The position numbers and the translations under genes are program-made. A stretch of 37,373 nt of DNA from Myxococcales bacterium (GTDB lineage Bacteria > Myxococcota_A > Bradymonadia > Bradymonadales > Bradymonadaceae), in NCBI GenBank assembly GCA_007131755.1, contig SLPW01000386.1, positions 1-37,373 of the forward strand, read 5' to 3'. This document shows positions 1 to 37,373 of the stretch, piece after piece. The notes under the pieces are model-generated. The model saw only the letters and a list, made by a program, of their open reading frames with translations. It made no database searches and was not told the origin of the DNA. How positions within the stretch are numbered: position 1 is the stretch's first letter; the number at the start of each line of letters is the position of its first letter.

Positions 1-84
1 GACGATATTCTTGCCCTCCTGAGGATCTTCCACCTCCTCCAGAGCGGTGATGACTTCGCCTTTGATCGTAAAATCGTCTTTCAT
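1..84 (-). CDS. DUF59 (MIP18-like) Fe-S cluster assembly protein, N-terminal fragment
   Basis: This is a partial gene that runs off the left edge; only the first 28 codons are present. The reading begins MKDDFTIKG and continues with a segment of the form ALEEVEDPQEGKNIV, which fits the opening helix and DPE-x-G-x-(D/N)-IV motif of the DUF59/MIP18 family. That family includes SufT-like Fe-S assembly factors and the N-terminal domain of Mrp/ApbC carriers. Which of these it is cannot be decided without the rest. The ATG is preceded by GAGG seven bases upstream, a good ribosome binding site. It lies downstream of fur on the same strand with a repeat-bearing gap of 116 bases, so cotranscription with fur is possible. 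Confidence 0.6.
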   Translation of the reverse strand, partial: MKDDFTIKGEVITALEEVEDPQEGKNIV

Positions 85-97
85 CGCAAAACCTCGG

Positions 98-196
98 TAC
101 TGGGTACTGGGTATTCGGTGAGGGGCACAGCGGCGCAGGGGCGTCGTCTTACCCACCACCCATTGCCACCACCCATTACCCACCACCTATCTACCC
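98..196. repeat. Degenerate short tandem repeat, G/C-tract type (copy 1)
   Basis: The gap between fur and the DUF59 gene holds GGGTACTGGGTA-type words at 98-115 and, in opposite orientation, CCACCACCCATTACCC-type words at about 149-196. The C-rich part is the same vocabulary (TACCC, ACCCATT, CCACC) as the tandem repeats at 25721-25812 and 27291-27413. The two halves are roughly inverted with respect to each other, so a hairpin is possible. The ribosome binding site of the DUF59 gene sits just beyond the repeat and is intact. Confidence 0.6.
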
Positions 197-200
197 GTCG

Positions 201-689
201 TTATCCTTTATTGGGACAGGACTCGTCGGTGCACTCGGCGTAAAGCTCGATCTTCTTTCGCCGCACCGTATAACTCATCTCGGCGACGATGGCTTGAATG
301 CGCTCGTTGAGCTGTCGGTCGTTGAATTCGATGATCTTACGACAATCTACGCAGATGAGATGATCGTGTTGAGGATCCTGATTGTGGATCGGATCGTATC
401 GCGTCTGGCCGTCGCCGAAGTCTTTGGGCACCGCAAATCCAAGGTCCACCAACAGCTTCAGTGTTCGGTACACCGTGGCATAGCCAATGCGCGGCAGGTG
501 TTCGCGCACGTCCTCCAGTAGTTCGTCGGCGCTGATATGCTTGTCGAGCCAGAAGAAGCGCTCCACGATCACGTCGCGTTGCTTCGTCGATTTCAGCCCC
601 TCTTCCTGGAGTCGCTCATAAAAAGCCTGGAGCGCTTCCTCCACGCGTTCATCTCGCTCCGATTCACTCTGCTGCGCCACTTCACTCAC
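201..689 (-). CDS. fur: Fur-family metal-responsive transcriptional repressor
   Basis: The product is a 162-aa cytoplasmic DNA-binding regulator of the ferric uptake regulator family. A winged-helix domain spans roughly residues 20-95, with the recognition segment ATVYRTLKLL at 71-80. The C-terminal dimerisation and metal domain carries HDH at 108-110, C113-x2-C116 and C153-x4-C158, the usual Fur/Zur/PerR ligands. The reading frame is open back to 869, but I chose the GTG at 689 because GGAGG lies nine bases upstream and the translation from there has normal family length; the upstream extension is basic and unlike Fur. Subtype (Fur, Zur or PerR) cannot be settled. The acidic segment before the winged helix is slightly longer than in Escherichia coli Fur. 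A promoter is visible at 781-809. Confidence 0.9.
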   Translation of the reverse strand: MSEVAQQSESERDERVEEALQAFYERLQEEGLKSTKQRDVIVERFFWLDKHISADELLEDVREHLPRIGYATVYRTLKLLVDLGFAVPKDFGDGQTRYDPIHNQDPQHDHLICVDCRKIIEFNDRQLNERIQAIVAEMSYTVRRKKIELYAECTDESCPNKG

Positions 690-780
690 GACTTTCGGCC
701 TCCGCTGCGGCTTTGAAACCCCTTTGGTTGCGGGCCTCCGTAGGACGTCACCGCTGGGGCGACGCCAACCTATATTCCGC

Positions 781-809
781 TGTATAGTGCAAGCCCACTG
801 CCCTGACAA
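781..809 (-). promoter_or_regulatory. Sigma-70 type promoter for fur
   Basis: Reading the minus strand there is TTGTCA, a 17-base spacer and TATACA. This predicts transcription starting near 774 and a leader of about 85 bases before the GTG at 689. That placement makes the upstream extension of the fur reading frame untranslated and supports the GTG start. Confidence 0.6.
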
Positions 810-856
810 CACCGCCCCCTCAATGCACATTCCACCTGTGAGCACGGCCCTAGCGA

Positions 857-3622
857 TCAATCCTGCCATCGCAGGATCGGACGCGTGTGATTATCCGGCG
901 CCTGACCGATCTCCCAGACGTCACTGAAGTTCCACCCCGAGAAATTGCTCGACACCTCAAATTCTGTGTTCGACATGCCAACTCCGCCGCCCCCACTCGA
1001 AGTGGTTTGCGCCGTATCCTGGTCATAATAACAGTTTTGAATCGAACCGGAAGATCCCGAAAGGCCCGCGGCAAACCCGTGGTTCCCCGTTAATCCCCCG
1101 TCGACGTATCCACTGGAATAACTGTTGACGATCGTTCCACCGTCATGCTCCCCGACGAATCCTGCCGTCCAAGTGCCCCCGCTGACCGGTCCCGTAGAAT
1201 AAGAATCGCGAATTATGCTACCGTTTCCGTAAGTATAACCCACGAACCCCCCGTTTTGGCTCTCATCGCCACCATCGACATTCCCACTTGCATAGCAGCC
1301 CTCGATTACGCCCGAATTCTCTCCCACAAATCCTCCGGATTTGCCCCATCTATTATCCCCGACGTCATCCACCGTTATGCTCCCCGTCGCATAGGATTCC
1401 TCGATGGTTCCCTCATTTGAACCCACCAGGCCCCCCACCTGAAAGCCGCCCTCCACGTCTGCCGTAGCGTGAGAATCAGTGATGGTATTCGAGCTGGCAT
1501 TCCATCCCACCAATCCCCCCACACGCTCGATTCCGGTGACGTTACCCATGGCGTGAGAGCCGGAGATCGTCCCCCCGGTGCCGACGGTGTTGGTTCCGGC
1601 GAGGCCGCCCACATTGTTGGTTCCCCTGACGGAAGCATCGGAAACGCTATTCGTGATCGTCCCATCATCTCTATTCGCCCCCACGAGGCCACCGACAATA
1701 CTAGAATCTCCGTTCACCACGCCCGAAAAACCAGAATTCGAGATCGCTCCCTGGTTTTGCCCCGCGAGGCCGCCCACTCGCAATTGCGTCCCCTCTACGG
1801 TGCCCGCCATGGACGTCCCGCTGATCACCCCTTCATTTTGTCCCACCAGACCACCGATAAACCCACGTCCATCCACAAAGCCGCTTCCCGACGAATCTTC
1901 GATGGTTCCCGTATTGATCCCGGCCAGCAACCCCACGTCATCCCCGCTGGGAAGAGCTTCACCGATCACGTGGACACCACTGATATTGCCAGCGTTACTC
2001 GCCGCCAGCCCAGCCACCCGATGCCGACCGACGACGTGGATGTCGTCCAACACCAGATCCTTGACCACACCGCTTTCCCCGATCTCGGCAAAGAGCGCTA
2101 CATCGTTCCTATTCGTTAGCGAATTATCGAAGACGACCGTTAAATTCTCGATGCTATATCCGTCGCCGTCAAACACGCCGTTGAATGGTTCCACCAGGGT
2201 CTGCGAAAAGTCCTGGAACCGTCCGATGACAGAGAAATCCTCCACCCCTCCCATATCGATATCGTCGGTCATCCGAAACGAACTGTTGAGAAACTCCGTT
2301 GCTTCGTCTGCCGTTTCCGGATCGGCCAGCCGCACCAGATGAACCGGAGCACAAAGAAGATGCGGGTCTAGCTCCGTGCCAGATCCTCCGCCGAATGGTA
2401 TTCCATCCAGCTCACAATGGGGAACGAAAACCACCACATCTCCCTCCATCTCCAAGGGAGCCTCCAGATGAAGCGTCTTTTCTCCAGGCACCGTGGAGGT
2501 CATCCAACATTCAGCTCGGCCATCGGAGTCGGTCTCCGTACAATCCTCATATTCATTTCCCTCTCCGCTGGCCCAGAACAGGGGAACCACTCCCACAACG
2601 GGATTATCGAATTCATCGGCAAGCGCGACGAAAATCGCAGCCTCCGTTTGTCCGTCGGCCAGCACTTCCTCTTCATCGGTCCAGATCGAGGAAGTGTCCG
2701 GGTGCGGCTGAGCGGCCACCACATCAAAGGGGTCTGAGTCCACGCCCCCCCCCGAATCTACAAACGAGGCCGTCAATTCCAGTTCCTGCCGGGCCTCGTA
2801 GATACGCAGATCAAAATATGCGCTTCCCGACTCGTTCGTCTCCTCCATCTGGAACGTATCACCATCGGAAAACTCTCCGTCACTGACTTCGATGCGAATC
2901 TCAACACCCGACATTTCAAGGCGATCCCCCTCCTCATCGTAAATTTGCAGGGCTACCGAAAATCTGTCTCCGGCGACTACCTCACTGGGCGGCTGGGTCT
3001 CGAATCTCAACTCCTCCGGCGTGGCCGGCGAATCTTCGACGACGTCAAAGCTGCGGGTCACCGCCTCAACGCCGACCAGCGCCTCATGGTCAGCACTGGC
3101 GATCAATTCATAGTCCGTCCCTGGCTCATCAACAGCTAGCTCGAAGGCCACTTCACCACCTTGATCGGTGGCCTGTGTATGCTCCATTTCTCCGTCGGCA
3201 AAGCGTTCCTGATTCAGTGTCACCCTAATGTCGACCCCTTCCAACTCGACGCTCTCCTCGTCCTCGTCCACCAACGCAAATCTCACTTCAAAGCTCTCGG
3301 AAACCTCCACCTGTGTCGGCGGCTCTCTTCGCACGACAATCCCTGCCAGGGACTCCTCCCCATCGTATTGCTCCCAGGTTCCCTCTTCACAGCGGATCTC
3401 CTCGTACACTTCCCCTTCGTGATCCTGCGGGCATGAGTCTCCCGGCGCGGGCGCCTCCACACAGACCGCTGCCAGGCAGGCCTCGTCATCCAGACAATGG
3501 TCGTGTTCCTCACAGTCGAAGAGCCATTCCTGATCCCCGCTGCAGCCCGAAAATGCCATCGCCGCTGCGACGATCGTCGCCATCACACACCACGCAATGG
3601 AACCAATTTCGTTGCTCTTCAT
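857..3622 (-). CDS. Large GLUG-repeat surface lipoprotein with Ig-like domains
   Basis: The 921-aa product begins with a lipoprotein signal peptide whose lipobox reads AFSGC near residues 23-27, so it should be lipid-anchored and exported. A short Cys-rich stretch follows (about 36-65). Next come three Ig-like segments, each opening with a phrase like RREPPTQVEV, RFETQPPSEVV or IWTDEEEVLADGQ; the third resembles Big_1/invasin-type domains. The C-terminal half (about 500-870) contains around twelve GLUG-type repeats with the core VGGLVGxN. The protein is strongly acidic. GLUG and Big domains occur in bacterial adhesins and surface proteins, so a role in attachment or as a surface structural protein is inferred. 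The ATG at 3622 has GAGAGG just upstream. It stands alone, convergent with nothing, downstream of a MITE-like element that may carry or separate its promoter. Confidence 0.8.
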   Translation of the reverse strand: MKSNEIGSIAWCVMATIVAAAMAFSGCSGDQEWLFDCEEHDHCLDDEACLAAVCVEAPAPGDSCPQDHEGEVYEEIRCEEGTWEQYDGEESLAGIVVRREPPTQVEVSESFEVRFALVDEDEESVELEGVDIRVTLNQERFADGEMEHTQATDQGGEVAFELAVDEPGTDYELIASADHEALVGVEAVTRSFDVVEDSPATPEELRFETQPPSEVVAGDRFSVALQIYDEEGDRLEMSGVEIRIEVSDGEFSDGDTFQMEETNESGSAYFDLRIYEARQELELTASFVDSGGGVDSDPFDVVAAQPHPDTSSIWTDEEEVLADGQTEAAIFVALADEFDNPVVGVVPLFWASGEGNEYEDCTETDSDGRAECWMTSTVPGEKTLHLEAPLEMEGDVVVFVPHCELDGIPFGGGSGTELDPHLLCAPVHLVRLADPETADEATEFLNSSFRMTDDIDMGGVEDFSVIGRFQDFSQTLVEPFNGVFDGDGYSIENLTVVFDNSLTNRNDVALFAEIGESGVVKDLVLDDIHVVGRHRVAGLAASNAGNISGVHVIGEALPSGDDVGLLAGINTGTIEDSSGSGFVDGRGFIGGLVGQNEGVISGTSMAGTVEGTQLRVGGLAGQNQGAISNSGFSGVVNGDSSIVGGLVGANRDDGTITNSVSDASVRGTNNVGGLAGTNTVGTGGTISGSHAMGNVTGIERVGGLVGWNASSNTITDSHATADVEGGFQVGGLVGSNEGTIEESYATGSITVDDVGDNRWGKSGGFVGENSGVIEGCYASGNVDGGDESQNGGFVGYTYGNGSIIRDSYSTGPVSGGTWTAGFVGEHDGGTIVNSYSSGYVDGGLTGNHGFAAGLSGSSGSIQNCYYDQDTAQTTSSGGGGVGMSNTEFEVSSNFSGWNFSDVWEIGQAPDNHTRPILRWQD

Positions 3623-3731
3623 CCTCGACCTCTCATCTACTTGCTAGATGCTCATGACGTCCGCGACACTTCACGCTCGGTTCATTCGCCCGTCGATCCG
3701 TCGTCGGTTGTAATCGAAAGCGCGCCTCCAC

Positions 3732-3919
3732 CCCTAGCCCGGACTATTTATGAGGTTCGTCGCGAGACACAGCAGGGCCGCATGGACACTGGGTGATGAC
3801 GACCGACGCGATGCAACGCATCGTGGAGGGAGAGCGACCTTAAGGGAGTGGTTCAGCGCCGGTGTCCATCGGCATCTGCGAAGTCGTAGCAGAACGGTCA
3901 TGAATAGTCCGGGCTAGGG
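3732..3919. mobile_element. MITE-like element, 188 bp, with 22-bp terminal inverted repeats
   Basis: The left end (3732-3753, starting CCCTAGCCCGGACTATT) is repeated in inverse at 3898-3919 with a single mismatch in 22 bases. A second inner pair, around GCATGGACACTGG at 3780-3792 and its near-complement at 3859-3871, makes the whole element foldable. A short perfect hairpin (CGATGC-AAC-GCATCG) sits in the middle at 3809-3823. The trinucleotide CAC flanks both ends (3729-3731 and 3920-3922), which could be a small target duplication. No transposase gene fits inside, so this would be a non-autonomous derivative. From memory the end sequence resembles those of IS1380-group elements, but I could not verify this. 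The rest of the 470-base gap (3623-4092) holds only the LOG gene promoter. Confidence 0.65.
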
Positions 3920-4006
3920 CACAATGGTGAAACGTAGCCCCTAAGTGTTATCATGAGCCCCATCGCGTTGCCAATCGAGTTCACCGCTCATCTAGGCTCA
4001 GGGCCC

Positions 4007-4035
4007 TCGACAGTCCTACTCTGGAACGCTACAAA
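4007..4035 (+). promoter_or_regulatory. Sigma-70 type promoter for the LOG-family gene
   Basis: TCGACA is followed after 17 bases by TACAAA, which would start transcription near 4042, about 50 bases before the GTG at 4093. It lies outside the MITE-like element. Confidence 0.45.
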
Positions 4036-4092
4036 AAACCCGCTATATGGTAGCAATCCCTTAACCCTGAACTCTAGTGACTCGGAGCGGCC

Positions 4093-4680
4093 GTGAACTT
4101 CGACGCATTATGTGTCTATTGTGGCTCCCGCCCCGGAACGGATCCCGCCTTTCGGGAGACGGGCAGACGGCTCGGTCGCTTGATGGCTGAGCGCTCCATC
4201 GACCTGATCTACGGCGGATCTGCAAAGGGAATGATGGGAAGTGTGGCCAATGCCGTCCTCGACGCCGGCGGAGGGGCGATCGGTATTCTACCGGAGGGCC
4301 TGGCCAGCCGCGAAAAGGCCCACACGGACTTGACGGAGTTGAAAGTGGTAAGCTCCATGCACGAGCGCAAGGCGTTGATGGAGCGACGAAGCGACGGGTT
4401 CATCGCCCTTCCCGGCGGCCTCGGCACCCTCGAAGAATTGTGCGAGGTCACCACGTGGGCGCAACTCGGCATTCACCGAAAGCCCGTGGGCATCTGCAAT
4501 GTGGCGGGCTACTTCGACCCCTTCCTCGCCTTTTTGGATCACGCCGTCCGATGCGAGTTTCTCACCCCCCAACACCGTCGGCTCCTCATCGTCGACGACG
4601 ATCCCCGTGCCCTGATCGACAAAATGGAGAGCTTCGAACCCTTTATCGACAAGATCTGGCTCGACGAATCTCAGATCTGA
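4093..4680 (+). CDS. LOG-family (TIGR00730) nucleoside-5'-monophosphate phosphoribohydrolase
   Basis: This 195-aa cytoplasmic Rossmann-fold protein begins LCVYCGSRPG, the usual opening of the LOG family. It has the nucleotide-binding motif PGGLGTLEE near residues 107-115, followed by an E-x-x-T-W-A-Q-L-G-I helix. GGSAKGMMG near 38-46 is also a family signature. Family members hydrolyse nucleoside monophosphates (in plants cytokinin riboside phosphates, in bacteria often AMP and similar) to free base and ribose 5-phosphate. The bacterial physiological substrate is usually unknown, so cytokinin production should not be assumed. The start is a GTG with GGAG eight bases upstream. Length is normal and the gene is probably monocistronic. 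Confidence 0.88.
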   Translation: MNFDALCVYCGSRPGTDPAFRETGRRLGRLMAERSIDLIYGGSAKGMMGSVANAVLDAGGGAIGILPEGLASREKAHTDLTELKVVSSMHERKALMERRSDGFIALPGGLGTLEELCEVTTWAQLGIHRKPVGICNVAGYFDPFLAFLDHAVRCEFLTPQHRRLLIVDDDPRALIDKMESFEPFIDKIWLDESQI

Positions 4681-4723
4681 ACTCCCCGATTCGATCACCT
4701 GACCTCTGTCCGTGAATTTGCGC

Positions 4724-5209
4724 TCAACCCGCCACGCCCACGCTATAGACGACAGCGGCGGCCACCCCATAGATAATATGCAATAAGATCAGGGCCACCG
4801 GCATCCCCACGCCCACATAACGCCCGAAGAAGCCGGGGGCCTGAAGTACCTGACCGCTGCCCATGCGTGGATGCAACGCCGGAAGGGCCCCCAACCCGGC
4901 GCCCACCACTACCCCGTGGGCCGCCCCGAAGACCGCTCCCCAGGCTGCTGCCATCCCCACCATCTGCACCACTCCCACGGCGGTCAATAAGATGGCATAC
5001 ACGATCCCGAATAGGGCCCCGAATCCAAAGTGGACCATCAGCCCCACCACGTAGACCGCCTTTCGACGCTCGGGGGGAACGAAGATCAGTCCCAGAATCT
5101 CCACCATATCCGAGCGAAGTCCCATCACCTTGCCGGCATAGATGGCCAACGTCATCAACGCCGTTCCAAAGATTCCGGCCAAAATCGCCTGGACCCACAG
5201 GATCTCCAT
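4724..5209 (-). CDS. Conserved small integral membrane protein, function unknown
   Basis: The 161-aa product has four hydrophobic segments (approximately residues 4-26, 50-80, 82-105 and 130-158) separated by short loops, with a charged loop PPERRKAV around 46-53. It is rich in Gly and Ala and has no catalytic motif I can name. GAGG lies eight bases before the ATG. It is convergent with the LOG gene (43-base gap) and divergent from the outer-membrane protein gene, so its function is not informed by an operon. I do not recognise the family with confidence. Confidence 0.7.
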   Translation of the reverse strand: MEILWVQAILAGIFGTALMTLAIYAGKVMGLRSDMVEILGLIFVPPERRKAVYVVGLMVHFGFGALFGIVYAILLTAVGVVQMVGMAAAWGAVFGAAHGVVVGAGLGALPALHPRMGSGQVLQAPGFFGRYVGVGMPVALILLHIIYGVAAAVVYSVGVAG

Positions 5210-5373
5210 GATGAACCTCGCCTTCGATATGGAGTCTTACCTACTTCCATAAGCTTCGCGCCAGCAGCCTTCACCGTTGCGATCGACGCAAAGCGGAACT
5301 CTTAAAATAAGCACGGACCATGACTCACCAAACCTCGACAATTGGCCCTTTGCGCCCCCTTTGCCCCTCCAGC

Positions 5374-5402
5374 TTGACCGGCTTTCAGGCCCGTGCTAGC
5401 GT
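5374..5402 (+). promoter_or_regulatory. Promoter for the outer-membrane protein gene
   Basis: TTGACC, a 17-base spacer and TAGCGT are found here, predicting a start of transcription near 5409. This is downstream of the upstream in-frame start at 5393, and so supports the ATG at 5450 as the true start. The remainder of the divergent gap 5210-5449 shows no other clear element. Confidence 0.45.
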
Positions 5403-5449
5403 CCGCCTCCGTCTCGTGGATTTCCCGCAAGTCTTTTTATAGGGCGCCG

Positions 5450-7522
5450 ATGATACGCAACACACGGATTTGTGGACTGGCCATCTTGCTGGCCCTCTTC
5501 ACCGCTTCCCAGGCCTGGGCCCAGACCGATGACGTTACCCCCGATGAGGAAGTAACCGTCGAGGAATCTGAAGAAGCGCCGGACACCGAAGAGGTCGAAG
5601 ATCCGGACTTAGCTCAAGACGAGGAGGACGACGCCATCGACGGCGACGTCGAACCCGACGACGAGCAGCCCGAGGCCGACGATGAAGATCCCCCTGCCGA
5701 TGAAGATCCCCCTGCCGATGAAGAGCCGCCGGCCGACGAGCCCGACTTCGACGAACCGGCAGACGATCTGGACGTCGACGACGACGATTGGCCCGAGGAC
5801 TGGGACGACGACTGGGACGATGATTTCGAGGACTTTGGCGACATCGATTTTGCTCCCATCGATGAGATCGACGACGCTCTTCTCGACCGCATCACCCCCA
5901 TCGCCACCTTTCCCTTCCTCGAGCAGGGCGGACACCTGAGGGTACGCTCCCAATTTCGTCGAAATTTCGACCTCGACACGGGCGGAACCTCTGCCGTGCT
6001 TCCCCCGGTGGAAAACGTCTTTCCCCAGGACCAACCGGCCGATCCGGAGACGAATCTCTTGTCCTCCGCCGACCTTCGTCTGCGGCTAAGTCCCACTCTT
6101 CACATCACGGAGAGTCTGCGGGTCCACACAAGCGTCGACTTGCTCGACAACGTCACCCTCGGCGCCGACCCTCGCCATAATTTCTTCGTCCCCGGACAGC
6201 CCTCGCCGGACCTTCGCCTCATGGACTCCAGCGCCGGCACGCCCTCTCCGATCCACGTACGCGCCGCTTACGGGGAATTGAGCACCTTCTTCGGCACCTT
6301 CCGGGCTGGCCGGATGCTCAACCACTGGGGGCTGGGCATCTTCGCCAACGACGGGGAGTGCCTGAGCTGTGATTTCGGCGACCAGGTCGACCGCGCCTCC
6401 TGGCAGGTCCGACTCTTCGACACCTACCTCACCGTAGCCTACGACATGCCCGACGCAGGATGGGCCCCGCGACAACCGGGCTTCGACTACGGTCGATCTA
6501 CCCAACTGGGGCGCTTTGACTCCGCCAGCCAGTGGACGTTCACACTCTTTCGCGACACCCTGACCCGTCAGGAGCGTGAGCAGCAGGCACGCGACCTCGT
6601 CGCCGGCAACCTTGTATATAACGGCGGGCTTTATTTCTCGATGCGAAGCCAGAACGCCGATTTCCTCGCCGACGCCATCGACACCGGAGCCGACCAGCCC
6701 TTCGAAGACGATCAGGGCTCCTTCATTTATCGAGGCCTCCAGAATTATCACTTCTCGCCATGGGTCCAGTTCCAGTTGCAGCCCGAGCCCAATCACCACA
6801 TCCGCCTCGAATTGGAGGGCCTGCTCACCTTTGGAAGTGTGGACAATGCCACGGCCGGACCGGTGGGCTTTGACACCGACGGCAGCCCATCGAACACCAA
6901 TTGCTTCGACGACGACGAGCGCGACGGCACCTGCCGCATCGGCCCCGACGGCGAATCGACGGATACTTCCATTCTCCAATACGGCCTGGCCATGGAGAGC
7001 GAATTCAACTTCGGCGGACGCACCACCTTCGGCCTCAACGGAGGCTTTGCATCCGGTGGCGACGAGCCCAACTGGGGCTATCTGGCCGATCCCGTCGATC
7101 AGGTCGACTTTACGCGCTTCAACCCCGACTACCACGTCGACCTGATCCTCTTTCGAGAGGTCATCGGCACCGTCACAAACGCCTACTACGCCAACCCCTA
7201 TATCAAATCACGATTTCTCGGCGGCGGCCTCCAGCGCGTCGAGGCCCGCCTCGACGCCATCGCCTCCCGGGCCTTTGATGCCGACGGTACACCGGGACAA
7301 TCTGGATGGATGGGATTGGAACTCGACGGATCTCTGGCCTATCTCGACGGAGATTCCTTTACCGCCGCCGTCGACGCCGGAGTTCTCTTTCCCTTCGGCG
7401 CCTTGGACGCCCGTGAGGGCGTCGATCCCCTCAACGCCTATGGCCAGCCCGGCCCCTTCGGGGCAGACGAAAGTGCTCGCTGGGCCTGGACCCTTCAGGG
7501 CCGCCTGCGATGGGATTTTTAA
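5450..7522 (+). CDS. Outer-membrane beta-barrel protein with acidic N-terminal spacer (TIGR04551-like)
   Basis: The 690-aa product starts with a clear signal peptide ending AWAQ near residue 25. Residues about 27-145 are an extremely acidic, Pro-containing low-complexity region (DEDPPADEDPPADEE and DDDWPEDWDDDWDDD). From about 160 to the end, the sequence alternates short amphipathic strands with aromatic residues and ends in RLRWDF, a terminal phenylalanine typical of outer-membrane barrels. The barrel part (LRLRLSPTLHITESLRV, AGRMLNHWGLGIFANDG) resembles the deltaproteobacterial TIGR04551 family, whose role is unknown; that assignment is from memory. I chose the ATG at 5450 over the in-frame 5393 start because it begins the signal peptide and lies downstream of the promoter. 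The next gene overlaps its end by 13 bases. Confidence 0.75.
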   Translation: MIRNTRICGLAILLALFTASQAWAQTDDVTPDEEVTVEESEEAPDTEEVEDPDLAQDEEDDAIDGDVEPDDEQPEADDEDPPADEDPPADEEPPADEPDFDEPADDLDVDDDDWPEDWDDDWDDDFEDFGDIDFAPIDEIDDALLDRITPIATFPFLEQGGHLRVRSQFRRNFDLDTGGTSAVLPPVENVFPQDQPADPETNLLSSADLRLRLSPTLHITESLRVHTSVDLLDNVTLGADPRHNFFVPGQPSPDLRLMDSSAGTPSPIHVRAAYGELSTFFGTFRAGRMLNHWGLGIFANDGECLSCDFGDQVDRASWQVRLFDTYLTVAYDMPDAGWAPRQPGFDYGRSTQLGRFDSASQWTFTLFRDTLTRQEREQQARDLVAGNLVYNGGLYFSMRSQNADFLADAIDTGADQPFEDDQGSFIYRGLQNYHFSPWVQFQLQPEPNHHIRLELEGLLTFGSVDNATAGPVGFDTDGSPSNTNCFDDDERDGTCRIGPDGESTDTSILQYGLAMESEFNFGGRTTFGLNGGFASGGDEPNWGYLADPVDQVDFTRFNPDYHVDLILFREVIGTVTNAYYANPYIKSRFLGGGLQRVEARLDAIASRAFDADGTPGQSGWMGLELDGSLAYLDGDSFTAAVDAGVLFPFGALDAREGVDPLNAYGQPGPFGADESARWAWTLQGRLRWDF
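5681..5734 (+). repeat. In-gene 18-bp tandem repeat encoding DEDPPA
   Basis: The unit GATGAAGATCCCCCTGCC is present twice without change (5681-5698 and 5699-5716), followed by a diverged third copy (5717-5734). It encodes DEDPPA, DEDPPA, DEEPPA in the acidic linker of the outer-membrane protein. The unit keeps the frame, so copy-number change would alter linker length only. Confidence 0.9.
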
Positions 7523-8259
7523 AAAATAGCCCGATGGCGAGGATAGCGATCCCTCCATCGATGCTCCACGGCCGGAACCTGCATCTTTTCGCCCTCCTGG
7601 CTTTGTCCCTGCTCGTCTGTACTTCCTGCGCAAGCCTTCACCCTCCCGTCGACGCTCCTTCCGACGCAGAAGCAGTCGAGCTTCATCCCCACCGCGCCGA
7701 TCCCTCGGGTCTGGCCATTCGCCTCCACGTCCAGGGCGCCCGTTCCGGCGACGAACTTCAGATCCTGCGCCACACCGAAGAGGGCGAGTGGATCGTCGCC
7801 GAAACCCTCTCTGTCAATCAGCCCCTGGCCGACGCCCTGGAAACAGGCCGGGTCGAGTGGCGCGATCCGCTCCCGCGGGAGGCCGCCTCCCTTCAGTATC
7901 GGATGCGGCTGCGTCATGGTGAGTTGACCGCGTCGTCCCCTGTCGCCGTGGACTGGCGAGGCGTGCCGGAAGCCCCCTCCCCTCGGGCAGAGCCCGTCGA
8001 CACCGCTCCTCCCGCAGTACGACTGCACTGGAACAACCCATCTACTCACCGAGTCCACATCTATCGTCGCGATGTACTCCACGACGACGACTACACCCCA
8101 CTTGCAGTGGTCGAATCCACCTCCGGAAATACCTTTGACGATCAGGGCCTCGAGCCGGCCGGGGTGTACTCCTACCGGCTGCAATTCGTCGATCGCACAG
8201 GCCCTTTTCCACGATATGGGAACTTCTCGGAGTCCCTATACGTATCGCTGCCGGACTGA
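7510..8259 (+). CDS. FN3-like lipoprotein, function unknown
   Basis: The product (249 aa from the 7510 start) has a signal peptide with hydrophobic core LFALLALSLLV followed by CTSC, a plausible though non-ideal lipobox. Mature residues would begin CASLHPP. Two segments look like fibronectin type III folds: roughly 58-150 and 155-247, the second with HWNNPSTHRVHIYRRD and a YSYRLQFVD strand near its end. The start is uncertain: 7510 overlaps the previous gene by 13 bases, 7534 and 7561 are also in frame, and 7561 gives the most normal lipoprotein signal peptide. Close coupling to the outer-membrane protein gene suggests a shared envelope role, but no function can be named. Confidence 0.7.
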   Translation: MGFLKNSPMARIAIPPSMLHGRNLHLFALLALSLLVCTSCASLHPPVDAPSDAEAVELHPHRADPSGLAIRLHVQGARSGDELQILRHTEEGEWIVAETLSVNQPLADALETGRVEWRDPLPREAASLQYRMRLRHGELTASSPVAVDWRGVPEAPSPRAEPVDTAPPAVRLHWNNPSTHRVHIYRRDVLHDDDYTPLAVVESTSGNTFDDQGLEPAGVYSYRLQFVDRTGPFPRYGNFSESLYVSLPD

Positions 8260-8279
8260 TCGCTTTCTCTTCCCCTCCC

Positions 8280-8308
8280 TTGGCGCCCCGCCTCCACTTG
8301 CCTATTCT
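8280..8308 (+). promoter_or_regulatory. Possible promoter for the 313-aa hypothetical gene
   Basis: TTGGCG, a 17-base spacer and TATTCT occur here and would start transcription about 50 bases before the ATG at 8365. The -35 match is moderate. Confidence 0.35.
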
Positions 8309-8364
8309 AAGACCTCGATCGCAAGCCACCGCTTTCGCCTCCACCCCTTAGCCCCCGGGGCATC

Positions 8365-9306
8365 ATGACCCAATATCGCGAGCGCTACGAACAGATCTAC
8401 GGCCAACTGACCCGGGCCGAACTCCAGAAGGGATCGCGCGGCCTCGACGAACTCTCCCTGGGTCCCGAACTCTTCGGCCACGACCCCGAATTGTGGCTCG
8501 GCTTTTACACTCTGGAGGGTCTACGCACCGCTCTCGAGGAGTACGGACTCGTCGACGACCTGCGCCGGTTGGGGTTTGAAGAGCTGGACATCGAGATCGG
8601 CACCTCCGATCCGGACGAACAACTATTTCGACTTCACTCCACAACTCCCCCCGTCGAAGATCCCCTCGTGGAGTTGCTCGTACGCCGCGACTTTCTGCAT
8701 CCACGTGCGCCGCTGGCCGATCGGATCGACCAGGCCCCCCTTCCCGTACTCACCGTCACCTGGCTAATGCTTCAAAATCCCTGCGCCCCCTTCAACTCCA
8801 GACGCCCCCCGCTCCCCGGACAGGAGCATCCCGGCCTCGGCGTCGGCCTTCAGGTCCTGGAGATGCTTCGAAATATCTGCCTTCGCCTCGACCTGGCGGC
8901 CCTGGTCACCGTCCCCTCCTATTTCCACAACGCCTTCTTTTATAGCGAGGAATTCTTTCACTTCGATCCGCGCCGACAGGGGACCTTCCTTGCCATTTGC
9001 CGCGACCTGATGCCGAAGCTGAAAAACGACGTCACCGCTGCCTCCTGGGCGATCTACTGGGAGATGGTCCGCGATCGCAACGCCGATGAAGACTCCCCCT
9101 TTCGCTGGTTTCACGAGTTGATGGTCGCCCCCGTCGCCGACGGTCTCGTCGACTACTTCCAGGCCTCCTCCTATCACCGCGACGTCCAACAATCGCTGAC
9201 CTCTCACCGCTTCGATGTCGATCGCCAGGCCGTCAAAGACAAGATGCGCCGCCGAGGACTCCGTCCCTTCGACCCAGAAAAGATCCAGACCTGGATCAAC
9301 ACCTGA
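8365..9306 (+). CDS. Uncharacterised conserved-looking 313-aa soluble protein
   Basis: I do not recognise this protein. It has no signal peptide or membrane segment and is rich in acidic and aromatic residues. Distinctive phrases are QNPCAPFNSRRPPLPGQ near residues 136-152, followed by PGLGVGLQVLEML and VPSYFHNAFFYSEEFFHFDP near 190-210. The closely spaced Cys, Asn, Arg, His and Tyr residues look like a conserved functional centre, and the codon use matches its neighbours. The ATG at 8365 is the first of the frame and follows a candidate promoter. A second moderately hydrophobic helix around 225-240 (AASWAIYWEMV) is probably buried rather than membrane-spanning. It is convergent with pit, 21 bases away. 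Any function would be guesswork. Confidence 0.75.
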   Translation: MTQYRERYEQIYGQLTRAELQKGSRGLDELSLGPELFGHDPELWLGFYTLEGLRTALEEYGLVDDLRRLGFEELDIEIGTSDPDEQLFRLHSTTPPVEDPLVELLVRRDFLHPRAPLADRIDQAPLPVLTVTWLMLQNPCAPFNSRRPPLPGQEHPGLGVGLQVLEMLRNICLRLDLAALVTVPSYFHNAFFYSEEFFHFDPRRQGTFLAICRDLMPKLKNDVTAASWAIYWEMVRDRNADEDSPFRWFHELMVAPVADGLVDYFQASSYHRDVQQSLTSHRFDVDRQAVKDKMRRRGLRPFDPEKIQTWINT

Positions 9307-9327
9307 TGGCTGCCGCATCGCCGGAGG

Positions 9328-10650
9328 TCACAGGGGAAAGATGAGCAGATCCCACAAAAACCGATAGGTCAAAAACAACACGATCGTCAGCACCGCCGCC
9401 ACGGGGATCGTATACACCCAGGATTTGAAGATCTTCCAGAGCATATCCAGATTCAGGGCGTTCATCCCCCGCGCAAAACCCACGCCCATCACCGCTCCCA
9501 CGATGGTATGGGTCGTGGAGATGGGCATTCCCAATTGGCTGGCCCCCAGGATCGTCGAGGCTCCACCGAACTCGGCGGCAAATCCCCGCGACGGCGTCAG
9601 ATCGGTGATCTTGGTGCCGATGGTCTGGATGACCTTATAGCCGTACGTCGCCAATCCGATCGCGATTCCCAGTCCACCCAAGAGCAGCACCCACAATGGC
9701 ACCGGCGCCTGCTGGGCCACCTGACCCGTATTCCAGGTCTCCACCACCGCCGCCACCGGGCCGATGGCATTCGCCACGTCGTTCGAGCCGTGGGCAAAGG
9801 CCACGAAACAAGCCGTCACGATCTGCAGATAGCGAAAGACCCTCTCCACCTTGGCGATATAGGCCGTGCGCTCCTCGTCTTCTCCGGGGGGTTCGATCTT
9901 GCGAATGAATCGAGACGCCACCGCCGAGATCAACCCCGACAGCACCACGGCTCCGGCGAGGATCTCCAGATGGCCGATTCCATATCCCTCCAGATCCACT
10001 CCCGGCAGGCCCTTGTAGACGATCACCAGAATGAGAACGAAGATCACCGGACCGATCAATACGGGCGACCATCGCTTGACGCTCTCCACCGGATCGTCGG
10101 CGTCGAAGATATATTTTCGGATCAGGCTATATAATAAAAACGCAAGGATTCCCCCCATGATGGGACTGATGATCCAGCTCGACGCGATCATCGCCAGAGT
10201 TCCCCACTCGATATGGCTCACTCCCACCGTGATCAATCCGAACCCCGTGATCGCCCCCACCAGGCTGTGCGTCGTCGACACGGGCCATCCGAAGGTGGCC
10301 GCCACATGAATCCACAGCGCCGCCGCCGTAAGGGCCGCCACCATCCCCAGCATGAAGATCACGTCCGTCTCCGACGACCCGATCAACTGCGCGTTCTCGA
10401 ATAAGGCCGGATCGATGATCCCGCGCCGCATCGTATCCGTCACCGACGCTCCCGCCAGTACGGCTCCCGAAAATTCGAAGACCACGGCGATGATCACCGC
10501 TTCCTTAAAGCTGATCGCCCCCGATCCGACACTGGTCCCCATGGCGTTGGCGGCGTCGTTGGCGCCGATGCTCCAGGCCATATAAAACCCGAAGCCCAAC
10601 ACCATCCACAAGATGACGTTGTTCGGGTCCAGTATAAAATCCAAGCCCAT
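9328..10650 (-). CDS. pit: PiT-family low-affinity inorganic phosphate transporter
   Basis: The 440-aa inner-membrane protein has the two inverted PiT signature repeats: SIGANDAANAMGTSVGSG near residues 27-44 and AHGSNDVANAIGP near 285-300. About eleven or twelve hydrophobic segments are present. PiT proteins import phosphate (or metal-phosphate) with protons or sodium. The cytoplasmic loop between the halves is short and charged (EPPGEDEER). The ATG at 10650 has AGGGAG eight bases upstream. It follows the DUF47 gene by 58 bases on the same strand, the standard DUF47-pit arrangement, in which the DUF47 protein is thought to modulate transporter activity. Confidence 0.93.
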   Translation of the reverse strand: MGLDFILDPNNVILWMVLGFGFYMAWSIGANDAANAMGTSVGSGAISFKEAVIIAVVFEFSGAVLAGASVTDTMRRGIIDPALFENAQLIGSSETDVIFMLGMVAALTAAALWIHVAATFGWPVSTTHSLVGAITGFGLITVGVSHIEWGTLAMIASSWIISPIMGGILAFLLYSLIRKYIFDADDPVESVKRWSPVLIGPVIFVLILVIVYKGLPGVDLEGYGIGHLEILAGAVVLSGLISAVASRFIRKIEPPGEDEERTAYIAKVERVFRYLQIVTACFVAFAHGSNDVANAIGPVAAVVETWNTGQVAQQAPVPLWVLLLGGLGIAIGLATYGYKVIQTIGTKITDLTPSRGFAAEFGGASTILGASQLGMPISTTHTIVGAVMGVGFARGMNALNLDMLWKIFKSWVYTIPVAAVLTIVLFLTYRFLWDLLIFPL

Positions 10651-10708
10651 TGGCCAAACTCCCTGTGGTACTACCTGATCCTACTCCACTGACAAATTTG
10701 ACCCCTGC

Positions 10709-11386
10709 CTACTCGGACAAAAACAAGCGCAGACGATTGCCCATCCGCTCCGCCGAGTTGGCCATATCCCCCAACTCCTCAAAGATCTTATTCCACACGA
10801 TGAGGCTGCCTGCTTTGATATCGTCTTCGATCTCGAACAACTTTCTGCCCAGCTCATCCTGGACCAGATCTGCTTTGTGCTCGAGCCGGTTTAGCTCGTC
10901 GAGCATCTCCATGACCCGATCGGCCTCCTTGCCCGCAAACCCCACCTCCGCCAATACCTCCAACCCCTCTACGACCTCCACGGCCTGGTGGACCGTGCGC
11001 TCCACCCTTCGCACCAGGCTCTTCAGAGGCTCCACCAATTCTTCATGGGGTTCCATTCGACGCAGGGTAAATAACTTGCCCACGTCTTCTGCCGCATCGG
11101 CCACGGCGTCCAGATTCGCCAATACCTCGAGCAGATCCCTTCGGTCCACGGGAAGAAATCGCGTCTTCGGCATATTGTCGCGAATGCGTGTCTTCACCAC
11201 GTCCACCTCGTGTTCGAGATGACTGATGCGCTCGGCGATCGCCAGCACCTCGTCATAATCTCCCTCGAAGAAGGCGTCGAAGAGCTTCGGCACCTCGTCG
11301 GCACACTCCTTGACCCGATGGGCCATCTCGCGCAGATACGGAAAGGGACTCTCACTGAACAGACCAAAAAAAGAACGTACCATCAT
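10709..11386 (-). CDS. DUF47 (TIGR00153) PhoU-like phosphate transport accessory protein
   Basis: The product (225 aa from the 11386 start) is a soluble all-helical protein of the DUF47/TIGR00153 family, related in fold to PhoU. It opens VRSFFGLFSESPFPYL, the typical family start, and continues with charged amphipathic helices such as ISHLEHEVDVVKTRIRDN and DLLEVLANLDAVADAAEDVG. The frame is open to a GTG at 11413, but AGGCGG lies eight bases before the ATG at 11386, and known family members begin close to this point. It is the first gene of the phosphate operon and its promoter is at 11528-11555. No DNA-binding domain is visible. Confidence 0.88.
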   Translation of the reverse strand: MMVRSFFGLFSESPFPYLREMAHRVKECADEVPKLFDAFFEGDYDEVLAIAERISHLEHEVDVVKTRIRDNMPKTRFLPVDRRDLLEVLANLDAVADAAEDVGKLFTLRRMEPHEELVEPLKSLVRRVERTVHQAVEVVEGLEVLAEVGFAGKEADRVMEMLDELNRLEHKADLVQDELGRKLFEIEDDIKAGSLIVWNKIFEELGDMANSAERMGNRLRLFLSE

Positions 11387-11490
11387 GAACTCTACCGCCT
11401 GAGTGAATGTCACTGTCGGTGTTTGGCTTGGCTTCGACTCGGAACGGGATTGCTGTCCTGTTCAACAGCCCCCGTGGACTTGGCAACCCC

Positions 11491-11519
11491 ACACGAGGTT
11501 GATAAGAATTTCCTCGTGT
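11491..11519. promoter_or_regulatory. Inverted repeat in the leader of the DUF47-pit operon
   Basis: ACACGAGG at 11491-11498 is perfectly repeated in inverse as CCTCGTGT at 11512-11519 with a 13-base centre. It begins about two bases downstream of the predicted transcription start of the DUF47-pit operon, so it could be a repressor operator or a leader hairpin. It also lies upstream of the divergent gamma-glutamyltransferase gene. Confidence 0.45.
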
Positions 11520-11527
11520 CGTCGCGC

Positions 11528-11555
11528 AGCATAGAAGATCCCCCACTACTGTCAA
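11528..11555 (-). promoter_or_regulatory. Sigma-70 promoter for DUF47-pit
   Basis: On the minus strand TTGACA is followed after 16 bases by TATGCT. Transcription would start near 11521, giving a leader of about 135 bases before the ATG at 11386. No clear pair of PhoB-box CTGTCAT repeats is seen. Confidence 0.55.
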
Positions 11556-11575
11556 CGCCGCCCCACTATCAAATT

Positions 11576-13321
11576 ATGGACCTTTTCCGTCATTGTTTCA
11601 CGATCGTCACATTCGGCCTTCTGATCGCACTTTCTGCCTCGGTATGGGCCGAAGAGTCCGTCGACTTTCGCCCCCACTTCGATCAGGTGGAGCAATACCG
11701 CGTCACCTCCGATGGAGGGGTCGTGGCCGCTGACGAACCGCTGGCCTCCCAGATCGGGGCCGACGTGCTCGACGCCGGTGGAAACGCCGCCGATGCCGGC
11801 GTCGCCGCCATGCTGACCCTCAGCGTCACCAACCCGGCCAGCAGCGGCCTCGGCGGCGGTGGATTCTGTCTTTATCGCGACGCCGCAACCGAGCAGACCA
11901 CAGCCCTCGATTTTCGCGAGACGGCTCCCGGCGCGGCCCACCGCGACCTGTACGCCGTCGACGGCGAAGTCGATCACTCTCTGGCTCGCCACGGCGGACT
12001 CGCCGTGGCCACCCCCGGCGAACCGGCCGGGCTGTGGTCATTGCACGGGCGCTTCGGAGAGTTGCAGTGGAGCGAGGTCATCGAACCGGCCCGCAAATTG
12101 GCCGCCCAGGGCCATCCCATCTCCGCACCGCTGGCAAACCACCTTCGCAATATGGAGGACACCCTCGACGACTGGCCCGAATTGCGACAGGTCTTCAGCG
12201 ATGAAGAGGGACAATTATTGGAGGAAGGCGATATTCTGGTGCGCGAAGACCTCGCCAGAGCCCTCGCCATCCTGGCCGAAGAGGGCGTACGCCCCTTTTA
12301 CGCAGGAGAGATCGCCGACGCCATCGTCGACGCCGTGCAACGACACGACGGCATCCTGAGCACCGAAGATCTCTCGAGCTACGCCCTGATCCCCCGCGAG
12401 CCGGTGGTCGGCGAATTTGAGGGATACGAGATCCACGCCATGCCCCCTCCCTCCTCCGGAGGGATCGCCCTCATCCAGGCCCTCAACATCCTGACACACC
12501 TCGACGCCGAAGCCGATCGCCACGATCCGGCCTATCTCCACCTCGTCGTCGAAGCCCTCAAGCACGCCTTCGCCGATCGCGCACACTGGCTCGGCGACGC
12601 CGACTTCATCGAGATCCCCACCGACAAACTTCTTTCCGACGAATACGCCGAGAAGCTCGCCAGCCGCATCGACCCCGACTCCGTCCTCGACACCTACGCC
12701 TACGGCACCACCCCGCCGGACCACGAAATGGCCGGCACCGCCCACGTCAGTATCATCGACGGCCACGACAATATGCTCGCCTGCACCACCACCATCAATA
12801 CTCGCTTCGGATCCCTGGTCTTCGTTCCCGAATACGGCCTGATCCTCAACAACGAGATGGCTGACTTCAACGTCGAGCCCGGCGAACCCAATATCTTCGG
12901 CCTCATCGGCAACGAACAAAACGCCGTAGAGGCAAAAAAGCGCCCCCTCTCCTCGATGAGCCCCACCCTCGTCCTTGAAAACGGACGACCCGCCCTCTCC
13001 ATCGGCGCCAGCGGTGGCCCCATGATCATCTCCGGCGTCTTCTTTGCGATCCTGGACATCCTCATCCACGACGTCGACCCCCTCGATGCCATCACCTCCC
13101 ATCGCATCCACCATCAGTGGATCCCGGAGACCCTCTTCGTCGAGGCCGACCATCTTCCCTTCGCCGACGAACTCGTCGCGCGGGGGCACTCCGTCGAAGC
13201 ACGCCGCATCTTCAGCGCCGTACAACTGGTCTTTCGCAACGACGACGATTGGATCGGCGTCACCGATCCCCGAAAAGGCGGCATCCCTGCTGCCCCCGAC
13301 CCCGACCCCGACAGGCAATGA
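11576..13321 (+). CDS. ggt: Gamma-glutamyltransferase, periplasmic proenzyme
   Basis: The 581-aa product is a gamma-glutamyltranspeptidase, an N-terminal nucleophile hydrolase that cleaves or transfers the gamma-glutamyl group of glutathione and related compounds. A signal peptide (ending SVWA near residue 23) directs it to the periplasm. Family landmarks are SGLGGGGF near 81-88, PPSSGGIALIQ near 294-304, the autoprocessing site GTAHVS with catalytic Thr388, LNNEMADF near 424-431, and RPLSSMSPT near 459-467. Thr388 matches the position of Thr391 in Escherichia coli. The following residue is Ala rather than the usual Thr. The upstream open frame to 11210 was rejected because it crosses the divergent DUF47 gene. 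No good ribosome binding site precedes the ATG. The pseudokinase gene follows after 9 bases. Confidence 0.92.
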   Translation: MDLFRHCFTIVTFGLLIALSASVWAEESVDFRPHFDQVEQYRVTSDGGVVAADEPLASQIGADVLDAGGNAADAGVAAMLTLSVTNPASSGLGGGGFCLYRDAATEQTTALDFRETAPGAAHRDLYAVDGEVDHSLARHGGLAVATPGEPAGLWSLHGRFGELQWSEVIEPARKLAAQGHPISAPLANHLRNMEDTLDDWPELRQVFSDEEGQLLEEGDILVREDLARALAILAEEGVRPFYAGEIADAIVDAVQRHDGILSTEDLSSYALIPREPVVGEFEGYEIHAMPPPSSGGIALIQALNILTHLDAEADRHDPAYLHLVVEALKHAFADRAHWLGDADFIEIPTDKLLSDEYAEKLASRIDPDSVLDTYAYGTTPPDHEMAGTAHVSIIDGHDNMLACTTTINTRFGSLVFVPEYGLILNNEMADFNVEPGEPNIFGLIGNEQNAVEAKKRPLSSMSPTLVLENGRPALSIGASGGPMIISGVFFAILDILIHDVDPLDAITSHRIHHQWIPETLFVEADHLPFADELVARGHSVEARRIFSAVQLVFRNDDDWIGVTDPRKGGIPAAPDPDPDRQ

Positions 13322-13330
13322 GGTAGTATT

Positions 13331-14758
13331 ATGGAAAATCTCCAGGGTGGCACGCTCGCTTTAGAGCACCACTATCACCTCGACAAACGCCTCGACTCCT
13401 TCGGTCTCGTCACCGTCTATGCAGGAACTCAGGATCCCTTCGATCTCCCCGTTCGTGTGGCCGTCTACGGTGGACTGCTGGAAGCCGACGCCGGACCCGA
13501 CGTCGCCGAGCGCATCAAGGACGCAGCCCATCGCTCCAGCCGCCTTCGCAGCCCGGGGCTTCTTGCCACCGTCGACTTCGGTGAAATCGAGGAAGGCGTC
13601 CCCTTTGTCATCGAGAGGACCGTCCCCGGACCTTCGCTGTCGGATCGAATGGAACAGAAGAGCGTCTTTTCGCCGGACCAGGTCGTCGAACTCGTCAGTC
13701 GACTGGCCCACGTCCTCCAGCCCATTCACGACGATCAACTCTATCACGGTTGCCTCAAGCCGGAGTGGATCTTCTTTCCCTCCGACGACGCTCCCATGGA
13801 TCGGGCCTGCCTGGCCCACGTGGGAATCTCTCCCTCCATGAGCGAGCTCACCTCCATGGCGCAGGCCGTCTTGACCACCGATCTGGTCGACGCCTTTGCG
13901 CCGGAGAGCTTCGACGTCGCCGCCCGCGATCAGGGCGATGACGACGATCCTGCTCCTCGACCTCATCTCAGCGCCGCTTCCGATCAGTGGGCCCTGGCCT
14001 GCACAGCCTATCGCCTCCTCGTCGGCGTCCATCCCTATTTTGATGATCCCGTCGACGCCAGTGAAGGGATTCTTCGCATCAAGACCGAAGATCCGCCATC
14101 TCTGTCCGAGATGGGAATCGATGAAGAGATCGCTCAGGTCATCGATCGCGCCCTTCATCGTGACCCCCAGCGCCGATGGCCCACCGTCACCGCCTTCGCC
14201 CGCGCTCTCGACGAGGCTGTCCACGGTCGCGCCACTTCCGAATCCTCTGCTGAGACGGATTCCGATCCCGACGACGAATCGACCTCTCCCATTGTCCCTA
14301 CCCCCCAGGATCTCGACGAGCCCGATCTCGCCACCGACGACGTAGAACTGGCCGGCCCGGGCCCCAGCGGCTATTTGCTCACCATCGCCCTGGCGGCACT
14401 GCTGTTGACGAATCTGGGCTGGTTCTTCGCCCTTTTATACGATCAGCCTGATGACGACGATCCCGACGAACCCTCCGTCGCCCAGGCCTCCGAACCGGGC
14501 GTCCTTCCCGCCGAACTCATGGGCACTCAGATTGATACCACTCCGACGGCGGCACAGATCGTCGAGATTCGATCCGACGGCACGGAGGCCCCCCTGGATA
14601 CGACCCCCCTGTCGGTCTCGGAACTTCTCGATCAACGCTCGCGAATTGAGCTCCTGCTTCGCCAGCCGGGTTATGTCGATCATCGGCTCACCATCGACGC
14701 CAGCGAGACCCGCCAGGATATTCAAATCGAGCTGATCGCCGACAACGTCGACGGCTGA
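13331..14758 (+). CDS. Membrane-anchored pseudokinase with C-terminal PEGA-like domain
   Basis: Residues about 10-290 have the overall plan of a bacterial Hanks-type Ser/Thr kinase, with recognisable late-lobe features: SAASDQWALACTAYRLLVGVHPYF near 215-238, and DRALHRDPQRRWPTVTAFARAL near 274-295. The catalytic residues are missing. The VAxK lysine position reads VAVYGG (about 44-49), the HRD loop reads YHGCLKPEWIF (about 138-148), and no DFG is present (LAHVGIS instead). An acidic linker (300-340) leads to a single membrane helix near 347-370, then a C-terminal PEGA-like segment (EAPLDTTPL and LLLRQPGYVDHRLTI). The product is thus probably a non-catalytic sensor or scaffold with its PEGA-like domain outside the cytoplasmic membrane. 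It begins 9 bases after ggt and is probably cotranscribed. Confidence 0.82.
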   Translation: MENLQGGTLALEHHYHLDKRLDSFGLVTVYAGTQDPFDLPVRVAVYGGLLEADAGPDVAERIKDAAHRSSRLRSPGLLATVDFGEIEEGVPFVIERTVPGPSLSDRMEQKSVFSPDQVVELVSRLAHVLQPIHDDQLYHGCLKPEWIFFPSDDAPMDRACLAHVGISPSMSELTSMAQAVLTTDLVDAFAPESFDVAARDQGDDDDPAPRPHLSAASDQWALACTAYRLLVGVHPYFDDPVDASEGILRIKTEDPPSLSEMGIDEEIAQVIDRALHRDPQRRWPTVTAFARALDEAVHGRATSESSAETDSDPDDESTSPIVPTPQDLDEPDLATDDVELAGPGPSGYLLTIALAALLLTNLGWFFALLYDQPDDDDPDEPSVAQASEPGVLPAELMGTQIDTTPTAAQIVEIRSDGTEAPLDTTPLSVSELLDQRSRIELLLRQPGYVDHRLTIDASETRQDIQIELIADNVDG

Positions 14759-14812
14759 GCTCTTCATCATCTCTTCCCGCTGACGGTTTCCGACAATTTT
14801 TTTACAGTGTCC

Positions 14813-14840
14813 TTGACATTTTTTAATTCTGCTGTAATTT
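14813..14840 (+). promoter_or_regulatory. Strong sigma-70 promoter for a candidate small RNA
   Basis: A perfect TTGACA is followed after 16 bases by TAATTT, inside an unusually A/T-rich stretch with a T-tract just upstream at 14796-14803 that could act as an UP element. It is the best promoter match in the window and there is no convincing reading frame downstream on this strand, which points to a non-coding transcript. Confidence 0.65.
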
Positions 14841-14846
14841 TGGGTG

Positions 14847-15182
14847 TGCATGGTCAGTTGTGACGGATTTGGTTCCACCACGGTTGAGATATTACAGTCA
14901 CCATGGAATACAATCTGACCTGCTGCTGTTTTGAGCTATGAGTACCACGAGTTCGTAAGCGGCACCGTGCTCTTTCGTGTGCGAGGTAGGTTGCATCTTT
15001 TCACCATTCTTTCCTTCTTTCTTTCCTTATACCCTTCCAGGAATTCTCTTCAAATTCCTTCCGACTTACTTCGCACACGAAAGAGCACGGTCCCCGGACT
15101 GAGTCCCTCCAGACAAGACAATCGCTTCACTAGCAAGACAGCACCCGAACCGGCACCTCTTAAAGAGGTGTCGGTTTTTTTT
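14847..15182 (+). ncRNA. Candidate structured small RNA with a 30-bp stem and UC-rich loop
   Basis: The 450-base gap between the pseudokinase and aspartate kinase genes has a strong promoter at 14813-14840 and a strong intrinsic terminator at 15148-15182, defining a transcript of about 335 bases. Within it, 14964-14993 pairs with 15062-15091: 21 perfect Watson-Crick pairs, then nine more including three G-U pairs. The enclosed 68-base loop (14994-15061) is nearly all pyrimidine, with repeated UUUCC and UUCCUUC words that could pair with Shine-Dalgarno sequences. I see no match to tmRNA, RNase P RNA, SRP RNA or an obvious 6S RNA. The only open frame across it (from a TTG at 14931) has no ribosome binding site and runs through the stem and terminator, so coding is unlikely. 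Confidence 0.55.
15148..15182 (+). terminator. Intrinsic terminator of the candidate small RNA
   Basis: CCGGCACCTC and GAGGTGTCGG form a ten-pair stem (one G-U) with a short TTAAA loop, extended at the base by A-T pairs and followed by a run of eight T. The T-run is only on the plus-strand side, so it terminates rightward transcription and separates it from the convergent aspartate kinase gene. Confidence 0.9.
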
Positions 15183-15209
15183 GTCCCTCACCTGTCTCGC
15201 AACGGCTGT

Positions 15210-16406
15210 CTATCGGTCGCCTAGAAACTCCCGGTGCAACGCCTGCGCCGCCGCCTCCACCCCCTGCGAATCGACGACCCAGCTCAACCGATCGGGATAG
15301 ACCACCAGGTGATGGCGATCCACATCCACCCCGTCGAGAGCGCGGCGACCCTCACGTGCCCAACCGCAGCGTCGACCGATCCCCCGTCCCACCACACTGA
15401 CCAGCCCCGCCATGCGAACCGCCACGTCCTCACCGATCTCGATGAGGGACTGGCGAAAGGAGTCCACTCCGTGGACATCGTCGAGCGTCAAGAAGGCCCG
15501 AGCCGAATCGCCCGGCGTCCACTCCAGCACGGCGCAATCATGGTCGTCGAGAAAGGCCATCACCGCATCGGCGCTTGGCGACGCCTCCATCCACAATCCC
15601 CGCTCCACGTGACTGACAGCCACCGCCGGACATCCCTGCTCCACACGCTCGATCTCGTCCTGGTCCAGATCGATGCGTCGAATCAAGGTTCCACCGCGGC
15701 CGCCGCCGTAACTGCTGCGTGCATATAGTGCGATCTGCGCCCTCCGGGCGAACTCCACTGCCTCCTCGTTGAGCACTCTGGCCCCGCTTCGGGCCATCTC
15801 CTGCATTTCCTCGTAGCTCAGGCTCTCCAACTGATGGGCGTCGAGCACCACCCGCGGATCGGCGCTATAGACCCCATCGACGTCGCTGTAGATCTCGCAG
15901 GCTTCGGCCCCCAGCGCAGCCGCCAACGCCACCGCCGTGGTATCGCTTCCCCCGCGTCCCAGAGTGGTCACGTCGCGCCGATAACTCGCCCCCTGGTAGC
16001 CGGCGACGATCACGATCCGATCCTGGGCCAACTCGTCCTGAACCCGAAAGGGACGCACGTCCATAATCCGGGCGTTCGCGTGGCTATGAGTGGTGATGAT
16101 CCCACATTGCGATCCCGTCAAGCTCACCGCCTGGTGTCCGTAAGAGTGGATGGCGATGGACATCAGGGCCATGGAGATTCGCTCTCCTACGGACAGCAAC
16201 ATATCCAACTCGCGCCGTGAGGGATCGTCGGATAACTCCTTTGCCATCTCCAGCAGATCGTCTGTCGTATCTCCCATGGCTGACACGACCACCACCAGAT
16301 CGTAGCCCCGCTCTCTGGTGGCCACGATCTTTTGCGCCACCTTTCGGATCCGATCCAGATCCGCCAGTGATGAACCCCCGTATTTCTGCACCAAGATATG
16401 ACTCAT
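15210..16406 (-). CDS. lysC: Aspartate kinase
   Basis: The 398-aa cytoplasmic enzyme phosphorylates L-aspartate in the first step of lysine, threonine, methionine and diaminopimelate synthesis. The N-terminal amino-acid kinase domain is intact: [11 protein letters not shown] near residues 6-16, [14 protein letters not shown] near 39-52, the GERIS motif near 73-77, and [21 protein letters not shown] near 147-167. [13 protein letters not shown] near 174-186 is also typical. The C-terminal regulatory part (about 260-398) is present at usual length, but the ACT-domain effector motifs are poorly conserved. The expected S-E-I-x-I-S type strand is replaced by [14 protein letters not shown]. The start lacks a clear ribosome binding site. 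It lies 40 bases downstream of the zinc-ribbon protein gene, so the two may be cotranscribed. Confidence 0.92.
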
Positions 16407-16446
16407 TCGAAATGGTCCGGACGAAAAAACCGCTCACCCCTCCTCG

Positions 16447-18711
16447 TCATCGCGTGGCGAGTCTTCCGAGGAGCGGAAACCCGGCGGCGAAGAATAAGAA
16501 TATGGCTCCGGCGAACTGGCCGATGGCCAACAACAAGCCCATCTCCACGGCCAGACTGGCCAAAAAGCCCAGAAGGACGGTCATCCCAACCAGCCCGAAT
16601 ACCGCGGATTTCAACTTCGAGGCCATGGGGACCGGGCTGACCACCACAGCCCCCAGTCCCAACACGATTGGAGCCAGCAGTACTCCCGTCGCCGCCGCCC
16701 CGTCGGGCATCCCACCGGTGACCACAGAGAGGATGGCGACCAGCAGCAATACCAGGCCGGCCAGAATTCCCGATCCCATCTGCGCCAGTGCGACCAGGCG
16801 TTCCAGATCCGAACCCGCTTCTTCCTCGTCATCAGCGGAGTCATCCGTCGTCGCTGGCTGCGCTCCGTAATCTGCGGCTGGCTGCGCTCCGAAGTCACCG
16901 GCCGGCTGCGCTCCAAAATCTGCGGCCGGTTGCGCTCCGAAGTCACCTGCCGGCTGCGCTCCGAAATCACCTGCCGGCTGCGCTCCGAAATCACCGGCCG
17001 GCTGCGCGGCGTAATCACCGGCTGGCTGCGCTCCAAAATCTGCGGCCGGCTGCGCTGCGAAGTCGCCCGCCCGTTGAACTGCGACATCTTTCGCCGCCGG
17101 ACTTTCGAGCTCTGGAGTCGGGCTCCCCAGCTCCGGCTCCAGGGGCTCTGGAGTCAACTCTGCCATCGGCGTCTGGTCCATCCCTCCAGCGTCCAACTCT
17201 TCCCACTGCACCTCCTCGACATCCACATCGGGGATCTCCGATTCGAACTCCGAAGCCGTCGCCGAGTCTCCACGAGGTGCTTCCGTCGATGTCGCCATCC
17301 CTGCACTGTCCTGCCCGATCTGAAAACGTGGTCCCGTCGAGGGAGGACGGCTGTCCGACGTTGACACTTCAGGCGTCGAATCGATCGAGGAATCTGTCGT
17401 CGCCTGGGGCGCGGCCACGGACTCCCGTGGGCGCTCCTCGTCACTTGCTGGCGTCTTCTTCTCTTCCCCAGCCGAGCCACCGGCGGGAAAGGATGTCCTC
17501 GCCCCTCCCAGTGCCCCCAATTTCAAATCTCTTTCATCCAGGCGGGGGTCACTACCGGAAGTCGAATCGGTATTCGACATCTGATAGGTCCCCGTTCCCA
17601 GCACTCCCGAGTCCTTCTGCTTTTCACGCCCACTCGTCGATTCGCCGCTATCGGACTTCGTCTGTCCCCGCCGCACGGAGCGAAACACTCCGCTCTGAGG
17701 TGCCGAAGGCCCTCCGAACTCTTTTCCCTTCTCGTCTTCGTCCTTCTTTGCCGTACTGGGCGCCCCAATCGGAGCTTTCGAGCTGGGCTTGGGCAATTGA
17801 AACCCCTTCGACGCCGACGACGAACCCAACACCGCCGTCTTCAGATCGTCATCCGGGGATTGATTCTTCTTTGCGCCGGGCTTCAGCCTTCCATCTGCCG
17901 GCGCCACCATTGTCTTCGCCGGTCCGTCGTCGTCCCAATCATCGCTGTCGTCACCAAAACCCATCTCGTCGAGCTTTGACAGCTCAGCCGCGCTCAGCGC
18001 CGCCGTCGCCGCATGCTCTTCTTCTCCGCCGTCATCACTGTGCCCCACCTGCATCGCCCCGGCCCCGGCCTCCTTGGCAGCCTCTTCCTCCAGGGACATC
18101 CCCATCAGCGTTCCAAAGCGCTGATCTTGGCCCCCGCTCGACTCCTCTCCCAGGTCCAAGCCGCTCAACGTATCCGGGTCGACGACCTTCGTCGCCCCCG
18201 CGTCTTCTTCGGGGCTGGAATCGTCGGCCACCCCCCACGCCGCCGCCGCGGAGTCCGCACTGTCGTCGTCATCTTCTTTGTTTGAAATCGTCGGCAGCCC
18301 GAAGGCCGTGGCCTTCGCCCCGCCTCTCGGCATACGTTTACTTTTCAAGGCATCGAAGACGCTCTTCGGATCTACCTGGCGAGTCGCCTCACTTGCTTTC
18401 TCATTTTCCTCTTCTTCGTCGCCGAATCCCTCGATGGAGTCGAAATCAAAGGGCAGCGAGTCCGCGCTGACCACCTCCGTCTTCAACTCCGGATCTTCCG
18501 TGACCTCTTCCATTCCTCGGTCCCCACCGGAGATGGGAAACCGAAACCCCTCCGTCGAGTCGACTTCATCTTCCGACTCCTCCGCCCCCAGCGCCGGCAG
18601 TCCCATCATCGTCTTTTTTTGGGGACGTACAGCGTCGAAATCGTGCCCACACTTCGGACACGACACGGCTTGTTTTGCAATACTGGCATTACATGATGGA
18701 CAGACTTTCAA
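16447..18711 (-). CDS. Zinc-ribbon, disordered octapeptide-repeat membrane protein
   Basis: The 754-aa product begins with a zinc ribbon (Cys4, Cys7, Cys18, Cys21). A very long acidic and Ser/Asp-rich disordered region follows (about 40-535). Next are nine tandem octapeptides of the form QPAGDFGA (about 546-617) and an acidic spacer. The C-terminal 120 residues hold about four hydrophobic helices (for example GILAGLVLLLVAILSVVTGG). The zinc ribbon should therefore sit in the cytoplasm on a long flexible arm. The start is TTG, supported by AAGGAGA five bases upstream, and it is needed to include Cys4. Short phrases such as KTMMGLPAL, TAFGLPTI and GTLMGMSL recur in the disordered arm. Function unknown; a docking or scaffolding protein is inferred. 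Confidence 0.75.
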   Translation of the reverse strand: MKVCPSCNASIAKQAVSCPKCGHDFDAVRPQKKTMMGLPALGAEESEDEVDSTEGFRFPISGGDRGMEEVTEDPELKTEVVSADSLPFDFDSIEGFGDEEEENEKASEATRQVDPKSVFDALKSKRMPRGGAKATAFGLPTISNKEDDDDSADSAAAAWGVADDSSPEEDAGATKVVDPDTLSGLDLGEESSGGQDQRFGTLMGMSLEEEAAKEAGAGAMQVGHSDDGGEEEHAATAALSAAELSKLDEMGFGDDSDDWDDDGPAKTMVAPADGRLKPGAKKNQSPDDDLKTAVLGSSSASKGFQLPKPSSKAPIGAPSTAKKDEDEKGKEFGGPSAPQSGVFRSVRRGQTKSDSGESTSGREKQKDSGVLGTGTYQMSNTDSTSGSDPRLDERDLKLGALGGARTSFPAGGSAGEEKKTPASDEERPRESVAAPQATTDSSIDSTPEVSTSDSRPPSTGPRFQIGQDSAGMATSTEAPRGDSATASEFESEIPDVDVEEVQWEELDAGGMDQTPMAELTPEPLEPELGSPTPELESPAAKDVAVQRAGDFAAQPAADFGAQPAGDYAAQPAGDFGAQPAGDFGAQPAGDFGAQPAADFGAQPAGDFGAQPAADYGAQPATTDDSADDEEEAGSDLERLVALAQMGSGILAGLVLLLVAILSVVTGGMPDGAAATGVLLAPIVLGLGAVVVSPVPMASKLKSAVFGLVGMTVLLGFLASLAVEMGLLLAIGQFAGAIFLFFAAGFPLLGRLATR
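16861..17076 (-). repeat. 24-bp tandem repeat, nine units, coding for QPAGDFGA
   Basis: Nine contiguous 24-base units encode octapeptides that vary only at a few positions (G/A at 4, F/Y at 6, G/A at 7, P/R at 2 in the first). Neighbouring units are nearly identical at DNA level, which indicates recent expansion or homogenisation by slippage or unequal recombination. There are no spacers, so this is not a CRISPR array. Confidence 0.95.
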
Positions 18712-18850
18712 TGGACTCTCCTTGGCTCCTGTCCCGACACTGCGATGATGATACCGCGCCTATCACCCCCGCCGCGACTCTCATTTCCACCCCCTTCTTC
18801 GGCCTCGCCGGGACATCCCGCGCAGGCTTACCCCGCGGCCAATTCGTCCC

Positions 18851-18880
18851 ACCATAGGCACAGCCGGCGCCAGATGTCAA
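18851..18880 (-). promoter_or_regulatory. Promoter for the zinc-ribbon protein gene, with adjacent palindrome
   Basis: On the minus strand TTGACA is followed after 18 bases by TATGGT, giving a start near 18844 and a leader of about 130 bases. Directly upstream of the -35 box, AACTT-TTG-AAGTT at 18881-18893 is a perfect short palindrome that might be an operator. The 266-base gap 18712-18977 contains nothing else I can identify. Confidence 0.5.
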
Positions 18881-18977
18881 AACTTTTGAAGTTCGCGCGC
18901 TTGGCCAATCTCAGTTCCTCTCGATTCTGACGGAGGTCTCCGATCCGATGCGGCCCGGAGAAGAATCCTCCCTATCG

Positions 18978-20723
18978 TCAGGCCGGCGCCTCGGGCGAAA
19001 ACTCGTCGATCAACTCCCACATCCCCGGCTCCAGCTCCGCCTGACGCAACTTCTCGAAGCACTGTCCTACCTTCTTCGCATCCACATGCTCTCCGAGACG
19101 CTCCAACTGATTGAGAGTCTCCTCCGATACGAAGCGCTCCGGTTCGTCGAGCAAGAACTCGGCATAGCTGTCGAAGGCGCTCTCGTATTGCTCGTCGGCA
19201 AACAACCCCAGTGACAACTCCTTTTGCATCCTGATTCTCTGTGCGGGCTCCATGGGCGTCGACAATTGCTCCTCGAGCCACTCCAGATAACGCCCATGCA
19301 GCCCCGAGGATTTGCTCAGTCGCTGCAGACCTTCCCAGGCCTTCTCTCTTCCCGGCTCCGGCCCCTCACTCTCCTTCCAGGCTCGCGCGAAAGCCCCGAA
19401 TGCCGACGCCTTATCCCGTAGTTTTACTTCGTACAACATGGCCAACATCAAAAAGATCTGTTGACGTTCCTCGGGATCGGTGAACAGGCCCAACCCTCCC
19501 TCGTATAGCTCAACGAGCTTCTCCCAGTTTTGCTCCTTCATGTAGAGTTCGCGACGCTCGTTCAACTCGGTGATCCGCTCTGCCGGGCTCGGTGGAGGTA
19601 CAGCGCCGCCGGCCTTCCCACCTGGTGCGGGCTTGTCCTGGTCTTCTGTACGTTTGCGATCGTGTTCACTGAGCTTTTCCAGACGCTCATTGAGGGCTTC
19701 CGTTCGCTTCGTCACCGACGACGCTCGCGAAAACCCTTCTCCCACCCCCTCGTCCTCTTCTTCTTGCGGCTCTTCGATTTCCTCATCCAACAGCACGACG
19801 GGCTCCGAATCCTCATCGGCCAATTCCCCCACCTCTTCCTCCTCCACCAACTCCGGATCGATCTCGATGATCTGGGTGGTGCGCCCTTCGCTCAACATCG
19901 GCACCTTTTCTGGCTCAGCCCCCTCTGTACCCGCGCCGCTTGCCGTGTCTGCAGTGCTCTCGAGCTTCTGGGCGATCTCCAATGCCTTGCTCTCGCCAGT
20001 GTCTGCGCTCTGCTCCGCCGCCTGTAATACCTCGTCGATCGCCACCTGGGCGGCTTCCGACGTCTCCACCAGAGACCTCCCCGTCGGTTTCCCATCTCCC
20101 ATCACCGTCGTCGCTCGCAATTCGCGCGACGGCACCGTCGAGATCTGTGAATCCTCTCCGAACATGGGCCTCGTCTTCTGGTCACGGCCCCGCCCACCTC
20201 CTACGGCCTCACCGTGGAGCCGATAAGTCAACTCCGTGACTGCCCTCTTCAACTCCAGATACAGCCGTCCCGTATTTCGCATCTTTGACACCACCTGCGG
20301 CCGCAGCAGATCGAAGACCTCCCCCAGGGGGCCGAATGGATCGAGGCGTGCAAGACAGCGCTCCGCACCCATGACGAACTCCTCTGCCTCACCCGGCTCG
20401 ATCTCCTCATCGCTCATGGAGGCGTCCAACATCCGGTTGACCTGCGCCGAAAGGGCCTCGATCTTCTCCAGGTCCAGCTCCCCCTCTTCGTCAGGCCCCG
20501 GCGCCCACGGATGGCGTACCGGACTCGCCATGCGAAAATACTCGGCCACCACGAATAGATGGAGCCCCGTATAGTAGCTCTCCCCCTTCGGTCCTCGCCA
20601 GGGAACGACCAGATCGCGGCTCGTCAACCGGGCCAGCTCAACCTCTTTCAACTCCAGGCCACACCGATTGACCAGGTTGAGAAATTTCCCGGCGTCCATT
20701 CGTCCTGCGCCGTCTGTCTCCAC
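18978..20723 (-). CDS. Acidic protein with C-terminal TPR-like helical repeats, function unknown
   Basis: The 581-aa product lacks a signal peptide and membrane segments. Residues about 1-165 look globular, with repeated motifs LELKEVELARL and LYLELKRAVTEL. Residues about 165-350 are acidic low-complexity linker (EEIEEPQEEEDEG). The C-terminal part from about 375 shows helical hairpins like TPR or HAT repeats: ELYMKEQNWEKLVELYEGGL, QIFLMLAMLYEVKLRDKASA and YESAFDSYAEFLLDEPE. Such repeats usually mediate protein contacts. The GTG start has GAGGG six bases upstream. It follows truD by 54 bases on the same strand and precedes the zinc-ribbon protein gene, which shares the long disordered-acidic style. 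I do not recognise a named family. Confidence 0.7.
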   Translation of the reverse strand: METDGAGRMDAGKFLNLVNRCGLELKEVELARLTSRDLVVPWRGPKGESYYTGLHLFVVAEYFRMASPVRHPWAPGPDEEGELDLEKIEALSAQVNRMLDASMSDEEIEPGEAEEFVMGAERCLARLDPFGPLGEVFDLLRPQVVSKMRNTGRLYLELKRAVTELTYRLHGEAVGGGRGRDQKTRPMFGEDSQISTVPSRELRATTVMGDGKPTGRSLVETSEAAQVAIDEVLQAAEQSADTGESKALEIAQKLESTADTASGAGTEGAEPEKVPMLSEGRTTQIIEIDPELVEEEEVGELADEDSEPVVLLDEEIEEPQEEEDEGVGEGFSRASSVTKRTEALNERLEKLSEHDRKRTEDQDKPAPGGKAGGAVPPPSPAERITELNERRELYMKEQNWEKLVELYEGGLGLFTDPEERQQIFLMLAMLYEVKLRDKASAFGAFARAWKESEGPEPGREKAWEGLQRLSKSSGLHGRYLEWLEEQLSTPMEPAQRIRMQKELSLGLFADEQYESAFDSYAEFLLDEPERFVSEETLNQLERLGEHVDAKKVGQCFEKLRQAELEPGMWELIDEFSPEAPA

Positions 20724-20777
20724 GGTATCCCTCGTTCGTTTCGCCCTTGGATGAATGCCAGCGGCCTCATCACATTC

Positions 20778-21908
20778 TCAGCCTTCAACTTCTTCCGCGC
20801 CATCATACTCACCACACCGGCTGCCTCCAAGGCATCCATCCATAAATTCGCGCAATAAAACGGTGGCGTAACTTCCCGCCGGAAGACCAAAATCAAACCG
20901 CACCACCCCCTCCTCTTCCAGCTCCCAGCTCAACCCGTCGACGTAGGCCGTCATCGGCCTTCGCGTCCCTCGGCCCCTTCGCCCGAAGCGCTCAAAATAC
21001 TCCGCCTTCAGACCCATCTCTTCGACGACCTCTCTCTCCAGGGCCCCCGCTGACTTTCGGGCCAGCCCTTCCTTGCTTCCCGGCATGGGACCCGTAATCG
21101 CAATGGCGCCGGTTTCCAGTCGTCGCTGCGTCTCTTCTCGCTCTCTTCTATCAATCCAGAACCGCCCCCCCGTATCGACCTTCTCGAAGATGTCCCCGTC
21201 AATCGCCTCCTTCCACGTCCCCTCCACCAATCGCCGTGCGAGCACCCGATTGAACACCTCCGACTGCACGGCGCTGGCCACCATCTTTTGCATAAATCGC
21301 CCCTTTGGCTTCACGCCGTCGCGAAGCCACCTCCAGCCTACCTCCAGATTCTTGCCCCCATCGCCGAAGCGCTGCTCTCCGAAATAATTCGGCATCCCCT
21401 GGCTGCTCACCACCGTCGCCACCTTCTCCACAGCTTCTTTCAGCGCCTCCGCGCGCAGTGACGTCTCGCGCAGTCGCACCGAAAAGCGGTTGCCTCGCAG
21501 GTGTCCGGTGCGCAATTTGTTTCGATGTCGCGAGGTGGCGAGGATCTCGATGCCCTCACCAACCGCCTCTCCTTCTCGGGGGGGACGACGCACCTGTTGT
21601 GCCGGAAGCGACACCCACTGGCGTGTGATCGCTCGGCGGTCTTTGATCCCCGCCGTACCTACGTCGCCCGTTCCCACTCCAAAGTGCTCGGCGATCGCCT
21701 CGATCATCGATCGCCCGTCGACATGGCGCTTTTCGACGCGCAGATAGTAATGTGGTCCTTCACCGGAGGGTTCATAGGCCGGAATTTCATGGACGACAAA
21801 ATCCTCGACCCGCTCCTTTAGACGCCCTCCGATGGCCGGCACGTCACTCGTCAACAACGGTCCTTTTACCGGTCTCGGCCACTCTCGATCCCTTCTTTCC
21901 TTCGTCAC
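20778..21908 (-). CDS. truD: tRNA pseudouridine(13) synthase TruD
   Basis: TruD converts U13 of tRNA-Glu and some other tRNAs to pseudouridine. The 376-aa product has the family motif TAGIKDRRAITRQWVSLP near residues 85-102, with catalytic Asp90, and later LRGNRFSVRLRE and GMPNYFGEQRFG, both typical of TruD. The frame is open to 22160, but I chose the GTG at 21908 because GAGGGG lies five bases upstream and the translation from there has normal family length. An ATG at 21944 is an alternative; its start codon would overlap that of glnD in the tetranucleotide CATG. The gene is divergent from glnD with almost no space, so one or both promoters must lie inside the opposing gene. It leads a minus-strand run toward lysC. 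Confidence 0.9.
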   Translation of the reverse strand: MTKERRDREWPRPVKGPLLTSDVPAIGGRLKERVEDFVVHEIPAYEPSGEGPHYYLRVEKRHVDGRSMIEAIAEHFGVGTGDVGTAGIKDRRAITRQWVSLPAQQVRRPPREGEAVGEGIEILATSRHRNKLRTGHLRGNRFSVRLRETSLRAEALKEAVEKVATVVSSQGMPNYFGEQRFGDGGKNLEVGWRWLRDGVKPKGRFMQKMVASAVQSEVFNRVLARRLVEGTWKEAIDGDIFEKVDTGGRFWIDRREREETQRRLETGAIAITGPMPGSKEGLARKSAGALEREVVEEMGLKAEYFERFGRRGRGTRRPMTAYVDGLSWELEEEGVVRFDFGLPAGSYATVLLREFMDGCLGGSRCGEYDGAEEVEG

Positions 21909-21942
21909 CTCAACCCCTCGTTCTGCTCGATTTTTCGATTCC

Positions 21943-24690
21943 ATGACTTCTCCATCACCACTGGCCATACCGAATTCCGTCCAGCGCGCCAACCGCACCT
22001 TTCTGGACGCCCGACGCCAACTGGCCGCCCATATCGTCTGCGCACGCTCCGGACTCGACACGGCCGAACGCCTTACGGTCATCACCGACCGCTGGCTCAA
22101 CCAATTGTGGGCCACCGCTCTTCCCCGCAAGCTGGCCCACCACATCTCTTTATACGCCACCGGCGGCTATGGGCGCCGAGAATTGGCCTACCACAGCGAC
22201 GTGGACGTCCTCATCGCCGTGCACGAACCCGACATGGTCGAGGACGATCAATTTGCACTCTCCATGGAGCGCCTGATGGCCTGGTCGCGCCACACTCGTG
22301 TGCGGCTGAGTCACGCGGTCCGCACCTCCCGCCAGGCCCGCTGCGCCATCGACGACGACCTGCGGAGCGCCATCGCTCTGATCGACCTTCGTCATCTCGC
22401 CGGCCCCGATCGCGCCCATCGCCACTTTCGCCGCGCCCCACTTATCGAATATCTGCGCGGCGACGACGAGGGTCGCGCATTCGTCGAACGCCTCATCGAC
22501 GGGCTTCGACGCCGTCTGTCACACCACGGAAAAACCGTCTTCCTTCTGGAGCCGGACATCAAGAATGGAGAGGGCGGACTGCGCGACCTCAACTGCATCC
22601 ACTGGGCCGCTCAGGTGCGCTGGCAGCTCGACGCCCGTCACCAATCAAAGAATCCCATCGGCTGGACCGCCGCCCGCCGTCACGCCTACACCCAATATCT
22701 GGACGAATTGCTGGCCATCAGAAACCAGCTCCATCTGCTTCACGACCGCAAACAGGATCGACTCACCTTCCGAGATCAGGAAGCCCTGGCAACCCTCGTC
22801 GACAGCCCCGTCCCCGACGACGCCCAGGAAGCCCTGGACCTGGCCGGCAACGCCCTCGCCATCGCCGACGCCGCAGAGCACACCAAAGATCGCTTTGCCC
22901 TGCAGCCGATCATCGAAGAAGAGATGACCCACTATTATCGCCGCGCCCGCTCCATCGCCACCACCTGTGAGCGCTGTCTTCGACAGTGGGCCACCGCAGC
23001 CAATCCCCCGGCGAAAACACGCGGCCCCTTTCATATCGGCGGGGGCCAATTGGCCCTCGCCAGGGGCCACGAACTCGACGACGATGACCTCTTCGACGCC
23101 CTCCTTGTCGCCGAAGCCGAGGACCTCCTCCTCGATCCGCGCCTGGAGGCAACCATCGAATACCGTCTTCGAGCCTGGCCGCGAGGCGACGATCTGCCTT
23201 CGGAGCGCGCACGAAAGCTGTGCCAGATCCTGGTGGATCCCGATGCCTCCCCGCGCACCTCTCAACGCCTCCTGGAGTTGGGAATCCTTCCCCGCGTCGT
23301 ACCCGAATTCGAACCCCTCCTCTGTCACGTCCATCACGATCTTTATCACGTCTACACCACGGATGTGCACTCCATAAAATGCCTGGAGGCCGCTCGGCAG
23401 CTGCTGGGAAGCGAGCCCGACGCCCATCCCCGCCCGGCCTTCGCCCGTATCGCCGCCGAAATCGAGGACCGAACCACCTTTCTCCTCGCCGCCCTCTTTC
23501 ACGATATCGGAAAAAATCGCGGCGGGGAGCACAGCCGACGCGGAGCGGAGATCATGGCTCGCGTCGGACCCCGCCTGGGCCTGGACGCCGCCGGCACTCA
23601 TCGCCTCCAACACCTGGTGCTTCACCACCTTCTTTTGAGCAATACCTCCCGTCGCCGCGACATCTCCGATCCGCATATCCTTGCCGAATTGGTAGATCGC
23701 ATCGATGACCTGGAGTTTCTGAATCAACTCACGGCCCTGACCTACTGTGATATGTCCACCGTGGGACCAGACGTCATGGACGACTGGAACGCCTCGCTGC
23801 TCCTGCAGTTGCATCAGCGCTTGCGACAGCGACTGCTGGCGAAGGCTCCGGCCTCCATGCCCGTTGCGCCCTCGGCCGACGAAGATCGGCGCTCCTACCA
23901 CCACCAACGCGTCGGCAACGCCCTCGACGACACCCAACCCCCGGCCCAGCTCAAGGCCTTCATCGACGGACTGCCCCTGGAACACCTGGAGAATTCGGAC
24001 GAGCAATCCCTGCTTCGTCAATACGTCACCTATTGTGACGCCCTCGACAGCCCCAACGACTTCGCCGTCTCTGCACAGCCCCTTGCCGACCGTAGCGTCA
24101 CGGAGCTCATCGTCACCGGTCCCGACGAGCCGGGAATCCTCGCCAGGATCGCCGGCGCCATTGCCAGCGTAGGCCTCAACATCATGAGCGCCGACATCAT
24201 CTCCACCAGCGACGGATTCGCCGTCGATATCTTCCACGTCGCCCACTTCAACCCCCGCGCCGTTCCCCCCATCAGCCCTCGAGCCGTCGACTCCCCTCGG
24301 CGCCTCGATGGACTTCGGCAGCGAATCATGGACGTCCTGTGTCATGACGTCGACATTGACGAACTCCTCGAGCGCCGGCGCACCGAACAGCGCCTCGCCC
24401 CCCGACCCGTCCCCGCCGTCTCCACCCGAGTACGCGTCGACCCCCACACCAGCCGCCGCTTCACAGTCCTCGAAGTTCGCGCCCCCGACCAACTCGGACT
24501 GCTCTACACCATCGCCAGCACCCTCTTTCAATGCCGCGTAAACACCCGCGTCTCCCGCATTGACTCTCTGGGTCACCAGGCCATCGATACCTTCTACGTC
24601 GAGGACTTCGACGGCCGCCCCCTCACGCAGACCCGCATCGCCGAGGTCACCGCCTCTCTGCAGGACGCATTGGCCAATTTCTTGTCCTGA
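21943..24690 (+). CDS. glnD: [Protein-PII] uridylyltransferase / uridylyl-removing enzyme
   Basis: GlnD uridylylates and deuridylylates the PII signalling protein in response to glutamine. The 915-aa product has the full domain order. A nucleotidyltransferase domain carries TGGYGRRELAYHSDVDVLI near residues 72-90; a linker with EPDIKNGEGGLRDL near 204-217 follows. The HD phosphohydrolase domain has FHDIGKNRGGEHSRRG near 517-532, and there are two ACT domains (TELIVTGPDEPGILARI from about 720, FTVLEVRAPDQLGLLYTI from about 838). The ATG at 21943 begins the natural N-terminus but has a weak ribosome binding site; the longer frame to 21832 is not convincing. No glnB or glnK gene is in the window, so the partner must be elsewhere. 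Confidence 0.94.
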   Translation: MTSPSPLAIPNSVQRANRTFLDARRQLAAHIVCARSGLDTAERLTVITDRWLNQLWATALPRKLAHHISLYATGGYGRRELAYHSDVDVLIAVHEPDMVEDDQFALSMERLMAWSRHTRVRLSHAVRTSRQARCAIDDDLRSAIALIDLRHLAGPDRAHRHFRRAPLIEYLRGDDEGRAFVERLIDGLRRRLSHHGKTVFLLEPDIKNGEGGLRDLNCIHWAAQVRWQLDARHQSKNPIGWTAARRHAYTQYLDELLAIRNQLHLLHDRKQDRLTFRDQEALATLVDSPVPDDAQEALDLAGNALAIADAAEHTKDRFALQPIIEEEMTHYYRRARSIATTCERCLRQWATAANPPAKTRGPFHIGGGQLALARGHELDDDDLFDALLVAEAEDLLLDPRLEATIEYRLRAWPRGDDLPSERARKLCQILVDPDASPRTSQRLLELGILPRVVPEFEPLLCHVHHDLYHVYTTDVHSIKCLEAARQLLGSEPDAHPRPAFARIAAEIEDRTTFLLAALFHDIGKNRGGEHSRRGAEIMARVGPRLGLDAAGTHRLQHLVLHHLLLSNTSRRRDISDPHILAELVDRIDDLEFLNQLTALTYCDMSTVGPDVMDDWNASLLLQLHQRLRQRLLAKAPASMPVAPSADEDRRSYHHQRVGNALDDTQPPAQLKAFIDGLPLEHLENSDEQSLLRQYVTYCDALDSPNDFAVSAQPLADRSVTELIVTGPDEPGILARIAGAIASVGLNIMSADIISTSDGFAVDIFHVAHFNPRAVPPISPRAVDSPRRLDGLRQRIMDVLCHDVDIDELLERRRTEQRLAPRPVPAVSTRVRVDPHTSRRFTVLEVRAPDQLGLLYTIASTLFQCRVNTRVSRIDSLGHQAIDTFYVEDFDGRPLTQTRIAEVTASLQDALANFLS

Positions 24691-24805
24691 CCCCCACTTC
24701 CCTTTAGCATCGACGCGCCGACGTCCCTCTCCACAACGGTAGAGATGGAGAGGTGCCGAATGAATTTGAGGCAAGGGAGCCCCCTCAACCACCCAAGGAT
24801 CTCCG

Positions 24806-25720
24806 ATGCAGATCGATCAAGCCATCGACGCCTACCTCACCCACCTCAAAGTCGAGCGCAACCTCTCGGAAAACACCCTCACCGCCTACGGCACCGACCT
24901 GTCCCAATTCGCCGAATTCTTCGACGACGAGGACTCACCGTGCCTTCCCGAGATCGAAGCCGTCGACGACACTGACGTCAGTACATTTCTCATCGAATTG
25001 ACCGACTCTGGCATCTCGTCACGCACCATCGCCCGCAAACTGTCCACCCTAAAGGGCATGTTCAAATTCTTGCGCCGTCACCACCGCCTGGAACAGGACC
25101 CCACCTCACGCGTCGACGCCCCGGGCTTCGGAAAGCGCCTGCCCGTGGTCCTCGATCTCGACGAAGTGGAGGTCCTGTTGAGCGCTCCCGACCGCTCCAG
25201 CCCCGAGGGGTTGCGCGACTGGGCGATGCTCGAAGTCCTCTATGCCACGGGACTGCGCGTCTCGGAGTTGGTCAACTTGCTTCAGCGCGAGGTCGACCTT
25301 TCGGCCGGTTTCGTCCGCGTCGTCGGCAAGGGCGACAAGCAGCGCATCGTCCCCCTCGGTGAGGTCGCCATCGACGCCGTCGAAGAATATATCGAGCAGG
25401 CCCGCGGAGTCCTCCTGCACAACAAGGGCGGCCCCGGCGCCTCGCCAGCCCTCTTCGTCACCCGCCGCGGCGGGCCCATGACTCGCCAGGGGTTCTGGAA
25501 GAATATCAAGCGCTACGCCACGGAGTCCGGCATCGACAAATCCATCAGCCCCCACAAATTGCGCCACAGCTTCGCCACCCATCTCCTGGAGCGCGGCGCC
25601 GACCTGCGGGCGGTCCAACAACTCCTCGGTCACGCCGACATCGACACCACCCAGATCTACACCCATGTCGCCCGCCAGCGCCTCAAAGCCCTTCACGACC
25701 TCCACCATCCCCGCGCATAA
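24806..25720 (+). CDS. Xer-type tyrosine recombinase (XerC/XerD)
   Basis: The 304-aa product is a site-specific tyrosine recombinase of the Xer group, which resolves chromosome dimers at dif with FtsK. The N-terminal SAM-like DNA-binding domain spans about 1-88. The catalytic residues are visible: Arg in YATGLRVSEL near 151, Lys in GKGDKQRIVPL near 175, His250 and Arg253 in HKLRHSFATH, His in LLGHADIDTT near 276, and the Tyr nucleophile in TQIYTHV near 285. The ATG has AAGGA seven bases upstream. Length is normal for XerC or XerD; sequence style (LGHADIDTTQIYTH) fits XerD slightly better. It is followed by scpA and scpB, a common neighbourhood linking dimer resolution and chromosome condensation. 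Confidence 0.9.
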   Translation: MQIDQAIDAYLTHLKVERNLSENTLTAYGTDLSQFAEFFDDEDSPCLPEIEAVDDTDVSTFLIELTDSGISSRTIARKLSTLKGMFKFLRRHHRLEQDPTSRVDAPGFGKRLPVVLDLDEVEVLLSAPDRSSPEGLRDWAMLEVLYATGLRVSELVNLLQREVDLSAGFVRVVGKGDKQRIVPLGEVAIDAVEEYIEQARGVLLHNKGGPGASPALFVTRRGGPMTRQGFWKNIKRYATESGIDKSISPHKLRHSFATHLLERGADLRAVQQLLGHADIDTTQIYTHVARQRLKALHDLHHPRA

Positions 25721-25812
25721 TTCACCCATTACCCATTACCCATCACCAGCCCTTCACCCATTACCCGCACTTCACCCATTACCCGCACTTCACCCACTAC
25801 CCGCCCTTAATC
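25721..25812. repeat. C-rich tandem repeat between xer and scpA (copy 2)
   Basis: Heptamer-like CCCATTA words open the region, then an 18-base unit TTCACCCATTACCCGCAC is repeated exactly at 25753-25770 and 25771-25788, with a third slightly changed copy at 25789-25806. It fills the entire gap between the Xer gene and scpA. On the minus strand the regular GGG tracts with short loops fit the general G-quadruplex pattern. Confidence 0.9.
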
Positions 25813-26634
25813 GTGCCCGACACCGACAACACCAACGACGACGTTCCCCCGGAACTCCAGCTCGATCTGCCCTCCTATACGGGCCCCATGGATCTGCTCG
25901 TCGATCTCATCCGTGAGCACCAGATCGACATCTTCGACATCCCCATCTCCCTCATCACCCGCCGCTATCTGGCATATATCGAGCATCTCGAGGATCTCGA
26001 CCTTCAGGTAGGCGGAGAGTGGCTGGAGATGGCAGCTACTCTTGTCCATATCAAGTCGAGGATGCTCCTGCCCGACGAGCCCGACGACGACGAAGAGGAG
26101 GGGCCGGATCCGCGCGACGAGTTGGTGCGCCGCCTCATCGAGCACCAGCTCTTCCAGTGGGCCGCCGAGCGCCTGCATGAACGCCCCCAATTGTCGCGCG
26201 ATTTCGTCATGGCTCCCCCTCGCGCCGAGGAGGAGCGCCGCACCATGGGCCCCCCGAAGCTCCGACCCGCTACCCTCTCCGATCTCGTCGACGCTCTGCG
26301 GCGCATCATCGAAGAGCGCGGCGACGACGAAAAATGGGTCTACGAGATCACCCGCGAAGAACTCTCCCTCAAAGGCGTCATCCTCGACATCTCCTCCAGA
26401 CTTCGACGTCATCCCCGCATGGAGTTCGCAGAACTCTTCGACAGCGTCGATGTGACCCGTCACCGCATCGTCACCACCTTTCTGGCACTGCTCGAGATGA
26501 CGCGCCTGGACATGATCCGCCTCTTTCAGCCCCGCCTCGACGATGATAGACCGAATACCATCATCATCGAGCGAGCCGTCATTGATATTGTCGACGTCAG
26601 CCAATCGCTCGACTTTCCGGACTTTGACTCCTGA
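25813..26634 (+). CDS. scpA: Segregation and condensation protein A (kleisin)
   Basis: ScpA is the kleisin subunit that bridges SMC heads in the bacterial condensin complex. The 273-aa product shows the family opening LDLPSYTGPMDLLVDLIREHQIDIFDIPISLIT near residues 17-49 (read in parts), then YLAYIEHLEDLDLQVGGEWLEMAATLVHIKSRMLLP, the usual N-terminal SMC-neck binding helices. The C-terminal winged-helix part includes FLALLEMTRLDMIRLFQ near 219-235. The start is a GTG immediately after the repeat region and has no recognisable Shine-Dalgarno sequence. scpB follows after 13 bases. SMC itself is not in the window. Confidence 0.93.
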   Translation: MPDTDNTNDDVPPELQLDLPSYTGPMDLLVDLIREHQIDIFDIPISLITRRYLAYIEHLEDLDLQVGGEWLEMAATLVHIKSRMLLPDEPDDDEEEGPDPRDELVRRLIEHQLFQWAAERLHERPQLSRDFVMAPPRAEEERRTMGPPKLRPATLSDLVDALRRIIEERGDDEKWVYEITREELSLKGVILDISSRLRRHPRMEFAELFDSVDVTRHRIVTTFLALLEMTRLDMIRLFQPRLDDDRPNTIIIERAVIDIVDVSQSLDFPDFDS

Positions 26635-26647
26635 ATTTCTCCCTGCG

Positions 26648-27244
26648 ATGAACAAGCCCGACGTCCGCGCCATATTGGAATCCCTCCTGCTCGCTGCCCG
26701 CGAACCGGTGCCGCTTGAGCGCCTGCAAACCGTTCTTGACGACATCGAACCCGGGACGGTCCTCGAGGCCCTGCGATCTCTGGAGTTCGAATACGCCGGC
26801 CCGGCCCGAGGCATCCACCTCGTGCGCGTGGCCGGGGGCTATCAATTTCGCACCAACCCCGACTTCGGGGACCGGATTCGCATTTTTTTGGAGTCCGAAC
26901 CGGTCCGCCTCTCCCCGGCGGCCATGGAGACTCTGGCCATCATCGCCTATCGTCAGCCGCTGACGCGGGCCGAAATCGAGGAGATCCGAGGCGTGAACTC
27001 CTCGGGCGTCCTCAATACCCTGCGCGAATACCAGCTCGTCGAGACCATCGGTCGCCTCGACGATATCGGAAAACCCCATATCTACGGCACCACCGACCGC
27101 TTTTTGGCCTTCTTCGGCCTCGACGATCTCAGCGACCTCCCGACCCTGGACGAATCAGAGATGCAATCCCTCATCGACAGCTTCGAAGACCTGCCCACAG
27201 AGGACCTCGAGACCCCCGACGACACCGCCGAACCCGTGGAATAG
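26648..27244 (+). CDS. scpB: Segregation and condensation protein B
   Basis: ScpB dimers bind ScpA and complete the SMC-ScpAB condensin. The 198-aa product has two winged-helix domains: an N-terminal one starting VRAILESLLLAAREPVPLERL, and a second around residues 95-165 with LSPAAMETLAIIAYRQPLTRAEIEEIRGVNSSGVL, the best-conserved ScpB stretch. It ends in an acidic tail. I chose the ATG at 26648, 13 bases after scpA; the open frame further upstream overlaps scpA and does not resemble ScpB. No strong ribosome binding site is seen, so translational coupling to scpA is likely. Confidence 0.92.
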   Translation: MNKPDVRAILESLLLAAREPVPLERLQTVLDDIEPGTVLEALRSLEFEYAGPARGIHLVRVAGGYQFRTNPDFGDRIRIFLESEPVRLSPAAMETLAIIAYRQPLTRAEIEEIRGVNSSGVLNTLREYQLVETIGRLDDIGKPHIYGTTDRFLAFFGLDDLSDLPTLDESEMQSLIDSFEDLPTEDLETPDDTAEPVE

Positions 27245-27290
27245 GCCCACGGACTCTCTCGTTACCGCCAAAAACACGCCAATCACCAAA

Positions 27291-27413
27291 TACCCACCAC
27301 CCATCACCCATTTACCCACCACCCATTCACCCATCTACCCACCACCCATTCACCCATTTACCCACCACCCATTCACCCATCTACCCACCACCCATTAACC
27401 CCCTACCCACCCC
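27291..27413. repeat. 22-23 bp C-rich tandem repeat between scpB and rluB (copy 3)
   Basis: Five full units and a partial sixth start at 27291, 27313, 27336, 27359, 27382 and 27404. Each begins TACCCACCACCCATT or a close variant and continues with a second ACCCAT word. The three central units are practically identical. The array runs right up to the rluB start codon. The minus strand has more than a dozen GGG tracts with 2-6 base loops. It is a tandem repeat without spacers, not CRISPR. Confidence 0.95.
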
Positions 27414-28184
27414 ATGACCAAACCGATGCGCCTTCAGAAATTTCTGTCCAAAGCAGGCGTCTGCTCCCGCCGAAAGGGAGAACAGGCCATGCGCGACGGC
27501 CGCGTCCGCGTCAACGGTGAGGTCTGCCGAACCCTGGGCACCAAGGTCGACCCCGCTTGTGATCGCGTCGAATTCGACGGCCAGCCCGTCACCCTTCCCG
27601 ACGCCTTCGTCTACGTCCTCCTCAACAAGCCCACTCGCTATATCACCACCCTCGACGATCCCCGGGGACGGCGCACCGTCGTCGATCTCCTACCGGACAA
27701 CCTTCCTCGCATCTGGCCTGTAGGACGCCTCGACTGGGACAGCGAGGGCCTATTATTGATGACAAACGACGGAAAACTCACAAATCTCATCACCCATCCC
27801 TCCCACGACATGCCCAAGACCTACGCCGTCAAGGTCCGCGGCCTGGTGCGCGAAGACTCCCCCGAGCTCGAGCGCCTGCGACAGGGGGTCGAACTCGACG
27901 ATGGCTACGTCACTCGCCCCGCTCAGCTCCACGTCACCCGTGATAACGGACGCAATACCTGGCTCGAGATCGTCATCCACGAGGGCAAGAACCGCCAGAT
28001 CCGACGCATGTTCGACACCATCGACTACCCCGTAATGACCCTTCGACGCATCGCCATCGGCCCTGTGCGCATCGACGGACTCTCCTCCGGCGACTCCCGC
28101 CATCTCACTCCCGAAGAGGTGGCCGCGCTCTACGATCAGGCCGACGCCTCCATGCCCGATCGCGCCAACACTTCTCCGGCTTGA
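27414..28184 (+). CDS. rluB: RsuA/RluB-family 23S or 16S rRNA pseudouridine synthase
   Basis: The 256-aa product begins with an S4 RNA-binding domain (RLQKFLSKAGVCSRRKGEQ, residues 6-24). This leads into the pseudouridine synthase domain with VGRLDWDSEGLLLMTNDG near 102-119, containing the catalytic Asp. LEIVIHEGKNRQIRRMF near 183-199 is the other family signature. This layout fits RluB (pseudouridine 2605 of 23S rRNA) and is the usual neighbour of scpAB; RsuA or RluE/F-type specificity cannot be excluded from sequence alone. The ATG directly follows the tandem repeat and lacks a Shine-Dalgarno sequence. A second ATG four codons in is also possible. Confidence 0.88.
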   Translation: MTKPMRLQKFLSKAGVCSRRKGEQAMRDGRVRVNGEVCRTLGTKVDPACDRVEFDGQPVTLPDAFVYVLLNKPTRYITTLDDPRGRRTVVDLLPDNLPRIWPVGRLDWDSEGLLLMTNDGKLTNLITHPSHDMPKTYAVKVRGLVREDSPELERLRQGVELDDGYVTRPAQLHVTRDNGRNTWLEIVIHEGKNRQIRRMFDTIDYPVMTLRRIAIGPVRIDGLSSGDSRHLTPEEVAALYDQADASMPDRANTSPA

Positions 28185-28253
28185 TCTGGGAAGTGACCGG
28201 GAGCGCTTTTTGCGCGCCCTCGATAAGGTTTCCACATTTTTCACACTTCTCCC

Positions 28254-28282
28254 TTGACACCTTACATCGCCTGCCCTATCTT
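28254..28282 (+). promoter_or_regulatory. Sigma-70 promoter for the initiator tRNA
   Basis: A perfect TTGACA, a 17-base spacer and TATCTT are present. Transcription would start near 28289, about 40 bases before the mature tRNA, and the segment CCTTGAGGGGAG follows as a G-rich leader. This shows the tRNA is an independent unit from rluB. Confidence 0.75.
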
Positions 28283-28328
28283 CCTGCGTCCCTTGAGGGG
28301 AGAGGGCTGCACAAGTAGTCCTCCGTGT

Positions 28329-28402
<74 letters not shown>

Positions 28403-28405
28403 CTA

Positions 28406-28445
28406 AAGAAAGCGCGCCAATGGCGCGCTTTCTTCGTTTCTTGCC
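28406..28445 (+). terminator. Intrinsic terminator after the initiator tRNA, possibly bidirectional
   Basis: AAGAAAGCGCGCC and GGCGCGCTTTCTT pair perfectly over 13 bases with an AAT loop (28406-28434), followed by a T-rich CGTTTCTT tail. The A-rich opposite side is less obviously a T-run on the minus strand, but the long stem may also stop the convergent ABC exporter transcript that ends at 28461. Confidence 0.85.
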
Positions 28446-28460
28446 TTCTTTCCTCCCCCC

Positions 28461-29330
28461 TCATTCGCGAATCTTTTTGCCCGTCTTCAGCAGCCACATC
28501 GCCAGGGCGCCGAAGATGAGATTCATCGCCACCAGCAACACCACCCCGTGCCATACCGGCACATCGCTGACCCCTACCATCCCGTAGCGCACCCCGTTGA
28601 CCATATAGAGCACCGGATTGAATAGCGACACCGTATCCCAGGGCTCGGGCAACATCTCAATGGAGTAGAACACGCCCCCCAGAAACGTCAGCGGCGTGAT
28701 CAGAAAGCTGGGCAGCAAGTTGATATGATCGAAGTCCTCTCCCACAATCGCGATCACCAGCCCTACCAACGCAAAGGCCGTGGCCGTCAGAATCATGAAC
28801 AACAGCGCCACCGGTACGTTGTATAGAACCCCCGCTCCCATCAACAACGCCACTCCCCAGATGATCCCGCCAATGAGCATCGCCCGTACCACCGCTGCCA
28901 GAATATAGGCCGTCATAAATTGGGTATATGTCAGCGGCGTCACCAACAGATCGACAATCGTGCCGTGAATCTTGGCGATGAATAAAGAGAAGGCGGAATT
29001 GATATAGGCATTCGTGATCAGCGCCAGCATCACCAATCCGGGCACCAGAAAATCGACGTAAGTCACCCCCTGAATCTCGTCGAGCCGATCTCCCAGCGAA
29101 TAGCCGAAGACCAGAAAATAGAGCATCGTCGTGACCACCGGGCTGATGACGGTCTGCCAGGCGATGGTCGCAAAGCGCAAGATCTCCTTGTAGAACAGCG
29201 TCCAGGGGCCGGTGAAATGCCTCTTTTGTGCCTTATGCACCAACCTGGCTATGCGAAGGCGCGCCGCCTCCTCAGCCTCCGGCGGCGGGCTCCCGGCGAC
29301 CCCTCTCTTTGCATCTGCCTCCCCTCTCAT
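28461..29330 (-). CDS. ABC-2 type transporter permease
   Basis: The 289-aa inner-membrane protein belongs to the ABC2_membrane (NodJ/YadH-like) permeases. A charged cytoplasmic N-terminus of about 55 residues is followed by six hydrophobic segments. Typical phrases are FLVPGLVMLALITNAY near 108-123, GTIVDLLVTPLTYTQFMTAYI near 138-158 and LITPLTFLGGVFYSIEMLP near 210-228. It forms an exporter with the ATPase encoded immediately upstream, with which its start codon overlaps in ATGA. Substrate is unknown; this group includes drug, lipid and polysaccharide exporters. The N-terminal extension is longer than usual, and a later start is possible. Confidence 0.9.
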   Translation of the reverse strand: MRGEADAKRGVAGSPPPEAEEAARLRIARLVHKAQKRHFTGPWTLFYKEILRFATIAWQTVISPVVTTMLYFLVFGYSLGDRLDEIQGVTYVDFLVPGLVMLALITNAYINSAFSLFIAKIHGTIVDLLVTPLTYTQFMTAYILAAVVRAMLIGGIIWGVALLMGAGVLYNVPVALLFMILTATAFALVGLVIAIVGEDFDHINLLPSFLITPLTFLGGVFYSIEMLPEPWDTVSLFNPVLYMVNGVRYGMVGVSDVPVWHGVVLLVAMNLIFGALAMWLLKTGKKIRE

Positions 29331-30304
29331 CGCTCACCTCCCGCCCCGTTTCGACGAGTATCCTCTTCCAATACGGTGCGAAAGATCTCCTCCAGCGAAC
29401 TCCTTCCTCCTTCCACGCTACGGATTGTAGCTCCTCCTTCGACGAGGCTGCGCAGCAATCGATCCACCTCCAATTCTCCCCCCTTATCCTCGACCCCGCC
29501 GTAGCGCAGCCGCAGACGCCGATCGTCGAGGGCCTCCAACTCCAGATCGCCGAAGCGCTCCACCCACCGGGCGGCTCCTCCACCGCCGAGTTCAATATCG
29601 AGGTGGCGGTGCCCCAGCTTGTCCATCAGCGTCTCTCGAGCATCCACTCGCAACAGCCGTCCCCGATTGATGATCCCTATCCGATCCGCCAACTCCTCGG
29701 CCTCCTCCAGATAATGCGTCGTCAACACAATGGTCATCCCCTGGCGACGCAACTCCTGGACGTAGCTCCACAGATCGTCTCGAAGCTCCACGTCCACGCC
29801 CGCCGTGGGCTCGTCCAAAAACAGCAGCGCCGGATCGTGCATCAACGCCTTGCAGATCATCAATCTTCGCTTCATCCCACCCGACAGCCAACGAGTATTC
29901 GCATCCTGCTTCTCGTACAGATCAAATTGCTTCAACAACTCATCGATGCGCTCCGGCGACGGCTTCTCTCCGAAATACCCCCCCTGAAATTCCAGCACCT
30001 GACGCACATTGAAAAAGGCGTCGTAATTCAACTCCTGGGGCACCAACCCCACAAGTCTACGGGTGATCCGATAGTCGCGCACCACGTCGAACCCGGCTAC
30101 GTCCACGGAACCCTCAAATTGCGAGATCAGCCCCGTAATGCATCCGATGAGCGTCGTCTTCCCCGCCCCGTTCGGCCCCAACAGCGCAAAGATCTCCCCC
30201 GGGCGGATCTCCAACGTCACGTCGTCCACCGCCCGTAACTCCCCATAACGCTTCGTCACCCCCTCGACCCGAACCAGGGCCTCCTCCGTATATCTCTCAC
30301 TCAT
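29327..30304 (-). CDS. ABC transporter ATP-binding protein (ABC-2 exporter)
   Basis: The 325-aa cytoplasmic ATPase has Walker A GPNGAGKTT near residues 41-49, signature LSGGMKRRLMICKAL near 138-152, Walker B LLFLDEPTAGVD near 158-169 and the switch His in LTTHYLEEAEELADR near 189-203. The C-terminal domain (about 225-325) is the accessory region common in DrrA/YadG/NatA-type ATPases. The frame is open to 31465, which would run into pilB; I chose the ATG at 30304, where the family homology begins. The ATG at 30334 is the alternative. The stop overlaps the permease start (ATGA), indicating translational coupling. Confidence 0.92.
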   Translation of the reverse strand: MSERYTEEALVRVEGVTKRYGELRAVDDVTLEIRPGEIFALLGPNGAGKTTLIGCITGLISQFEGSVDVAGFDVVRDYRITRRLVGLVPQELNYDAFFNVRQVLEFQGGYFGEKPSPERIDELLKQFDLYEKQDANTRWLSGGMKRRLMICKALMHDPALLFLDEPTAGVDVELRDDLWSYVQELRRQGMTIVLTTHYLEEAEELADRIGIINRGRLLRVDARETLMDKLGHRHLDIELGGGGAARWVERFGDLELEALDDRRLRLRYGGVEDKGGELEVDRLLRSLVEGGATIRSVEGGRSSLEEIFRTVLEEDTRRNGAGGER

Positions 30305-30422
30305 AGCAGGCCATACTCCATTTTTACCCTCCATCAAACCGGGGGCGGGAGAATGCCAGAGCCCTCTCGATACCACAACCGCGCCTTCCACCACCCACCA
30401 CCTTCCACCTTCCTTACCCGCC

Positions 30423-30658
30423 GGGTGTGATCCACCTTGATCGGTTGTAGGACTCAACGTGGTCGAGGTTACACCCTGGCCCTGGCCCGATCCCTGGCCC
30501 CGGCCCGATGTTGCTTCGCGTCGGCGAACGAGGTTTGGGCCAAAACCATCCTCAGGAGAGAGGAGCAAGAACCGAAAAAGACAACAGCAAAGGACGGGCC
30601 AGGGCTTGGGCCGGGGCCCGGGCCAGGGAACTACTACCGACGGAAACCGATCACACCC
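30423..30658. repeat. GC-rich imperfect inverted repeat with G/C tracts upstream of pilB
   Basis: The outer arms GGGTGTGATC (30423-30432) and GATCACACCC (30649-30658) are perfect inverses. Inside them CCCTGGCCC-type words at 30474-30507 face GGGCCAGGG-type words at 30595-30628, each arm carrying several copies. The core of about 85 bases is A/G-rich and non-coding. The plus strand of the right arm has six G-tracts and fits a G-quadruplex pattern. It occupies the centre of the 530-base divergent gap between the ABC exporter and pilB. The rest of that gap holds a C-rich stretch related to the tandem repeats (30389-30420) and the pilB promoter. Confidence 0.6.
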
Positions 30659-30668
30659 ATCCCACAAA

Positions 30669-30696
30669 TTGACACATCCGTTCATTCGTTGATAAC
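30669..30696 (+). promoter_or_regulatory. Sigma-70 promoter for the pilB operon
   Basis: TTGACA is followed after 16 bases by GATAAC in a local A/T-rich stretch, predicting transcription from about 30703 and a leader of about 130 bases. I saw no TGGCAC-N5-TTGCA type sigma-54 site in this gap. Confidence 0.5.
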
Positions 30697-30742
30697 TTGT
30701 TGCAAAATAATTTGCTTTCACACTGAAACCAAAACACAATTG

Positions 30743-30762
30743 CTCGCTCCTCACCGAGCGAG
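30743..30762 (+). promoter_or_regulatory. Hairpin in the pilB leader
   Basis: CTCGCTC and GAGCGAG form a perfect seven-pair stem with the six-base loop CTCACC. It lies in the predicted untranslated leader, followed by a second GC-rich hairpin region (30772-30792) before the pilB ATG. There is no T-run, so it is not an intrinsic terminator. A regulatory role is only inferred. Confidence 0.3.
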
Positions 30763-30832
30763 GCTGGTTCGTCGGCGCGGAGCCGGCGCTCGACACTGAT
30801 GGAAAACGGTACCCTCCAACCTGGCGTGGCTT

Positions 30833-32563
30833 ATGTCGAAAGAACGAATTGGCGAACTTCTGGTCCGCGAAAACCTCATCTCTCCCTCCCAACTCAAGCA
30901 GGCTCGTGACCGCTCCCGACGAGACGGGAGTCGACTGGGCTATGAGTTGACACGCCTCGGATATGTCGAAGAGGGAGATCTGACCTCCTTTTTGAGCCGC
31001 CACTTCGGCGTCCCCTCCGTCAACCTCGGCGATATTCAGATCCCCGAAGAGGTCATCAACCTCATCCCCGCCGAGGTGGCCGAGCGCCACCAGTGCCTGC
31101 CCATCAACCGCTCCGGCTCCACCCTCGTGGTCGCCATGGCCGACCCCTCCAATATCTACGCCATCGACGACCTCAAATTCATGACCGGCTATACCATCGA
31201 GCCCGTCGTCGCCAGCGAGAGCGCCCTCGAGGAGGCCATCCACACCTATTATAAATCCGGCGTCGACGACTCCATTCAGGGCCCGGACTTCGACTACGAC
31301 GATATCCTCGACCAGATGGAGCTCGACGAGGATATCGACTACGTCGACGAAGAAGCGATGGCCGACGTCAACGATCTGGCCCAGGCAAGTGAAGACGCAC
31401 CCGTCATCCGTCTCGTCAACCACATCCTGGTCGACGCCATCAAAAAAGGGGTCAGCGACATCCATATCGAACCCTACGAAAAGGAATTCCGCGTCCGCTT
31501 TCGTATCGACGGTGTCCTCCAGGAATCCATGCGTCCACCCCGAAAACTCAAGGACGCCATCACCTCGCGCCTCAAGATCATGGCCAACCTCGACATCGCC
31601 GAGCGACGCCTCCCCCAGGACGGCCGGATCAAATTGAAGATGGGCCGCAACAAGGAGATGGACTTTCGCGTCAGCGTCATGCCCACCCTCTTCGGCGAGA
31701 AGACGGTCCTACGGCTGTTGGACAAATCGAATCTTCAGCTCGACATGACCAAGCTGGGCTTCAATCCGGAGCCCCTCAAGAAATTCAAGGACGCCATCCA
31801 CCGTCCCTACGGAATGTGCCTGGTCACCGGACCTACCGGTTCCGGTAAGACCACCACCCTGTACTCCGCCTTGAGCGAGCTCAATCAGGTCAGCGAGAAT
31901 ATCTCCACCGCCGAAGACCCGGTGGAGTTCAACCTCTCCGGCATCAACCAATGCCAGATGCACGAGTCCATCGGCCTGAACTTCGCCGCCGCACTTCGGT
32001 GTTTCCTGCGTCAGGATCCCGACATCGTCATGGTCGGTGAGATTCGTGACTTCGAGACCGCCGAGATCTCCATCAAGGCCGCGCTGACGGGACATATGGT
32101 GCTCAGCACCCTCCACACCAACGACGCTCCCAGCACGATCAACCGCCTGCTCAATATGGGCATCGAGCCCTTCCTGGTGACCGCCTCCCTCAACGTCATC
32201 GTCGCCCAGCGCCTGGGTCGGCGCATCTGCAGCAACTGCAAGGAGGTCTACAACGTGCCAAAGGAGACCCTCATCGATATGGAGGTCCCCGACGAGTGGC
32301 TCGACCGCACCGTCTACCACGGCGCCGGCTGCCAGACCTGCAGCGACACCGGCTACAAGGGCCGCGTCGCCCTCTTCGAAGTTCTGGAGTGCAGCGACGA
32401 GTTCAAGGAGTTCATCCTTCAGGGTTATTCCACCGCCGAGCTCAAGCAGGAGGCCATCCGCCTCGGAATGGACACCCTTCGCCGTGCCGGCATCAAGAAG
32501 ATGTTCGAAGGCGTCACCACTCCCGAGGAAGTGGTCCGAAATACGGCCCCGGATCGCCGATAA
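30833..32563 (+). CDS. pilB: Type IV pilus extension ATPase PilB
   Basis: PilB is the cytoplasmic hexameric motor for pilus assembly. The 576-aa product has an N-terminal MshE-like/T2SSE_N region (IGELLVRENLISPSQLKQA, residues 5-23; FGVPSVNLGDIQIPEEVINLI near 58-78). The C-terminal ATPase has Walker A GPTGSGKTTTLYS near 333-345, Walker B QDPDIVMVGEIRD near 395-407 and the tetracysteine zinc motif C-SNC ... C-QTC near 464-505. Those Cys residues distinguish PilB/GspE from PilT. The ATG has no good ribosome binding site. pilT and pilC follow on the same strand, the order found in myxobacteria. Confidence 0.95.
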   Translation: MSKERIGELLVRENLISPSQLKQARDRSRRDGSRLGYELTRLGYVEEGDLTSFLSRHFGVPSVNLGDIQIPEEVINLIPAEVAERHQCLPINRSGSTLVVAMADPSNIYAIDDLKFMTGYTIEPVVASESALEEAIHTYYKSGVDDSIQGPDFDYDDILDQMELDEDIDYVDEEAMADVNDLAQASEDAPVIRLVNHILVDAIKKGVSDIHIEPYEKEFRVRFRIDGVLQESMRPPRKLKDAITSRLKIMANLDIAERRLPQDGRIKLKMGRNKEMDFRVSVMPTLFGEKTVLRLLDKSNLQLDMTKLGFNPEPLKKFKDAIHRPYGMCLVTGPTGSGKTTTLYSALSELNQVSENISTAEDPVEFNLSGINQCQMHESIGLNFAAALRCFLRQDPDIVMVGEIRDFETAEISIKAALTGHMVLSTLHTNDAPSTINRLLNMGIEPFLVTASLNVIVAQRLGRRICSNCKEVYNVPKETLIDMEVPDEWLDRTVYHGAGCQTCSDTGYKGRVALFEVLECSDEFKEFILQGYSTAELKQEAIRLGMDTLRRAGIKKMFEGVTTPEEVVRNTAPDRR

Positions 32564-32629
32564 GATCCGGTCGAGCAATCTCGATCGACTTCGCGCTACT
32601 CACCTTTATTTTCCGCTGCGAGTTTTCGA

Positions 32630-33751
32630 ATGGCCAATCTTCATCAACTGTTGAAAATCATGGTCGACAAGGGGGCCAGCGACCTCCACATCACCGTCGG
32701 TGCCGCTCCTCAATTGCGCATCGACGGCGGTCTCGTACCGCTGAAGACCTCTCGGCTCTCCCCCACGGAGACTCGCAAGCTGTGCTATAGCGTTCTCACG
32801 GATCGACAAAAACAGCAATTCGAGGCCGACAACGAGCTCGACCTTTCCTTCGGAGTCAAAGGGCTCGCCCGCTTTCGCGGCAACGTCTTTATGCAGCGCG
32901 GCGCCGTGGCCGGCGTCTTCCGAAAGATCCCCTTCGAAATTCTGAACTTCAAACAACTCGGCCTTCCCCCGGTCATCAAGTCCTTCGCTGAAAAACCGCG
33001 CGGACTCGTCTTGGTCACGGGCCCCACGGGATCCGGAAAATCCACCTCTCTTGCGGCCCTTCTCGACAAGATCAACCGCGAGCAACGCGTCCACATCCTC
33101 ACCATCGAAGACCCCATCGAATATCTGCACCAGCACAAGAACTCGCTGGTCAATCAGCGCGAAGTCGGCGCCGACACCGGCGGCTTCGCCACCGCCCTTC
33201 GCTATGTTCTACGCCAGGACCCGGACGTCGTCCTCATCGGTGAGCTGCGCGACCTCGAGACCATCGAGGCCGCCCTCACCATCAGCGAGACCGGCCACCT
33301 CGCCCTGGCCACCCTGCACACCAACGGATGCGTCCAGACCATCAACCGAATCATCGACGTCTTTCCCTCCCACCAGCAATCGCAGGTCCGCGCACAATTG
33401 TCATTTGTCCTCGAGGGCGTCATCAGTCAGCAGCTCATTCCCCACGCATCCGGCTCCGGTCGCGTCCTCGCCACGGAGGTCCTCGTCCCCACTCCGGCGA
33501 TTCGAAACCTCATTCGTGAGGATAAGGTCCACCAGATCTACAGTTCCATGCAGGTCGGCCAGTCCAAAAACTTCATGCAGACCATGAACCAGTCCCTGTA
33601 CACCCTCGTCAAGAATCGCCAGATCACCGAGGAGGACGCACTGTCGCGAAGCTCCGATGCCGACGAACTGCGCACCATGTTCGAAAAGAGCGGCACTCCC
33701 TCCGGAAAAAAATCCTCGCGTTCGCGCAGTTCCTCGATACGATATACCTGA
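32630..33751 (+). CDS. pilT: Type IV pilus retraction ATPase PilT
   Basis: PilT drives pilus disassembly and twitching motility. The 373-aa product opens LHQLLKIMVDKGASDLHI, the family start. It has the Walker A box GPTGSGKSTSLAALL near 131-145, Asp box TIEDPIEYLH near 161-170, Walker B RQDPDVVLIGELRD near 199-212 and the His box TGHLALATLHTN near 223-234. It also has AIRNLIRE near 288-295, the motif required for retraction in characterised PilT proteins. A basic Ser/Arg tail ends the protein. There is no tetracysteine motif, which separates it from PilB. It lies 66 bases after pilB and 43 before pilC. Confidence 0.95.
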   Translation: MANLHQLLKIMVDKGASDLHITVGAAPQLRIDGGLVPLKTSRLSPTETRKLCYSVLTDRQKQQFEADNELDLSFGVKGLARFRGNVFMQRGAVAGVFRKIPFEILNFKQLGLPPVIKSFAEKPRGLVLVTGPTGSGKSTSLAALLDKINREQRVHILTIEDPIEYLHQHKNSLVNQREVGADTGGFATALRYVLRQDPDVVLIGELRDLETIEAALTISETGHLALATLHTNGCVQTINRIIDVFPSHQQSQVRAQLSFVLEGVISQQLIPHASGSGRVLATEVLVPTPAIRNLIREDKVHQIYSSMQVGQSKNFMQTMNQSLYTLVKNRQITEEDALSRSSDADELRTMFEKSGTPSGKKSSRSRSSSIRYT

Positions 33752-33794
33752 TTGTCCCGGGTTCTTCGCGACCCCCCGTAACTGAGGTAATTTT

Positions 33795-34997
33795 ATGCCT
33801 GTCTTCGTTTGGGAAGGAAAAAACGCCGCCGGTGATGCCCGAAAGGGCAAGACCAAGGCCCGCAGTGCCGACGAGGTCAAGCAGCGACTTCGCAAGCAAG
33901 AAATCGAAGTCACCAAGATCAAAAGGGATCGCGAAAAGCTACTCAACCTCGGTGGTCGGGTTCCCAAAGACAACCTGGTGGTCTTCACCCGTCAGTTCGC
34001 CACCATGATCGACGCCGGCCTTCCCCTGGTCAAATGTCTGGAGCTTCTGGGCGACAACGAAGAACATAAGACCTTTCAACGCATCATCCGCGAGATTCAA
34101 AGCGACATCGAGCAGGGCACCACCCTCTCCGACGCGATGCGCAAGCACCCCGGCGCCTTCGACGACCTCTACGTCAACCTTGTCGCCGCCGGCGAGGTGG
34201 CCGGTATCCTCGACACGGTCATGAACCGGCTCGCTCATCAGATCGAGAAGGCCCAGAAGCTGCGCCGACGCATCAAGAGCGCCTTCACCTATCCCACCAT
34301 CGTCTTGGTGGTGGCCATCGTGATCGTCATCGGCATGTTGTATATGGTCATCCCCACCTTCGCCGAGATGTTTTCTGACATGGGCGACGCCGAACTGCCA
34401 GGTCCCACACAGGTCGTCATGGGGCTTTCGGAATTCGTCCAATCCTACTTCCTCTTTATCGCCCTCGCCATCGGTGGCACCGTCGCCATCTTCACCTTCA
34501 TTCTCAGCTACGAACCGAGCCGTCGAGTCTTCGACAAATTCCTATTACACGTCCCCATCTTCGGCGATCTCGTCAAGAAGACCGCCACCGCCCGCTTTAC
34601 CCGTACCCTGGGCACCATGGTCTCCTCCGGTGTCCCCATCGTCGACAGCCTGGACATCGTCGCCAAGACCTCCGGAAATTACGAGATCGAGGACGCCATC
34701 CTCTACGTCAAAGAGCGGATCAGTGAGGGTCAGAATATGGTCGATCCCCTCATGGAGACCGAGATCTTTCCTCAGATGGTGGTCCAGATGATCGGCGTCG
34801 GTGAGGCCACGGGTGCCCTGGACAGCATGCTCAACAAGATCGCCGACTTCTACGAGGACGAGGTGGACGTGGCCGTGGAAAACCTCACCGCCATGTTGGA
34901 GCCGGTCATGATGGTCTTTCTCGGTTCCATCGTCGGCGGCATGCTGATCGCAATGTACCTGCCGATCTTCGAGATGGCCGGCGCCATCGACGGATAA
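33795..34997 (+). CDS. pilC: Type IV pilus inner-membrane platform protein PilC
   Basis: PilC is the inner-membrane core protein that couples the PilB/PilT motors to pilin insertion. The 400-aa product begins PVFVWEGKNAAGDARKGK, the usual start, and has two T2SSF domains. The first is near 65-195 (FTRQFATMIDAGLPLVKCLELL), and the second is near 260-395 (FTRTLGTMVSSGVPIVDSLDIV). Three membrane helices are visible: around 170-190, 220-245 and 370-390. GAGG lies seven bases before the ATG. It shares the operon with pilB and pilT and precedes the two-component genes by 10 bases. Confidence 0.95.
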   Translation: MPVFVWEGKNAAGDARKGKTKARSADEVKQRLRKQEIEVTKIKRDREKLLNLGGRVPKDNLVVFTRQFATMIDAGLPLVKCLELLGDNEEHKTFQRIIREIQSDIEQGTTLSDAMRKHPGAFDDLYVNLVAAGEVAGILDTVMNRLAHQIEKAQKLRRRIKSAFTYPTIVLVVAIVIVIGMLYMVIPTFAEMFSDMGDAELPGPTQVVMGLSEFVQSYFLFIALAIGGTVAIFTFILSYEPSRRVFDKFLLHVPIFGDLVKKTATARFTRTLGTMVSSGVPIVDSLDIVAKTSGNYEIEDAILYVKERISEGQNMVDPLMETEIFPQMVVQMIGVGEATGALDSMLNKIADFYEDEVDVAVENLTAMLEPVMMVFLGSIVGGMLIAMYLPIFEMAGAIDG

Positions 34998-35007
34998 ACC
35001 ACGTCCC

Positions 35008-36672
35008 ATGGGACGACTATCGCCGGACCGACAAAGAGAACGCCTCAAGGGGTTGATGGTCATACGCATCGTGCTGGTCACGGCCTTCCTCGGAAGCACC
35101 GTCGCCCTCGACGCCACGGCCTTTGCCGAACTCTCCGAGCCCAGAAACGCCACTCTCGTCGGCCTCGTCGTCGCCACCTATGTTCTGACCATCGGCTACG
35201 CTGCCGCTCTCTCCTCAAACCTCGCCACCTCCGCCCTCGCCAATATTCAGCTCGGCGGTGACCTCCTCATCACCACCGTCCTCGCCCTCGTCACCGGCGG
35301 CTTCGACAGCATCTTTCTATTCTTCTTTCACCTCACCATCATCAACGCCGCCATCGTCGTCGGCCAGCGCGCCGCCATCGTCGTCGCCGCCCTCACCGCC
35401 CTATGCATGATCTATTTCGCCACCATCACCCTGGGCTGGCTGCCCCATCCCATCCTGACCGCCGACCTCACCGAGCCCGCTCCCCTCGATATTGCCTACG
35501 AAGTCCTGGTCAATAGCTTCGCCGGCTTCCTCGTCGCCGTCCTCTCCGGTCAACTCGCCGCACGCCTCGGCCGCGCCAACATCGCCTTGCAGCGCGAAAA
35601 GTCCAACGTCGCCGAGCTTCGCGCCCTCAACCGAAATATCCTCTCCAGTATCAGCAGCGGCCTTCTGACCATCGACGACGACGGACTCATCATCTTCTTT
35701 AATCGCGCCGCCGAGGAGATCACCGGCCTCGAATCCAGTCGGGTCCTGGGCCATCCGCTGGAGCAGCTCTTTCCACAGCTCGCCGCCATCGCCGCCGACC
35801 ACGACCCGGACGACCCCGATCCCCGCCTGGAAAGTGTATATACCCGCCACGACGGCGACGAGGTCTATCTCGGGTTTTCCCTCTCCCCGCTCCAGAACCG
35901 CGACAGACACCGCATCGGCCAGATCATCATCTTCCAAGATCTCAGCGACATCAAAGAGATGGAAGCCCGCATGAAGCGCTCCGAGCGCCTGGCCGCCGTC
36001 GGCGAGCTCTCGGCCGCCATCGCTCACGAGATCCGTAACCCCCTGGCCTCCATCAGCGGCTCCGTGGAGATGCTCGACGGAAACGGCGACGACGACGACG
36101 ATCGCCTTCTTATGGATATCATCGTCCGCGAGGTCGATCGTCTGGACCACCTCATCATCGACTTTCTCGAATACTCTCGCCCCCGAAAGCTCCAGACCAG
36201 CCCTCACGACGCCATCCCCGTCATCCGAGAGGTCATCCGACTCTTTCGTCATCAGGCCGACCGCTCCGATATCGCCGTCGACTTTCCCGGCCAACACGAC
36301 TATCATCCCATCGTCGACATCGACCCCGAATCATTTCGTCAGATCTTGTGGAATCTGCTCAAGAATGCAGCCGATGCCCTTCGCTCCCGGCCCCGCGATC
36401 GACGCCTCATCCGCATCGACGTCGAACTCACCGACGACGACCGAGCGGTCTTCTCCGTCGAAGACGACGGCTCCGGCATCGACGAGGAGCACCGAACGCG
36501 CATCTTCGAGCCCTTCTTTACCACCCGTGACAACGGCACCGGACTCGGGCTCGCCATCACTTATCGGCTCCTGGAGAGTCAGAACGGACAGATCGAGGTC
36601 ACTGAACCTCACCGTCTTCGAGGCGCTCGTTTTGAGATCTCCTTACCCCTGGTCGACACAAACCGATCCTGA
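35008..36672 (+). CDS. pilS: Sensor histidine kinase PilS
   Basis: PilS is the membrane sensor kinase that controls pilin transcription through PilR. The 554-aa product has six hydrophobic helices in the first 190 residues, a PAS domain near 210-320 (ILSSISSGLLTIDDDG), and a HisKA domain with phosphoacceptor His340 in AIAHEIRNPLASISGS. The HATPase domain has N-box LWNLLKNAADAL near 448-459, G1 DDGSGID near 485-491 and GTGLGLAI near 510-517. The ATG at 35008 lacks a clear ribosome binding site; the ATG 16 codons downstream has AAGGGG close before it and is a possible alternative. pilR starts 18 bases after the stop. Confidence 0.92.
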   Translation: MGRLSPDRQRERLKGLMVIRIVLVTAFLGSTVALDATAFAELSEPRNATLVGLVVATYVLTIGYAAALSSNLATSALANIQLGGDLLITTVLALVTGGFDSIFLFFFHLTIINAAIVVGQRAAIVVAALTALCMIYFATITLGWLPHPILTADLTEPAPLDIAYEVLVNSFAGFLVAVLSGQLAARLGRANIALQREKSNVAELRALNRNILSSISSGLLTIDDDGLIIFFNRAAEEITGLESSRVLGHPLEQLFPQLAAIAADHDPDDPDPRLESVYTRHDGDEVYLGFSLSPLQNRDRHRIGQIIIFQDLSDIKEMEARMKRSERLAAVGELSAAIAHEIRNPLASISGSVEMLDGNGDDDDDRLLMDIIVREVDRLDHLIIDFLEYSRPRKLQTSPHDAIPVIREVIRLFRHQADRSDIAVDFPGQHDYHPIVDIDPESFRQILWNLLKNAADALRSRPRDRRLIRIDVELTDDDRAVFSVEDDGSGIDEEHRTRIFEPFFTTRDNGTGLGLAITYRLLESQNGQIEVTEPHRLRGARFEISLPLVDTNRS

Positions 36673-36690
36673 TTCCCCCGCGAAGTCTCG

Positions 36691-37373
36691 ATGACCAGCA
36701 ATCTCGACAGCTCCCTCGAAGAGTCCTCCGTCACCGACGAATCGCGCCCCGTCCTCGTCGTCGACGACGAACGAAGTATGCGCGAATTTCTCACGGTGAT
36801 GCTCAAGAAGGAGGGCCACGACGTAGAGGTGGCCACCAATGGCGAGGAAGCGCTGGCCTACCTCGAAGAAGGGCGCCGCTTCAAATTGGTCATGACCGAT
36901 CTCAAGATGCCCGGCATCGACGGCATTGAACTCCTCGAAAAATTCAAGACCGTCGACCCGGCCTGTCAGGTCATCATCATGACCGCCTACGCCACGGCCG
37001 AAACTGCCATCTCCGCCATCAAATCCGGCGCCTACGACTATATCACCAAACCCTTCAAGATCGACGAGGCTCGCATCGCCGTAGACAGGGCCCTCGAAAA
37101 ATACTCCCTGGTTCACGAAAACCTCTATCTTCGCGAAGCTCTGGAGCACCGACGCGGCTTCGGCGAGATTATCGGCCGCTCCCCGGCCATCCAGCGCGTC
37201 TTCAAACTCATCTCACGCGTCGCCCCCACGAGCACCACCATCCTCGTCCAGGGTGAATCGGGAACCGGAAAAGAGCTCGTCGCCCGCGCCATTCATCGCC
37301 AGAGTCCCTACGCAGAGGGGCCTTTCTTGCCCATCAACTGCGGAGCCATTCCCGAAAACCTCATCGAGAGCGA
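36691..37373 (+). CDS. pilR: Sigma-54 response regulator PilR, N-terminal part
   Basis: The gene runs off the right edge; 227 codons are present. A receiver domain comes first (PVLVVDDERSMREFL near 20-34, phosphoacceptor Asp70 in MTDLKMPGIDG, conserved TAYA and YITKPFK). It is followed by the start of a sigma-54 AAA+ domain with IIGRSPAIQRVF and Walker A GESGTGKELVARAIH near 188-202, ending at INCGAIPENLIES. This is the NtrC-type activator partner of PilS, normally acting on the pilA sigma-54 promoter. The DNA-binding domain lies beyond the window. An acidic 18-residue N-terminal extension precedes the receiver. Confidence 0.93.
   Translation, partial: MTSNLDSSLEESSVTDESRPVLVVDDERSMREFLTVMLKKEGHDVEVATNGEEALAYLEEGRRFKLVMTDLKMPGIDGIELLEKFKTVDPACQVIIMTAYATAETAISAIKSGAYDYITKPFKIDEARIAVDRALEKYSLVHENLYLREALEHRRGFGEIIGRSPAIQRVFKLISRVAPTSTTILVQGESGTGKELVARAIHRQSPYAEGPFLPINCGAIPENLIES

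Follow-up and report, generated by a model that had tools for sequence, protein, structure and literature searches.

Rho is a hexamer whose crown contacts RNA through six clefts with a preference for YC (PMC12350095), and the consensus for its rut sites, such as lambda tR1, is 70-80 nt of unstructured RNA with more C than G and a cytosine every 11-13 nt (PMC6407284). These sites are parts of mRNAs and are followed by single-stranded RNA and pause sites. Rho can be inhibited by proteins such as Rof/YaeO and Psu (PMC11018626, PMC11718236). An RNA element called RARE (Rho-antagonizing RNA element) in the Salmonella mgtCBR leader has been proposed to keep Rho in an inactive complex, and it acts in cis, in a leader beside a rut site. 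To our knowledge no natural Rho inhibitors other than proteins or cis elements have been described, and our literature search, with partial coverage, turned up neither a report of a natural decoy RNA for Rho nor any work on Bradymonadales small RNAs. Other proteins are titrated by the multivalent decoys CsrB/RsmY, CrcZ and 6S RNA, which have dedicated promoters and present GGA motifs, A-rich motifs or a promoter mimic to their partners. Exposed C-rich loops are found in sX13, B11 and the CCUCCUCCC-motif sRNAs of Rhizobiales, and these are short loops with one seed.

The RNA described here lies in a window of 37,373 nucleotides, by which we mean the whole stretch of DNA that was analysed. It shares the composition and spacing of a rut site, but the rut-like loop is closed by a stem of 25-32 bp, and the RNA stands alone and has an intrinsic terminator. 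In contrast to RARE it is a separate gene, and the two are not known to have any sequence in common. Like CsrB/RsmY, CrcZ and 6S RNA it has a dedicated promoter and, by inference, the logic of a multivalent decoy, although it lacks their partner motifs and has no Rfam match, and where sX13 and its like have short loops it has a single loop of 61-83 nt with six periodic units. Our preferred reading is that this small structured RNA is a trans-acting decoy for Rho, which would make it similar to Rof/YaeO and Psu in target and outcome, the difference being that those are proteins. We regard this as the best explanation at hand and give it a probability of roughly 0.45, so that it is a little more likely to be wrong than right; binding and inhibition are both inferred. 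The RNA would thus work like a protein-titrating sRNA, again by inference; it belongs to no known family, and as a rut site it fails in the feature of a free 3' strand. Within the searches made, an RNA with a stem-closed loop of six units is previously undescribed and without an Rfam family.

A hairpin RNA gene with its own promoters and terminator

The elements of the gene are listed here with their coordinates in the window.

14802-14840, plus strand: promoter P1 with its boxes; TTGACA-N16-TAATTT at 14813-14840, box TTACAG at 14802-14807 upstream and box CTGTAAT overlapping the -10 (read from the sequence; same arrangement of boxes in several relatives)
14884-14910, plus strand: promoter P2, TTGA-N4-TTACAG-N7-GGAATA (aligned in 15 relatives)
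14961-14993, plus strand: 5' arm of the 30-bp stem, its inner part GAGGUAGGUUG conserved in the family (inverted-repeat search, alignment)
14994-15061, plus strand: pyrimidine loop of 68 nt, C far exceeding G, with six units at about 12-nt spacing (composition, autocorrelation, unit fitting)
14995, 15007, 15019, 15031, 15044 and 15055, plus strand: starts of the loop units (six-unit fit)
15062-15094, plus strand: 3' arm of the stem (inverted-repeat search, alignment)
15147-15182, plus strand: intrinsic terminator, 14-bp stem and U tail (sequence scan; terminators in relatives)

A mechanical search of 1.1 kb (14500-15600) returned the arms 14961-14991 and 15064-15094 as the sole inverted repeat. 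The predicted fold of 14847-15182 has a minimum free energy of -125.6 kcal/mol, compared with -83.3 +/- 4.4 for shuffles (z -9.6). It is clear from the alignments that the stem covaries. With six relatives, 12 pairs show changes on both sides, and among 21 aligned hairpins of the family 93.8% of the stem cells are paired and 14 of the 25 pairs carry double changes, a level of pairing and covariation reached by 0 of 500 shuffles. If the partner is shifted by one, two or three columns, the pairing in the same hairpins falls to 30-45%. Double changes occur in 21 of 25 pairs when three hairpins of the family are aligned with three from outside it; this alignment was fitted to the structure by the model, which favours a pairing result. 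On the plus strand the stem contains 61 G-U cells versus 8 A-C cells, and the selected molecule is therefore the plus-strand RNA.

A DNA-level element without RNA function, i.e. a recombination site or an inverted repeat bound by a protein, would account for the long inverted repeat and for the inversion of the block in some genomes (see below). We consider it very unlikely, as the G-U excess is present on one strand only, a dedicated promoter and a terminator have the same orientation, and the composition of the single-stranded loop is conserved. An early idea of a retron msr-msd was abandoned, no reverse transcriptase gene having been noticed nearby.

The best conserved promoter element is P2, far more so than P1, which lies about 70 bases upstream and scores under the rule of a simple promoter scan, so that the scan reports no promoter. 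The P2 pattern TTGA-N4-TTACAG-N7-GNAATA is present in 9/21 genomes of the family, in one copy each that in every case directly precedes the RNA, with no matches in the reversed control, and scanning the 21 family genomes for further promoters of this pattern yielded only the RNA's own promoter and no regulon. Since TTACAG/CTGTAAT boxes are found at both promoters and their placement fits, P1 and P2 probably answer to one dedicated regulator, itself unidentified; this is inferred from sequence alone. The predicted transcript, for which there are no transcript data, would be about 265 nt from P2 and about 335 nt from P1. An intrinsic terminator follows within about 100 bases past the hairpin in 13/19 family genomes, compared with a chance rate of 2/611 in 102-base pieces, and went undetected in five of the six f5 genomes. 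In one locus outside the family (L274 in G021) a downstream GCCTGGCGG, followed by TTTGCTTT, offers the hairpin's 3' arm a second pairing partner; this could be a terminator/anti-terminator switch.

The RNA unit is flanked by a kinase-like gene (Pfam Pkinase) and by lysC (15210-16406, minus strand), with which it is convergent, the gap being downstream of lysC, and the placement is the same in all 19 family genomes that have the RNA. There is no credible protein gene inside the region; a 97-aa open reading frame was discounted as it crosses stem, loop and terminator. Relative to its neighbours the RNA is flipped in four genomes (G010, G001, G007 and G006; loci L204, L205, L207 and L208), and in G001 and G010 the conserved promoter is inverted jointly with the hairpin, the block sitting between the same two genes. 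Promoter and hairpin thus invert as a block, which therefore behaves like a free-standing gene. In genus g24 the hairpin is upstream of the Hsp33 gene, followed by lysC, so that the lysC neighbourhood is common to two families. In f5 it is upstream of hslO-lysC.

These positions could point to a cis-acting element for Rho loading or attenuation, where the loop would be a rut site that terminates its own transcript and guards the gap between convergent genes or controls hslO-lysC. It is favoured by the f5 arrangement and by the position in most family members, where convergent genes face each other with their 3' ends on either side of the element. Against it are the RNA's own promoter, the intrinsic terminators in the 13 family genomes above, the double-stranded RNA directly after the loop and the finding that in at least two genomes promoter and hairpin have flipped together within the same gene pair. 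A terminator dedicated to one gene ought not to withstand such an inversion. We find the cis element an unlikely alternative to the decoy.

Distribution in the family, the class and beyond

A covariance model found the RNA in 19/21 genomes of the window's family, two of which carry two tandem copies of the hairpin; the family is one of Bradymonadales-type bacteria. Of the two genomes without it one is 77% complete, and the other is 86% complete and shows only a fragment of a rho gene. A second and a third model added nine further genomes from four other families of the class (G021, G050, G129 and six of genus g24), whose hairpins have stems of about 15-25 pairs and mostly open loops of 68-83 nt with about six units, and whose stems have no evident sequence in common with that of the window. 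The same loop plan thus stands behind unrelated stems in these nine genomes, and it is therefore the loop and not the stem sequence that is kept. With the covariance models there was no match in the other genomes of a 379-genome phylum sample nor in 45 genomes reached via other loci; strict filters on large genome sets can miss weak matches. Among viral contigs the stem pattern matched 104 times, and the covariance model confirmed none of the 80 that were scored. Plasmid and phage records held no match to the RNA. Rfam 15 gave no family at gathering score in the window region or in the loci of seven relatives, and at E values up to 10 only sub-threshold noise appeared in the window region. Collectively, these results show a conserved structured RNA family that is absent from Rfam and, in the samples searched, limited to one bacterial class, still without transcript data.

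A mechanical scan of 1.5 Mb of both-strand sequence for stems of 14 or more pairs around C-rich, G-poor loops returned the known hairpins, one hairpin on contig C154 and five others that were clearly weaker (18 pairs at most). The C154 hairpin (G000:C154:10567-10670; L283, L220) is also a second, weak match in the window's own genome, at 39 bits with model R3, and has a stem of about 18 pairs and a C-rich loop. It was rejected as a second copy: it lies across the start codon and the signal-peptide stretch of a lipoprotein-like gene and is absent from the matching gene in G020. Separately, a 33-base match to the start of the loop (GUUGCAUCUUU...CUUUCCUUCUUUC) lies without a stem near a contig end (G000:C192:2974-3006, L004), possibly as a fragment or by chance.

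An earlier note on this locus, made without database searches, had described the hairpin 14964-14993/15062-15091 with three G-U pairs and a 68-base loop, a strong T-tailed terminator, a lack of credible protein genes and no match to tmRNA, RNase P, SRP or 6S RNA. All of this held, the hairpin exactly, and for the last four no covariance model matched the window region at gathering score. Its strong promoter TTGACA-N16-TAATTT held in part, being present yet below the scan rule and far less conserved than P2, and so did its transcript of about 335 bases, which fits P1 only. Its placement of the gap upstream of lysC failed. The claim that the G-U pairs signal RNA pairing rather than a DNA inversion is supported by the 61 to 8 count, and that of a new small RNA gene by conservation, covariation, an own promoter, terminators and the absence of an Rfam match. 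Of the checks that it had asked for, the Rfam search gave no family at gathering score and the comparison with relatives gave both conservation and covariation of the stem, so that none of its refuting conditions came true, transcript data being absent.

Composition and six-fold rhythm of the loop

The loops of the 21 family hairpins are 61-73 nt long with 32-46% C and 5-16% G, and predicted folds of the window and of most relatives show little or no pairing within the loop, with some weak pairing in the G050 loop. The autocorrelation of cytosines in the family loops peaks at 12, 24 and 36 nt, and the Fourier spectrum peaks at 12-12.5 nt. A six-unit fit gives the consensus [A/U]UC[C/U]YN[C/U]C, each unit holding two YC steps, with spacings between fitted units of 12 nt (56 cases), 13 nt (30) and 11 nt (24). 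When compared with within-loop shuffles, the Fourier signal in eight diverse family loops has a combined p of 4e-15 for purines and 2e-6 for C; these loops are related to one another, which makes the combined values optimistic. Six loops from other families show the C periodicity at p 3e-7, and here the rhythm is not fully independent evidence, as the loops were found with models already containing the family loop. Among single loops the rhythm is clearest in G008, where the 12-nt repeats are near-perfect, and in G001, whose repeats read CCUACC.

It is possible that the RNA is instead a base-pairing sRNA whose exposed UUCCUUCC repeats block the translation of several mRNAs by pairing with their Shine-Dalgarno regions. 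The single-stranded loop is rich in CCUUCC/CCUCC, and the C-rich-loop sRNAs sX13 and B11 are precedents (PMC3771888, PMC12395582). Against this, the two letters between the CC doublets differ (UU 68, CU 18, UA 16, CA 10, and others), so that CCUUCC is frequent among the loop units with variable middle letters (no targets were assessed), and some genomes have mostly CCUACC units, which are not complementary to GGAGG. Six copies at a fixed spacing of 12 nt are not needed for pairing, and no single seed is best conserved across families. The pairing of the loop with ribosome binding sites, as suggested in the earlier note, is not excluded, yet it is not the best reading: what stays constant is the repeat, six-fold and with a 12-nt rhythm, and what changes is the sequence between the CC doublets. 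From sequence alone we infer that such a pattern suits a hexamer reading spaced YC more than it suits pairing with GGAAGG.

Rho as the putative partner

The host genome encodes a full-length Rho whose primary-site segment aligns to that of E. coli Rho almost unchanged, so that a cognate Rho with a YC-binding primary site is at hand. The loops meet the rut criteria of length and C excess (the 68-83 nt of the other families included), of cytosines every 11-13 nt and, in predicted folds, of unstructured RNA. Free single-stranded RNA 3' of the site is not provided, as every member has its loop closed by the long stem. The loop fits the sequence criteria of a rut site, and together with the number of units, the closed loop and the lack of a free 3' strand this makes a decoy the simplest mechanism.

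In this mechanism the dedicated promoter would cause the RNA to be made under some condition, and the long stem would keep a single-stranded loop of about 70 nt open with six UCYYNYC units at 11-13 nt. In the Rho crown the units would fill the six clefts that bind YC, and the circular path of the crown would suit a loop with both ends held together. Because double-stranded RNA follows right after the loop, Rho would lack a free 3' strand for threading through its central channel and would be stuck in an unproductive state, and Rho-dependent termination elsewhere would be reduced. The tandem duplication of the hairpin suits titration. The binding to Rho, its inhibition and the timing of RNA production are inferences, for which there are no binding or expression data.

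Several points speak against the decoy. The loop also resembles an anti-Shine-Dalgarno sequence, the f5 hairpins, mostly without a detected terminator, would fit a cis role, and the RNA is confined to one class although Rho is nearly universal. Moreover, with two YC steps per unit, the match to the nucleotides per subunit of a fully bound Rho is an assumption.

It also cannot be excluded that the RNA is a sponge or scaffold, with the logic of CsrB/CsrA, for some other RNA-binding protein, oligomeric or with repeats, that recognises spaced pyrimidine motifs. The repeat number, the spacing and the open loop would suit any multivalent pyrimidine binder, and the conservation throughout the family with a dedicated promoter is equally in line with this possibility. 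Against it, no other common bacterial hexamer with a YC preference and a footprint of about 12 nt per subunit is known to us. CsrA itself is an unlikely partner: CsrB/RsmY-type RNAs have many GGA motifs in the loops of the transcribed strand, and here GGA is on the opposite strand, transcription being on the C-rich strand because of the G-U bias, the promoter and the terminator.

The host genome also encodes a second, short Rho (G000:C150:1780-2733, L251) of about 320 aa, which begins with an Arg/Gly-rich tail and is without the N-terminal primary RNA-binding domain. Within the window's family 19/21 genomes have it, and the other families tested do not. An interaction with the biology of the RNA is possible; as a required partner it was dropped, since hairpins of the same plan exist in families without it.

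A bolder form of the decoy reading is that the RNA is a natural trans-acting Rho inhibitor in which six YC units, held in a ring by the stem, are shaped to fit the crown of the hexamer, and here we lean slightly towards doubt. With the same reserve it may be added that the ring would have been kept over much of a bacterial class with the stems changing freely. If true, a stand-alone RNA would mimic the six-site landing ring and cells would regulate global termination through RNA titration, and work on how Rho loads and how its ring opens would gain a small ligand of natural origin. If the partner is not Rho, the hairpins still form a conserved family outside Rfam with an unusual loop of six-fold 12-nt periodicity.
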